Shown here in pieces: positions 1-64,000 of a stretch of 64,000 nt of DNA. Position 1 is the stretch's first letter. Each line of letters begins with the position of its first letter. The notes beneath the pieces were generated by a model that was given only the letters and a program-made list of their open reading frames with translations, searched no databases and was not told the DNA's origin. Source of the DNA: Lumbricus rubellus (lineage: Eukaryota; Annelida; Clitellata; Crassiclitellata; Lumbricidae); contig OX243814.1 in assembly GCA_945859605.1 (NCBI GenBank), positions 26,025,410 to 26,089,409 of the forward strand, given 5' to 3'. A program made the position numbers and the translations under genes.

Positions 1-122
1 TATTTGGGGGCCTGGTTTTAAATCATCATAAGTACCCTACTCATGTGTATTGGTGAATGGTGAGTGACTGAGGAGTTGGCAGTTGGCAGATAAATATTTG
101 TAATTGTATTATTACACGAGAT

Positions 123-506
123 ATGGAAAAGAAAATCAACGCGTGTGAGATGTGGATTTGGAGAAAGATGCTAAGGATTTCATGGACGGAGAAGAGAACT
201 AACGAATCGGTGCGCGAGGAGCTCGGATTAGAGAGGGAGGAGACACTGCAGCAAACAGCAACTTGGAGGAAATTGAGCTACTTCGGCCATGTGATGAGAT
301 CTAACGTTTTGGAAAAGGAGCTGATGACGGCATGCGGTGAGGGACGGAGAAGATGCGGAAGACCAAGGAAGAAATGGTTGGATGAAGTACAGGAAAAGTC
401 TGGCATGAGACTGGAGGAACTAAGAGAGGCGACTAGGGAGAGGATCAACTGGAGAAGATGCACCAGGGCTTTCGCCAGAGCTCCAGTAGCTGACGGCACC
501 AGGTGA
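123..506 (+). pseudogene. LINE reverse transcriptase, C-terminal fragment
   Basis: This 127-codon frame is rich in Arg, Glu and Trp. It carries the pattern WRKMLRISWTEKRTNESV near its start, then FGHVMR and a GRRRCGRPRKKW block. That combination is typical of the C-terminal tail of reverse transcriptases from non-LTR retrotransposons of the RTE or related type, beyond the catalytic palm. No polymerase motifs are present, so it is a 5'-truncated copy, the normal fate of LINE insertions. The frame ends at a TGA beside a 70-bp repeat that is shared with the neighbouring hAT fragment. The clade assignment is by motif reading only. Confidence 0.75.
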
Positions 507-562
507 CTAGGTGATTATTCCACCAAAGCAGGTCTTGTAATCAGAAGAATTAACGGGACAAA
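493..562. repeat. 70-bp direct repeat, copy 1
   Basis: Bases 493-562 and 1065-1134 are identical over 70 bp. The repeat spans the junction between the LINE tail and the hAT fragment and includes the codons for the hAT segment CPVNSSDYKTCFGGIIT. The second copy sits inside the hAT reading frame, where it does not belong. Confidence 0.9.
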
Positions 563-1300
563 ATTTAAAGTAGAGTATCAACCGTTTGTAAACTGATATG
601 TCCGTAGTTTCATCCACAACCAAAGTAGGAAATGTTGCCGAAGCTATTTCATTCATCATATCATGTTGTATCACACCATTAATATGGTCAAGCAATTCAA
701 ATGCGTAATTCTTACTGCGCCAGCTTTCAGGTATACGTACATATTTTGCCATGTGCTCGTTTATTTCTTGAACTGAACGCAAGGAATTGTTCATTTTCAC
801 AGCTAATATTACCCTATCAATTAGCACTTTTATTTCATCTGACTTTGCCCGCCTACGTTCAAGAACAGCTAGGCGCTTGTCTTTCTCATCCGAAGTTTCA
901 AAAAACATGTTCACTAACCCACCACGAAGACCAGGATTTCTGTTACAAAGTTTTTGAATGCTAGATATGTGCATCTTGCTAGAAATGTGGCGTTTTAAGA
1001 AGTCAAGCTTCCATGACGTCTCCCACATTCTTCCAGTCGTAAACTCTCCTGCAGTTCTTGCATCACGGCACCAGGTGACTAGGTGATTATTCCACCAAAG
1101 CAGGTCTTGTAATCAGAAGAATTAACGGGACAAACACACACCAAACAAACGACACCAACGTCCTCCTCAAAAGAAAAAATTTCACCAAGTGTCAATCGTG
1201 ACTTACTATGCGATTGTGTTGACTCTGTTTCAACGACCTCGTTCAACCATTCACTTTTAAATGCGGTCGCAGTTCGTTTTCGCTTCAAGGACTGCGACAT
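521..1300 (-). pseudogene. hAT transposase N-terminal fragment (DUF4371 type)
   Basis: Two minus-strand frames belong to one hAT-superfamily protein of the group with an N-terminal KRKR tract and a DUF4371-like core. The upstream part (1300 to 1135) starts MSQSLKRKRTATAFKSEWL. The downstream part (1064 to about 521) has LDFLKRHISSKMH, then LIDRVILAVKMNNSLRSVQE, the YVRIPESWRSKNYAFE block, and LVVDETTDISV, where the D is the likely first catalytic aspartate. The copy stops at FGGIIT, so the rest of the RNase H-like domain and the dimerisation domain are missing. It is split by the 70-bp repeat and is not functional. Confidence 0.8.
1065..1134. repeat. 70-bp direct repeat, copy 2
   Basis: Second identical copy, 572 bp downstream of the first. 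It interrupts the hAT frame: the coding sequence before it (ending VCLVCV) and after it (starting ARTAGEF) would join without it. Confidence 0.9.
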
Positions 1301-2432
1301 TGTTTATAAACTAGACCTGAAGCGAGCTCGATTTAGTATTTAATAGATGTATTCACAATCTGAACTTCAGAAGTCAGAATTCATAACCACATGGCTTCGA
1401 AGTTGATACGGAAGACCGGAAGTTGGTAATGAATGCAGAGTCACAGGAAGAATGCGCCGTAGACTAACATGGCGCCATTTGTATTTAGCATGACATGTAT
1501 GAAAATAAAATTATGTGTTATGGAGCTGTAAAAAAAATTGTGTGCGCTCCATATTTTTTTCTGTGCGCTCGTCTCATGGCCTGTGTGCGCGTGCACACGC
1601 GCACAGCTTAGAGGGAATATTGCTCCCAAGTGTCACCCATGCTGATTCAGCTTTTCTAAGACGATGAATGTGATCACAATATCTGCATATCTGAGCACCT
1701 GGGCCATGTGCTTTGCTGTCTTTGTATTCTGTAGGCAGATGCTGCAAAAATTTTATGAATATCCTTAACTTTCTTCGTTAGCCTCATAGCATTCATGGCA
1801 TTTAGATGTACTTTTGCTCATTCAGTGCTTCTGCCTATGTCCATTGTCCACATTTCATTTTGAACTTAGATTGTGTTCCTTTAACAAACTTGTTTGGCTT
1901 CCTCATGTCCCTCAAAACATATTCTTAGAATAATGTGGTCACGTATTAGACCATCTCTGCATTGATAAAAATTGCACAGTTTTGCGAGGTGTAAGTTTCC
2001 ATGGTTTCTCCCAGGAGCTGGTCTCGCTTGTTAAAGGTGAAACGTTCAAAAGTTTCGTTCAGTTCGCCGATAAAAAGTGTCTAGTTTTGTGTTTATGGCA
2101 GCGAAGTCATTTCTGTCTTCATTGTAAGCATATTCAAACGTGTTGTAACTATTTAAAACTTCTCTACCAGCACATTGCAGAAATAGAGATACCTGAATGT
2201 CCGCTGGGTGTTGTTCAGGCTTTGTAATTCGACTGTAGTTCGTCCATTCTTGTTTCCATAGTCTGATCTGGTGACCTTAACCAAAACATCAGATGTTGCA
2301 AGAGTCTGCTTTAGTATGTGACGTCATAGAAATATCACAACATATGCTTACGAAGGTTGCCCTACCAATTCGCTGTACAGCATTTGGCATAGAAAATGCA
2401 TCAATGATAGTAAATTTATTCAAGTAATGATA
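1301..2432. other. No gene seen; short GC palindrome
   Basis: No coding or RNA gene was recognised. At 1584-1605 there is a 10-bp perfect palindrome with a 2-base spacer (TGTGCGCGTG, CA, CACGCGCACA), of alternating purine-pyrimidine character. Two copies of TGTGCGCTC lie just before it. Confidence 0.5.
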
Positions 2433-3410
2433 CTCGATGCAGGGGCGGAAACCTGGTCCGAACTTTGGGGGGGACGGACGAGCGGCTGAAGGACGATCGC
2501 TGAGGCGCGAAGCGCCAAGGGGGGGGGGGTGAAGGAAGGCTGTTTTTTAATGTCGACATCTAATTGTATCATTTTAGCTGTCATCAAAAATAAAAAAATG
2601 ATCCATTTTCTCAGTACTGATAGAAGCAGTTCAAACTGTAATTTGTTGCTGAACACGATCGGTGTGCAGATTGTATTAGATAATTAGACACCCCTTTTAA
2701 AGCTTATAATCATCATGAATGTATATAATGATGGAATGTGCCAAATTTCACACAATTGTTTTGCAAATAAGTTTCGAAGCATTTAACATAGACACCTCTG
2801 TAATGTATTCAATCAACGACCTTATACTATAAAAACATGCTAAGTACTGAATTTTGTTCAAATTCATGACCAAATTCTTTAATTTGTTATATGCAAAGAA
2901 AGACGGGTAAGGAAACACTGATAGAAATGAAAACCTACTCATGTCTGTAATTATTATACATGCATGCTAGGAGCATTTCAAGGAAGTTTCAGAACTGCAT
3001 GACTCTTTCTCAACCGTTTGATCCTCCCTGGTAAATAACTGCCAATCAAATGACAATGGCTTAAAACAATTTTTAGCTGTGAGGATGTGATTTTATAACT
3101 GTCTAAGTCCATTATAACTGACATTTTTTAGATCTACACATCTTTGTAGAATTGCACGTTTAATAAAAGCCCTGCCAACTCTCAGTATGCATATATCCTA
3201 AATCCGTTCCAGAGACCCGAGACAGTTGTTATCGAAATTAGTTATTTTTAAACAGGTAGATAGTATAATACTCAAGAGTCATGGGAAACCACCGAAATAA
3301 TCGTTCAACAGTAAAACAAAATGTGACAACCAATCAATATTCCACAGTGTTTTCAACCATCCAAATCGATTCTTTAAAATAATAGAATATTATGCCGAGC
3401 GTGTGTGCGT

Positions 3411-5915
3411 TCACTTCCCAAACAAGGACGCACGTGTCTCATTTCTCGATACAAATTCCTGCATCAGCGCATCTACATCAACCGAATCGAGGACCTGCTG
3501 GTGGACCTGGCAGACTGCAACAGAGTTTAGACGCTTTTGGGTCATCGTGCTACGCAGCCATGTTTTCAACCTGCGAAGGGAGCTGAAGCTTCGTTCGGCT
3601 TCTGCAGACGATGCAGGAGAGACGAGAAGCAAACGGACTAGCTTCTCAACTTCGCTGTACTCGCCACGCAGCTCTGGCGCCATGCCTGTAAGGATAGCGA
3701 CCGCGTCATTGAGCGTGTTCACCGAACGCTTTCTCCTAAACAGTTCAAGTTGGATCTGCAGATCTGCCCAGTCAATCTCGTTATACACCGATAGATCGTC
3801 CGTCACATTCCCACATTCTTTTGTCAACAAGACGGTCTCCAAGGCCTGATATCTTCGTAGACTCGTGTTTCCCAGGAATCGATCCTCCAACTGCTGAATT
3901 GCGGTATCGACAAGTATGAAATAGAGAGGACGGTAATGATCACAGACTGTCTTGGCAACATGTGCGGATGATTCTCCAGTATATCGTCTTGGTGGTTTAC
4001 GCTGACGCGGAACATCTAAGTCTTCCAGATCCATTTCTTTTATGGCCTCCGTAGTTTCTGCCAGCAATTTTTTGAAAGCCGCATCTTCACGCATACCGCG
4101 TAGACCAGACAACGTTTCCTCGACAGCGGTCAGCATTCCAGAAATAGTCTGTAATCGTGCCTGTAATGATCGGTTCAGCATCTCTAGAACACCGAACACT
4201 TTCAGGGCCATCTTCAAGGCCAGCATGGTAGAGCCCTTACATAGTTGAGTGCGCAAGCCTGATGCTCTGGCTGCAACATTTGAACTACCTGAAGGCAGAG
4301 CCATCTCCTCGAGGCAATCAAGCACAAGCTCGTATTGGCCAAGTAGAGACTGGATGGCAGACACACGAACAAGCCATCGCGTCGGGCACAGCGGTCGGAT
4401 TTGCTTAACTTTATAAATGCCATCAGACTCCGCAATCTTTGCAAAGGATGCTCTGCACTTCAGAGATTGTGAAAATAGTGCTCCTAGTTCCTGCAACGTC
4501 TGCATGGCATCGCGAACTGGGACAATGGCTTCACAGACACTCTGTGAAACCAAGTTTGTGCAATGGGCGCCGCAGTGCACATAAAGTGCAAGGGGCTGCT
4601 TCTCCCTTATAAGAGACTGGCAACCCTTAAACTTGCCAGACATGTTACTTGCACCGTCGTATGTTTGACCTCGAAGACCTGACAGAGGCAGCTGCAGTCG
4701 GAGCAGCACATCAAGAATGCATTTCGCGAGAACTTCTCCGGTTGTGTCAGGTGGTTCATACAAACCAAGGAATTCCTCATGTGGGCAGAGGTCGTTGTCG
4801 ACATACCGGACGCAAATGGATATCTGTTCTTTGCGGGACATGTCCTGCGTTCCATCCACAATGACAGCATAACTACCAGCTTCCTGTATGTACCTACAAA
4901 TGGTACGGACGACGCTGTGGCCATACATTTCCAGAATTTCATTTTGGATTTGGTGACTCGTCATGTCTATTTTTCGTTCGAGCCATTGTTCTAGGTCAGG
5001 AATGTCGGTGGCCCTCAGCTTCAACAGTTGCATGAAGTTGCCATCCTTGTCACCGTGACCTCGCATTGCTAGTCCTTGTCGTGCAAGATGCTGTACGGAC
5101 GTAAAAATCACGGACAAGCAACGCCTACTCTGCTGCCGGACGGTCAAGCTCTTCGAACTTAGTTGCTCGTCGACTGGCTGGCTAGTATGCACTAGTTGCT
5201 GCATAGCACATTTATGACTCTGACTGTTCTGATGATCTCTGAATTTCTCAATACCTTTTTTCCAATTAGCGAACCCATCTACAGTGAACGCCGTCTCACG
5301 TTTCTTGGCAAGAGTTAAAAGATTGGATGCCTCCACTTTGGCACAATAGAAGCACAGAACTCCTTGCACTTCGTTGCAATAATGAAGCCAAGGGAATTCA
5401 GCAAACCACGCCGCCTGGAAATTCAAGACTCTTTTACCACTCGTGGTGACTATCAACTGTTTGGCAATGACCTTGACATCTGGTTGACACGGGGATTGAT
5501 TTGCAAATAGGTTGACCTGGTTTGAAGATGTCGGCAATTGGTGGGTGGAATCGACAGTGTTCTGGACATAGGCAGGTGCTGTTGCCAACGTCACTGTTGC
5601 CTGGGGTGATGGCTTATTTTGATGCAGGTCAACTGGAATGGCTGTAGTCGTATGCTCTTGTTTTGTTGAGAAACCAAGATTAGTCAACTTTGGTACTGCT
5701 TGACGACTCCTTCCTTTACAGGACAGCTCATGGACGTTTGATAACGTACCATCAAAGTGTTCATAACAAAGTAATGTAAGGCAAGTGCCGACACTGCATG
5801 CTGCAAAGACTTCATCATTGCATCCAGTCACTTCGCAGTGTTGATCACTGCACTTGGACTTGACTGCAACATAAACAATGTTTAGACTGTGGGTGCACGT
5901 ACTTAAATACGTCAC
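3411..5915 (-). CDS. hAT transposase (ZMYM1-like), intact frame
   Basis: An uninterrupted 834-codon frame. A cysteine/histidine-rich region at residues ~20-55 is followed by a TTF-type zinc-finger region (residues ~165-240; FPWLHYCNEVQGVLCFYCAK). The RNase H-like core shows VIVDGTQDMSRKEQ, then GQTYDGASNMSGKFKGCQSL, the C..H block YVHCGAHCTNL, the RW motif CPTRWLVR, and the C-terminal hAT dimerisation segment ASSAEAERSFSSLRRLKTWL. This is the full set expected of a cut-and-paste transposase acting on the TIRs around it. An AG acceptor-like site (TTTATGTTGCAG, exon from 5863) suggests the first 17 residues are intron and that the true start lies in an upstream exon. No stop or frameshift is visible. 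Confidence 0.88.
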   Translation of the reverse strand: MTYLSTCTHSLNIVYVAVKSKCSDQHCEVTGCNDEVFAACSVGTCLTLLCYEHFDGTLSNVHELSCKGRSRQAVPKLTNLGFSTKQEHTTTAIPVDLHQNKPSPQATVTLATAPAYVQNTVDSTHQLPTSSNQVNLFANQSPCQPDVKVIAKQLIVTTSGKRVLNFQAAWFAEFPWLHYCNEVQGVLCFYCAKVEASNLLTLAKKRETAFTVDGFANWKKGIEKFRDHQNSQSHKCAMQQLVHTSQPVDEQLSSKSLTVRQQSRRCLSVIFTSVQHLARQGLAMRGHGDKDGNFMQLLKLRATDIPDLEQWLERKIDMTSHQIQNEILEMYGHSVVRTICRYIQEAGSYAVIVDGTQDMSRKEQISICVRYVDNDLCPHEEFLGLYEPPDTTGEVLAKCILDVLLRLQLPLSGLRGQTYDGASNMSGKFKGCQSLIREKQPLALYVHCGAHCTNLVSQSVCEAIVPVRDAMQTLQELGALFSQSLKCRASFAKIAESDGIYKVKQIRPLCPTRWLVRVSAIQSLLGQYELVLDCLEEMALPSGSSNVAARASGLRTQLCKGSTMLALKMALKVFGVLEMLNRSLQARLQTISGMLTAVEETLSGLRGMREDAAFKKLLAETTEAIKEMDLEDLDVPRQRKPPRRYTGESSAHVAKTVCDHYRPLYFILVDTAIQQLEDRFLGNTSLRRYQALETVLLTKECGNVTDDLSVYNEIDWADLQIQLELFRRKRSVNTLNDAVAILTGMAPELRGEYSEVEKLVRLLLVSPASSAEAERSFSSLRRLKTWLRSTMTQKRLNSVAVCQVHQQVLDSVDVDALMQEFVSRNETRASLFGK

Positions 5916-7985
5916 TCCTTAAAGTATTATTGGGCAAATAATTATTGGGCTTAATTTTGTTTCAAACCGTGGAACAGCTTTTTAATGCAGTACAGCCAGT
6001 CCTTGATCTGACAATAGTCACTTTGTCTCCTGTCTCAAAATTCACGTTTCACATAGTTAAACGTCATACTGCCATCATTACCAAGAACCACGCAAATGAA
6101 AATTTAGCTGTTTTAAGTAAGATGCTGCTTCTGCATCTATTAATGGTCCTACGTCTTGGAAAAGAAATAAAAGACTCCTCTCTTGATTTCATCACAGAAA
6201 CCACCATGTGTCAAAACAACGTATCTGAATAAACTGCATGGCACACTAAGCAAGAACCACGTATCTGCATTTGCTTATGTATTTGCAGTTTAGCGTCACT
6301 GTGTGGTAACAAAAAAAACATTAGCTACACCCTCTTTCTTTATTCACGTTTGGAACTGGCACTGGCGGTGTTTTTGCCTAGTCGTGATTTTATATGGGCC
6401 TGCTAAAGTTAAAAGAGGTGTGCAATAAACAAATACAATTGAAATCCTCTGTTTGAAATACTAATGCATGATTGTTGTATTAACTGCTTTCGTATCTCTT
6501 AAAATATATGTGATAGCTTTACAAACTGGCTTCAAAGCTGCACAAACTGTTTTGTATCCTTTAAAATACTATTGCAATAATCAAAAATACATTATAAGTC
6601 ACTATTTCTTGGCCTACACAACACGCGAAGTGCCTACCCTGTTTCTTGAACATTGCAGATATGTCCAAGTTCCCACTTTTGCTGACAGGCAGTTTTCGCT
6701 TTGGAGGCATTACTAAATCGCTTAAGATGTTATCAGTAAAAAATAGCAGAAAATAGACGTTCTACGAACGTGAAAGCGCAATTATAATTCGAAACAATCC
6801 TATGATAACGTAAGGCTCTTTTATCGCTCGCTGCATGTGACGTCATGATTAAAACAAATGCATGCAACGACATTATATCCATTATTGGGAAGAGCCTCCT
6901 TTGTTGAGCTGCCCAGTGACGTCAAGGCAGCAGAGAAAAGAGCAGAAAACAAGAATAATTTCGCAAGAAGAAGATTTGAGAGATGACGTGGACTGCTGAG
7001 CAATGCAAACATGCCACATCATAAAAGCACATCATTGGTCATAATTATTCGTAAGCCTTCTCTCATGACTTTGTCACACGGTACTTCAGCAGGAACCACG
7101 TGATCCCATCGGCCAGCACGATTGAATTAAGTTAGCCCATTAGAAATAGACGTCCCACAAAATAATGAGACGGGCAGGTTCAAATGATAAAATAAATTCA
7201 TATGATTTGAAAGGTAGCCTCTTATCTTTCGAAATTCGATTATCTTAACAGACTCTGAGAAACATTACTGGGCTACAGTAATTGTACTGTTATTAAACAC
7301 CGTTTTTACATGGAGTTTTCACGCTTTTTAAATACATTCCTTCTATATACCAGTAGTTAATTCACTGGTCTAGTACCTTGCTCATAAGTGCTGTAACATG
7401 CAGAGCAAATTTCTGTCCAGGGTAACGGCCTCTGTCATCATAGACCCTGGTCAAATCGGATCCATCCATCCATACCAGTAGGCTAGTTAACTTGTTTGAT
7501 GATAATAGTTTAGTTTAGTAACTATTCAACTTGCGATTTAATTCGTACGTTTTTATTGCCTATTAGCCTACTACTTCGATATATTATAATGATGTTCTAT
7601 GTCCCATTGTTCGTTTTCAAGAGGAATAATATAAAAAATATTTACTTACTAACTTATTTACTTTCCGTATTATTTTCGATGTTGAACATGACGCTGATTC
7701 GAGCCTGAAGGGAAGATGAAAGAAATGTAGCAGAAGCCCGATATTTGACGTTGTGAGTTTGTGACGTTGGGTGTTGGCAAGGCTTTTGTAATAATTGGCA
7801 ACAAGTTAAAAGAGGTGTCTTATCTATACAGTATAATGTTCGCAAACTACCCAACGTGGGACTTAATAACTTTTGGTTAGAACCTGGATTGCCCTGGAAT
7901 TCATATCATTATAAATATTTACTTCATCTACTAAACTTTTTTTCTCTAGTTCTCTACTGAAGATTGTGTACATGTCCTAACGCTT
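5916..7985. other. Internal non-coding part of the hAT element
   Basis: Only short frames occur here. As the 5' side of the minus-strand transposase, this is where its promoter, leader and any first exon should be, but none can be fixed from sequence alone. Confidence 0.5.
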
Positions 7986-8746
7986 GAACATTGGGGGGGA
8001 CAAATGCATGGGCCGTCCCCCCCAACGTTTTCATTGGGGGGGACCGTCCCCCCCTGTCCCCCCCTAGGTTTCCGCCCCTGCTCGATGGCTAGTCGTACAC
8101 CATCTTTACCATTTTTACTTTTGAGTACGCATACCTTTCTAAATTTATCACAATTAGCTTTTACACAGATGAAGCACCCCTTTGGCTCCTTAGCAGCCAG
8201 ACCCATGTGGCCTATGTGTTTGCCCTGCATATCCAGTCTGAATTTTGAATGGGCTTGGTCAAAACGAATTTACCATCCCACGTTTTCTACTCACTCCCTT
8301 GAAGCGCTGGAATGATGCAGCTTTGGGTTGGTCCCCAACATGTACTAGGTTGCACCTAGTTTGCTCGTGTGAAAACGTTCAAGGAAACATCTAAGTGTTA
8401 AAGGTTCAATTAAACTTCTAAATTTGTTCAATGCCTAATAAAATATTTAGATGTTATTAATAGAGTTCTGACTTCATTTAGCTTAAAAAGCAAGGTTATG
8501 AGCAACTCCACGAAGATAGTCAATGGCTTTGTGCGCGTCGTATTTGCGAACGATTGCCAGAATCCGTGCGTTGTGTCAGCATATTTCTTCCTTGTCGGTT
8601 GTGGTGGGTGACCACTGACCAGCCAGAGATTGGCTACAGTCAACTTCTTGCAAGGCTTGTTTCCGTTGAATAAAACCAACGAACTTCCATATGGTCAGAT
8701 GTAAGCTCCCGACATTGGGCTGAAAACTTTTGTGGCATGGGGCTAG

Positions 8747-8820
8747 GAGGTAATTGTCCAGGGGGTAATTTGCACCGGGGGTAATTGGCATGGGGGTAGT
8801 TGTCCGGGGGGTAATTGTCC
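8747..8820. repeat. Minisatellite, about five 15-bp units
   Basis: Five imperfect head-to-tail copies of GGGGGTAATTGTCC-like units. Nothing else was recognised between 8088 and 9650. Confidence 0.75.
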
Positions 8821-9651
8821 TAGAACCAGGTAGACTAGATCCAGGTCGAATCTTGTCATCACGATGCATGCTCAATTTGCTCCATCAAGAAACATCTGTA
8901 GATATGATGCAAAATGCCGCAGATTCGTCAATCCACGCAGCACAAATTCGAATCAGATTTCCAACATTCAGTATGTTACAACTGTCTACTGCTCGCGTTC
9001 TCCAGTAGATTCAAAGTTCACACAACCCACGCCTCACGTAAAGTCAAATGCAGACTGTAGAGTTTCTTCATACGACGCTCTATATCCCCAACTCTCATCT
9101 TCCACAGTTGTTTATCTCCTGCCATGTTCATTAACCTCCTCCCTGAAAGCTTTAAGATCTGTGTTTATAGCAGTGTTGCAACTTTTAACTGTGAAGGCTT
9201 TCAGATATCATCAACATATCCATTATGTTATTTTCCCCATATTGTGATGGATACTTGAGGTATTAACTCACTCGGCTGGAAATCTGTCTGATATCTAACT
9301 GATTAAAGTCACTGCCAGGTGTCTCTTTGGTACGCGCTCATCAACAGCAATCAGTTCATCAACAGATATATCTATGAAATCCAAGGTTTGTGGCCTGACC
9401 CAAAGAAGGTAAAAGTCAGACCAATCACCGTTTGGTACACAGGTCTTAGCTTTAACATTTCCTTTTTCATAAATTGCATCGCCATCTCCTTTTCAGCCAA
9501 GACAATCTCGATGGGGGAGGGTCTGGTGGTTGGTTGACTGCACAGATCTTTTCATGTTGATGCAGCACTCTCATTGAAGCACTTGGATGACACTTTCATA
9601 TTCTTGGGAATCAGAGGTGTTCTTGCTTCTTCAGTCTGATGTGATAGCACT

Positions 9652-10092
9652 TCAGATTGAGCTATTCCAGAAGTTGGTGTTTACTTTACTAACGTGGTAG
9701 ACTTGAAACAAATACAAAGGGACCATATGAAATATCAGGTTAGTCAGTCGTTCATGTCGGTCAGTGTCCTCAACTTTTTGACGAAGGGACATGTTGGTGT
9801 TTTCTACTACCTTGATTTTCTCTTGAAGTTCGGAAATTTGCTCGGAATTTTTGGTGTTGACCTCCTGTATAAGTTCCTCCATCTTGTTGGTTAACGGTGT
9901 GGTCAGCGAAACAGTGAGTGAGACGGTTAATGAGTCGGCGAGATCTACCGAGACTTCTTGTGCCATTTGTTTTACCATGTCCTGCATCGTGAGTTTTAGT
10001 AACGCAGTTAAGCAAGAGGTTAGGATAGTTGGAATTCTTTCATCAAGTATCATGTCCGTCATGTCACCTAGCTTTTGTGATTTTTTCAACAT
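9652..10092 (-). pseudogene. LINE ORF1-like coiled-coil fragment
   Basis: A 146-codon frame has a short N-terminal acidic/hydrophobic region, a heptad-like stretch (residues ~72-110; MEELIQEVNTKNSEQISELQ), then VEDTDRHERLTNLIFHMVP. This layout, a coiled coil followed by a charged segment leading into an RNA-binding domain, is typical of the first open reading frame of L1/Tx1-like LINEs. The frame is truncated where the RNA-binding domain should begin. Two other fragments of the same general design occur at 17756-17998 and 40949-41357. A host coiled-coil protein cannot be excluded. Confidence 0.5.
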
Positions 10093-10568
10093 TTTGAGAT
10101 GACTTCTGGTTTTTATCCAAGTTATTTCACGTGTTAAAGCAGCGTAAACACCGATAACAAGGTTTTCATTTACTTCCGAGTTTTCAGTTGTTCGAGCTCA
10201 TCGCAAACCAATGTTAGCGAGTTACTGCTTACTTCCAAGTTAGCCCTCTATGGAGCCTATTTTTTTAAACATTTTTTTATTTTAATAAAAAAATTAAAAG
10301 TAGCATCACCTCAGTGGTAGGAACATGGGAAAATTATAATGTTTGTTCAAAATAATAATTTAGGCCTAATTTGGCCTAAATTAGGTAAAGTGCAAAAATG
10401 CACTACTGCTCATGTGAGGGTATTTCCGATGTTTTGTTCGTAGTCAATAGCGATTCAGTACAGAGTGGTTATGGATTCATTTGTAATGTCAATAATGCAA
10501 TGGAACACACACACAAAGCCCTATCAAATGTATATGACATCCAATCTGTAACCCTATACTGATGGACC

Positions 10569-13553
10569 TTATTCTGTTATATGGTAAACCTTGAAACAGT
10601 TTTTTGCGTTGCTTAGGCACAGAAAGACTTGGCATTTTGTGCATTGGATACACGTCTGTCCCTTGCACATTTGGATTCTACAGTGCATCCGTCTGCTGGT
10701 CGCCTCTGGCCAGTGTCCAACTTCATCCAGTCGAACATCACTGAGTGGGACACTTTGTATACGTTGACGCTGTTTTTTTTTGACTGGTGATGATCAACGG
10801 TCGTCCAGCTGAACGTTTCATGGACTTGCGTACTTTACACAGACCTACAAGTGACAATAAAAACTGTACAACAAATGAACAATACTTATGATTAGTTTTA
10901 TGTGGAACATTGGCAAAGAGTTTATTTTTATTTCTATAAAATGTATGTCGCCCCTTCAAGAAAAATACTTTGAAGCACTCCCAAACCAGTTCTTGCACAT
11001 AAGCACTGTCCTCCAAGAAGTACAGAAGGTACCTGTCTTTTCAGAATGTTGTATGCACGGATGTCATTTGCATTAGCTAGTGTCTTTTAGAATTACATGT
11101 AGCCATAAAGTAAGAGAAAGGTCACTACAAATGGAAAGAGTGATACTGGACAGTATAATTCTGTCAATAGTAGCCAACAGTTCACCACGGGCAATTGAAC
11201 TGAGAGCAGCTCCCCTCATGTGTACTTGCATTGTATTTAGTCATGTTTTGAACAACAGTTACTGTTGAGCCACTTGCTTGAAATTACCTTCTGCGATCTC
11301 AGCCTTGAAATCTGCCAGTGCCAGATGTCCTTCACTGCTTTTCTTCTGTGTCAGTGCGCGGCGATACAGCAGCCAAGCATTTACAACTGCCAGGTCGATA
11401 CAGTGGAAGAATATTCTATGGTAGAACTTCTTCGATCTAACTCTGATCCGATAAAGACCCAGTAGGCTGTCCAAATTATCAACCCCGCCCATGTGCTTGT
11501 TGTATACTGAGATTATTCGTGGACAACTGATTTCCTTCCTGGTTTGTTCCTTCTTGCTGAATCTCCTGATCGTTTGGCATGGTTCTGCACCAACAAAAGT
11601 GGAAACTAGACTGACAACCTTGTTATCATACCATCTGACGCATGACACTTGAACGTCTTCAACAGTGGTGACATATTCAGAATGTGAACCTCGACCAGTC
11701 TTCTTCATATCTGATTCCGATGGACCTCCAAGACCTCGAAGTCGATTTAGCCGAACGGTTCAAAGACACTGTATCTGTCTGTGTTCTAGCTGAACAAGTA
11801 AGTTCAGGTTTGTAAAATAGTTGTCAAAATAAAGTTTGTGAAAAACACCTGGAGTTATGGTTCGACAGAGTCTCACGACGATGTTGCTGCTAGCACCAAC
11901 ATCTGTCTCTGTTGGTTCAACGATGTGTGGCTCTCCAGTATAAAACTCAAAATCGTACGCGAATCCTGATACTCCAGATAGCACAAACATTTTGTACCCC
12001 CACTTATGGGGTTTTCGAGGATTATATTGTTTCAATGAACTCTTCCCTTTGAAAGGGATGATCTGCTCATCCACACATAACGCCTCCTCCTTGGGTATTT
12101 GCAGCAGAGTTTCACGAATTTCATCAAGCACTGGTCGAATCTTGCGCAACTTATCCAAAGATACAGAACTGTTGTCGCTAAAATGAAGATAGCGCTTTAC
12201 TTCTTCCCATCGCTTCTGAGTCATGGTCTCCGACACAACCTTTATGTCATAGCGAGCACGCCAGTATCTGCGAGTACTTGGTACCCTTATAAGTGACATC
12301 CAAAGAACACAACCAAGGAACTGTTGCAATTCATTATCTGTTAGTTTTAGAGGTTTTTCTGGACGTTGCTGGGTAGAAAAGAGATTGCTTTGCTCAACAA
12401 TTAGCTGTCGAAGCTGAAAGCTAAAAATGTGCAGGAAGAACTGAAGGGGCGTTTTTAGCAGCAGTATTTCTGCTGGTAATTTGTCATTACCAGAGAATGG
12501 CATCTGCTTTGTAAAGTTATCAAGACGGCCTTCCACCCAATTATTTCCCTCCAATTTCCTTTGTTGCTTAGAAGTTGGAGCAGAAGTAGCTGCTGTCAAC
12601 GAAGAAGTAGCTGCAGTGGCAACAGCTTCCGGTACCACCAGAGACGTAGAAAGCATTGACTTTTGAGGGTTTACCTTGCTCATGACCGCACGCTTTGGCA
12701 CTGAAATTGTATCGACAACAGCTTCCGGTACCACCCGAGACGTAGAAAGCATTGACTTTTGAGGGTTTACCTTGCTCGTGACCGCACGCTTTGGCACTGA
12801 AATTGTATCGACAACACTTTCCGGTATTACCAGAGTCGAAGAAGAAGAAGAAGAAGCCATTGACTGTAACAGTTCAGGGTGTAACGTACGCCTCACCATA
12901 CGTTTTGGCACTGCAGTTTTATCGACAACACCTTCCGGTACTACCAGAGTCGAAGAAGAAGAAGAAGAAGCCATTGACTGTAACAGTTCAGGGTGTAACG
13001 TACGCCTCACCATACGTTTTGGCACTGCAGTTTTATCGACAACACCTTCCGGTACTACCAGAGTCGAAGAAGAAGAAGAAGAAGCCATTGACTGTAACAG
13101 TTCAGGGTGTAACGTACGCCTCACCATACGTTTTGGCACTGCAGTTTTATCGACAACACCTTCCGGTACTACCAGAGTCGAAGAAGAAGAAGAAGAAGCC
13201 ATTGACTGTAACAGTTCAGGATGTAACGTACGCCTCACCATACGTTTTGGCACTGCAGTTTTGTCGACAACACCTTCCGGTACCATCAGAGATGAAGAAG
13301 GAGGCATTGGCCTTTCATGTTCTATCTTACGCCTAACTGCATGCTTCGACACAGCATTTGCCGTGCTGGGAGCGACAGCAGCTTCCAGTTCTTCATCTTC
13401 CAGTTCTTCATCTTCCAGTTCTTCATCTGCCAATCTTGTACAAACTTTTTCTATATAATCTTCATCATCGCTTGACGCCAGCTCTGAGTCAGTACTGTCC
13501 GATGGAGGTGGTCGGACAATTCTATCCATTGATGAAACTTTTTTTTCTTCCAT
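10569..13553 (-). pseudogene. piggyBac transposase, two exons, recently broken
   Basis: Exon 1 (13553 to 11288) encodes an acidic N-terminus, tandem 38-residue repeats (residues ~80-235) and the DDE_Tnp_1_7 catalytic domain. Likely catalytic Asp positions are CVDEQIIPFKG, LYFDNYFTNL and MGGVDNLDSLLGLYRI. A TGA at 11760-11762 interrupts an otherwise continuous frame just after CL. An intron of 443 bp (11287 to 10845, GT..AG) joins AEIAEG to LCKVRKSMKRSAGRPL in phase. Exon 2 carries the C-terminal cysteine-rich domain (VRLDEVGHWPE, then CIQCTKCQVFLC, stop 10569-10571), but a run of nine T (10773-10781) puts it one base out of frame. With only two lesions this copy died recently, or one of them is a sequencing error. 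Confidence 0.88.
12857..13312. repeat. Four 114-bp tandem repeats in the piggyBac gene
   Basis: Four almost identical 114-bp units start at 12857, 12971, 13085 and 13199, each coding 38 residues with a VVPEGVVDKTAVPKRMVRR core and a Ser tract. Two more diverged units (PKRAV cores) lie at about 12600-12850. Being a multiple of three, copy number can change without breaking the frame. The repeated basic PKRMVRR could act as a nuclear-localisation signal. Confidence 0.9.
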
Positions 13554-14280
13554 AGAATGACTTTACATTCATGGCTACAACAATCAATCAAAACTCCACT
13601 TATAAAGAAATCACTTTTCATTTATGCAACATATGTAAGAGATACCGTGTGGGATTACCCTACTTTACATGGCCTGTATGTGAAAAAGCTGTATCTTTAC
13701 CAAGAAAACTACTTTTTTTCTATCCATAAAATGATTTAGTGCATACTTTATTTTATCCATAAAATAATTTAGACTTCACTATTTTACATGGCAGTGGCTA
13801 CAAATGCGAAATAGCTCTGAATAAAGTGCAGCGAGAAACAAGTAATTTTGAGAAGTAAATACAAGCGATCACATGTCAGCATCTCTATTATGCGCACTAG
13901 TGCAAAAATGCACTCGAACTTTACATTTCACTGTGAAAAACGGTAGTTCACTTGAATTTTTATAAATGATACCATAGTATAAATGAAAGTTGGGATAGAC
14001 GGGTAGATATTTTTGAGTGTACCTGCGTTTAAAAGTAAAAGTGTTGATTTTGTCCAAAGTTGACCGATTTCGACGACAAAACAGACAATTTCTCGTTTAT
14101 TTACTCTCACAACAACATAAAACAAAATGTCGGTTGAGCAAAGACTAATAATTGTTTAGAGTTTGAATAACATGTCCCAGTAACGTACTAGTGTAAAAAT
14201 GCACTACAAGTGAGACTGCATGCTATGAAAGCTTATGGGGCAAAAATGCACTTCAGGCCCATATAGGGTTAACACTTAAC

Positions 14281-14934
14281 TACACATCGCGGCCAATGAC
14301 AGCGACCACATGCAACCAAAACAACACAGCCAGCGTCGACCCTCGTAGCCAGACGTAGATAGTAGGATAAACAGTATTCCTTGTTTGTCCTGTTTGTTGA
14401 ATTTATTCCATTCTGAGCATGCCTGGTTTATTACTCATATCTGACTTTAGCTCGGCATAAGCTTGTATCTAACTATAGTGAGAGTAATTTATCATCAACA
14501 TTCGACTCGATATAAAGTTATGCATCCACCATCTTTTGGGTGCGTTTTTCTGATGCTTCAGCTGCTGCCCCATGAGCTGCTCTAGAGCCAAAGCACCTTC
14601 AGCTGACTGACAGTACTAACAGTAGGCTTGTTTTGTTGTTGCACTTGGAGAAATGGCTGACATTGACACAGCTTTATGGTGTCCTATAAACTACTATATA
14701 TAACTAGTTTCAAACGTTTCACCATTTAATCCGACATCCCACATTCCTCACTTCAGTTCTTGTTCTAACTTCTTTCACTGTAAGCCAAAGTCTCGGCACT
14801 ACTCAATCTGTTCTTCAATTCTGCAAAAGCTTCCTTTTGCTTCTGTCCAAATACAAAATGTGCATCCTTCTTGACAAGTTGTCTACGGCATAAGAGCCAC
14901 TCCTTTCTCTGCCAAATCATTCGTCACTCTTAGG
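14281..14934. other. No gene seen
   Basis: AT-rich sequence outside piggyBac element A with no recognised feature. Confidence 0.5.
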
Positions 14935-15795
14935 GCAGATATGATGTCTTTCGCCTCATTGTATGAGACTGGCTATAGATGCTCTGAAGCTCATAAAAGC
15001 AAATGTCTGGAGTTATTGACCAAAAGAAATGGTTAACTACAGAACCACTTGGGCCTTTGACTGTAGCCATGCATGAAACTTTGATGTCATCTTCCAGCAA
15101 ATGAAGGCTACACTAATAATTTTCCCAGGATAAGGGCGACCACTGTATGTGACTACACAAAACTTTCCAATATGGTCATTCGGTTCTTCAATGGGTAGGA
15201 GTAAATTTTGAACATTTAAGGCTTGGTGTTCAAAAGGAGACAAAAAGGACAAAGGCGCATCAGAAAGTTCATGCAGCACCTGTGTAGTAGTATTAGTAAT
15301 GTCATCCTCTGTTAAGTTAAGTGATCTTGAGCAGGTGGCAACTGTGTGGAAACATCTCGTGAGAGTGTAACAGTGGCATCGTGCCAGGACTGTAGCATTC
15401 ACATGGAAAGGGATCAGATTCTACTCTGCAGTAGCAACTAATTGGGTGGAAAGGGATTTCGCCTTTGATTTTAGTAAAGATATGGTTACCGCCATCGTGC
15501 CAATTAGCGTTTTTAGATGTTCTGGCATCAGCAAGTCCATATCAGATATATTGTGGCTCTTAACAAAGAAAAGTTTCACAGATAAATTGAGTAGTGGGTC
15601 AACCAGCGCTTCAAAAACTGCTGCTGCATCAGGCAGATCATGTCCCTGAGCAACAAAACGATCAGCAGTCCTCTTCAGCAGTCCGCCAACTCCATGAGCC
15701 ACTCCCTTTCCGTGACCAGCTTCACTGTAATCCCATGAACCCAGTTGAAATGTTGGTGGGCATATACATAAATACTTACCCGGATATGTGTACAA
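14935..15795 (-). pseudogene. Unassigned mobile-element-type protein, broken
   Basis: Two adjacent frames form one protein: WDYSEAGHGKGVAHGVGGLL then KRTADRFVAQGHDLPDAAAV (15795 to 15421), and, after a TAG, FHVNATVLARCHCYTLTR with VVTYSGRPYPGKI (about 15420 to 15110). A frameshift near 15110 leads into EDDIKVSCM and NHFFWSITPDICFYE (to about 14935). The SEAGHGKG..GVGG..KR and YPGKI..V..CM..FFW patterns are, from memory, common in multicopy invertebrate proteins of unknown function linked to mobile DNA. No catalytic motif was recognised. At least one stop and one frameshift make it a pseudogene. Confidence 0.55.
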
Positions 15796-16892
15796 GAGCA
15801 GTCATTTACTGACAGTTAACTCTAACAGAGTCCAGAGATTGATCTTGCCCAAACCAAGTCATAAAAGTGCATGTGCATCCGACAGTAACTCTTAAACATC
15901 TTCAGGCCCTATTGGATTGCAACATATTACTAGAGCTATTATTAATATTACATATTACCTGTTGTGACAAATCATACATACAAACAGACATAGCTCATAG
16001 CACACCTTCCTCAGTTTTATCACATTTCTATTTATAAGGCTGAAGTCTTATTCTGGCTCCTTATCACTTCCTGGACTCAGAATAATTCCAACTTGATCTT
16101 GTGCCCAAATATCTCTACAACTATGCCATTTCCTTTGCATTAAAAAGAGGCAAATACTGTTGTAGTTCACCAATTCTCCCCTTATGCTGTGACCCCAAGC
16201 TTGACTGTGGCTCATGATTTGCTCTGTAGGCACCTGCCACTATGCAGAGTCCAATGAACGCAACGACTTCCTTGTCACTGACAGGTTTCCACTATGCAAG
16301 TTGATGCTCAGAACCTCATTCATTCCAGGCACGTATCGTCTTCTTGCCTCTCTGTTCATCTGGAGAACAGCGCTCCCAATTATTTCCGGAGTCAAGAAAA
16401 TCTGATACGTTTCAAAAATTGTGTTATACCATGATGCGGCAGATACACCAGCAGGTGTTCAAATGATATCTTGAACACACCGGTGACTGTCTATCCCACA
16501 AATAGCTGTTGTTGTCAGTCGTCAGATGACGTTGTGATGAATTTGTTTCGACTGCTTCACCTTGTTACTAAAAATTATTATTAAATAAATTTGTAACACG
16601 TGCAAGGTCACACATAAATGAGAATCTGAACCTTGCTGTCTTTATAGTCCTCTAGGCCAGTGGCATTAGATAACCAATGTGATGCCTGTGCAGTTCAGCT
16701 TATCTGCAGTCTTAAATAGATGCTGGCATATCAGGTTGCAATTTTCTTCAAGTTGGGAGAATATTTCACATCATATCCAGCTGATGCTGATTGGAGTAAT
16801 ACCATAACTGTGCCGACGGTGTGCCGTACAGCTCAGTTACAAAATACGAACCTTGCAACTTCAACTTCAGTTGGTTCAGATGCCCTGTAATG
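15796..16892. other. No gene recognised
   Basis: Short frames on both strands, none with a recognisable domain. The stretch may hold further decayed parts of the flanking mobile-element genes. Confidence 0.4.
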
Positions 16893-17700
16893 TCACTTTA
16901 GAATGCCATTTCCACATTGTCTAGCAGCCATTTGGCAATGGACCAATTTAGCTTTCAAAAATTCTGTAATGTGTGGCAAGAGCGAAAAGAACCGATCCAA
17001 AGCCTTTTCTTTGCTGAGCCACCTTGCATCACTATGAAGAATAAAGTCTCCATACTCTGCCTTCATTTCCTCAAGAAGCATATGAAATATATGTGATTTA
17101 GCAAATGGTCTTACACGAATGAAGTTCACGATTTTGACAACGACATTCATCACCAAATCTAATTGCAATTTCTTGCCACATAAAGACTCTTGGTGTATGA
17201 TGTGGTGAAATGAATTTTTTTTTTGCTCCAAAATCAGTATCTTTTCTCATCAGCCCAACAAGTCCTGAATGCACTCCGGTCATACCCGGGAAACCATCCG
17301 TCGTCACACTCCCTTGTATTAACAATGGTATCTTCATTTCAACCATGAACCCTTTCAGTGCATTAAAGCTGTCCGCACCCCTGGACGTGCATAAACAATG
17401 GTAACAGTGTCAGAATCTCTTCTTTTATAATGAACTGTTTGCTGAAACGCACAAATACGATCATTTGAGAGACACCTACGACGTCTGTGAACTCGTCTAC
17501 AGCTAAAGAAGAAAGCAATCGCACTCATTCAAATCTGAAAAAATTTGCTGACGGATATCTCCATTAAGCATTTCACATCGTCTGACAACAGTACTCAGAG
17601 TTAACTGAACATCTTCAATCGCAGTCTTTATTTAGAAGAATTGTAATTACGATAGAACCTCAGGGAAAGGAACATTTACAGCAGCTTGCAAACATTCTTT
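16893..17700 (-). pseudogene. hAT transposase core fragment, frameshifted
   Basis: Overlapping minus-strand frames give pieces of one hAT core. GSVTTDGFPGMTGVHSGLVG holds the second aspartate region; HHIIHQESLCGKKL is the C..H-type block; VVKIVNFIRVRPFAKSHIF follows; and FILHSDARWLSKEKALDRF carries the RW motif. Upstream, up to about 17700, the sequence still resembles the preceding part of the core but needs several frame changes. The dimerisation domain is missing after 16893. The order of motifs fits the GTF2IRD2/ZBED-like branch of hAT. Confidence 0.75.
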
Positions 17701-17755
17701 AACGACCTTTGCATCAGTGAAAGGTTTCTTGTTTGAAAGAAGGATTTTCGAAATC

Positions 17756-17998
17756 TTAAATGAAGCCTCGGTAGCTTCCCAGGGCATTCATTCTTGATTT
17801 AGTAGGTTCCAGTTCCTTGTTAACTTGATCGGTTACCAGCGAACCAACAAGTTCGTGGAGAGTGGATTTGAACTCGGTTAATAGCTTATGGAAAGCCGCC
17901 TGAACAACAGGGGTGAGACGCTCCACTAATGAAGCCATCGCCTTTTCATCTTGCATCACGTCCATCAAATCATCCGTTTTTATGTTTTTCCGAGACAT
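17756..17998 (-). pseudogene. LINE ORF1-like N-terminal fragment
   Basis: An 80-codon frame beginning MSRKNIKTDDLMDVMQDEKA, with amphipathic helical stretches (FHKLLTEFKSTLHELVGSLV). It has the general character of the start of a LINE ORF1 and resembles the frame at 9652-10092 in style only. The function is inferred and uncertain. Confidence 0.35.
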
Positions 17999-18339
17999 AT
18001 TGGAGTTAGGTTAAAATAATCAGAGTACCTTTGTTGGATGAGATTAACAACGTGAGCGTAGAGAACAGTTTTATCGCTTTGCAAAATGAGACGAGATTAG
18101 AAGCGTGACAAGACCAATGCCGTAGAACTTCCCTTGATCGATTCGTTCTTTAATATATAATTTTTTACGATGCAGATTACGCAAATTGAAATCAAAGATG
18201 CTTTTCTCAGTTAGACGACGAGTTCGAATATAAAGTACAGCATAGTTCACTTTAGTAAATATAAAGAATTTAGTGTTATAACCGAGACAATCCAGAATGG
18301 GTTAACAACAAGTCGCCATTTTACATAGTTATATCCTTC

Positions 18340-19890
18340 ATATCTCATGGATGAATTATAAGCTCTGTCTAACATTGTTGGCTCATTCTCTCACTTTCAT
18401 TGCAATGCTGTTATCTCTTATAGCATCGATAAAAGAACGGACAGCAATGGACTCACTATGTGCAGTGGTCGGACCTGGAAAACTAAAATCATTAATCTAC
18501 GAATGTCCTGTACTGTGGCGTTCGCCCCTAACCTCGGGTTGCGAACGGGCAGCGGTGGGTTCTTCTCGTTCTGGTACCTGCTTGGTGATGATATGCTACT
18601 ACTGGATTTGTTGTGAAGGGAAAAGGGCACTCCTAACGCTCTACTCATCAGTCGGGCACTACGGCGTAGGCCTCTAGCGGCTGGCGCTTCATAAATGACA
18701 GTTTCATCTTTATCAGTATTCACCAGGGTACCAAGGCTACATATGTCATCCGCGGCTTCTGCTGTGGGCAGACCAATACCAAGTTGGGTATCTGGATTCT
18801 TTTTCCCACCTGCTGCCTTCTCCAGATTAGTGGATCTTGTGTCATCTAAATACATCTTACCTACTATCTTCTCTAGTATGTCAGCCTGCTCTTGCTGGCG
18901 TTTCAAAACTTCTAAGAGAATTGTATGCATTTCTACGTTACTGTTTGATAACACTTCTGCATTTTCCATTTCAAGGTTTTAATTAACAATTACAATCAAA
19001 TTAAGAGATAACTGATAGAGCGCCAGAATTGCACTGTTCTGTCCAGCAACAAGTGTCCATAATTATGAAACAGGTATCTTTATGTACCTCACAATTGAAA
19101 CAACAGCAGTTCACTTATTCAAAACAGTAAAGAACAAATAGCTAACTTACTTTTTCCTCTACTTACTACCTTACACCGGCGCTATATAAATGAATACTAA
19201 TAGCAATGTTTAATGGAATGATGCCACATTACTAATCCACTCGATGTGCGCAGTTATCTTGGGAGATTTATGTGCGATTCCTTCCCGGATGATTGGTTCC
19301 GAACCCTAGACCTCTGCCGCCACTAGGCATTGTCAAGTCCTAGCTCCTTTAGCCATCTTGAGTCCTGCGCACCTTGAAATTGTGGGTTTTCAACTTCCGA
19401 ACAATGGCCGTCTATTTTTTCGGCAACTCTCTCAACTGCGCAGTTTGCTCACTGACTCCGTCCATCTCTTTTCTTCCGGTCATGTCATCGATTCCCGGAT
19501 GTACCGGCCAAGACTGGTGCCATGCTCCGTTTGGGCAATACAATATCAGCCTGTGCTGTTATGGCACAATACCAATGTTCCTAATTCTTCCCCTTGTCTC
19601 TGTCATCTTGTGCCCAGCTGAATCTGATATAATGATATTTGATCAGCTCCACCATGACGTTGTCTTAATCTTCGAATTATCTCGAGCCAAGTTGTCATGG
19701 TAGCCGAATCAAATTCATACAGCAACTTACTGGCTGGTTCTGTGAGTGCACAAATTAATTGGTTGCTTTTCTCATCATTTGTCCAGCCACTATTCAGTGC
19801 ACATATCTCAAATTTCTTTATTAATGGTTCAGCTGCTGTGCGATGAGTATACGACCCTAGTTTCAGATTTATGAGAGATAGATTCTCCAA
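18340..19890 (-). pseudogene. LTR-retrotransposon gag fragment, split by an insertion
   Basis: The upstream part (19890 to about 19570) reads AEPLIKKFEICALNSGWTND, LICALTEPASKLLYEF and IIRRLRQRHGGADQISLYQI, a retrotransposon gag-type helical domain, followed by a TGA and EELGTLV. The domain resumes a kilobase away with QDIRRLMILVF (about 18513) and then, in another frame, HSESIAVRSFIDAIRD to about 18395. The two parts join directly if the intervening 1055 bp is removed. Several stops and a frameshift show that it is inactive. Confidence 0.65.
18514..19568 (-). mobile_element. 1055-bp insertion in gag, TG...CA ends
   Basis: This segment separates two halves of the gag domain. Read on the minus strand it starts TGTGCCATAACAGC and ends GGCGAACGCCACA, with GTA (GTAT/GTAC) on both sides. 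The 5'-TG...CA-3' ends and short flanking repeat would suit a solo LTR, but no LTR promoter or polyadenylation signals were confirmed. It contains a frame of about 150 codons (18969 down to the boundary, starting MENAEVLSNSNVEM) with no recognised domain. Confidence 0.45.
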
Positions 19891-20344
19891 TAGTCACTTG
19901 AGTTGCTTGTGTGTTGTTCAGATATCCTGTGGAAGATAAGGATTTCATGGTTCGAAAGCCGTGAGTGGCGTTCCGTGTCTTCTATCCTGCCCATAAGAGA
20001 TGCCTGGTTGTTGTCTTGCCTTGGCATAGAGCTGGGAGTTTACTTGTGTGAGGTGTCTTTTGTCGTCCTTGAAGAGAAATCCACATCCAGCACGCAATGT
20101 TTAGCCTTTCCTTGAGAGGCAATTCTGTAAGAAAATGACAATGTTTCTTTCGGTCAGGTTGAGGTTCAGGAAAGTGTTGCAGAGATAAAAGAGTTTAAAG
20201 TATTATTGAGGAGCTTTCTTGTAATTTAACCAGACAAATACACTTTATATGATTTTGAAAAAAATGAGATTTTTCAATCAAAGAATGACTGCAGCATATT
20301 TGAAAAGGGGAATGGTGTGACTTGTTAGGCCTGTGGCCAACATT

Positions 20345-20428
20345 ATTGTGCCTGAGAAATTCTTCTGGAAATACCTTGTTAAATAGGTCTTACATGGTTA
20401 TAAACATATGATTTGTCTCCTTTTGCAC
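20345..20428. repeat. 84-bp direct repeat, copy 1
   Basis: It matches 20671-20754 with about nine differences, offset 326 bp. Together they look like a partial tandem duplication. No gene was recognised between 19900 and 20980. Confidence 0.75.
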
Positions 20429-20670
20429 CAGATAAATTCCCAGAGTTGATAATTGCCGATAGAGCTTTCTGTGCTAGTGCCTGCTGGGTATTTATCTTTG
20501 CTTTTACCGGTATGCCAGAACGGTGCTGGGCTAACCAAACATGCAAATCAATGGCTAATAGATCGTTCATGCTTACTAAACTTGTCACGTGCATGCTTCC
20601 AATCTGAGAATCCAACCTCAGTGAATCCTCTCTCTTGCCGATGATCTGCAACACTGTCAGTGTTGTTGTT

Positions 20671-20754
20671 ATTGTGCCTGAAAATGTTTTCTGGAAATGC
20701 CTTGTTAAATAGGTCTTACATGGTTGTAAACATGTGATTTGTCTCCTTTTGCAC
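20671..20754. repeat. 84-bp direct repeat, copy 2
   Basis: Partner of 20345-20428. The intervening frame of about 125 codons (20379-20756, minus) has no domain that I recognise. Confidence 0.75.
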
Positions 20755-20986
20755 AATGTAACGGATTTGTCTGGTTTTGATCCAATCTACCCATTGCACT
20801 GTAAAGCATTATGGACATTCCTCAATATTACCATTAAATTGTATTATTATAATCATTCAAAGAATACCAAATCAATGTTTTTGTTCTGCACTACTATCAA
20901 CACTAATAATATTCACCAAACACAATGTCAGGAGCAAGGTACAAACAGTAACTTGACGAACATTACTGAAAAAGTGAAGAAAAGGC

Positions 20987-21908
20987 CTAGACATGTTCCA
21001 CATCTTCATCTCCGCAGTTACATTCATCATGAGGACATGCCGGATCGATATCGGATTCTACTAGAGTTTGATCATTGGTGAGTGTTTTGTATAATGCAAG
21101 TTCAGCAACAGATTCCCATTCTTCACCATACGTCACTTTCGGTAGGTTCCGAATGTCACGATGTTTGGCTGACGATACAGGTTTCACCCCTTTCAGTGGT
21201 CTCAGTTTCATTTTAGCATGACTTGCTCTTCTTGGTTTCAGCAGGTTTTGATCCTTGTTGACAGCAGTGTTATATGCCACCTATCCGCGGACACCGACTT
21301 TCAATACCCTGCTTATTGAATCTCACGATAAAACAATTCTCTTGAAGTCTTGCATCCAGTAATGCGTTTGTAAGTTTCAGCCACAGCTGATTTGAAATCA
21401 AGAACTGTTAAGTCTTTACCATAAACAAACACTTTTGCATGCATCCTGAAGATGTCGTGATATTCTTCTGGTGTTACAATGTTTAACCTGCTTCTGATGT
21501 CACGTGAAATTCTGCCAAAGAATTCTGTCACACGGCAAAAACGAATGGCCACGCACGGGGAATATCAGCAAAACTTCGCTGACACCTAATTTCTGTTGAA
21601 AGAGCCACTTCTGCACCATTGCCAGAGCAATGTTATTCTTATTTTGGCCACCACGCCCATCACTGAACAAGTACATTCTAGAAACTGATGGAGTTGCCTT
21701 TTTCAGACATCTTGGGAAACACGTCCATAAGGAAATGATAAACTGCACTTGCAATCTCGCTCAATCCTTGTGCTGCCTCGTTCTCCACCCATGTGTAGCA
21801 ATAGTTCTTGCCAGAAGAAATGTTGCATATCGCAAAATTATATACAGCAAGCTGTCTGGAGTAGAAGGCTTCCTGAATGGGCACCTTTGGCAGCACTTTC
21901 GTCAGCAC
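20987..21908 (-). pseudogene. QNKN-motif transposon protein, broken
   Basis: Four overlapping minus-strand frames make one protein. They read PIQEAFYSRQLAVYNFAICN, then YCYTWVENEAAQGLSEIASA, LFSDGRGGQNKNNIALAMVQ, FPVRGHSFLPCDR, and LDFKSAVAETYKRITGCK. The D..GGQNKN...GHSFL.CDR order is an RNase H-like signature found in multicopy invertebrate and fungal proteins (DUF7869-like). The aspartates are candidate catalytic residues. Several frameshifts occur between 21500 and 21760. The C-terminal part ends in an acidic CNCGDEDVEHV tail. The window has a second, better-preserved relative at 41995-43460. Confidence 0.6.
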
Positions 21909-22068
21909 AATAATATTATGTGCTATCCAGCATACTTCATAATTTCTTGAAATGAAGATGAAATATCCAATAGGCTATAGCTATAAGCGATAGGCATATT
22001 GCAAATATGCAAAGTTTATCAGAGTTCGGTAATCAGTTTGCTAAGCTAGCATAATAATGATATTGTAT

Positions 22069-22103
22069 ATACAGGGTGTGCTATTAAAAACAATACACCC
22101 TAC
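22069..22103. repeat. Possible terminal hairpin (mariner-like end)
   Basis: ACAGGGTGT is followed closely by ACACCCT. This resembles mariner-type termini. No partner end was found. The piggyBac at 22164-23306 is inserted just downstream in the same sequence. Confidence 0.35.
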
Positions 22104-22163
22104 GGTTTTTGCCAATATCTTGGTCAGAAGTCAGAATTTTGAAATCATATTTCAGAAGCTTAA

Positions 22164-23306
22164 CACATTGACCGCGGCAATTATTTTCCCCGGGGCGCGG
22201 CGGCCCTGTGCGCACGGCAACCAGCAACGCAATTATCGGAAGTTCTGATAAGACTGGATTACAAAGACAAATAGCATTTATTATTGCAGTCCGGTTTCTT
22301 GATAAGTTCTCCACGTCTGTTCCGTTTGCCACCCTCAAAAATTCTGCCTGCATGAATAATGGACAACATCATAACGTCTCTCTTATCCTTCCACTTCGAA
22401 ACCATGATTTCTCGGCTTCTCAGAGCAACGACATCGTTCTTTTTCAACTTCGCTGAGACCACTTTTTCCGGCAAATGCTTCCGATTTTTACGCAGCGTTC
22501 CACAGAGGTAGGTCTTCCTGTCCAGAAGCTGTTGCGCAAGTGGAACACTCGTGTAGAAGTTATCAGTATACAGGACATGTCCTCTGTCCAGTATACCGTC
22601 CATCAACTTCAGAACAACAGTCTCTGCATGGCCAAATCCTGATATCGCATCCATCTTGCCACAGTATACAAGCATGTTGTATATGTAGCCACTCGGCTCA
22701 CACAACAAATATAGCTTCACGCCATATTTGTGTCTCTTCCCGGGAATGAACTGTCTGAATGTGAGTCGTCCACGCCACAGTACCATTGACTCGTCAATAG
22801 ATACGTCACGTTCCATGGTGTAGACAGCTTGGAAGCGTGCAACTAGGAGATCGTCAACCGTAGGGAGATCGTATGCCTCTGTAGCATCGCTATCTCCATC
22901 ACTATCTACGACATCAGCTAGGCCTACAATGTCACTGTCCCTATCACTGTCATTGTCATCAAAATTCTCGTCTTCTGACATATCTATCATCCTCAAAATT
23001 TCTTCGTTACTAAACCTCTTACGAGTCGCCATTATCACACTTTCTCGCTAACGCAGACAAGAAGGCAGAAGCCTGTGTCACGTGCTCTAAACACCAGGTA
23101 TAGCAGCAGCTGTAATAAAAATTTAGGCATGATTATTCACTAGATGGCTATAGAAACCTTAGCAGTAATCTACACGCGGCTACATTTATTAACAGGGCGC
23201 TGAAGATGTCTTTATAATGCTTAAACTAGATTACGTGTTAACACGCTCACCGCGCCTGCTAATAGAAAATCAATTACATGTTTACACGTAAACCGCGGCC
23301 AACGTG
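22164..23306 (-). mobile_element. piggyBac element B, internally deleted
   Basis: Flanked by TTAA at 22160-22163 and 23307-23310. The ends are CACATTGACCGCGG (left) and CCGCGGCCAACGTG (right), inverse of each other with two mismatches. At 1143 bp it is about half of a normal element. The TIR sequence differs from piggyBac elements A and C in this window, so it is a separate family. Confidence 0.88.
22259..23038 (-). pseudogene. piggyBac transposase, deleted copy
   Basis: This 259-codon frame starts with an acidic region (MSEDENFDDNDSDRDSDIVG) and runs straight into the catalytic fold: RDVSIDESMVLWRGRLTFRQ, FIPGKRHKYGVKLY and GHVLYTDNFYTSVPLAQQLL. The usual ~200 residues between N-terminus and first catalytic Asp are absent at LLVARFQAVYTMERD. 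The frame ends after GELIKKPDC, before the third Asp motif and the cysteine-rich domain. It resembles the PGBD4-like group. It cannot be active, but its TIRs could still be mobilised in trans. Confidence 0.85.
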
Positions 23307-23932
23307 TTAAAGGGAATTTATATTGACACATGATGACCAGATTTCATCAAAATATTTTAAACAGAACAAAAGTTATATCAGTTTCAGTGAAATCACCCAC
23401 TGTTTTTTACAATTCAAAAACATGACGCCACAAAAAGTAGCAATTAAGTCAAATCTTAATTTTTTTAAATGAAATTTTATCAAGTCATGTCTTAAACAAT
23501 TGTTATCAAATCAACTTGATAGTGTTTCATAACTTGTGTTTAATGTGTCCACTAATAGTGCCCACACTTGCTCTGAGTATCTTTTTAAGGTTCTTGATTT
23601 TCTTATTGATGTGCTCCATATCAAATGCAATGCAACTAATAATTTTCAATAAAAATATAAAAAATAAACATTCAAGTCGACCACTGACTCAGTTCATTAC
23701 TTCATTTTGCACAATGCCCAAGAGGAAAAACTTTGTGAGCTCGACCGGGCCACTTGCAATCAGCCCGCAAGATATATCAGCCCGTGGGCCATAGATTGGA
23801 CTGCACTGCTCTAATTAGAATGTTGTACTAGACTGCAAGATGTCTTGAACACTCATACCAAGACTGCATCACACCCACTCCTTGATCTCTAAAATCATAT
23901 TGGCATAAAAACGGACATTCAAGTTGACTTAC

Positions 23933-24038
23933 CATACCATTTGAAATGTCGACCCCACGATATACTCGTGACCGTGAAAACGTTTTTAACACCTCCAACA
24001 TGGAGAATCTCCCATTGAGAAGAAATGAGGACGATAAC
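23933..24038 (-). pseudogene. CK1-like kinase glycine-loop exon, copy 1
   Basis: A 106-nt exon with an AG acceptor (CTTGAAACAG) and a GTAAGT donor. It codes FLLNGRFSMLEVLKTFSRSR then VYRGVDISNGM. The spacing matches kinase subdomain I, but the GxGxxG glycines are replaced by KTFSRS. No downstream kinase exons are found next to this copy, so it is treated as a fragment. Confidence 0.55.
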
Positions 24039-24538
24039 CTGTTTCAAGGAAATAAGATAGTTAATTAGTACACTGATTATAGAACTATTAGTGCATTGGA
24101 GTATTACATTAGATGCTCTTGTTCATATTTTATGCTCCAAGTATACAAAAGTATGGAAGAATTGTGAAGATAAGCATCGCTCCAGTATATGTTCAACATA
24201 GCAGTTCCTGGTGCAGTGAGAGGAGTAAATCAGTCTATGTGGCAATCGATTGACTTTATCAGGATCCAGTAAGGTGGTGAATGGCATCAATAATTATATT
24301 CTAATCAAATGTTGCAACTATCCAGTTATTGCAGAGAAGTAAGCATGGCGCGTACAAAATATCATTGTATAAGTCTAGTTGTCATAACTACACCATTGCT
24401 CTAGACAGAATTATACATACACTTATTGTACTAGACTGCAAGCTGCCTTGAACTCTCATACCAAGACTGTATTACACCTACTCTTTGTTTTCAAAATTAC
24501 GGTAATATTGAGATAAAAACACATTCAAGTTGACTTAC

Positions 24539-24641
24539 ACCGCCATTTGTAGAGTTTATACCTTGTGAGACCTTCGATCTTGTGTATTGTTTCAGCAATT
24601 TGAGTACGGTGTACTTGCCATCCAAAACTAAATTTTCTGAC
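24539..24641 (-). pseudogene. CK1-like kinase glycine-loop exon, copy 2
   Basis: A 103-nt exon (acceptor TTAACAG, donor GTAAGT) coding GKYTVLKLLKQYTRSKVSQG then INSTNGG. Same degenerate glycine loop (KQYTRS). Confidence 0.55.
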
Positions 24642-24986
24642 CTGTTAAAAAAAAATTGATAGTCAATTAGACAAATTACAGAATTAACAGTGCAATGTAT
24701 GATTTTGTTCTTATTTTATGCTCCAAGTATACAAAAGTATGAAAGAATTGTGAAGATAAGCATCACTCCAGTATGTGTTCAACACAGCAGTTTCTGGTGC
24801 AGTGAGAGGAGTAAATCAGTCTATGTGGCAATCCAACTACATTTTTATCAGGATCCAGTACGGTGGTGAATGGCATAAATAATATTGAGATATTATATTC
24901 TAGTCAAATGCTGCAACAGTCCAATGGCAGAGAAGCAAGCATGGCAAGTGCAGACATCATTGTATAAGCCTAGTTGTCATGACAAT

Positions 24987-25040
24987 CAGTGCCGGATTAA
25001 CTTTTTAGAGGCCTGGTGCAAACAATGCAACAAAACTAAA
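24987..25040. mobile_element. hAT-like terminus (one end only)
   Basis: CAGTGCCGGATTAAC starts exactly where copy 1 of the segmental duplication stops matching copy 2, so it is an insertion end. The other end was not found. A similar terminus is at 61848. Confidence 0.5.
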
Positions 25041-25344
25041 GTAGGCCCTCTATCCAATCAAATTATCAAAAAAATGGGGAAAATTAATTATATAGAAAAA
25101 CATACTTTAATAATTTATGAACACAGAATGAAGCTGTGATAGGATCATAGAAGATTTTTAAATTTTACTTGTTACAGTTCAACTGTTCAAAAATGTTCGT
25201 CGAGTTAAACAAAACTAAATAAGCGCCCAGTTGAGAATACAAGAGCCAATGTCTGAGATTTTTTCCCCCATTTGGTGTGTTCATAAAAAAAGCAGAATCG
25301 TTTAGTTTTCTTTTGGTACTATTCAATTTTACTTTATTTCCATG

Positions 25345-25764
25345 TTATTTTATGGATTTAGAGTACATGCCATCTTGATTACGACATGGTTCTGGTCCCA
25401 TCTGCAGCCAATAACTGACAAAATCTTCATTTATAGTCCACAGAGCAGCATCTGTTTGTGGCACGTTTCCAACAGATTGATTCTCTTGTTTTAATGGTAG
25501 ATCTATGGTAGTTTCAGATTTAGGCATATCAATGATATCATTGCTGAAATCAAGGGTGTCTGTTGTTGGCATTAGTGCTGACACTGCTGAGCGGCCTAAG
25601 CCTGAACTGCATCCGGTAGTTTCAGATTTAGGCATATCAATGATATCATTGCTGAAATCATGGGTGTCTGTTGTTGGCATTAGTGCTGACACTGCTGAGC
25701 GGCCTAAGCCTGAACTGCATCCAGCTTCTGACACTGAGTCGACACCATCTATAAATTGCGGCAC
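25345..25764 (-). pseudogene. hAT-type N-terminal fragment with tandem repeat
   Basis: A 139-codon frame. Residues 15-86 are two copies of a 36-residue unit (GCSSGLGRSAVSALMPTTDT...), and the tail reads ALWTINEDFVSYWLQMGPEP, similar in style to the segment before the first zinc finger of ZMYM1-like hAT proteins. The rest of the transposase does not follow. Low-complexity, Ser/Thr-rich. It is probably part of the same decayed element as 25818-26210, whose C-terminal domain is on the same strand. Confidence 0.45.
25507..25722. repeat. Two 108-bp tandem repeats
   Basis: Units at 25507-25614 and 25615-25722 are nearly identical and code 36 residues each. Confidence 0.85.
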
Positions 25765-25817
25765 TTCTCGTGTTTTTACTGCCAGAAATTTATCAATACT
25801 ACCACGTTGCTGTTTGC

Positions 25818-26210
25818 CTACCTCTTCAAGTTGTGGACAAACAACAAAATGAGTGCATTAAATCTGTCCTCATTCATTGTACTTCGGAAACACGACTTCA
25901 CAAATCGCAGACTAGAATTTGCTCGTTCAACACTGCAAGCCGTGACAGAAGTGGGCAGCAAAATGTGAATTATTGTGGTAATATTTGGATACATAATACG
26001 ACAGGAGCGGCTGTCAGCGAGGGTGTCTGACAGGGTGCTTGGTGTGCTGTCAGCGTTTCTCCACATCTGCTGCCAAAGCTTTAACTCTTGATGAAAAGCA
26101 TCCTCTGCTCCCGATTCTTCATCGACGGTGACCAGCTTTCTGTTCTTTCTCTCCATCTTTCTTTCCTTCTTAGTCGGCCTGCGCGTGTCCTCCGGTTGAG
26201 CTACGTTCAA
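25818..26210 (-). pseudogene. hAT transposase C-terminal dimerisation fragment
   Basis: A basic N-terminal stretch is followed by ELKLWQQMWRNADSTPSTLS and the dimerisation domain: YPNITTIIHILLPTSVTACS, VERANSSLRFVKSCFRSTMN, EDRFNALILLFVHN. The order matches the end of hAT transposases of the P52rIPK/THAP0-like group. The preceding catalytic core is absent. Confidence 0.7.
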
Positions 26211-26623
26211 CCGCTCCTTGGTTCCCGCTTTCTTGGCTGTGTAACTCTTCTTGTTTTCCTCTTTTTAAGACTATAGTCGTGTTTCTGGCACAGACTTTCG
26301 GTTCTGAGGTCTTCCTTGCTGTACATCGAGTTTCTCTTTTCTGTCAGCATTGTCTGTGAATCCAAGTGGTCCAGCTGCTGTTTAGAATTCGACACACTGA
26401 ATGAAACAGAAAAGTCCGAAACATATTAACTTTATAGCCTTTGAAGAGAACAACTTAATTCGCTCACTCATTGCTTCATTCCTTGCTTCACTTGTCTCAA
26501 GAATCTGTTTATTTATATAGGGCCATTCTAGGACGCCATATAAGAGTAGCTTCAAATATAGGCTAAAGTGACACCGCTAAACACAAGGATTATATTAGCG
26601 AAACTTCGCTGAAACCTAATCAA

Positions 26624-27120
26624 ATCAACTTGATAGTGCTTCATAAAGTTCTTGTGTTCAATTTGTCCACTAATAGTGCCCACACTTCCTCAGAGTATCT
26701 TTTTAAGGTTCTTGATAGTCTTATTGGTGTGCTGCATATCAACTGTAATGCAACTAATAATTTTCAATAAAAATAGACATTCAAGACGACCACTGACTCA
26801 GTTCATTACTTCATTTTACACAATGCCCAAGAGGAAAACTTTGTGAGCTCGAGCGGGCCACTTGCAATCAGCCCGCAAGATATATCAGCCCGTGGGCCAT
26901 AGGTTGGACTGCACTGCTCTAATTAGAATGATGTACCGGTACTAGACTGCAAGATGTCTTGAACTCTCATAACAAGACTGCATCACACCCACTCCTTGAT
27001 CTCTAAAATCATATTGGAATAAAAACGGACATTCAAGTTGACTTACCGTTCCATTTGAAACATGGACACCCCGATATACTCGTGACCTCGAAAACTTCTT
27101 TGAAACTTCCAGCTGGAATG
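26624..27120 (-). repeat. Third, partial copy of the duplicated block
   Basis: It matches 23511-24010 and 38991-39490 (hAT end, intron, glycine-loop exon) with more differences than those two show to each other. Its borders are fused to short pieces also seen at 21349-21391 and 21573-21592. Confidence 0.75.
27047..27120 (-). pseudogene. CK1-like kinase glycine-loop exon, truncated copy
   Basis: Coding LEVSKKFSRSRVYRGVHVSN with a good donor (GTAAGT), but its 5' part is replaced by an unrelated segment from a QNKN-type element (VAETYK..., also at 21349-21391). It lies at the end of a third partial copy of the duplicated block (26624-27120). Confidence 0.5.
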
Positions 27121-27443
27121 GTCTTGCATCCAGTAATGAGTTTGTAAGTTTCAGCCACACAACCTTTGGTTTATTTTTTATTGTTTACTGTTTATTGACT
27201 TGTATGTCACATCAGTAAATATTTTACATAACATTACTACACATTTATAAAAATGTTCAACAAGAATTTTTATAAGCTCAACATTAGTGCAGGTAAACAA
27301 CAATAATACTTATAAAAGGTACATATCTGGTAAAATATAAAATAATGATCATCAAATTGTGCTTCTTTCTAGCATGTCACGTGAGCAGTAGCCTACAAAT
27401 GAGTAAAAATGAAGTAAAAGTCAAAAGAAGAAAGAGTTATTAC

Positions 27444-27656
27444 CCTGTCATCGCACCATGGAAGAGACCCAGTCCTCATAACGATGCAGATATAACCTAG
27501 ACTCGTCAGGTCATCCCTCCTTGACGGCTGCAACCCCAGGTGGATGTTGTAACTAGCGTAATACCGGGTTCCTTTGAACGGTCTGTCGAGAGTCAAAGGA
27601 AGATGTGCTCCATTTGTTTTGAACTTTTCAGCCTGACCAAAGTCGATCAGGAACAC
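27444..27656 (-). CDS. CK1-like kinase, DFG exon
   Basis: Exactly 71 codons between an AG acceptor (TTTGTCATTTCAG) and a GTAATA donor, phase 0 at both ends. It reads VFLIDFGQAEKFKTNGAHLP and continues with GTRYYASYNIHLG and SRRDDLTSLGYICIVM, ending SLPWCDDR. DFG, the TGT.RYAS.N.HLG..QSRRDDL.SLGY block and SLPW are diagnostic of the casein kinase 1 family, a group of Ser/Thr protein kinases. The exon is intact and joins in phase to the catalytic-loop exon (…LQNDKR/VFLIDFG…) across a 3.3-kb intron filled with mobile elements. The function of the whole gene is unknown. Confidence 0.8.
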
Positions 27657-27707
27657 CTGAAATGACAAATTTATTCATTTAATTACGAAAATTTATATTG
27701 CAAAACT

Positions 27708-28121
27708 TCAAGAATGTTCCTTCTTCAACATTTCCAATGTGACTTCATTCTGAAATTCTGGGACTCGTAACTGCTTTGGCCGTACTCTCGCTTTCTCTTT
27801 CATATGTCGGGTTTCCACAGCTGTTGTCACATTCAACTGCTCTTCAGTACTACCCGCATCTTTCTCTTCGTCAATCAACAAGTCTTGTTCATGTACTTCA
27901 GTACTCTTGTCCAAGGATCCGGGCCATAGTTCCGCTCCAGATATATTTCCAATTACAAGGTCGTATAATGTTTCCTTCATGCAGAGCGCTTTCACTTTCC
28001 CTGTGAAGTAGTTCGTTCTGACTTCAATGATAGCGGTTGGCACTTTCCTCATAGTTTTGTCAATCAGAATGCACAACTCATGCTTTCCAGTCTCTAGTAT
28101 TTTGATGACAATTCTAGACAC
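27708..28121 (-). pseudogene. LTR-retrotransposon pol fragment
   Basis: A 137-codon frame has IIEVRTNYFTGKVKALCMKE then LYDLVIGNISGAELWPGS. This is the pattern of the protease-to-reverse-transcriptase linker of Ty3-like polyproteins in invertebrates. No RT motif follows. It lies inside the intron between two kinase exons. Confidence 0.6.
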
Positions 28122-28244
28122 CTGTCCATAATAGGCTTGGGCTTACCTCACCATTTAAGATAACTCATGACAAGTAAGGTTAATAACAATTTGTTCTTCT
28201 GATGAGAACAATTACACCAATTACATACCATGGTGTGACTACAC

Positions 28245-29261
28245 CAGAGGTGCACAACCCGCGGCCCGCGGGCCGCATGCGGCCCCCGGACTCGTCATGT
28301 GCGGCCCTCGGCCCAATTTTAAAGGACAAAGAAAAGTGGCCCGCGATCAGAAAATTATTCACTGTATACTATTTACAACATGTCAACACAAAGAATCGCA
28401 GCTTCAATCTTGTCTGTTTCAAAGATCTTTGGTATTTATAACCAGCGACTTTATAACCCAATATTGCTTCCTCATAAATATTCTTGGGCTCTGGGTGTTA
28501 CCTATGTGCGAGAGAGTAACCCCCTCCTGTTTAAATGATAACAGATGTTACAGATAGCTAGAACCAGTCTGCGACCCCACAACCGGCTGACCTGCGTGAA
28601 GTCTCCTTCTGTGCAGCTAAACTGGCTCGTGGGCCAATCTCAAACAGGTCGGCCTAAGGTCCTGAGGTGTTCCTCATGGATTAGAGTGCCCACGTGACAG
28701 ATCCTAATGAGTATTGGAATTTCCCTTTCACAGTTTATCCTAGCATTCTTTCTTTGTTGTCAGAAACTGTTCGGTGCAACAGTTTTCAATGTAATCAATT
28801 GACTTACTTTTCTACAAAGCTAATTAGTCTAGTTACAATGCACAAAACTGCTAGTAAAAAGCGCAAAATTGAAGAAGAAAATCGCAAGTTTCAAGAGGAA
28901 TGGACATTTGAATACTTTATGGACAATGCTAACACCAAGTTGGTTTCAACACATTCAATCACAGCCATCTCATTAGCTGTGTACTGTGTAGCATGAATGT
29001 GAACTGCATGTGAAGGATTAATTAAATGGAAGTCGAGTTTCAATTCTGCTTGATTCTTGTTGTTTTCATTTACCCAAATCGCTGTTTTACTTTTGTGAGG
29101 TAGGTTTATATTCTATAATAGTAGTACTCTATACTTAAAATGCACTTTCGTCTCCAGACACATTTCACACATACTCAAATCCAGTGCATTGTGTGTGCGG
29201 CCCTCGTATTCTTTTCTAAAATGCAATCTGGCCCTTGGCCCAAAAAGGTTGTGCACCCCTG
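28245..29261 (+). mobile_element. Non-autonomous hAT, 1.0 kb, exact target duplication
   Basis: The ends are CAGAGGTGCACAACC (28245) and GGTTGTGCACCCCTG (to 29261), inverse with one mismatch. GACTACAC is duplicated exactly at 28237-28244 and 29262-29269, the 8 bp typical of hAT. GC-rich subterminal palindromes (GCGGCCCGCGGGCCGC) follow the left TIR. It sits in the kinase intron. Confidence 0.92.
28838..28996 (+). pseudogene. hAT transposase N-terminal remnant
   Basis: Inside the preceding element, MHKTASKKRKIEEENRKFQE leads into EWTFEYFMDNANTKLV, the usual start of GTF2IRD2/ZBED-like hAT transposases just before the zinc finger. The frame then degenerates. It identifies the family of the autonomous parent. 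Confidence 0.7.
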
Positions 29262-29696
29262 GACTACACTAAATCCAACACAAAAAGTTTAAAGTAATGA
29301 TTGACATCACTCGGCAGGAAGAGCACATGAAAGCAAAATCAATTCCTGAGACCATCCCAAACATCAACTCAGCCTTTAATAAACAAGAAGTCACCGGTAA
29401 AACAAGCAGTAGGATGTGGTGAATGCCCAGCAAGGATGCCAAATAGTTAATTCCCCTTCTGTAATACAGCCATTAATACTATGTAATCTTACTGCATTTA
29501 TTTCAGTTTGAAACATTAAAATGAAGATATTTAATTTTAATATTTCTCAATTAATCCATCTACCCTATTTTAAACAGTCCCAGATGAAATGCCTCAACAT
29601 TGGCGAGTTTCAGTCAATCCTCAAAGCAGTCACCAATTCCATCTAATAGGTGGCATCAAGAGCCCATCTATCTACTTTCCTTAAAGACTCCCTTCC

Positions 29697-29855
29697 TTAG
29701 CAGTCCATCAATACATCAATTTTAAAATTCTTTTCTTCATGCACACCTGCATTGTCGGTTTCATACCTTTTAAATAATTTGCTGAACTTTGATCTCATTT
29801 CTGCATGGCCAGGTCTCCCTCTTGTCAGCAGCTCATGGTCTCCAAGTGGTTTACA
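29697..29855 (-). other. Short coding-like frame of unknown origin
   Basis: Minus-strand reading gives KPLGDHELLTRGRPGHAEMR, SKFSKLFKRYETDNAGVHEE and a TAA after VLMDC. It is interrupted at its 5' side by the insertion at 29869. Family not recognised; it may be chance. Confidence 0.25.
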
Positions 29856-29868
29856 CACAGGTATACTG

Positions 29869-30724
29869 CAGTGATATTTTCATTAACGATAAGTGAAATT
29901 AGAACTGAAAATATTGATTTCCGTTAAGTATAACTGTAACTGAAATTATTTTAAGAACGAAAACTGAAATAGAACGGAAATTGAGCACACCGAACTGAAA
30001 TTAGAATAAAAACGAAAATTAATTCTCGAACTGAAATTAATGAAAAAAATGGAAATTTTAGTTGACAGTTTTTCCGATGCAGCTGTGTTTGTTTAAAAGA
30101 CGCACATACATGTACTTTCTGACTCTTACAACTTTTCTATCTTTTGCCTATATTTTGCTTTATTACGGTTAGTTTAAAAACAATTTTTCATTTGGACTTT
30201 CCCTGTAAGTTGATAATTTTCAACTTCGCGATAAGACTAGAAATCAATTGGCTAAATGACGAAAACAATGTATTGGACTTTTTAAGTAGGTTTGCTGCGA
30301 GGAAATAGACAAAATAAATGTGCTTAGGCCTATCCATGCAAGGCTTCGTGGGTCTAGCCAACCCTAAAACGGATGACTGTGGAACTACATATTATGATAA
30401 AATTTTAACATTTTACCTCTGCGCAAACAACAGAATACTAAGAAATATATTAAGAAACGGACCATGCAAAATCATGGGTGGCTGAAAACTTCCATGCGAC
30501 TTGGCCTAATCCGAGTCAGCGACTTCACCACAGAGAAAGCATGAGTGCTCCAGAAAGACGCAAGCAAAAGAACTGAATTGAGAACTGAAATTATTTCGAA
30601 AACTGAATTAGAAGTATAACTGAAATTTTTGGAAGAACTGGAACTGAATTAGAACTGAAATTGAGACCTTCCGAACTGAAATAGAAGTAAAACGGAAATT
30701 ATTTCCTGAAGTAAAATATCACTG
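29869..30724. mobile_element. Non-autonomous hAT, 856 bp, exact target duplication
   Basis: Starts CAGTGATATTTT and ends AAAATATCACTG, and GTATACTG is duplicated at 29861-29868 and 30725-30732. Both subterminal regions consist of degenerate AACTGAAATTA repeats (29890-30060 and 30560-30720). No coding sequence. Confidence 0.9.
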
Positions 30725-30728
30725 GTAT

Positions 30729-30911
30729 ACTGCTACAGCACAGTGCAGCTGGAATGGTCTTCCACGCAACCTTCGGTTTATTCAGCTGCCAGAGTGCTGC
30801 AGAGAACAAAAGGCTCTAGCCCTCTCTCCTCAGTTCCATAAGTGCCTGAAAACTTTCCTCTCAGTTGGTGACACTTCCCGGGTCAGAAGCACCACTGATC
30901 TTTCTGAGTGA
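30729..30911 (+). pseudogene. LINE reverse transcriptase, extreme C-terminus
   Basis: Plus-strand reading gives CSWNGLPRNLRFIQLPECC and LSPQFHKCLKTFL then a TGA. W.GLP..LR...F...LKTFL is the characteristic tail of CR1/L2-like LINE reverse transcriptases. The hAT at 29869-30724 is inserted at its 5' border. Confidence 0.65.
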
Positions 30912-30984
30912 AGTTTTACCATTTCTGCCAATTTACTCCAAAATACAGCATCAAATTTTCTACACGATAAAGAGACAAACTGAC

Positions 30985-31146
30985 TCTTTTGTCATTCTGC
31001 AGATCGACCACTGCATTAGAGGGCTTAACGTCATTGTGCAAATAATCATGTTCATGAGTCCACTTTCATGCAGCCACTGCATTAGATGGCTTAACATCAA
31101 GATGGAGGAAATCATGTTCGTGAATCCACCTAATGGCAGCAAGGAG
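30985..31146 (-). CDS. CK1-like kinase, catalytic-loop exon with internal duplication
   Basis: A 162-nt exon (acceptor TTTTCTCTGTAG, donor GTCAGT, phase 0 at the 3' end) contains the catalytic loop twice. WIHEHDFLHLDVKPSNAV is followed after a 66-bp tandem duplication by WTHEHDYLHNDVKPSNAV and VDLQNDKR. The catalytic Asp, Lys and Asn of the D.K..N motif are present in both, while the HRD arginine is L or N. The duplication brings a TGA between the copies (codon after VAA), so the exon as it stands cannot be read through unless splicing skips the first copy. Confidence 0.6.
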
Positions 31147-31656
31147 CTACAGAGAAAAAACACAGCAGTCATCATAATCAGTCACGATAATAATCAAAAT
31201 GCCATATAATTAATTGCACTTGACAGTGATGTATAGCTTTTAATTACTTTTTCAAAGCATTGACAAAATTGTAATTACAGTAGTGACTTCTGTTGCACTG
31301 GTATTTCATGCAAACGGTAATTTTAAATTGCTACCAGGGCAGAATATCCACATTCACAAAGATAATAACAATTTATCTGCTTCTATGTTTTTAACTAAGA
31401 AATATATAATTTTCAGGACTTACTCGCGGAGCCCCCAAGTCTGCCCTTAGTCCCTTTTGATCGTACCTCCACTATGCAACACCGTGACTTCTCCTCTTTT
31501 TAGAAGTCCTTCTCAGGCATTCCTCTTTCATCTTAGGACAGTTTTAATTGGCTGTGCTGAGCTGCCTTGAACTCCCATGCCAAGACTGTATCACACCTAC
31601 TCTTTGTTCTCAAAAATAATATAATTGGCATAAAACTGACATTCAAGTTGACTTAC

Positions 31657-31759
31657 GGCACCATTAGTAGTATTGATCCCATGAGACACCTTTGACCGGG
31701 AAAACTGCTTTAGGACTTTGAGTACAGTGTATGTACCATTTAAGATGAAATGCTCTGAC
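31657..31759 (-). CDS. CK1-like kinase, glycine-loop exon
   Basis: A 103-nt exon with clean splice sites codes SEHFILNGTYTVLKVLKQFS then RSKVSHGINTTNGA. It aligns in layout with the first strands of a casein-kinase-1 domain (..KYTVLK..[loop]..V..GINT.NG..), but the glycine-rich loop lacks its glycines. It ends in phase 0. The catalytic-loop exon (30985-31146) and DFG exon (27444-27656) lie downstream on the same strand, so this is the copy most likely to belong to the gene. The exon that should carry the beta-3 lysine was not found between 31147 and 31656. Confidence 0.6.
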
Positions 31760-32086
31760 CTGTTTAAAAGAAATTAGATAGTTAATTAGACAAATTACAG
31801 TTCTAATTAATAGTGCATTGGAGCATTACACTATTTAATTTTGTTTTTTTATGCTAGAAGTATACAAATTACAAAAGTATGAAAGAATTATGAAGATAAT
31901 GATTGCCACAGTATATGTTCAACATAGCTCTCCCTGAGAGAAGTAAACCAGTCTATGTGACAATACATTAACTTTCTCAGGAACCAGTAAGGTGGTGAAT
32001 GGCAACAATAATATTCATTTATTATATTCTAATCAAATGTTGCAATTATCCAATGGCAGAGAAGTAAGCATGGAAAATACAGAATA

Positions 32087-33374
32087 TCTATATCTATAAG
32101 CAAGGATGTTTATATATTTATTTATTTATTTATATGTATGTATATATATATATTTGTCCAGAATGCACGCCCACAGTTTCGCAGCTATTGATCTGAAATT
32201 TTGCACCTAGACAGGGGTCCATCAAACTTAGCAAGTGCAGGGGTTGGCAAATTTCTAACACCATGGGGCCAGGATGGGTGGAATATTTGGGGGGGGCGAA
32301 AAAAAATTTTTTGCAGTTATTGATTCCAAATTTTGCATTTAGACAGACGACCGCCACGTCCTACCAGAAATCGAGTTTTCGAATCTGTACCACCAGGGGG
32401 AAAATGGGGAGGGGCCAAAAACTCCATTTTCCCTATTTTTACACCATCGCCATAGTTTCAGAGCTGTTCACCTGAAACGTTGCAGCTAGATAGTATGCCA
32501 CCGGGACCACCTTGCCCTACAACAACACACACCTCGCCCCGCAGGGACCGGGTAGGCAGGGCGTTGTTTAGGGGGCGAACAAATTTGGGGGGGGCGAAAT
32601 TTTTTCCAGCTATTGATGACAAATTTTGCATTTAGAAACAGGACCGTCAGGTCCACCCAGTGGAGGAGTTGGCGAATCTTTACCACTAGAGGGAGAATGG
32701 GGGGAGGGGCGAAAACTCCATTTTCCATATTTTTACACCATCGCCATAGTTTCAGAGCTATTCACCTGAAACGTTGCAGCTAGATAGTATGCCACCGGGA
32801 CCACCTTGCCCTACAACAACACACACCTCGCCCCGCAGGGACCGGGTAGGCAGGGCGTTGTTTAGGGGGGGGCAAAAAAGTTGGGGCGAAACTTTTTCAG
32901 CTATTGATGTCAAATTTTGCATTTAGAAAGAGGACCGTCAGGTCCACCCAGTGGAGGATTTGGCGAATCTTTGCCGCCAGAGGGAGAATGGGGGAGGGGC
33001 GAAAACTCCATTTTCCCTATTTTTACACCATCGCCATAGTTTCAGAGCTATTCACCTGAAACGTTGCAGCTAGACAGAATGCCACCGGGACCACCTTGCT
33101 CCAACAACACACACCTCGGCCCGCAGGGGCCGGGTGGGGCAGGGCATTGTTTGGGGTGGGGGGGGGGGCAAAATTTGGGTGGGGAAAATTTTTTTGCAGC
33201 TTTGCAGCTATTGATATGAAATTTTGCATGTAGACAGAAGACCGTCAAGTCCAGCCAGTGGAGGGAGCCATGATGGGGGCCCGAAAACCCAAACTTTTGC
33301 TACTTCTATTACGTCGCCATAGCTTCACGGCTATTTACATAAAATTCCCGGGCATCGCCGGGTACCCCAGCTAG
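32087..33374 (+). mobile_element. Non-autonomous Helitron, 1.29 kb
   Basis: Begins TCTATATCTATAAG after an A and ends with hairpin CCCGG-GCATCG-CCGGG (33347-33362), TACCCCAG and CTAG, followed by T: the TC...hairpin-CTAG structure between A and T of Helitrons. The flanks 'cagaata' and 'tcattata' join to match the uninterrupted paralogue at 40434-40445 (cagacatcattata), an empty site that confirms both borders. The interior is a satellite array. No Rep/helicase gene. Confidence 0.92.
32150..33340. repeat. Satellite array, ~290-bp unit, inside the Helitron
   Basis: About four to five units; the landmark GAGCT(A/G)TTCACCTGAAACG occurs at 32461, 32755 and 33045 (periods 294 and 290). Outer units are diverged. 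G-runs of up to 11 occur at unit ends. Reading frames here are repeat translations, not genes. Confidence 0.9.
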
Positions 33375-33599
33375 TCATTATATAAAACTCTAGAGTTGTC
33401 ATGACTTCACCTCTGCCTAGTTTTAAGTATGTGCTTGTGACATAAATAAGGCTAATCTGAATAACTCTGGAAGCCTATGTGCCATTAAACAAAGAATTGG
33501 ATAATTGAGATAAGTGTCCATTCATTCATTCCAAAAATGTATATAACAACCACATCGAGAAGCATACTCAGAGGCGCTCCCAGCCACAGTCAAAGAGAA

Positions 33600-34530
33600 A
33601 GGCCCCGAGCAAATGGTAAAAACAGGAAAATTATTCTGAGGTAGTAAGCGCAGATCAAACGGGAGTCCATTTCAAGTGAGGGGCAAACAACTGAGAAGGC
33701 TCAACGATGTCTGACTGAAGAGCAAGCCCAAGGGACAAGGAGTTCCTCTGAGCCAAATACCACAAATCTCGACAGTAGGCTACGTCGAAGACAGAGATAA
33801 AAAAAATAGGATGAAGTACTACCAGTGAGACACTGTCAGACAAGTGCTGTGATTCTGTAGGCAATACGCTGCAAGGCTGGAAGCCAGTGCAAAACATCAC
33901 TCCTATAAGCAGAAACCAGGACAAGGACCACAGCAGCATCATGGGATAAGGACCTCAGGACAACACGCAACCAACAACGCTGGTAATAACGGCCTCGTGT
34001 GTTGGCGTGTTGCAAAAGACTAAGTTCTTGGTCAAGTGTCACCCCAGGTCACGGACAGTATGCAAGAAAGCAATATGGGGAAGGTCTCAGCCAACAGGTG
34101 CAGGTCTAAACAAGCCAGCTGTCTGTGACCACTAAGCCAAATGAAAGGGTTTTGGATGCTAGTGCAACACATCAGTTCATTTGGATGCTTTCAATTTTAA
34201 GCAAGCAATTTGAGGCCATCATCCTGGAAGAGCATTAATGGCAGAGCAATAGTACGTCAGAGTCTACTGCATCAGCTGCACTGCAGTGGATGTATGCTTG
34301 AATATCATCAGCATCTAGGTGAAGCACATGTCCACAAAACTGCCCAGCAGACAGCAAATAATGTAGGGCAAAGGGCCCAAACAGATCTGTGGGGCACACC
34401 AAAAAAAGCGGCAGGGACCCAGCAGGGTTTGTGTACCATTTGTAGCAAATTAATTTCTGCTGATTGCATCACAGTCAACAATTCAAAACCGTCTTGGGCA
34501 ATAGAGCTAAGCTGAATAAAGTGCAACAAA
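33600..34530 (-). pseudogene. CR1-like LINE reverse transcriptase fragment
   Basis: In several minus-strand frames the palm-to-thumb region is legible: FFGVPHRSVWALCPTLFAV (motif B2-like), HLDADDIQAYIHCS (the catalytic ADD motif), MMASNCLLKIESIQMN, GVTLDQELSLLQHANTRGRY, and VLHWLPALQRIAYRITALV. This order is that of CR1/Rex-type LINE polymerases. Multiple frameshifts make it inactive. A SINE-like tail fragment (GAGGCGCTCCC) lies just beyond at 33572. Confidence 0.7.
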
Positions 34531-34577
34531 GTATATAAGCTTACAATATATCTATAAGCGGCTATGTAAGCCTAAGT

Positions 34578-34800
34578 TTACAGCAAAACTGAGTTGCTGA
34601 ACTTTATAAATAAATAAATTCTTGTAATTATAAGTAGCCTACATTTGTCGAAACTGAAAATACTATTTATCAGCACTGAAATACTAGAGTAATTTTTCAC
34701 GATGACATCTTAGACTGCTACCATTAGGCCTACAATGTGAAAACTCAAAAGAATTTGTTATTATATTTTGTTAAGTCTTTAACCACTCTTTTCAGCAATT
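34578..34800. repeat. Dispersed repeat, copy 1
   Basis: Shares blocks with 61660-61835 in the same orientation (ACTGAGTTGCTGAACTT, ATCAGCACTGAAATA, GACATCTTA, CCACTCTTTTCA), with indels. Type unknown. No gene between 34531 and 35328; a G/C-rich tract is at 34960-35110. Confidence 0.65.
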
Positions 34801-35588
34801 CCTCCACAGTGAAGCAATTTTGTTAAGATGACAGCTTATAATGCCGAAATTGCAGTATGAAAATTGCAAGAATCTCTTACGGGGAAGGCACATCACCCTT
34901 CCCAAACCATTCTCTATATCGAAGTATACGTGCTTCGGCGATCGTCTGCCAGACGCTCGTTTGCCCTCCCCCAACCCCCACCCCACCCCCAAACCTTCAT
35001 TCCCCAGAAGAGGGGGACTAGAACTAGATTACATATTGCAGGGAGGGAAGGCCGACCCTGGAAGGGGTAAGAAGATGGATTGAGCCCAGTTGTTTGGGGG
35101 AGGGGTAGAAGCCCTTGAGCCTTATTCGTGCATCCTTTTCTGAAAAGTGAAGGACCCATGCCATGCATGCAGTCACAGAAATGAATCGAAGTTTTAGAAA
35201 CACATTGAATCTGTGTATACTAACGGGACAGCGCTCGCTTCGCCTTCGTCGGCATTTGCATCCGTACGGATTTTGTCGGTCATTTTCTCTAGCCTGGACT
35301 TACTCGATAACTAATTTAAATCGTTTAAACCTGGGACTATTATTACGGAGGGATATGAGGCTACAACGCGTCAGCCAATCACAGCGCGTCGATTCCGATA
35401 TGCGTCGGGCGGACGTTGAAATCTGGGTCACGCGTCAATTTGTTAAGAGACAGTTACATCCGGGAACTTTTCCCCTGAAGATTTTGTCAACACAATGTCA
35501 TGTGTGTAAGAGCAAAATAATGTAAATAGATCCAATTTCAGCGTTCTGAGAGTTTATAAGTAATTTACAGGCCATAACTGCTTTAGAA

Positions 35589-37854
35589 CTAAATAAGTGC
35601 GTAGAAGCTAATTACAAGATGCCCAGAGCCTGTAGCTACGGACTTTGCAAGAATCGGCAAGGTGAATCGGACTGTCGTTTTTTCCCCTTTCCGCCAATGC
35701 GCAGAGATGCAGAGCGTAGAAGACTGTGGGCTGTGCGATGCAACAGCAAAACCTTTTATTGTTAAAAACAAAGAGATAAGATAATCAATGACATCTAAGG
35801 AACTGTGCTCATCACAACCTGCTACTTCCAGAATTCGATTCCAATAATACTTTACCATAAATGAATCATGAACTGCTATTTGTAATAAAGACTTATTCAA
35901 TGACTCGGAAGTCAGACGTGTGGTAACTACCTGTCTATAGACATTGTCAAATTCTCTGACCAGCAAGTAAAAATCAGGAATTGGATAAAGCAGACCACCT
36001 CTACTTTGTTTGCTTACCCATTTGGTATATTCTTTTACAAAATGGTCAGAATGTTTTGGGACCTTAGCAGCAATATGATTAATTATCATTTCAGCTGATT
36101 TCAGTTTCTTTGATCTAGAGCTGATGGATTTCAATTTCATTATCATGTATCCAGAAATATGGTACAAAACATTCTGATCCATGTCACTAAGGCCCTTAGG
36201 AAGTACATGTGCTTCGTCCGCAGGTGCGCAAATATGTGCCATAGAATTCATCATTTCGGCCACAAATTTTCTTAACCAAATCTGATACATTACAATACAC
36301 GATTCACGTTCAGCAAGTGGGATCTGTGTAGAAATGTATTCTACAAACGCACCCTGAACTTCCACAGACATCCTTAAATCATGGACTTGGGTTATAAGCA
36401 AACCCCTGTCACTATGGGTACCTAAGGGCTTGTCAACAAAAACAGTTCTCAATTTATTCTCTATCACTGTGAAATTACCTATTGTGTCACTGTTAACGAT
36501 CATGGACTTGGCAATATCTGTGATCACTGGCCCCTGCTTTGACTTTGGCAATGAAAACAATGGGCTCACAGATATCGCATGCCATGCTTTTAACGTGTTC
36601 GCAATAAATAAATTGTGAAAATCAGCTTCAGTCATGGCTAAGGTTGTAGGCTTTTGGCTTTCAGCTGCTGCAGTAGCCTCTGGTGCTGGTGCTGAAGTAG
36701 AAACTGCAGACGAAGACGCACCAGTCACATCACACCTCCTTCTGTGGTTAGCAACTGAAATTACCAAAAATGAGGTTTCAGAACACAACACAACTTATCG
36801 AATGCACCATAAAATTTTAATTCACTATAATAAAACAAGGTATATGTATTGCTCAAAGGATACAGTGCAGGACAGTTTGTGTCGGTTTCAGTTGGGCATG
36901 AAACATGTGAAGTGTCGTTGAAATGAAATCTCACTAGTTAGCAAAACAGCACACATATTAGTACATATTCTTATATAATGCTCTGGAGATAAAATTCCCA
37001 TTCTAGATAATAAATTATCTATAACTACAGACTTTTAACCTGGTGTCTCTGAACACATTGAGACTATAAGTCGTGTCTGAAACTAACACCTATGAAAGAA
37101 CTTGCAATAGATGTTCTAATATTTTTTGAACGGCTAAAGGTATTTACTGGCTGAACGTCCAGTGGGTTTAAATGTCTTTTCGGGGCTAATAATCACGCAA
37201 TTTTTGGTAATCCTTTGAATGTATTAAAAATGCTTCTCGACACAGAGTAAACTGTGGAACATTCTAAATCATACAAACGAAAAACACTCAACCTTAGACA
37301 CTAAACTCAACCTTTCACTTTACATTTTTCTAGGCATAATTATTTTCCCCGGGAGGCTTCGTTAGGTCAGGATAGACGTCGTGAGGGTCGGTTATGGTAA
37401 GGGTTTGTACCTTCTGAGTAATTTCGGCATTCTTGTAGTATCGGGAACGGAAATTACTACAGACGACACAAACCCTAACCCTCACGACGCCATAAATTAG
37501 ACAGCATAGATTACACGGCCCCCGCTACTATGAGTGTGCCTATCTGTCATCAACATATATAAACCTACCTTTGAAATCATTTCGGTCCAAAGACGGGTGT
37601 TGTTTAATCACATGCCCTCGAAAACCGCTAACACTTCTCAGGACTTTTTTGCATACGGGACAATCAAAAACAAAGTCAACATCTTTTGCACGCTTGGTAG
37701 ATCCGGTACTGCAACACGGTTTCTCCGCTTCGTAAACATCAATTTTACTGGTGCTCTCTTTTTTCATATCACCATGATCGTTATCCGTATAATCAACGAG
37801 AAGTTCATCTAAGTCGATGTCACTCCAACTATAAAAGTCATCCTTGGAACACAT
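35589..37854 (-). CDS. Two-exon zinc-finger protein of the TTAA element
   Basis: Exon 1 (37854 to 37569) codes an acidic N-terminus and one C2H2 finger (FDCPVCKKVLRSVSGFRGHV). An intron of 814 bp (37568 to 36755; donor GTAGGT, acceptor TTTCAG) joins DFK to VANHRRRCDVTG in phase. Exon 2 has a Ser/Ala/Thr-rich linker and a ~330-residue domain with NVLYHISGYMIMKL and RGGLLYPIPDFYLLVRE. The Y.SGY...KL and RGGL.YP...LV..F patterns resemble the C-terminal part of P-element/THAP9-like transposases. The last ~55 residues read through the antisense of the THAP fragment and are probably not native. No stop or frameshift before that. Confidence 0.6.
35619..35765 (+). pseudogene. THAP zinc-finger fragment
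   Basis: The 48-residue frame starts MPRACSYGLCKNRQGESDCR, continues FFPFPP and ends near RRRLWAVRC. The Cys5/Cys10 pair, FPFP and the Trp in RLW are the opening features of the C2CH THAP DNA-binding domain. The domain is cut before its distal Cys and His. It is on the strand opposite the long gene of the same element and overlaps its 3' end. Confidence 0.65.
37375..37491. repeat. Fold-back element in the intron
   Basis: GACGTCGTGAGGGT...AGGGTTTGT (37375-37408) is inverted as ACAAACCCTAACCCTCACGA (37468-37487). The left arm has an 11-bp insertion. Related CCCTAAC/CACGACGCC blocks are at 57180-57275. Confidence 0.7.
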
Positions 37855-38316
37855 TTTACATAGTTTTATCAGTCGCTTTATCAAAACAAGAAACAAGTAT
37901 TATATCGCCGATCAACAACGTCGGGGGAAAAAGTCCCGGATGTACCGGAAGTCAGATTTCATAGTGATCTGGGTCATTGCCCCCCGTGTTCATCGGTTTC
38001 ATATCCCTCCGTAATAATAGTCCCAGTTTAAACCGCTTGCGGATTTCGAATTATACTAATCGTGACGACGTTGTACATTCGCTAAACATCAACCATTACA
38101 CATCGACGTCAGGAATCGCCATCAACCATGTACACAACGACCTTTATATATTACGGTCTAACACTTATTTATTACGCGCTATTTTATAATATTAGTATAT
38201 GCCTCTCAAAATGTTTTAAAATAATTTAAAACTCGGCCTTATCACAGCGCTTCCACTGCGAGTACTCTGAGGGAATAAATCGGTTTTGAGAAGAGACAGA
38301 GTTGCAGGGCTTATTA

Positions 38317-38400
38317 ACGTACAGTTCTACACAAAATGTGCAGCTGTAAGCCTAAATGCATTAAAGATATTATTATTATTATTTGTGCAGTTGTAAAAGT
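38317..38400. mobile_element. hAT-like terminal repeat
   Basis: CAGGGCTTATTAACGTACAG with TGTGCAGTTGTAA subterminal repeats. The same terminus occurs inverted at 63900-63983 and, in part, at 3125-3175. Only single ends are seen. Confidence 0.55.
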
Positions 38401-38489
38401 AGTTATTAGCAATAGCACTTTTTGGGCATTCTTAGAAAGGAGAGTCACAGTCACAGTAATGACAGTAATCACAGTATGATCAACTTATT

Positions 38490-38975
38490 GACACTTTTCT
38501 TGCTTTGCTATCAGCGAAGTCTTTAATGATGTCACGAAAGTCAATGCTTCGCAAGACATCGCTTTCAATGCTCATCAGTGACAGCCAATTCAACTTCTCC
38601 TGGTCCAAAGTTGTTCTAAGACGATTTTTTTATTATTTTAAGCTTGGAAAAGGATCTTTGTCCACTGCAATTTGAGACCATCATACATAGATATATGCTC
38701 AGCATGATATCAATGTTAGGAAACACAGACTTCAAATCTTTTGTGGCCATCATTGTGTACATCCACTGTTCAATACTTCCTTGCAGTGGTTTTTTGTCTT
38801 CACCAAGGAGTGCCATGAGCGGCAAAAACTGATTCAGTTCATCGCCAAGAGTGTCCTCGATGTCAGATGAGTAGATGTCAACCAAGTTCTTTGCAGCTGT
38901 TCTCAATTCACAAAAAGTAGCAATTAAGTCAAATCTTAATTTCTTGAAATTAAATTTTATTAAGTCATGTCTCAA
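38490..38975 (-). pseudogene. hAT transposase C-terminal fragment (ZMYM1-like)
   Basis: Reads LIATFCELRTAAKNLVDIYS, then the dimerisation segment YLCMMVSNCSGQRSFSKLKI followed, out of frame, by LRTTLDQEKLNWLSLMSIES and DIIKDFADSKARK. The 5' side runs into the segmental duplication, whose hAT terminus (CTGCACTG ending at 39289) is probably the same element's end. Its other terminus was not found. Confidence 0.7.
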
Positions 38976-39413
38976 ATAATTATTATCAAATCAACTTGAT
39001 AGTGCTTCATAAAGTTCTTGTGTTCAATGTGTCCACTAATAGTGCCCACACTTGCTCTGAGTATCTTTAAGGTTCTTGATGGTCTTATTGATGTGCTCCA
39101 TATAAAATGCAATGCAACTAATAATTTTCAATAAAAATATATAAATAAACATTCAAGTCGACCACTGACTCAGTTCATTACTTCATTTTGCACAATGCCC
39201 AAGAGGAAAAACTTTGTGAGCTCGACCGGGCCACTTGCAATCAGCCCGCAAGATATATCAGCCCGTGGGCCATAGATTGGACTGCACTGCTCTAATTAGA
39301 ATGTTGTACTAGACTGCAAGATGTCTTGAACACTCATACCAAGACTGCATCACACCCACTCCTTGATCTCTAAAATCATATTGGCATAAAAACGGACATT
39401 CAAGTTGACTTAC

Positions 39414-39519
39414 CATACCATTTGAAATGTCGACCCCACGATATACTCGTGACCGTGAAAACGTTTTTAACACCTCCAACATGGAGAATCTCCCATTGAG
39501 AAGAAATGAGGACGATAAC
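39414..39519 (-). pseudogene. CK1-like kinase glycine-loop exon, duplicated copy 1
   Basis: Identical in layout to 23933-24038, being inside the second copy of the segmental duplication. Confidence 0.55.
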
Positions 39520-40021
39520 CTGTTTCATGGAAATAAGATAGTTAATTAGTACACTGATTATAGAACTATTAGTGCATTGGAGTATTACATTAGATGCTCT
39601 TGTTCATATTTTATGCTCCAAGTATACAAAAGTATGGAAGAATTGTGAAGATAAGCATCGCTCCAGTATATGTTCAACATAGCAGTTCCTGGTGCAGTGA
39701 GAGGAGTAAATCAGTCTATGTGGCAATCGATTGACTTTATCAGGATCCAGTAAGGTGGTGAATGGCATCAATAATTATATTCTAATCAAATGTTGCAACT
39801 ATCCAGTTATTGCAGAGAAGTAAGCATGGCGCGTACAAAATATCATTGTATAAGTCTAGTTGTCATAACTACACCATTGCTCTAGACAGAATTATACATA
39901 CACTTATTGTACTAGACTGCAAGCTGCCTTGAACTCTCATACCAAGACTGTATTACACCTACTCTTTGTTCTCAAAATTACGGTAATATTGAGATAAAAA
40001 CAGACATTCAAGTTGACTTAC

Positions 40022-40124
40022 ACCGCCATTTGTAGAGTTTATACCTTGTGAGACCTTCGATCTTGTGTATTGTTTCAGCAATTTGAGTACGGTGTACTTG
40101 CCATCCAGCACAAAGTTTTCTGAC
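40022..40124 (-). pseudogene. CK1-like kinase glycine-loop exon, duplicated copy 2
   Basis: Counterpart of 24539-24641 with a few substitutions (LVLDGK becomes FVLDGK). Upstream on the same strand, 40158-40361 holds a 67-codon frame whose sequence recurs beside every glycine-loop exon. Its frame is not conserved in all copies, so I read it as intron. Confidence 0.5.
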
Positions 40125-40948
40125 CTGTTAAAAAAAATTGATAGTCAATTAGACAAATTACAGAATTAACAGTGCAATGTATGATTTTGTTCTTATTTTA
40201 TGCTCCAAGTATACAAAAGTATGAAAGAATTGTGAAGATAAGCACTGCCACAGTATATGTTCAACATAGCTCTCCCTGCTGCACGAAGAGGAGTAAATCA
40301 GTCTGTGTGGCAATCCAACTACATTTTTATCAGGATCCAGTACGGTGGTGAATGGCATCAATAAAATTGAAATATTATATTCTAGTCAAATGCTGCAACT
40401 GTCCAATGGCAGAGAAGCAAGCATGGCAAGTGCAGACATCATTATAGAAGCCTAGTTGTCATGACAATACCTCTGCCTGGTTTGAAGACATGACAGTCTA
40501 TGCGTGTATTCACTATTTTTCGCTTCATTGGTCTTCTTGTTCTTGCTGTGTTTAGGACCCATGGCGTATCTTACACACCGCATATTGAAGCCTATACAAA
40601 TCAGTTCTATCGAGATAAAGACGACGACAATAAATCAAATCGGAAACTCCTTGTAAGGTCACACTTGAAACCTTTAACACGCGCTTAGTAGACGCTGTGC
40701 CAACCAACGACCTGGTGTCTACCACAATGTAAAAGATCATGGTTGATAGATTTTGGAAAAACTTTGTTGCGAGATCTCGTCAAAACGTCACCGAAAATCA
40801 CGAGATAAACAGCTAACGAAATTTCTGGTATTTGTAGGTAATATTATCTAGATATTCCCAGAGGGTAGAATGATTTTTAGAGTAGCTCCTAATATTAAGA
40901 TGAAGAATTTTAACGTTATAGTGAAGTTTGGATCGAGTGATCGTACTG

Positions 40949-41357
40949 TTAAACTCGTAGGTTCATGCATCTCGATTGCTGGTCAAATTCATTGATTGCT
41001 TGACTTGTCATTAAGTTGTTGTTTTCTAGAGCTGACATCTTTACTTTTATGTCAGAGATGGTTTCGGCTTGAAGGTCCAATTGGAGCGACTCTGCTGCAC
41101 ATTGTTTTGCAATTTGAGATATTTGTTGTTCCGTTATGGTTAGTCGAGATGATTGGGCTGCGATCTTTGAAGTGACATCTTCAGTCCAGGGTGCCAATTT
41201 GCGTATCCAACGTTGCTAATTCAGAACGTAGGCTTGTTACGGCCTCGGCCATGGAAGATTTAACAGCCTTCAAAACTGACTGCTCGATGAGTTTGGCAAG
41301 GTCAGGCCACGATGGAAGTACGTTAGAGCTCACCTGGGCGTCGCTGGTTTGCTCCAT
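40949..41357 (-). pseudogene. LINE ORF1-like fragment, frameshifted
   Basis: An ATG at 41357 opens MEQTSDAQVSSNVLPSWPDL and runs 58 codons to a TGA at 41181. The neighbouring frame (41197 to 40949) continues with heptad-rich QISQIAKQCAAESLQLDLQA and ends FDQQSRCMNLRV. A coiled coil followed by an R.NNLRI-like start is characteristic of LINE ORF1 proteins. One frameshift, truncated 3'. Confidence 0.55.
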
Positions 41358-41994
41358 GACAGACTAGTTATAGATTATAGATCCAAGAATTTATCAAAGT
41401 TTTCACAATTGGTTATCTATGTCATTATTGTTCCATTTTCAAAGTTACAATGGGTTCCACATCTGAACCAGCCATAACTAACAAACCAATTAATGCATCT
41501 TCACTAAAAAAACCTTCAGTTTCTCTCTTTCTTCCTCCATGTTGTGTTAAACTACACAAACAAACAAATGACAGTACAAGACAAGAATTAATGATACCTG
41601 TAACGGTACTCTAATCCATGCTATGATATAATGGTTTAGTGGACTTATTTCCCAGACCTCAGAGCAGAGATCAAGTTACTCTTTTGCATAGGGTATTTCT
41701 TTTCATAGAAAGTATGCAAACACCCTAAATGTCACACAATAAACAAGTCATTGGTTAAATAAAAAATGTATTAGAATATTGAATGTTAATATATATCAAC
41801 ATGTACAACTATTGGTTCATTTGTCTGTTAATCTTCACGCTACCGTATTCATCCAACGTTAGCAGATACCATCCATTTATTGTTCCACGTAAAGTTCCTT
41901 GATTTATTGTAACTTCTTAATGATGCGAGAAGTATATCCGTAGATCACGGGTGGCCTATTAGTTGAGGCACCCACGCAAATAACTGGTGAGTAT
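41358..41994. other. No gene seen
   Basis: AT-rich spacer between the ORF1 fragment and the QNKN gene; nothing recognised. Confidence 0.5.
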
Positions 41995-43460
41995 TTACGC
42001 CGACATAAACGTATGACCCGGTTCAAAATATTTGAGCTCAACTAAATCTGCTGCAATGTCATTACTGTTTACAATGTACAACAAATAGCAAAACAAAGCC
42101 CAGTTCTTATTTTGAGCAGAACAGTTATCCACCAAAATTGTTATTGCTTTTGCATCACGGCAGTGCAAGAAGAATGCATGGAAGCTACTTATGATGTCTT
42201 CCTTTTTTCGGCCTGAAGTAGCTTCATGCCAAAGAACTGCCATAGGTTTTAACATTTCAGATGACTGGGTGCCTAGTGGCACAAAACTCTCATTAAATGC
42301 AACAATTCTTCTTGTAAACAATGCAGATTTAAACATATCCATACACGGAAGCATAATGACTTTCTGCAAGTCTGCAGAATATATCACATGATCAGACTGG
42401 GATTGTTTTGCACGATCAATTCTGTACTGCTCTCGACTTTCAGTTGCTTTAACAATATGTTTATGCCACGTGCTACAAACATCGCAGTCAAATTGCAGTT
42501 GCTCAAGACTGTTTATCGTTATGTAGAGAAAAAATTCACATGTCTCGCACTGCTCTTTTCCTAGTTTACAAAGTGAAATGCTCATTCCCTTAACAACAGA
42601 ACGATAAACTTCATAGGAACAAGCACTTGAGCTATGTTTGAGTCTAAAGTCCTTATGCATGAGTTCAATTGTAATATCGGATGGAAGATAGCGCTTATTA
42701 GGCGCATGTTCACGATGGTAGTGGGAAATAGTGGGGTTAAAGGACTCTATATGGCTGTGCAGCAACTCCCGGTTCATTGTTTTCGTGCACTTTGCCCTAC
42801 CACGACCATCGGGTTTAGGTGTAATAGACCCAGCAGCAACCCCATGTAGTGCATTTTTCAAGAAAGTATCATTGTTTGGAGCAAAACCTAAGGTTGTCAA
42901 AAGGAACACTTTGCATACTGAAACCTCAACACCATCAGCATCAGCAAGAAAGTAGTGATAAAGTATCATGCCTCTTGGAATTGGAACCAATGGTTTTCCT
43001 ATTAACAGACTTTACCTTAGTAATACTTGAAATGTATAAATACTGATCAAACCAGTTCAACCCCCAAAACTCTTTGTTCAGCTTCTGCCTCTGTTCTTCT
43101 GAAAACTTGCTTGGACACTTCCGCTTACAAAGGACACATGCTGGTCTTACAAATTGCTTTGCAACAAGGCTGTCAAGCTTGATTTTCATTTTTAATGTGC
43201 TATTCAGTGAACTGCTTTTTCGTCGTTTTTGTACAACACATTCAGTAGCAACAGGATTCACAACAGCAAGAGAGGCAGAATCAGTGATATACTGGGGCTG
43301 TGTATTTGATAGAACGGGTATAATTGGAGCGTAGAGTTGATGAGATGTAGAGCTTGACTGACTCGCTACTGCAGCGGCAATGTCCTTCGAAATCGGTGTA
43401 AAAGTTAATATGGGGTTAGACCAGTTCCAGTTTATTATCAGTTCCAGTTCCAAATTATAA
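41995..43460 (-). pseudogene. QNKN-motif transposon protein, long fragment
   Basis: Starting inside a fused frame near 43460 (INWNWSNPILTFTPIS), it has ACVLCKRKCPSKFSEEQRQK, a FWGLNWFDQYLYISSI segment, a frameshift near 42960, then SVCKVFLLTTLGFAPNNDTF, RVKG..C..C-type cysteines (KEQCETCEFF, FDCDVCSTWHKH), SADLQKVIMLPCMDMFKSAL, WHEATSGRKKEDIISSFHAF, ILVDNCSAQNKNWALFCYLL and YFEPGHTFMSA. The DNC.AQNKN...GHTFMSAD block is the RNase H-like signature seen at 20987-21908. It stops exactly after FMSA at 41995, so the last part is deleted. A recombinase role is inferred only. Confidence 0.65.
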
Positions 43461-44663
43461 TCATTAATCATTGATAGGCCATCTGTTTGAAGTCTGCTGC
43501 AGCTGGGTTGAAGCATTTGCATGATTACAGCACCATCTGAAACTACTGTGTCTGCAAAAAGTTCCGAAAAATCAGTACTAGTACTTGAAGAGGATTTCAA
43601 ACGTTTTGGCAAATCAGATTTGGTGCCAAATCGTAAACTTTCATGCTGAGAAATAGACGGTGGACATGCTTGATTTTCATGTCTGAAGAACTCAGACAGA
43701 TCAACGTTTCTACTCTGGCATGCAATGTACAATAGGGAAAAGAGTTGACAGTCAGTTTTTAGTTCAGTAACTTTCAGTAGTGCAGCACTCTTGTTCTTGG
43801 AAGCAGGTTTATATGTAAACAGTGGCAGTTTGTTTTTTCGAAGTGGGTCCAAGATAGAAGTTGCACCATTGAATCGATCTTCTATGAATTGTTTCATTAT
43901 TGCAATTCCTATTTCATGAACTCTTTTCACAGTTTTGTAAACGGCCTTGTCAGCTATGACATGAGTATCCAAACTCAGCAAATCATCAGATGAAATTTGA
44001 CCAAAAGGACACTGCTTCAAATATTTCGACTAGGTTTGTAACATCCTGCTTGTAGCTATGTTGGCATGATGGTTTCTGTTCATGATGGGAACGGGTTTGC
44101 AAATCTGAATTTGAACGACCTTCAAAATCATCAAGAATTCTTACTATCTCAGGTCCTGCAACAATCCATCGACTAAGACTTGCTTCACTTTCGGTCAGTC
44201 CTATTGCACCTCCATCACCTTTGATCAGTGCATTCAGCTGCTCATGAGCATGATCAATAGAAATATTTGAAAAGTGACGGTTTGACTTAGACACTGTAAA
44301 ATATGATGCAGAAAATTGAGATGTAATTTCAGGATGTGTTACTTTCAGATTCTGCATATCTCTTAAATGAACAGTCATCCAGCGAGCATAATGAGTGTGG
44401 TCAAGAGAGAAAAACCAGGGAGCTATAGCATGCATAGACTCAATATACAATTCAAAATTGCCTTCTCTGATAGATCGAACAAATGTTAGCAACATTAATT
44501 CCAGCTCTAATACCGTGTTCCAATATTGAAACTGTGTTGAGGTCTCAGCTCTGCGAGAACGCCATAGTTCAAATGACAGGATTTCTTCTTGATCAGAGAA
44601 ACAATCACGATACTGTGAATAGCAGTGCAGCAGTAACAGCGTGTACATAGCGAGTTCGTTTAA

Positions 44664-45334
44664 CCCTCTCACCCCTATATCCTCACAGCAAGCGGAACGC
44701 CCACCCGATGGCCCTGAGCAAAAAGGAAATTTTGATAAAAAAATTTATTATGCTATTTTTTGCATGATAACAACTCATAATTATGAAATGTGAATAGTGG
44801 CAGTTATTGGCTGTTTGCAATCAATAAACACAGTGAGTAATCTGTTTAGCGCCAGTATTCAACTTTCTGGTGGTAGTCTGACCAACATGTGCTGCCCACA
44901 CGAAGACACAGATATGCGTTACACTCCCGACAATGGAAAACAGTCTTATGTTCCTTGTGAGGGTTGTTCTTCTTGTTGACTGAAGGATTGTCTCGCAAGA
45001 AGCGTAGAACCTTCTTTCTGCAAACGATGCATCTGTTGTTTTTTGGCATTATGCACTAAATTCACTGAAGTTTATCAAATAAAAATTAAATAGGCAAAAC
45101 AAACACTGCTTACCAACATCAATGGCCACTGACTTTACTACATGTTCAACGTCACTTCAACGTCACTTCCGGTTGAAAATTAAATAGTAAGTAAACCAAT
45201 AAGCCATAGTAAAACAAAAGCCACTATAATGGCCTTACGGGGATACGGTTTATATGTTGAAGCCTCTATAGCGGCTTTACGGGTATTTGTCAAAGACCAC
45301 CAAGCCGCTATAGCGGCTATACGGGGCAAGAGGG
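44664..45334 (-). mobile_element. piggyBac element C, 671 bp
   Basis: TTAA at 44660-44663 and 45335-45338. Left end CCCTCTCACCCCTATATCC, right end (inverted) CCCTCTTGCCCCGTATAGC. Removing it joins the reading frame of the surrounding Academ-like gene (AESFMNASHV to RTRYVHAVT), an internal empty-site proof. The third distinct piggyBac TIR family in the window. Confidence 0.9.
44846..45049 (-). pseudogene. piggyBac cysteine-rich domain remnant
   Basis: NNRCIVCRKKVLRF then VFHCRECNAYLCL and CWSDYHQK give the C..C...C..C..LC...C...YH spacing of the C-terminal zinc-binding domain of piggyBac transposases, which binds the TIRs. The catalytic domain is gone. Confidence 0.8.
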
Positions 45335-47438
45335 TTAACATGAGATGCATTCATAAATGACTCAGCAACTCCTGAAGTAGCCACACCGGCAGTCACCAAA
45401 CACTGTACCAGAACCATCCAGCCAATGACCCAACATTCTGAGTAACGCCATCTCGATATGCAGGCCTCCCATCATGATAACAAACTTATTCTCACCAAAT
45501 GTGTTGGGCCAATGCCACTGAATTTGCTTTGCCAAAGCATAAAGTGGCTGCTCATAAGTCACAACTGGTGTCTGACCAGGATTCAGTTTGTTAACTGCAG
45601 TGGAGACAATGGATAGCGAATGCCTAATCATAACACTCTGTTTGACTTTGGACAACCACCCATATTCGGTCAGAGCAGAACTACTACGAGAATTGATCAT
45701 AAGACATGGAAGTTGAGGAACAACAGGACACAATTTAGGCAAAATGCACGGCGGCACATTCGAAAAAGAAATTGGTAATGATATATCGCTTGATGAACTA
45801 GAAGCACTTTCAAAATTATGATCCATACAACGATCAACACCGGCATTCGATGATGTAGGAAACTGTATGAGTGAAATAGCAGTACCATGGAACGAACTTT
45901 TAGCTGTGCCGGAACTCAGATTATGATCTATATTGTCTACGGCTGCTACAGTTAACAGGTTTCCACGGAGAACTGGGGGACAAACCACTTCCTCCTCTTT
46001 GTATAAATCACACACAGAGTTCCCAAACTTATTTGTTATTTCAAGAACTCTCTCATACGATATTGATAAACCTAGCTTGAGACACTTGTCAACTACTTTC
46101 TTTTTGCGAGTTGCTGAATGTAGCATCATGCCGACATAAATAGGCAGTGGTGTTTCTTGACTTTGAGAGTGGCACACAATGGGTGACTTTTGAAAGGTGC
46201 ATACTGGTAAAGATTTCTTCGGTGTTTTAACAGAATTGTAAACAATCAACTGTGAAATTGATAGTGCTGCTTGATTGTCATTTCCGTCGAAAAATCCTGG
46301 TCCTTGTAACAACATCGTAATTAAAGACAATAATGTTTGAGGTACCGATTCCTTTTGTGCTGGAAGTGAACCATTGAAAGAGGATGTTTTTGACCTGAAA
46401 AGTTCTTTTCGTATCATCTTAGCTGTGTGCATTAGGTGAATAGCATCAGTATCCCCGTTACTTTTGAAATGTTGCAAAGTGATGCCTAAATGATCATTAT
46501 ATGTCAACAAAACATCTCGACCCTGTGTAACAGCAGTAAGATTTGGACAATTTTCGAGCAATCTGTCTTTAAATCTTGTTGACTGAACTCTATTCTCAAC
46601 CAGAGAACCATGCACTTTGAGTTGCTCCATGTAAAGATCTACAAGTGAACTCAAAGTAAAAACTGTAGGAGTCTTTTCATCCTGCCTTAGGTCTTCCATA
46701 TAAGATGCTACATTTGCAAAAGCGAGGGACTCGGCATCAACCTGCACATGTGATATCTCTGATTCTAACTGAAGAGCAGGTCTTTGGACATGAGAAGCCT
46801 TTCTATACAAAGATAACAAACACAATGGATGATATTGAGCTTCAGTTGCAATAAGATCATCCAAACCTTGTGTGAGTTTTGCAATTAGCATGTGATCCTT
46901 CAAAACTTTGGCACAACTGCGTATTTTATCAGATACAGATTTGATCATGACCCTCCGCTTATTTTCTTTGCCTTCTTCTTCACAGAAAAAACACAGAGAA
47001 GGGAATGCCGTCTCTACAAAACCTGATGAAGAACGGGTTGTTCGAACAAGCTTTGCAGGTGTCTCGTAGTCGTCGTCACGGCTTACCTCGGAGAGATGCT
47101 GGTCTGCTTGAGTGGCAACTGTAGTTCGAAGATGTTTAGTGTGAAGGTTGAAGAGTGGTGCTGTGTAACAGGTTTCTGCACTGTTTGTGCCAGCAGGCAT
47201 TTTGTCTCTTACAAGTTTCTTCGATTCCGTCACCTTCATCCCAAAGGTTGAGATTTAAGCCAGGTGGAACACCTCCGATTTCCTGGAATCCGTTAACATG
47301 CTCCGACAGGGTTTTGTAACCACAGCCAGAGTCAGGTTTTTTCGAAACGCCAGGGCAGATGTTTTTGTCACGAGTCAATATTCGGCAAAATATACAGATA
47401 CTCCAATTAAAAGTATGCCCTTTTGAACAGTTATCCAT

Positions 47439-48059
47439 TTTTCGAACGTCTGCTTATTCCGAAACAACTAGAAGGATCGAATCAAACTGTAATTTCACGG
47501 GCATCACTATTTGCCTGAAATACACCGACTCCCCATTGAAAGTACGCGTTGTCGAAAAGTTATCCATGTTTTGAAAGCGACTGCTTAATATGAAACAACA
47601 GAACGACTACAAACGAGTAACTTTATGACTTCCATCTGTCAAAATGTAAGACCGTTATAAAATTATTTGCCAACAAATTTTTCCACACACGACATCTCTT
47701 TGGTAGCACAACAATTAGTTTTTTTTATTAATTACAGGCCCTGAATACAAGCGAATACAAGCCCAAAGTGTCTAAATATAGATATCAATGAACGTTTATC
47801 TCTACGCGAAATGAGGTCAAATGTATTAGGCCACAAGGACGCCAAAAATTTAGTGTGCATAACTTTATTTTATTATTATTCTTAAGAAGTTCAGACATGA
47901 TGTGGATGTAGCTGATCGTTGTTGCCAATATTTATATACTGTAAAATATAAATATTTTGCTTGTTCGTTCAGTTTGCCTGATTTTGATAATTTCAGTGCT
48001 CTAGCCGAAGGACTAACACAAAAATTGCTTATCAAAATCAGGCGGAATCAAAATAGGTC
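47439..48059. other. No gene seen
   Basis: AT-rich; a short palindrome TATTTATATACTGTAAAATA lies near 47930. No terminus of the Academ-like element was identified. Confidence 0.45.
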
Positions 48060-48720
48060 TTGATGCTAAACGAGACTTGAGTTCCACAAACGCCTTATCA
48101 GCCTCAACCGACCATTTAAATGGAATGCCCTTCTGCAGTAAGCAGCAACGTAAGAGGTAAATACCGGCGATAATACCCAGCTAATCCCCAAAAAGACTGC
48201 ACTTGCTTTTTATTGACCGGCTGTGGAAAACGCAACAATGCTTCCACTTTCTTCATTCTCGGCTGCACACCATTAATACCAATATGATGCCCCAAGAAAT
48301 CAATTTCAGCATTTGCAAACACACATTTAGCCAAATTCAATGTCAAATGTACACCAGATGTCACTTCTTTGCAACACCTTTCTCAAATGCAACAAATGTT
48401 CAGACCATCCCAAACTGAATATAATTATGTCATCCAAATAGGCATCACAGAAATCATGCAACCCTTTCAAAACTTTTGTAATTAAATGAGAAAATGAGGC
48501 TGGTGCATTTTTCAAGCCAAAACTCATGTATTTCCATTGATAATGCCCCATTAGGAGTGACAAAAGCAGTTAAAGGAATAGAATCCGGATGCATGGGAAT
48601 TATTGTATCCCGGACGAGCCCCCATATGGTAGAAGTCGTATAGTAAAGTGGTCGTTGATAGCTCCAGGGGCGTCCCAAGTTCAACTTCTGATAGTAAAAA
48701 CGTAGAGAATTCACGGCGAA
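48060..48720 (-). pseudogene. Ty3-like retrotransposon RT fragment
   Basis: Three minus-strand frames carry consecutive reverse-transcriptase pieces: IPLTAFVTPNG, GHYQWKYMSFGLKNAPASFS, FCDAYLDDIIIFS (the catalytic DD), CVFANAEIDFLGHHIG and KQVQSFWGLAGYYRRYL. The order and the YLDD box fit Ty3-type polymerases. It is broken by frameshifts and lacks the other pol domains and LTRs. Confidence 0.8.
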
Positions 48721-48953
48721 AGTCTCCTCTCGAATAATGTTAGTTTAACCCTTTGCATGCCAGGTTTTAGCGTCTTCAGATAGAAGTAGCTTCCAACACA
48801 GTTCACAGAAAGTCTGATATTATAAAGTTCCACAGTTGATTCGACTTAAAGTACGTATCTATTACGCAGTAACTCGTCTAACATGAGTCTGTATCAACTG
48901 CAAAAGAGGTGCGACCGACCAGACGGCAGACTTCGTTCAACTGCTCTCTCTCT

Positions 48954-49346
48954 AGGGCCGTAGCTAGGGGGTTGTTTTGGGTGTTTGAACACCTCTCGAA
49001 ATGTAAAATGTAAAAAATAATATAATGCATTTACTAGCACATGATGTAAAAACCATGAAATAAAACCATGAAAACACCATATTATTCACTAGCACATAAT
49101 GAAAAAAACATGAAATTAGGCGAAAGATACAAAGAAAGCCGTTTCCGATGGTCTTCTGAAATTTTGACGACTAAAAAAGATATCTTCAGAAATTTTGACA
49201 GCTAAAAAAAAGGTGTCTTCAGAAATTTTGACGACTAAACAAAGGTGTCTTCAGACATTTTTACGACTAAAAAGTCGTAAGAAATTCTCCGCTGAAGAAA
49301 CACACACCTCCCCCCCCCCCCCAAATCAAATCCTGGCTACGGCCTT
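48954..49346. mobile_element. Candidate miniature hAT-like element
   Basis: AGGGCCGTAGCTAGGG at the left and CCTGGCTACGGCCTT at the right are inverse ends. CT-rich 8-mers flank both sides but do not match exactly. Four ~37-bp tandem units (TCTTCAGAAATTTTGACGAC) fill 49154-49275, and a run of about 14 C precedes the right end. Confidence 0.6.
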
Positions 49347-49958
49347 GTCTCTCTTTCACGCATTAGTCACCACCACACCTACCTCACCACACCATCCTAT
49401 CAACCATATGCAGCAGGTAACAAGAGCTACAGCATTTTGGCTCTGATTGAGCTATGAAGCTGCCATAGACTGTCTGTGGGATTATGATGCTTATGTGTTC
49501 ACAATTCTACTATACGGGACTACTTTTGGTTACTTTTGTGAAAGTATTGAATGTCTGAAAGTTGAATGTGTGGCCAGACTGGTAATATTCTCATAGATTT
49601 TGTATTCAGGGCACTACCTCTTGGCTGAAGAGAGACTTTGGTTTTTAAATGCTGCATCTTTTAACTTCAGGGTGCTTCTAGCCAAGTAGCAAATACTAAT
49701 AAGCAAGCTAAGGTCTTGTTGGTCCACACTGGTTCAGTTACCTCAGTCGTTGGGTATTGTGCGTTTGTTGGCATTGTATCCACAGGATGTTGACATTGCG
49801 CTCTCAAATACCTGAACATATTTTCTGCTAGTAATAATAATTATGACAATTTATGTGTTGCCTAAGTCAGACCATGTGTGTCTGTGATATACATAGCCGT
49901 GTTCTTGTGCCTGGAAATATTGTTAAATTGTCTACTTAATGGTTAATAATAAGGCGTA

Positions 49959-50360
49959 AAAAAAATTGTTGTGTTTCCGGTAACGCGACCGACCCATTTT
50001 TACGGCCGCGACCCAAATATTTTTGTAAAAAAATTTTATTTAATTTTTTTTCCCAAAAAAAATTTAAATTTTTTTTTTAAAAATATTTTTTTAACATTTG
50101 TATTGACATAACATAAGAGACGTCAACAAAATTAAATTAATAGGACTGTTTCTAGAGCAGTTTTAGGTGCAGACAGTCGGGAAATAGGCAGTTTATACTT
50201 GCTTAGAACACGTACTTTGTTTCAGCGTGCAAAAAAGACTAGTGGGGTATACTTTTTCGGATAGTCACTGCATAAAAATATTTTGCAAAATAAAAATATT
50301 TTCCGACCTACCTACCCAATTTTTTTTAGCTCTGTTACCGGAAACACAACATTTTTTTTT
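49959..50360. mobile_element. Miniature element with TA target site
   Basis: Left end AAAAAAATTGTTGTGTTTCC then GGTAAC; right end is its inverse (GTTACCGGAAACACAACA, T-run). TA on both sides (49957-49958, 50361-50362) suits a Tc1/mariner derivative. The interior is T/A homopolymer with no coding sequence. Confidence 0.65.
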
Positions 50361-50362
50361 TA

Positions 50363-52649
50363 GGCCTAACAAGTTTTACTTGTGCATGCAGTGTAGGCCT
50401 ACAATTATTATGATTGATGTAACTTTAGACATGATAAGTTTTGACTGTCGTCTTGACTGGTTGTTCACTTTCTAGAGTTGCTTTTGTTTTGATTTTTCAT
50501 GTTTTGATGTCGAAGTATGGCTTGAGTACGTTCACCTTGTAAATATGTTTGTAATCCATTTAATTTAAAAATCTGTTGTTCAAGTTACTGACTTTGTAAA
50601 GAAACTGCAGACGTTTTTTGCCAAGCTTTGATTCAAAGTTGCAAATAAATAAGAGCAGTTAAGAAATTGACAGAAATTTTGGTCAGTCTCAGGAGTGAAA
50701 CATGTTGTTCAGCTTGATATAATTTTCTATAATTATAATCGATGCAAGGCTGAAGACTTGAAACTGAACATACGTTAAACATCTGCAGTGTTTTTGTGAT
50801 GTATGTCAATGAGGGCCCTATTAACGGGATGACTACCGGTATTTTACTAGCAAATTTGCATGTAAACTTCCTAACTTGATAGTTATTATTTTGTAAACAG
50901 ATTAAATTAGAACTACATGCATTTATATTCTATATTCTGATGGGAGAATTGTTTCCCAGTTGCATGTATGATGTTGGTCATTTTATTGGTCGTTCTTTCT
51001 TCTTAATCTTGATGATTTTCTGTTGATCTGAGTAATAACATTCTGATTTTGTAATTCCTTCTCAAGTTTTCTGTTGATGAATTACTGTTCTACATGTATG
51101 TGCTTGCTTTGGATTATCATACTTCAGTATTGTTCAAGTATGTGGTGTTTCGTAGTTTAGTTCTATGCATATCAATTGGTGGATTAGTGTTTAATTGGAT
51201 GGTTGAATGTGTGAAAGAGACCATTCCAGGTACATGAAAATTATTGATTCCCTATAACTCGTAATTGTACTCTTAAAATTTCTAAAGTGCCACTTGAAAA
51301 CCAAATGTAGGAAGCCAGCTTACTCATGCATGCTACATCAAGTCACAGGTCTATACAAAGGAGGCCCAAGTCTGGTTTCAGAGGGTCAGATTGGGCAGAG
51401 TAGATGTTAAATTGGGTTTTGTTTGGGACGATGATTGGAAGGTGTACGTTCAGATAAGTCCTGATAAGAGTTCTTAAAGAGTTGAGACTTTGGTTTTGAA
51501 TGGAAAGTCCAAGGGGTGATAAATGGAAGAGTCGGAAGTTAATTGGTAATGATAGTGGAGGAACCAAGTGTGGCAGATCATTCCAGGGACATGGTGCTGT
51601 AATGGATGTGGCTTTGTTGGAGAACTTGAGATGAGTAGTAATGGCGGGGGGTATTTGAGAAAGAGTGAATGAAAGATGTTTGGGTAGAGCAGGTTGGCTG
51701 GTTGGTGAGGCGTTCGCAAAGAGATCTAGGCTGTGCGAGTATTGTAGGGAGTTGTAGGCTACTGAATGGACTTTAAAAGAATTGTGCTAGCTTTTTACAC
51801 TTTAGCATCGTTTAGGGTTGTGATGAGCAACTTGGAGTTGTTCTTAAAAGGCTGCGTAAATGTCCCAGTACATACTTCTCTGATATTTGCGCATATTTTA
51901 GGTCAATACCATTCAAGGCCAACAAAACTTTGATTTAGGTCTTATGATCTTGCCTTGTGCAAAATGTCTTTTTACCATATACTTTTTCATCAGTGGAAAT
52001 TCACTCCTATCTTTTTTATACAGCGTTTTCTCGTGATAGATCTACCAGAGTGGTTTATACAATTCTCTGGCTGACAGTAAGATTAATTTTTTTTCTTGCA
52101 TTCAAGTTTTTTTCCATGTGTTTTATTCATATCGACTTTTGAGGTTTCTGATTGCTAATATTTTTCAGCTTTTGCCTTTGCATTTTTAATGTTATCTGTA
52201 AATTAACTGTTTGTAAATTGAAGAATTGTAAAATTAATCTACCTGCTCGGTGATGTCCTTTTCATGAGTGTGGTATACAGCATATTTTGTAATTGCAGGA
52301 TATTCCTTGTCAAGTCTTCACATGTTTGACTTAATTCCTATGCTAATGAGAGGCAAAACGGAGATTTAAAAATGTCAGCCACATGTGTACTTTAAGAAAT
52401 ACATACACACTGGTTCCTTAATTATTTTGGCTTGTAAATATATTTTCCTTGCGCCACATGTTATTCTTTTGACTATTGATTGACTTTAAGATTAGCTGTT
52501 GACTCTGATTTATGCTTTTCTGATGATATTATTGTTAAAGTTGAAAATAATTTCTCAGTAAAACAGTTTGTGTATGTCTTTTGTTAAGAATTGTTCTTGC
52601 TATTGATCTGAAATTTATTTTTATGGTGTTTCCATTAGGCTACCTTATG
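50363..52649. other. No certain gene
   Basis: T-rich sequence. At 51480-51720 a minus-strand frame with PWNDLP-like and FKTK-like pieces might be a decayed LINE polymerase tail, but it is too weak to call. Confidence 0.35.
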
Positions 52650-52754
52650 TGTGCTTTTCCTGCCGACCAGTACACACTTGTTTATAGAAAAAAGGTCCAT
52701 TTCAGTAAGTGAGCAACTAAGCAAGGTTATCTGAATATTCCCGTTTCGTATCAC
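52650..52754. repeat. 105-bp direct repeat, copy 1
   Basis: It matches 53175-53279 at about 85 percent by eye (shared GGTCCATTTCAGTAAG and GAGCAACTAAGCAAGG). It marks a duplicated segment of about 525 bp. Confidence 0.8.
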
Positions 52755-53174
52755 TCTTTTTCCTCTTGCCTCTCCTTCTCTCCTTCAGTGAATGTCTGTC
52801 ATTAACCCTTTGTATGTCCTCCCTCCCAATCCATGAACTGCTCTTGTATGATATCTCTATCCTTCTCCTCTCTCCCGTTCACACTCCCCTCCTTTCTATC
52901 CGCACTGTGCTGCGTTCATCCTATATTGAGTTTGCCCACATCAGAGTCGCCTTAGAATTATTTATCTGTGTTTATGTTAGCCAGTAATGCAGTGTGTATT
53001 TATTGGTTCTTGATTCCCATTTTTAGTAGCCCCCCTCCCAATGGCCCTCCATCCAACTCGCCGTCTATGTATCTCTTCCTCCTGACCCTCAGTTTCTGAC
53101 CTGGCATGATACCGTGACCAAGTAATGGTTCTCGCGGGTTTACATGATACATTGTGCCATTGTATCAGCTTAAG

Positions 53175-53279
53175 TGTGCTTTTACAATTGACCGGTACAT
53201 ACTCTTTTGTAGAAAAAGGGTCCATTTCAGTAAGGGAGCAACTAAGCAAGGTCATCTGAATATTCCTGTTTCGTATCAC
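53175..53279. repeat. 105-bp direct repeat, copy 2
   Basis: Partner of 52650-52754. The stretch between the copies shows no gene; it contains pyrimidine-rich sequence with TTAACCCTTTG at 52803. Confidence 0.8.
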
Positions 53280-53642
53280 AGCCTGTGGGTAGCATTATAA
53301 AATTATACGTGTAGCCTACATTCTATAAGCAATGTCAGACACAGTCACAATTGCTGTGGATGATCAAACTGGGGAGATTTATTGAATCTAATCAAGCCAT
53401 CTCTTACACAGAGGCAATATGAGAATTGTAGAAATAACGGGGGATGGGTCAGACGTTGATTTACGTGAAGTTAGGTTGATCAATGAAGGCTTTACTAAGG
53501 GGGGGGGGGGTTCTAAGAAAGTTTAGGGGTTGAACCCCTCAACCACCCCTCCACCCCGGAAATTCTCAACGTGCACAGAGGCGGGCTGACGGCTCGATGT
53601 AGGTTATCCAGAACAACGTTTTGTTTGTATGTGCACTTGTTA

Positions 53643-53836
53643 TAGCGCCCCTTCAAGCTCTCTTCTACTCAGAGGCGCTCCCGAATGCAGAGCGGACACT
53701 GCATCGAAGTTTCACGCCGAAGCGCTGAGCAATTGTGAGTGAAGGACTTGCCCAAGGTCCTTACGCGGCGAAGTGGATTCGAACCTCAAACCTTCCGGCT
53801 CCAAGGCAACGACGCCACCACTACACCACCGCACCC
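53643..53836 (-). repeat. tRNA-derived SINE
   Basis: Read on the minus strand, a tRNA-like head has an A box TGGTGTAGTGG (53818-53828) and a perfect B box GGTTCGAATCC (53775-53785). It is followed by CCTTGGGCAAGTCCTTCACT and a tail ending GGGGCGCTATAAC. Tail fragments recur at 33572 (AGAGGCGCTCCC), 53985-53995 and 55638-55652. Transcription would be by RNA polymerase III. Confidence 0.75.
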
Positions 53837-54195
53837 CCACGATGTTATGTAGAGTCTGTAGACGACGGCGAAGTACACGCGGCAATGACCATTTGACGTA
53901 GACACGAGCAGAGGCAGCCAGACTATCGGCGTCCGCTGTATGTAAGCACAGTAGGCTTATAATGCATGTATAAATGGCCATTTATATAGCGCCACACAGG
54001 AACCTCACAATATTTTAGTTGATGACTAATTGCATTTGCTAGAATGACGTAAGGTGCCTCCTATGTTCCTGCGAGTTGTCCGATGAGTTGTGGTAAAAGA
54101 ATTTGATTCAGGCCTCTTACTATTAGGCGCACGACAATGTCTTCTGCAAAGGTTAATTTTTCGTGACTTGGCTTCATTGTCTTCGGACTCCAAAG

Positions 54196-54604
54196 CAGGG
54201 GCGGATCCAGGGGGGCTTATCCGGCCATGGCCTCCCCATTTGGAATTCCCATGTATCGTGGCGCCCCCCCCCCCCATTTGGATTGAACATGCTGTGGAAC
54301 AATGTATATATTGTACAATTTGGCCCCCCCCCCTATTAAGAAATGCCCATGCACTGCGGCCCCCCATTTGGAAATGGCATGTTTTTCTAGAAGTCAGAGG
54401 ACTAAAAAAGGTCATTAACTTTTTTGGTGGGCAAAATACTATTATTTTCCCGAAAATGTGGCCGGATGACTAAAAAAAGGTCCATCAACTTTTTTGGCGG
54501 ATATGAAAGAAAAAATTTCCAGACCCAAGGCCTAAAATTTTTCCCGGACCCAGGACCAACAATTTTTGCCCCCCCCCCGTCCAAAGTTTCTGTATCCGCC
54601 CTTG
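54196..54604. mobile_element. Non-autonomous hAT, 409 bp, exact target duplication
   Basis: Starts CAGGGGCGGATCC and ends GGCGGATACAG-inverse CTGTATCCGCCCTTG. CTCCAAAG is duplicated exactly at 54188-54195 and 54605-54612. The first nine bases of its terminus (CAGGGGCGG) equal those of the autonomous hAT at 2440, so that family might mobilise it. Confidence 0.9.
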
Positions 54605-54612
54605 CTCCAAAG

Positions 54613-55381
54613 TATATTCTTTCTTTGGTGCACCCAAACAAATCCCATTGTAATTATAGGCAGATTAGGCTTGCTGAATGTCTCTGCTGCTATAGCCTAC
54701 ACACGATTTGTCCTTTACGTTGACACATCCAGTGATTGACCTGTTGCTCTGCGTGTTCGGATCGACGATGTGCATAATTACATTGGACTGCCACACAATA
54801 CGAGTGTGTGTGTGTGCGACGTCAATGCTATGTGACTGCATGTCCAATGTCCATTCACGGAATCTTCTGTTGTATTGCGAAGAATTGGCCTAATTAATAA
54901 TTATCATTGTGATTTTTGAACATTGATTATCGCTTAGGCCAATAAGGATCAGACATAGAACGCTACTGGACCAGCGCCGGCGATCTGTTCTGTTTTGCAC
55001 GCTATCTATCTTATGTTTAGAAATGAAAGAATGGACCAATTAAGTGAGAGGAAAAGAGATCTAGTGGATGCGTTGGAAGAGAACGTAGACGTACGTTGTT
55101 GTCGTTAGCTCAGCTTTCAATCTACCGTAGAATTATGCGCCTCCTCAGCCGAGTAGGAAGCAGCGAGACAACAGAAGACGGCTGCTGCATGCCCCCACCC
55201 CACCCCCAAATGCCCCCGGGCCGATGCCACCGCCCGTCGGGTGACCAGGTGTAGGAATTGCCTGATCAACGGACTCGGTTAATCTACCCGTCTGCTGTAA
55301 TTTATGACATCATTCAACTTGATTCAAGCGACCACACTGTTGAAATTTAAAGTTCTAGTCATGGTTTTCGAGTTCTTCTAG
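54613..55381. other. No gene seen
   Basis: Nothing recognised. A short TG-repeat is at 54804-54816. Confidence 0.45.
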
Positions 55382-55515
55382 GTTAACCCTTTAACGACGA
55401 GAGTAGGCATACCTGGCATAGGTTCATGGGCCTTCTAAAAGTGGCTGAGGGCTTGGGAGTGGCCCGAGTGGGTGCCAATGCAGGTCGTCGTTTAGGTGCT
55501 AAAAGAGTAAAAGTC
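55382..55515. mobile_element. Possible miniature piggyBac-like element
   Basis: TTAACCCTTTAACGACGA at the left and TCGTCGTTTAGG...AGAGT at the right are partly inverse. The right TTAA is absent. TTAACCCTTT also starts blocks at 48746, 52803 and 60918. Confidence 0.3.
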
Positions 55516-56179
55516 GACCCATTTTGACATGAACGACACAATCATGTCGGCCTAAGCACTTCAGTCTTTAGACGTCAAAGCGGTACGTGATGGTAGGCTA
55601 TATCTGTAGTAGGCCTACATATCAATAAGTCAGAATTTATATAGCGCCCCTTCACGACACACACACACTCACACACAGCATCCCCCGTCGACCTGTAGCT
55701 GAATTTTAAGAGTTTTATGAGATTGACATGTTCGCCCACTAACGTCACTACTATCATAGGCTATAGCGCCACTACATTGAGTTTTGAATCGGTTAAAGTG
55801 CACCATTTCCTAACAGATAAGTACCATTGACCCAGACATAATTCAATCGGAAAAGATCCTAATCAAAGACGAACCAAAGTTTACGAATCGTGTTTTCAGT
55901 CTGAGGATGAATTATTTATTATTTATTATCAATCATAGCCTATAGGCCTACTCATAGTAGCCTATAGTCCGCATTGCAGTTAAATTTATTGTATTTCAAT
56001 ATGATGGAATGCGCTATTTAGGTAGGCCTATGAGTAGAATAGTGACATTAGAGTAGTCTTGTAATTACTACACCCGCTGCGATTGCCACTTTTTACGTGT
56101 TGACGTCATAAATCCCCGAGTATGACATCATCGCAAAATGACGCAATTTTCGTTTGTTCATTTGATTCATTTCAACCGA

Positions 56180-56420
56180 TGACTGCACAGAAGTAACGGC
56201 AGAAGACGACGAAATAATTATGTCGGTGAAAATGACAAAAACAACGAAAACGACGACAAAACGAGGCGACGAAAGACGATGAAGATGATGGAGAAGATGG
56301 CGAACAACAGTTGCTGAACTGAGCGGCAGACGATCAACGAAGTGAAAAAGAAATTATTCGAATATCGTATACGACAGAAATATCATCGCCGTCATTTCGA
56401 AGACCGAAAATAACCGACAA
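56180..56420 (+). other. Possible untranslated first exon
   Basis: CG-containing, GA-rich sequence ending at a strong donor (CCGACAA/GTAAGT). It precedes another exon-like block by 430 bp. Could be the 5' end of a host transcript; no promoter motif is clear. Confidence 0.3.
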
Positions 56421-56853
56421 GTAAGTTTCAAAAGGTGTTACTATAGCAACAAAATGGCCGACGGTCAGAGTGTAGAGGGACGAGTTAAAATTGAGGACAA
56501 TTAACGGAAAGAGGAAATAAGCACAGGACGACAGCCAAATGCAGACATAGGTCTATTGTTAGCCACACTCTTTTTTACTGTCTAACATAGCCTACGTGTC
56601 GGTCTCTAATCTTCTGTTCCAAGTCTAAAGAGCGCAGCCAGCCAGTAATGTGACGTCATTTCATAGAAGTTTAATTTGACATCATAAATATTTTGAACCA
56701 TAATTATTATGCGTAGGCCTACGTCAATTTTATGTAAGAAAGAATGAAGTAATTATAACGTATTTTGACATTAAAGGCTCAATAGATTCAGCAGAATTAT
56801 TTAGGACTGGAAATTCAGGTGTTGCTGATTATTTTTAATTTTATTTAATTTAG

Positions 56854-56941
56854 AAACCATTCTGAAGCAAGATGAAAAATACGCGAAGACGAATGATAGC
56901 GGTTCTGAAGTTGTTTGAAGTGAAAGAACAAAGACGCAAAT
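56854..56941 (+). other. Possible exon with start codon
   Basis: TTTATTTAATTTAG acceptor, 88 nt, donor CAAAT/GTAAGTG. It contains ATG followed by 22 open codons (MKNTRRRMIAVLKLFEVKEQ) with an upstream in-frame stop. Joining it to the acceptor at 57378 gives a stop at the junction, so it is either an untranslated exon or joined elsewhere. Confidence 0.35.
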
Positions 56942-57378
56942 GTAAGTGATTCAAAATTTTCACTTGATTTATGGGTTGATTTGTCTCAAAATTTTGGCCT
57001 CAAGAGGCTTTTTTAGATTGTGTTGGATTAATTATTAGCTAACAAACGAGGCACGCCAGGAGAATAATGAATAATAGCCTACCTCTTTATGACTTAGGCC
57101 TATAGGCTAATTGCAGGATCAGAGACCAGCATATACAATATCTTTGGAAAGCAGCATCTAATGACACAAACAATAACCGATCCTCACGACGACTGACCTG
57201 ACCCTAACTAGCTCTCACGGTGCCCAACCTTACCCTAATGATCACTACGACGCCTAACCTGATCCTAACCGACACCTGCGTCCCCCGAGTCTGCAATTGA
57301 ATGTTTTCTAATAGGCTAATCTATCGTAACATGTAGGCCTATTAATAATTATCTTGGTGGATTTCTGTGTTGCTTCAG

Positions 57379-57430
57379 GAACCGTTACATTTCTGCATGA
57401 CGAGCTGGGAATGGTACGAGGGGGAAAGCG
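57379..57430 (+). other. Possible exon start
   Basis: Good acceptor (TTCTGTGTTGCTTCAG). The 3' limit is unknown. Downstream, 57505-57600 holds two imperfect copies of a GGCC.CTGGCG...AAAA.CCCG.AAGC unit. Confidence 0.25.
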
Positions 57431-58072
57431 ATGAGTGGCGGTTGTGTGGCTCTGTGTTGTTGTTTTGTTGTTGTTGTGTGTTTGTAGTTTATTTGTATTA
57501 GTACCTGCCGGGCCTCTGGCGTGGTTTAAAACCCCGTAAGCTCCTCGCAAAGGCAGGAGGGCCCCTGGCGCGGATGCCATGGCATAAAATCCCGCAAGCC
57601 CACTATTATTAATTTTAAATCTATTATTTTATTTGTGTGTTGTGCGTTGTTGAGCCGAGGATTGAGAAGGGGGATGAATGGATGGATTGATTAGAAGGAA
57701 GTGGTGGACGATGGAGGAGCCAGATCGCAGTGGCCAGTCATCGAAACACTGCAGCTTCAACAGAAAGACAACCTCAACTCGATCAATCGACAACGAAGCG
57801 GAAAAACTTTTGTTACGAGACTTTAACAGCAAGATTTGTTGCAAACAGAATCAATTTACAGTGTGGAGACTGAGTGGGAGCATCCCTCACTTGATCAGTT
57901 GACTTAATAATAAATTAACAGTTTTTTCAATTAATTTTCTTTTCTGTATGTGTCGCGCCGTCGTGTAGGCCTATTTCTGGCTATTCTCGACTTTTAGCTG
58001 TCTCCCTGCCGTGGTATAATTAGCATATAGCCTACCAACTAAAGTTGGTAATATAGGTCGTTCCTTCCATTG

Positions 58073-58196
58073 TTTCTGTCTGTCTGCCTGCCTGCATGCC
58101 TGCACGACCTGTCTGTCTGTCGTGCCTGTCTGTCTGTCCGTCCGTCCGTCCGCCCGCCTGTCTGTCTGTGTCTGTCTGTCTTTCTGTCTGTCTGTA
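58073..58196. repeat. (TCTG)n microsatellite, variant
   Basis: Interrupted TCTG/TCCG/CCTG repeat. Its reverse complement type occurs at 59021-59113, making widely spaced inverted arms. Confidence 0.9.
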
Positions 58197-59020
58197 GGTT
58201 GGTCGATCCCATTTCGCTCACTCTTTGGTGCCTTTCTCAAAGCTTCACCGTTTTGTTATGTCCCTCTCACAATGTTATGTGTGCCTATATTGTTTCATTC
58301 CATCCATCTCTGCTTCACACACCTTTCCTTTTAACTTCCTTTGTGTTCATCCTATAATCCATGCCTTTCTGTCCTTCTTCCATTCAGACAACATTGACTG
58401 GAGCTACACTGTCTGCCCGACGCATTTCTGCATATTTAATAGAATCCGTCAGCAGTGGAAGTGGCAAAGCAAGTGCATGGATGAGAGACAGGATTAGTGA
58501 ACGAGTGACGACGACGAGACGACATCTCCTTATCGAGAGCTAAACAATTATTGAAGGCTGGATTTACACTCTCACTTTAAGACATTTCACGCCAGAATAC
58601 GTAGTCTCTACACTCTACAGATACAGCTAGAAAGCGATTTGAGTGCACGCTTTAGACTTTACAGGCTCAGAGCGTTTGAGAAGTGTTGTTATGCTGTTTT
58701 CATTCTTACGCTCATACATAAACTTAAATAATAGCCTACACACACGATTAATGTCATACATTGCATAATTATTATCTCTGCAGCTCGGCTCATTGGGCGA
58801 ATCCCCAAATTTCCATTTGTCTCTGCCTGCATGCATGATGTGTTGCACTGGTTGCGTGTAGCCCAACGTTACTAGGCCTACCTCATATCGAATTGCTGCT
58901 CTGGTTTCACGCTCCATCCTTGGTTGCCCTCCATTTTACCTACGCGATCTCTGACGTTGAAGCGCGTCGGGCTATTCGCTCTGCAACTCCTTGTTTCAGG
59001 AGCTCTGAAACTGTGAAACG

Positions 59021-59113
59021 CGAGACAGACAGACAGACAGACAGGCAGGCAGAAAGAAAGACAGGCAGACAGAGAGACAGACAGACAGAGACAGACAGAA
59101 AGACAGACAGGCA
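59021..59113. repeat. (CAGA)n microsatellite, variant
   Basis: Interrupted ACAG/GCAG repeat, inverse of 58073-58196. Confidence 0.9.
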
Positions 59114-59295
59114 GTTATAAGCAGGTAGACAACGCTGAGCTCTCTCGGTTGTAGGGTCGTACATCTGCAATGACCCCCATTCAAAGCTGCATTTAGGCTA
59201 GTAGGCCTACATCTGGCCAGACAAACTTTGTTTCCTAAATCTCTCAAGTACTTTTCTTTTGCCGTGGATGGGCAGGGCTGTAAGATCTTATAATC

Positions 59296-59388
59296 AATGA
59301 ATGAATGAATGAATGAATGAATGAATGAATGAATGAATGAATGAATGAATGAATGAATGAATGAATGAATAAATATATGAATGAATAC
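59296..59388. repeat. (GAAT)n microsatellite
   Basis: About 18 uninterrupted GAAT units followed by a few degenerate ones. Confidence 0.95.
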
Positions 59389-59709
59389 ATGCATTATTCA
59401 TGCAAACATTTCAATCAAACATTTAAATATTTCTAATTGATCTCATCTTAGCCAAATGTCACAGTCACCAGAGTCATGCGTGTGCTTCGTTATTAAAGTT
59501 TCTGAACACATTATCGCAGATGGAATCTATTCGTGCACGATATAGCCTCATAATAGGCTAAGTCAGAATTCGATATGATGCTTGCTAAATTCCTAGGTCA
59601 ATTCAATAAAGATACATAGCAGCTCATATGCGTCGATATTGATCTGCCATTGCATCAGACCAGTCACCAGAGTCATGCGTGTGATTCGTTATTTGATTAT
59701 TATAGCTGA

Positions 59710-60119
59710 CTAGCTGTACCCAGCCACGCGTTGCTGTGGCAAAAAAGACTTCCCCCTCCCCTCCCCCTCCCCCTCCTTCTCCGCGATGGCGACGCGTATC
59801 ACGCCATAAAACGCTTGAGCAAGAAGGCCGTAATGAAATGCGAAGGCCGTAATGAAATGCGCTAAAGAAATTTACGGAACAAACATGCCCGAATTGGTAT
59901 GCAAGGCTTATTGACGGGCGTAGGCTATGTGTTGAAAACGGCGGAATTTGCAAAGTTGCTTTTTTAGCTTAAAAGATTGCGCTTTTTCCCAAAAAGCATT
60001 CTTAAAACCCGGCCGTGTTGGAACTAAACGTTTTGGTGAAGTTTCGAAAGCAATCAATGAAGAAAGTTCGGAGATCTTTCGTCAGGTGCCAAACGCGGTT
60101 AGATTTTTATATATATAGA
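59710..60119 (-). mobile_element. Non-autonomous Helitron, 410 bp
   Basis: On the minus strand it starts TCTATATATATAAAAATC after an A (60120) and ends with a GCCAC/GTGGC hairpin (59723-59740), TGGGTACAG and CTAG, followed by T (59709). Same terminal logic as the Helitron at 32087 but a different hairpin. A 19-bp tandem duplication (AAGGCCGTAATGAAATGCG) is near 59823-59860. Confidence 0.8.
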
Positions 60120-61099
60120 TGGTTCGTTGTCATGGTGTCTGTGGCTCCGTATTTTTTCGTCGCTAGACACTTGCAGCAGAAATTGTGAATGAATTGCACG
60201 TAACCCAACCCCGCTGCTCTTACAACAGACTCTTGTGATAAGAACTATAGTGCCATACGTTATGTATGCTTATCATCTTATGCATTTCTGTCAGCAGCTC
60301 AGCGCTCGTGAATAGGCTGGTGCCCTGCGCCTATCTTTAGAGTGGCGCTTTCGAAAATTTGAGCATATGATTACAACTCTGCCGCTCCATAGTGCATTCT
60401 GTGTGCCACGTATGCACTATGCAACGTATGCGGCGAATGTAACGTTTTGGCCCTACATGTCAAATCAGCGACGTTCTAACAGCTAGGCCTATAAACGGTC
60501 GAGGGCCTTGCTTTTCCTGACTAGAGAATAGATGCGCCATTGTAGCCGACGTATCAATGAAGTGGAACAGAGAAGATCGGCGTAGGCCTACGACTTTTCT
60601 GTTGTTTGTACAGTAATTGAAATAGAGGCTAACTATAGCTACCTAAAAGGTCTACATTTTTCAAATTTTCACAATAGTCTATTTGGCCCAAGAGTCTTGC
60701 TATGAGATTAATAGGCAAATGCGACTGAGAGTAAAGTGGAGGTTCAATTGACCTTGAAGAAAACGCGGAATATGAAGTCGAAGTTAATTTCACATAGAAA
60801 CTCACCCAAAGCTGCTAGAATAAAGTTTTTGAGTTCAGTTCGATTAGGATTGGGCGAGTTAAGAGCGAGAAATCTGAACGCTTCGTCATCTTTTGTTAAT
60901 CGGTTAATTAGCAGTCATTAACCCTTTCTGCGCTCAATTTCTGCATCCGTCACTTTGGCACTTCCACCCCGTTTTCAATAAACGATTCGTCCGTTCTAAG
61001 GCTTCAGATCAAAGCCTACGTTTATCACGGTCTATAATAGCGCAACGCTAAAGCCATCTGAAAGTGCATTATCCACGCAAAGCCAGTCAGCGTTAATCT
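60120..61099. other. No certain gene
   Basis: Contains one 61-codon plus-strand frame (60736-60921) without a recognised domain. TTAACCCTTTCTGCGC at 60918 could be a piggyBac-type end. Confidence 0.35.
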
Positions 61100-61313
61100 A
61101 CCTTAATAAAACATTTGCTGCCGACAGCGGGCATGCAGCAGGAGCGGCCCAAGGCCTCTGTAGCCAACGAATGATCGGAGCGGTCGGTGCGTGCACGTAT
61201 CGCGTCGTGCGTAAAATCGAGTCGACAGCTCGTGGAGTCTTCACTCGAATCTCAGGTTCCAGGACGAAGAGACACCGCCAGAAAATCATCGACGAAGCCC
61301 AGCTGACCTGCAG
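61100..61313 (+). other. Possible CpG-containing first exon
   Basis: CpG-rich relative to its surroundings and ending in a strong donor (CCTGCAG/GTGAGA). No coding frame was confirmed. Confidence 0.3.
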
Positions 61314-61423
61314 GTGAGAATCCGACTTCGGAAGATGCTAATCCGATGTAGCTTTCATTGATGGTTAAGTCATTTAGCAGCTGCTTTCATAGCACTTGCC
61401 GTTAGCCGTCGCCATCGTAATAT

Positions 61424-61452
61424 TTAATGCTTTCCACGGTGGAAAGCATTAA
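61424..61452. repeat. Perfect 14-bp palindrome
   Basis: TTAATGCTTTCCAC, one G, GTGGAAAGCATTAA. It begins and ends with TTAA, as if left by a miniature piggyBac-type element, or could be a hairpin terminator-like structure. Confidence 0.8.
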
Positions 61453-61576
61453 TTATATGGCGGTGGAACCGGTTTTTGGCAAGTCCTAAGCTTATTCACT
61501 TAATTGTGGTCCTAAGCTTTTGCTCATTAGATTGCTTTCGTTGTGATGTGTAAGCAGATGACAGTGCAACACACTT

Positions 61577-61579
<3 letters not shown>

Positions 61580-61607
<28 letters not shown>

Positions 61608-61608
61608 T
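61580..61608. repeat. (TA)n microsatellite
   Basis: Pure TA dinucleotide run. Confidence 0.95.
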
Positions 61609-61659
61609 CTCTCAATTATTCATTATACAACTATAATTTAGGCTAATATAGTCAGCAGC

Positions 61660-61835
61660 AGAACTGAGTTGCTGAACTTGATAAATAAAGAAATTATTAT
61701 TATTATTATTAAAAATAGTAATTATAATTATATTTGTTGAATCTTAAACCACTCTTTTCATCAGCACTGAAATAATAGAGTAATTTTGCTAAAACGACAT
61801 CTTAAAATGCCACCATTACAATGTGTAAGCAGAAG
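61660..61835. repeat. Dispersed repeat, copy 2
   Basis: Partner of 34578-34800. Confidence 0.65.
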
Positions 61836-61847
61836 AAAAACATTTCT

Positions 61848-61870
61848 CAGTGCCGGACTAAAGCGTGTTC
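61848..61870. mobile_element. hAT-like terminus (one end only)
   Basis: CAGTGCCGGACTAAAGC, similar to the terminus at 24987. No partner end was found. Confidence 0.4.
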
Positions 61871-62561
61871 GGCTTCACATTATTATTTTTAGGGTCCCAC
61901 ACATTGAATAGAAATATTGCGAATCAGATCTACTACTGGCGTAACGCTTTTGAATAGACACTGTGTGCATGGCTGATCCCTCATCTAATAATGATTAATT
62001 CAAGCCTGTAAGCTTATAAATAGGAGACACAATAGACGAGACGACTAACCGTGGACTGACAGAGTGAATGAGTGACTTACCTACCTATTTCCAACCTGTC
62101 TTTTTCATGTGTAGCCTTCTACAATAGCCTATAGACTGTGTGGGCTGTCAAATATTTTCTCGATGCATAAATTCTGTCCATGTTCCTAAGTAAATTTGCC
62201 TGAGAGTTGTCGCATCATTCGTCTAGATATTCTCTTCGAGAATCGATAGGCTACTGCACTTGGATGATCTTCCAGTTAGGCCTAAATTTATAAAATTGTA
62301 TATGGCGATTTAATTTCTTCACAGGTTTGCTCTTATTAGCCTACCTTTTGCTGGGAAATGCTGGCAGTGCAAGAAGATCTGACGGATTGCTTCAAGCAGG
62401 GCCGCCGTAGTAGGGCTTGTGCGGGTCCGGGTCCTGTGATTGCCCCCCACAATTCCCCTCTGACAAGCCACCGGTCCGCCATGTACGTAGTTATAGCTGA
62501 GGGTCCCTCAAATAAGGCGATTAATGATTGTCTCCAACTGTTCAGCATCGCCAGCTTGGGG

Positions 62562-62632
62562 AACCCGGTAGCGCAATGGATAACACGCTGGCGTAACGAG
62601 TCGAGCCCCTGTTGGGCGGACATGTTTTGTAG
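62562..62632 (+). repeat. tRNA-like sequence, probably SINE head
   Basis: A box TAGCGCAATGG (62569-62579) and a near-B box GAGTCGAGCCC (62598-62608), resembling an arginine tRNA, but with only 18 bases between them, so the anticodon arm is missing. It cannot be a working tRNA. Confidence 0.45.
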
Positions 62633-63744
62633 GCTGCTATTAGCCCCGATTTTTATTCCAGTCTATCTGTTTCATTTTGTATAATTAACATTAAATTGTA
62701 GCCTATGTATTCTGTGATATGAGTTCCTGTAAACTGTTTCAACTGCATAATTGTACACTGTAGCCGGTTGCGCTATGTCAACCGGGTTGTTGAATAAACG
62801 AAAACTATTAGCTATTACCAAACGATCGAATCTGTTAAAGTTAAGAAATTAGGGTCTATATAAAATATAGCCTATCTTAGCGCCGTAATGGGGTAGAAAA
62901 CCATAGAACAAGTAGGTCTGTTGCTCAGCGTATTAGTTTTTTTGGTTCAGGGACAGTTCATGGAAATGTTTGTCTGACTTCATGCTTAATTTCATATAGC
63001 GTTTCAGTTCCCCCTCCATATCCTGTTCTAGCTATTTCGCTTTCGCTAATGCATGCGAGTACTGCCCTGAGCATCAGCGTAAATAATCTAGACAGCTTAC
63101 GCCTCCTTCAGTCGGCAAAAGGGAAATAATTGATTATCACTCAGAGTCAGAGTTGGTGTGAGAATATCTTGGCTGAACTCGCATCAATATTTTATCAAGT
63201 CTGCCTACGGAAAGTCCCAGAAGCATCAGAACGACCAGCGGCTTCCTCCAATTTTACGTCTTTTATACGTCACGTATAAATCGGGCGCTTATTGTCTTCG
63301 CCACATTGTTCAAGTTGTGCGATGAATAATTACCTAGGATTTTACACTGCACTTGACCCTGGGGCAGATAAGTACAGTTCTACTGTAGGTAATGTCTGGT
63401 AGCCTGGCAGGGCCTACTATCTCCTAATTATAGACGACAGACATAATAATGTTATTCATAAGTGAGCACAGTCAAATATGACAAGGCTTTTAAAAAGAAA
63501 TTGTTAGAACTGCACAGCACAACCAGCAAATTTTTATAGTGTGAGTTTGTTGGCGAAAATTTCTCACGACCTTCCTTTAGTCGTTTCTGAGAAATTTTCC
63601 CCAGAAATGTTGCAAATCGCCGCCTATTGAACCTGATGACCCTTTTTTGGTCATCAGCATGAAATTTGGAAATTCGACCTTATTTTTCACTGCCATTCGT
63701 TCCCTTTCGCTCTTGCGTGGTAAACCGGCTGCAGTTACCTTACT

Positions 63745-63869
63745 CAGGGCTGAAAGTGGTTTGAAAAAATTGCCGGGTCTCTTCGGGCCAAATGGTGCTA
63801 AATACCAGTGTTTTATTCGAGCGCCAACAAATGAATGCCGGGTCTGAGACCCGGCTCACTTCAGCCCTG
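63745..63869. mobile_element. 125-bp miniature hAT-like element
   Basis: CAGGGCTGAAAGTG at the left, CACTTCAGCCCTG at the right, with internal GCCGGGTCT on both sides. The flanking 8-mers ACCTTACT and CCCTTTCT agree at six of eight positions. Confidence 0.65.
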
Positions 63870-63899
63870 CCCTTTCTCTAATAATTATCTGCTGCACAA

Positions 63900-63983
63900 G
63901 ATTGCTTTTTACAACTGCACAAATTCATTTAGGCCTACAACTGCACATTTTGTGTAGAACTGCACGTTTAAAAGCCCTGAAAT
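63900..63983. mobile_element. hAT-like terminal repeat, inverted copy
   Basis: Inverse of the terminus at 38317: AACTGCACGTTTAAAAGCCCTG ends in CTG at 63983 (read in two parts), with ACAACTGCACA subterminal repeats. Its partner end was not identified. Confidence 0.55.
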
Positions 63984-64000
63984 ATGAGCGATTGCCACTT

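Follow-up and report, generated by a model that had tools for sequence, protein, structure and literature searches.

The CK1 group of protein kinases includes VRK and TTBK, and the catalytic loop of VRK departs from the HRD type, reading HGD. Among genes that lie as neighbouring copies, the primate L/M opsins have homogenised introns and exons that were kept distinct; introns there are reported to be more alike than exons even at synonymous sites, and conversion tracts are mostly intronic (PMC3213168). For the Dscam arrays of Daphnia and Drosophila, it is reported that no gene conversion was found between paralogous exons (PMC3236188). A literature search by titles and abstract openings gave no description of a comparable CK1 locus.

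Here we analysed a 64,000-nt window of the Lumbricus rubellus genome (assembly GCA_945859605.1, contig OX243814.1, positions 26,025,410-26,089,409, forward strand), by which we mean the whole stretch; all coordinates below count from its first letter. The locus within it resembles CK1-alpha (CSNK1A1), including two genes of the same genome (C8 and C2), in that its exons A, B and C correspond to CK1-alpha exons 1, 4 and 5 with common borders and that DFG and SRRDD are kept. It differs from CK1-alpha in its replaced glycine loop, in the change of HRD to HLD or HND, in a stop within exon B and in that exons 2, 3, 6 and 7 were not found, and, unlike the C8 and C2 reading frames, it has a 5' intron before exon A. 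Like the opsins, it has adjacent copies that resemble one another more in introns than in exons, whereas its synonymous sites are saturated, the edges are junction-sharp and the host gene is broken. Like Dscam-type mutually exclusive exons, it carries tandem homologous copies with phases that bar joint inclusion; unlike in the Dscam arrays, the introns are unusually alike.

RESULTS

The initial annotation had described a casein-kinase-1-like gene in three exons on one strand, and AG/GT borders were indeed found on the minus strand at 31657-31759 (exon A), 30985-31146 (exon B) and 27444-27656 (exon C). The two downstream exons and the element between them are as follows.

30985..31146, minus strand: exon B, catalytic loop, in two tandem 66-bp halves, HLDVKPSN and HNDVKPSN; equivalent of CK1-alpha exon 4
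28245..29261, unstranded: non-autonomous element between exons B and C, which we take to be hAT-like, with inverted ends and an 8-bp target duplication, GTGTAGTC
27444..27656, minus strand: exon C, with the block from DFG to SRRDDL and an open frame; counterpart of CK1-alpha exon 5

The 3' end of exon A is that of CK1-alpha exon 1 in the C8 and C2 genes, and both ends of exons B and C are those of exons 4 and 5. Since the exon ends coincide with those of two CK1-alpha genes of the same genome, the three exons, judged by sequence, are real and derived from CK1-alpha (casein kinase 1 alpha); the earlier proposal of a CK1-family origin is thus upheld by sequence and shared intron positions, and the subfamily can be named. 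The best PDB match of exon C was CK1-alpha (E 8e-16), with weaker matches to VRK1 (6e-9) and TTBK1 (2e-7); both of these scored lower than CK1-alpha and CK1-delta, and the common exon borders indicate CK1-alpha. In Pfam, exon C alone reached Pkinase at 18.2 bits, under the curated cut-off of 31.7 bits, and the joined exons reached it at 4e-14. The exon B halves matched a CK1-delta domain at E 0.0028 and 0.13, and a CK1-like profile, which includes proteins found with these exons, at 1.7e-5 and 3.6e-5. Aligned ungapped and in fixed register with CK1-alpha subdomain I, exon A scored 38-45 against a shuffled mean near -29, and in all four copies tested 0 of 50,000 shuffles reached the score. Speaking against this match, exon A alone had no Pfam match at E<=1, a profile of four exon A sequences had none among PDB chains at E<=10, and CK1-like family profiles picked up no in-frame exon A copy at E<=20.

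Exon C alone had no match among 5.8 billion proteins, and padded exon sets as queries gave two and four matches, five distinct proteins in all; by eye, the exon A motif is absent from P0002 and P0003, the only padded-set matches that reach the loop region. In the genome, the eight next best places for exon C are 45-52% identical to it, and the four examined (L002, L005, L006 and L007) are CK1-alpha-like; no close second copy of exon B or exon C was seen in these searches. In viral contigs two stretches fitted a pattern, and neither was a relative.

The arginine of HRD is altered as had been claimed, the two halves of exon B reading HLD and HND, though the catalytic loop retains its D, K and N. 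The exon is not open as had been implied, being interrupted between its halves by an in-frame TGA at 31068-31066. Within 164 kb (the window plus 50 kb on either side) we found no exons for the VAIK lysine, the alphaC glutamate or the hinge, no equivalents of CK1-alpha exons 2, 3, 6 or 7, and neither C-lobe exons nor a full-length open kinase domain. In the 510 bp between exon A copy 3 and exon B, where CK1-alpha genes have exons 2 and 3, open frames do not exceed 39 aa. The idea of a working atypical kinase gene with altered nucleotide binding is not supported, in view of the TGA, of the failure to find exons for the ATP-binding lysine, alphaC glutamate, hinge and C-lobe in the window or the 50 kb on either side, and of genome searches in which neither exon B nor exon C had another close copy. 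Because of the in-frame TGA and the ATP-binding-lysine, hinge and C-lobe exons that were not found, the locus, as a kinase, looks like a relic, and on this reading it has ceased to encode the kinase itself.

Exon A is present in six copies within two similar blocks and between them.

38909..40468, minus strand: block with exon A copies 1 and 2 and their introns, 96.7% identical to 23429-24986
40022..40124, minus strand: exon A copy 1 (type 1), SENFVLDGKYTVLKLLKQYTRSKVSQGINSTNGG; frame, acceptor and donor intact
39414..39519, minus strand: exon A copy 2 (type 2), SSSFLLNGRFSMLEVLKTFSRSRVYRGVDISNGM, with one extra leading codon; frame and splice sites intact
31657..31759, minus strand: exon A copy 3 (type 1b), SEHFILNGTYTVLKVLKQFSRSKVSHGINTTNGA, the subdomain I exon of the initial annotation; frame and splice sites intact
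27047..27112, minus strand: truncated exon A copy 4 (type 2b), which has its donor and final 22 codons but no longer the 5' part or the acceptor
23429..24986, minus strand: second block, with exon A copies 5 and 6, counterpart of 38909-40468
24539..24641, minus strand: exon A copy 5 (type 1), a young duplicate of copy 1
23933..24038, minus strand: exon A copy 6 (type 2), a young duplicate of copy 2, with identical exons
24763..24804, minus strand: patch within the intron on the 5' side of copy 5, with 15 differences from copy 1, 11 of which match the type-2 unit

The count of six subdomain I exons given earlier stands, except that the copy at 27.1 kb is without its 5' part and acceptor; frames and splice sites are intact in all five full copies. 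All six genome matches of the exon A unit fall within the window, and the searches show, as far as they reach, that exon A was multiplied and that its unit is confined to this locus. Members of each pair (copies 1-2 and 5-6) lie about 600 bp apart, and the tandem order, type 1 then type 2, is alike in both blocks. The exons are 103 or 106 nt long, and because they start in phase 2 and end in phase 0, full copies are not spliceable in series: two of them together would shift the frame, so that the copies, if used, would be alternatives. As had been noted, the glycine loop GxGxxG is replaced in 6/6 copies (five full, one truncated), by K-[QTK]-[FY]-[ST]-R-S. Copies 1 and 3 have 24/34 residues in common.

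We then compared exons with introns between exon A types; for the exons, three full types of 34 codons each were available. Differences at third codon positions number 25/34, 23/34 and 19/34, and those in the introns 57/410, 64/422 and 69/415; the flanking introns are 79-87% identical, and the change at the splice junctions is abrupt. Residues shared between types are encoded by the identical codon in 7/24, 3/13 and 7/17 cases, with 8.6, 4.0 and 5.6 expected by chance. The pN of 0.14-0.41 compares with a pS of 0.75-1.01; a dN/dS near 1 had been named in advance as part of what would refute the atypical CK1 lineage, and between the exon types the ratio came out far below 1. The claim that the missing glycines are ancestral rather than a product of decay holds up in the same data, the residues having been kept while their codons were randomised. 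In control CK1-alpha paralogs, third-position divergence is similar and the introns are near shuffled identity. That the exon is more diverged than its introns is an inversion absent from the initial annotation.

Copies 2 and 6 have 0/106 exon changes and 1/443 in non-coding DNA; copies 1 and 5 have four differences inside 8 bp of exon, and, leaving aside one patch, they agree at 98.8% of non-coding sites. Copies 2 and 4 are 4.3% apart throughout the downstream DNA (18/417) and differ at 15/66 in the exon part, an exon-only excess of change with p 3e-6. As a rough clock, non-coding divergences of 0.012, 0.043 and 0.14-0.17 go with third-position differences of 3/34 (statistically weak, p 0.011), 8/22 and 19-25/34. 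Constraint on the flanks of copies 2 and 4 was considered as a source of slow introns and rejected, the DNA beyond the flank, which by its look may be transposon, being equally close (5/147 and 9/152 against 4/118). The possibility that copy 4 is a mosaic partly made from type-1 exons had no support: at its 15 differences from copy 2 a type-1 copy has the copy 4 base at 8 and the copy 2 base at 10.

The patch at 24763..24804 differs from copy 1 at 15/44 sites, compared with 15/1216 non-coding sites elsewhere, and is read as a gene conversion tract from this pattern of matches.

DISCUSSION

With about even confidence, we take the locus to be the remains of a CK1-alpha-derived gene whose exon A types are old and selected and whose introns were homogenised by gene conversion. 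By analogy with the primate opsins, we favour old selected exon variants with conversion-homogenised introns: types 1, 1b, 2 and 2b would be old variants whose loop had exchanged its six glycine-loop positions for K-x-aromatic-S/T-R-S, the types would have been kept apart by purifying selection at the protein level while synonymous sites saturated, and ectopic gene conversion or unequal exchange between units would repeatedly have rewritten the introns. Such rewriting by conversion or exchange would give the introns, about 15% apart, a younger appearance than the exons. Against this stands that a gradient of identity towards the exon is expected and none is seen: identity is 43/56 in the 20 columns just upstream and 57/60 just downstream, with exon bins at 53-62%. 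Conversion would need edges at splice junctions again and again, no donor for the copy 4 exon sequence was found among the exon A copies, and copies 2 and 4 stay 18/417 apart throughout the downstream DNA with 15/66 in the exon part.

A rival reading is an acceleration confined to the exon, which we consider unlikely. Here the age of the copies would be read correctly from the introns, and only the exon would have been substituted, at several times the neutral rate at synonymous sites, with its protein held by purifying selection, either through nucleotide-level selection, such as escape from small RNAs that pair with the spliced message, or through a mutagenic process via spliced RNA. The edges are sharp at the junctions with no gradient, third positions outpace non-coding DNA at three ages of the rough clock, the excess between copies 2 and 4 is confined to the exon, and copies 1 and 5 have their four differences within 8 exon bp beside non-coding DNA that outside the one patch is 98.8% identical. 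However, we cite no known animal mechanism of this kind, gene conversion is seen in one intron of the locus, the 3/34 pair is weak, and the youngest pair, copies 2 and 6, has no change in 106 exon positions, though few are expected at 1/443 in non-coding DNA. It is rather improbable that a short coding exon of an animal-type genome evolves several times faster than its own introns at synonymous and non-synonymous sites, with junction-exact edges and its protein kept, through a process on spliced RNA; if true, that process would be selection for nucleotide change (small-RNA escape) or a mutagenic return of spliced RNA, as a copy, to the gene.

At the MHC, divergent variants of exon 2 have long been maintained. 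Balanced alleles of that sort, with introns homogenised by recombination and the alleles set in tandem by unequal exchange, would account jointly for the sharp edges and the saturated synonymous sites; yet the same type 1/type 2 order in both blocks fits paralogs better and copies 1 and 3 are still alike at 24/34 residues, and we find this origin quite doubtful. It is likewise hard to believe that a living atypical CK1 gene, or one with mutually exclusive glycine-less loop exons, has its other exons further off or unrecognisable. The five full copies with intact frames and splice sites, the open exon C, the kept DFG and catalytic-loop D, K and N, and the unequal phases, 2 at the start and 0 at the end, which mutually exclusive exons also have, all suit such a gene, but the TGA in exon B, exons 2, 3, 6 and 7 not found in 164 kb, the 510 bp before exon B with no open frame above 39 aa and the genome searches, in which exons B and C had no other close copy, do not. 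Plain pseudogene decay, in which the glycines were lost after gene death, agrees with a locus broken by a stop, missing exons, an inserted element and a truncated exon copy. It is very improbable, and for exon A close to refuted: third-position change exceeds first- and second-position change, five frames and sets of splice sites are intact, and the same replaced loop recurs in 6/6 copies despite randomised codons.

For kinase biology the locus is an ordinary wreck, but for molecular evolution it is unusual: the introns on both sides of a 103-bp exon keep 79-87% identity, and within that exon synonymous sites are saturated. If the conversion explanation is true, the exon A types were long held distinct by selection, which would imply a function for a CK1 loop without glycines, one not predictable from the broken locus; if it is false, something acts on the exon alone.

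Exon A copies and their neighbours

On its minus strand the window carries six exon A units, encoding subdomain I with the glycine loop, together with one exon B (catalytic loop) and one exon C (DFG to SRRDDL).

40124-40022, minus: exon A copy 1, type 1, full
39519-39414, minus: exon A copy 2, type 2, full
31759-31657, minus: exon A copy 3, type 1b, full
31146-30985, minus: exon B
27656-27444, minus: exon C
27112-27047, minus: exon A copy 4, type 2b, 5' part and acceptor gone
24641-24539, minus: exon A copy 5, type 1, full
24038-23933, minus: exon A copy 6, type 2, full

A profile built from four of the copies recovered all six in the window (next fragment, E 2) and the same six with 50 kb added on either side (next fragment, E 0.095). 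Against the whole assembly (787 Mb, 368 contigs; window at C4:26025410-26089409), exon A unit DNA gave at least six matches, 6/6 inside the window among the matches listed, and type-1 exon A protein at least five at E <=1, all inside it among those listed. Genome searches with exons B and C listed no second close copy of either; the runner-up for exon C was 50% identical (E 2e-15), and that for exon B, at C2:20742102-20742188 (locus L036, the top match outside the window), was 45% identical over 29 residues (E 0.006). A plus-strand fragment 38.3 kb before the window start, MQLKQFTRTKMTEDIN (L025), resembles the exon A loop, possibly by chance (E 0.095 in 164 kb).

The region also holds repeats: a 294-bp unit in ~2.9 copies at 32304-33156, upstream of exon A copy 3, and a 114-bp unit in 4.5 copies, 97% alike, at 12786-13300, within a long minus-strand open frame (13562-11760). 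Weak matches in mirrored pairs on opposite strands suggest a large inverted repeat (L028) outside the window, between ~0.8 and 7.6 kb ahead of its start.

The initial annotation had proposed that the glycine loop is replaced in all copies and the HRD arginine altered, and both observations held. Where CK1-alpha has GSGSFG, K-initial six-residue variants stand in 6/6 exon A copies (KQYTRS in copies 1 and 5, KQFSRS in 3, KTFSRS in 2 and 6, KKFSRS in 4), and the HRD position of exon B reads HLD in its first half and HND in its second. The catalytic-loop aspartate, lysine and asparagine are retained, as is the DFG motif. In a CK1-like protein of 474 aa from another source (P0002) the loop is partly altered, to ARSGLGQV, and NFG replaces DFG.

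Relationship to CK1-alpha

Among PDB chains exon C matched CK1-alpha best (E 8e-16); CK1-delta and epsilon came next, and the VRK1 and TTBK matches were weaker. A joined A+B+C query also matched CK1-alpha (2.4e-23), a match carried by its B and C part; in the three alignments that include exon A its share was only 1.5, 1.9 and -1.9 bits, so that a separate test of exon A was needed. Aligned without gaps to CK1-alpha subdomain I, four copies scored 38-45 with 7-10/32 identities, which 0/50,000 shuffles matched for each. The genome's own CK1-alpha protein, searched against six-frame fragments of 164 kb, found five exon A copies (E 0.05, 0.05, 0.17, 1.2 and 6.6), with one unrelated fragment (E 4.9) ranking among them. 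Exon A alone had no match in Pfam or PDB, and mixed CK1-like profiles listed no in-frame copy of it in the window or in 164 kb.

The strongest argument for a CK1-alpha origin is gene structure. In this genome's CK1-alpha genes on contigs C8 and C2, exon 1 ends after ANGE, exon 4 spans MIGRIEY to HCNK and exon 5 spans VFLIDYG to QGLK. At the locus, exon A stops one residue past NG, exon B spans LLAAIRW to QNDKR and exon C spans VFLIDFG to CDDR, placing the borders at the same positions and in the same phase as those of exons 1, 4 and 5. Two CK1-alpha-like loci on contig C6 have kinase domains without introns and are presumably retrocopies: L005 (C6:8093525-8096734; 329-aa open frame) and L006 (C6:4174341-4177550; 355-aa open frame), in which the loop's first glycine is gone (IHSGSFADIYLG).

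The locus itself is broken. An in-frame TGA (31068-31066) interrupts exon B, itself built of two 66-bp halves in tandem, and the 510 bp between this exon and exon A copy 3, where CK1-alpha on C8 and C2 has exons 2 and 3, contain no open frame above 39 aa. In the window, a CK1-delta query domain revealed no clear VAIK lysine, hinge or C-lobe piece, and none was among the matches listed for profiles and separate exon queries over 164 kb. Between exons B and C lies a ~1-kb element with an 8-bp target duplication, which we take to be hAT-like; a 144-aa minus-strand open frame between the same two exons (28142-27708) presumably resembles a retroelement protease region.

Exons diverge more than introns

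Among the five full exon A copies, intron identity between types is 79-87% on either side of the exon, whereas exon identity is 48-67%. The following counts are uncorrected proportions resting on 34 codons and three full exon types, and the pairs are not independent.

Differences between exon A types
Copies 1-3: third positions 25/34; introns 57/410; p 2e-13; first and second positions 11/68
Copies 1-2: third positions 23/34; introns 64/422; p 1e-10; first and second positions 30/68
Copies 2-3: third positions 19/34; introns 69/415; p 1e-6; first and second positions 25/68

Where two types share a residue, the same codon is used in 7/24, 3/13 and 7/17 cases (chance expectation 8.6, 4.0 and 5.6). 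Codons thus look as if drawn anew, which argues that synonymous sites are saturated between types; since pN is only 0.14-0.41, the exon A protein would have been under purifying selection. The younger pair of copies 2 and 4 repeats this exon/intron contrast: their exons differ at 15/66 sites, in 14 codons of which 9 keep the residue (third positions 8/22), as against 18/417 in the flank and DNA beyond, gap columns excluded (exon excess p 3e-6). The youngest pairs are close to the information limit: the exons of copies 2 and 6 are identical, and copies 1 and 5 show four exon differences, all inside 8 bp (third positions 3/34), against 15/1216 in non-coding DNA outside one patch (p 0.011).

As a control, limited to a single gene pair, we compared CK1-alpha on C8 and C2, whose third positions differ at 16/26, 20/33, 19/43, 20/33 and 36/73 in exons 1-5 (the 5' border of exon 3 not being fixed). 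Eight of their ten 150-bp flanks are 55-63% identical, against 58-63% for shuffled sequence (five 5' flanks), and two reach 70%, one of them 5' of exon 1 and still partly coding since exon 1 was taken from KYRL. Third-position divergence among exon A units is similar or greater, yet their introns align over their full length.

Conversion and selection as a proposed mechanism

Gene conversion has acted at the locus, because a 5' intron patch of copy 5 differs from sister copy 1 at 15/44 sites, 11/15 of them in the type-2 state. Against conversion as the source of the exon/intron contrast, the shift in identity at the exon/intron edges is abrupt, with no gradient: 43/56 comparisons agree in the last 20 columns upstream of the acceptor, 21/36 in the first 15 exon columns, 28/45 in the last exon bin and 57/60 in the 20 columns that follow the donor. 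It also counts against conversion that no donor for the exon sequence of copy 4 was found among the exon A copies. An acceleration confined to the exon is an unlikely source of this pattern, and old alleles held in balance are slightly less likely still.

A published precedent is offered by the primate L/M opsin genes, where conversion homogenises introns while selection keeps exons apart, synonymous sites included (PMC3213168). The best explanation here, to which we give about an even chance, is likewise intron conversion with selected exon types: conversion between units would homogenise the introns, and selection would hold the exon A types distinct, as in the L/M opsins.
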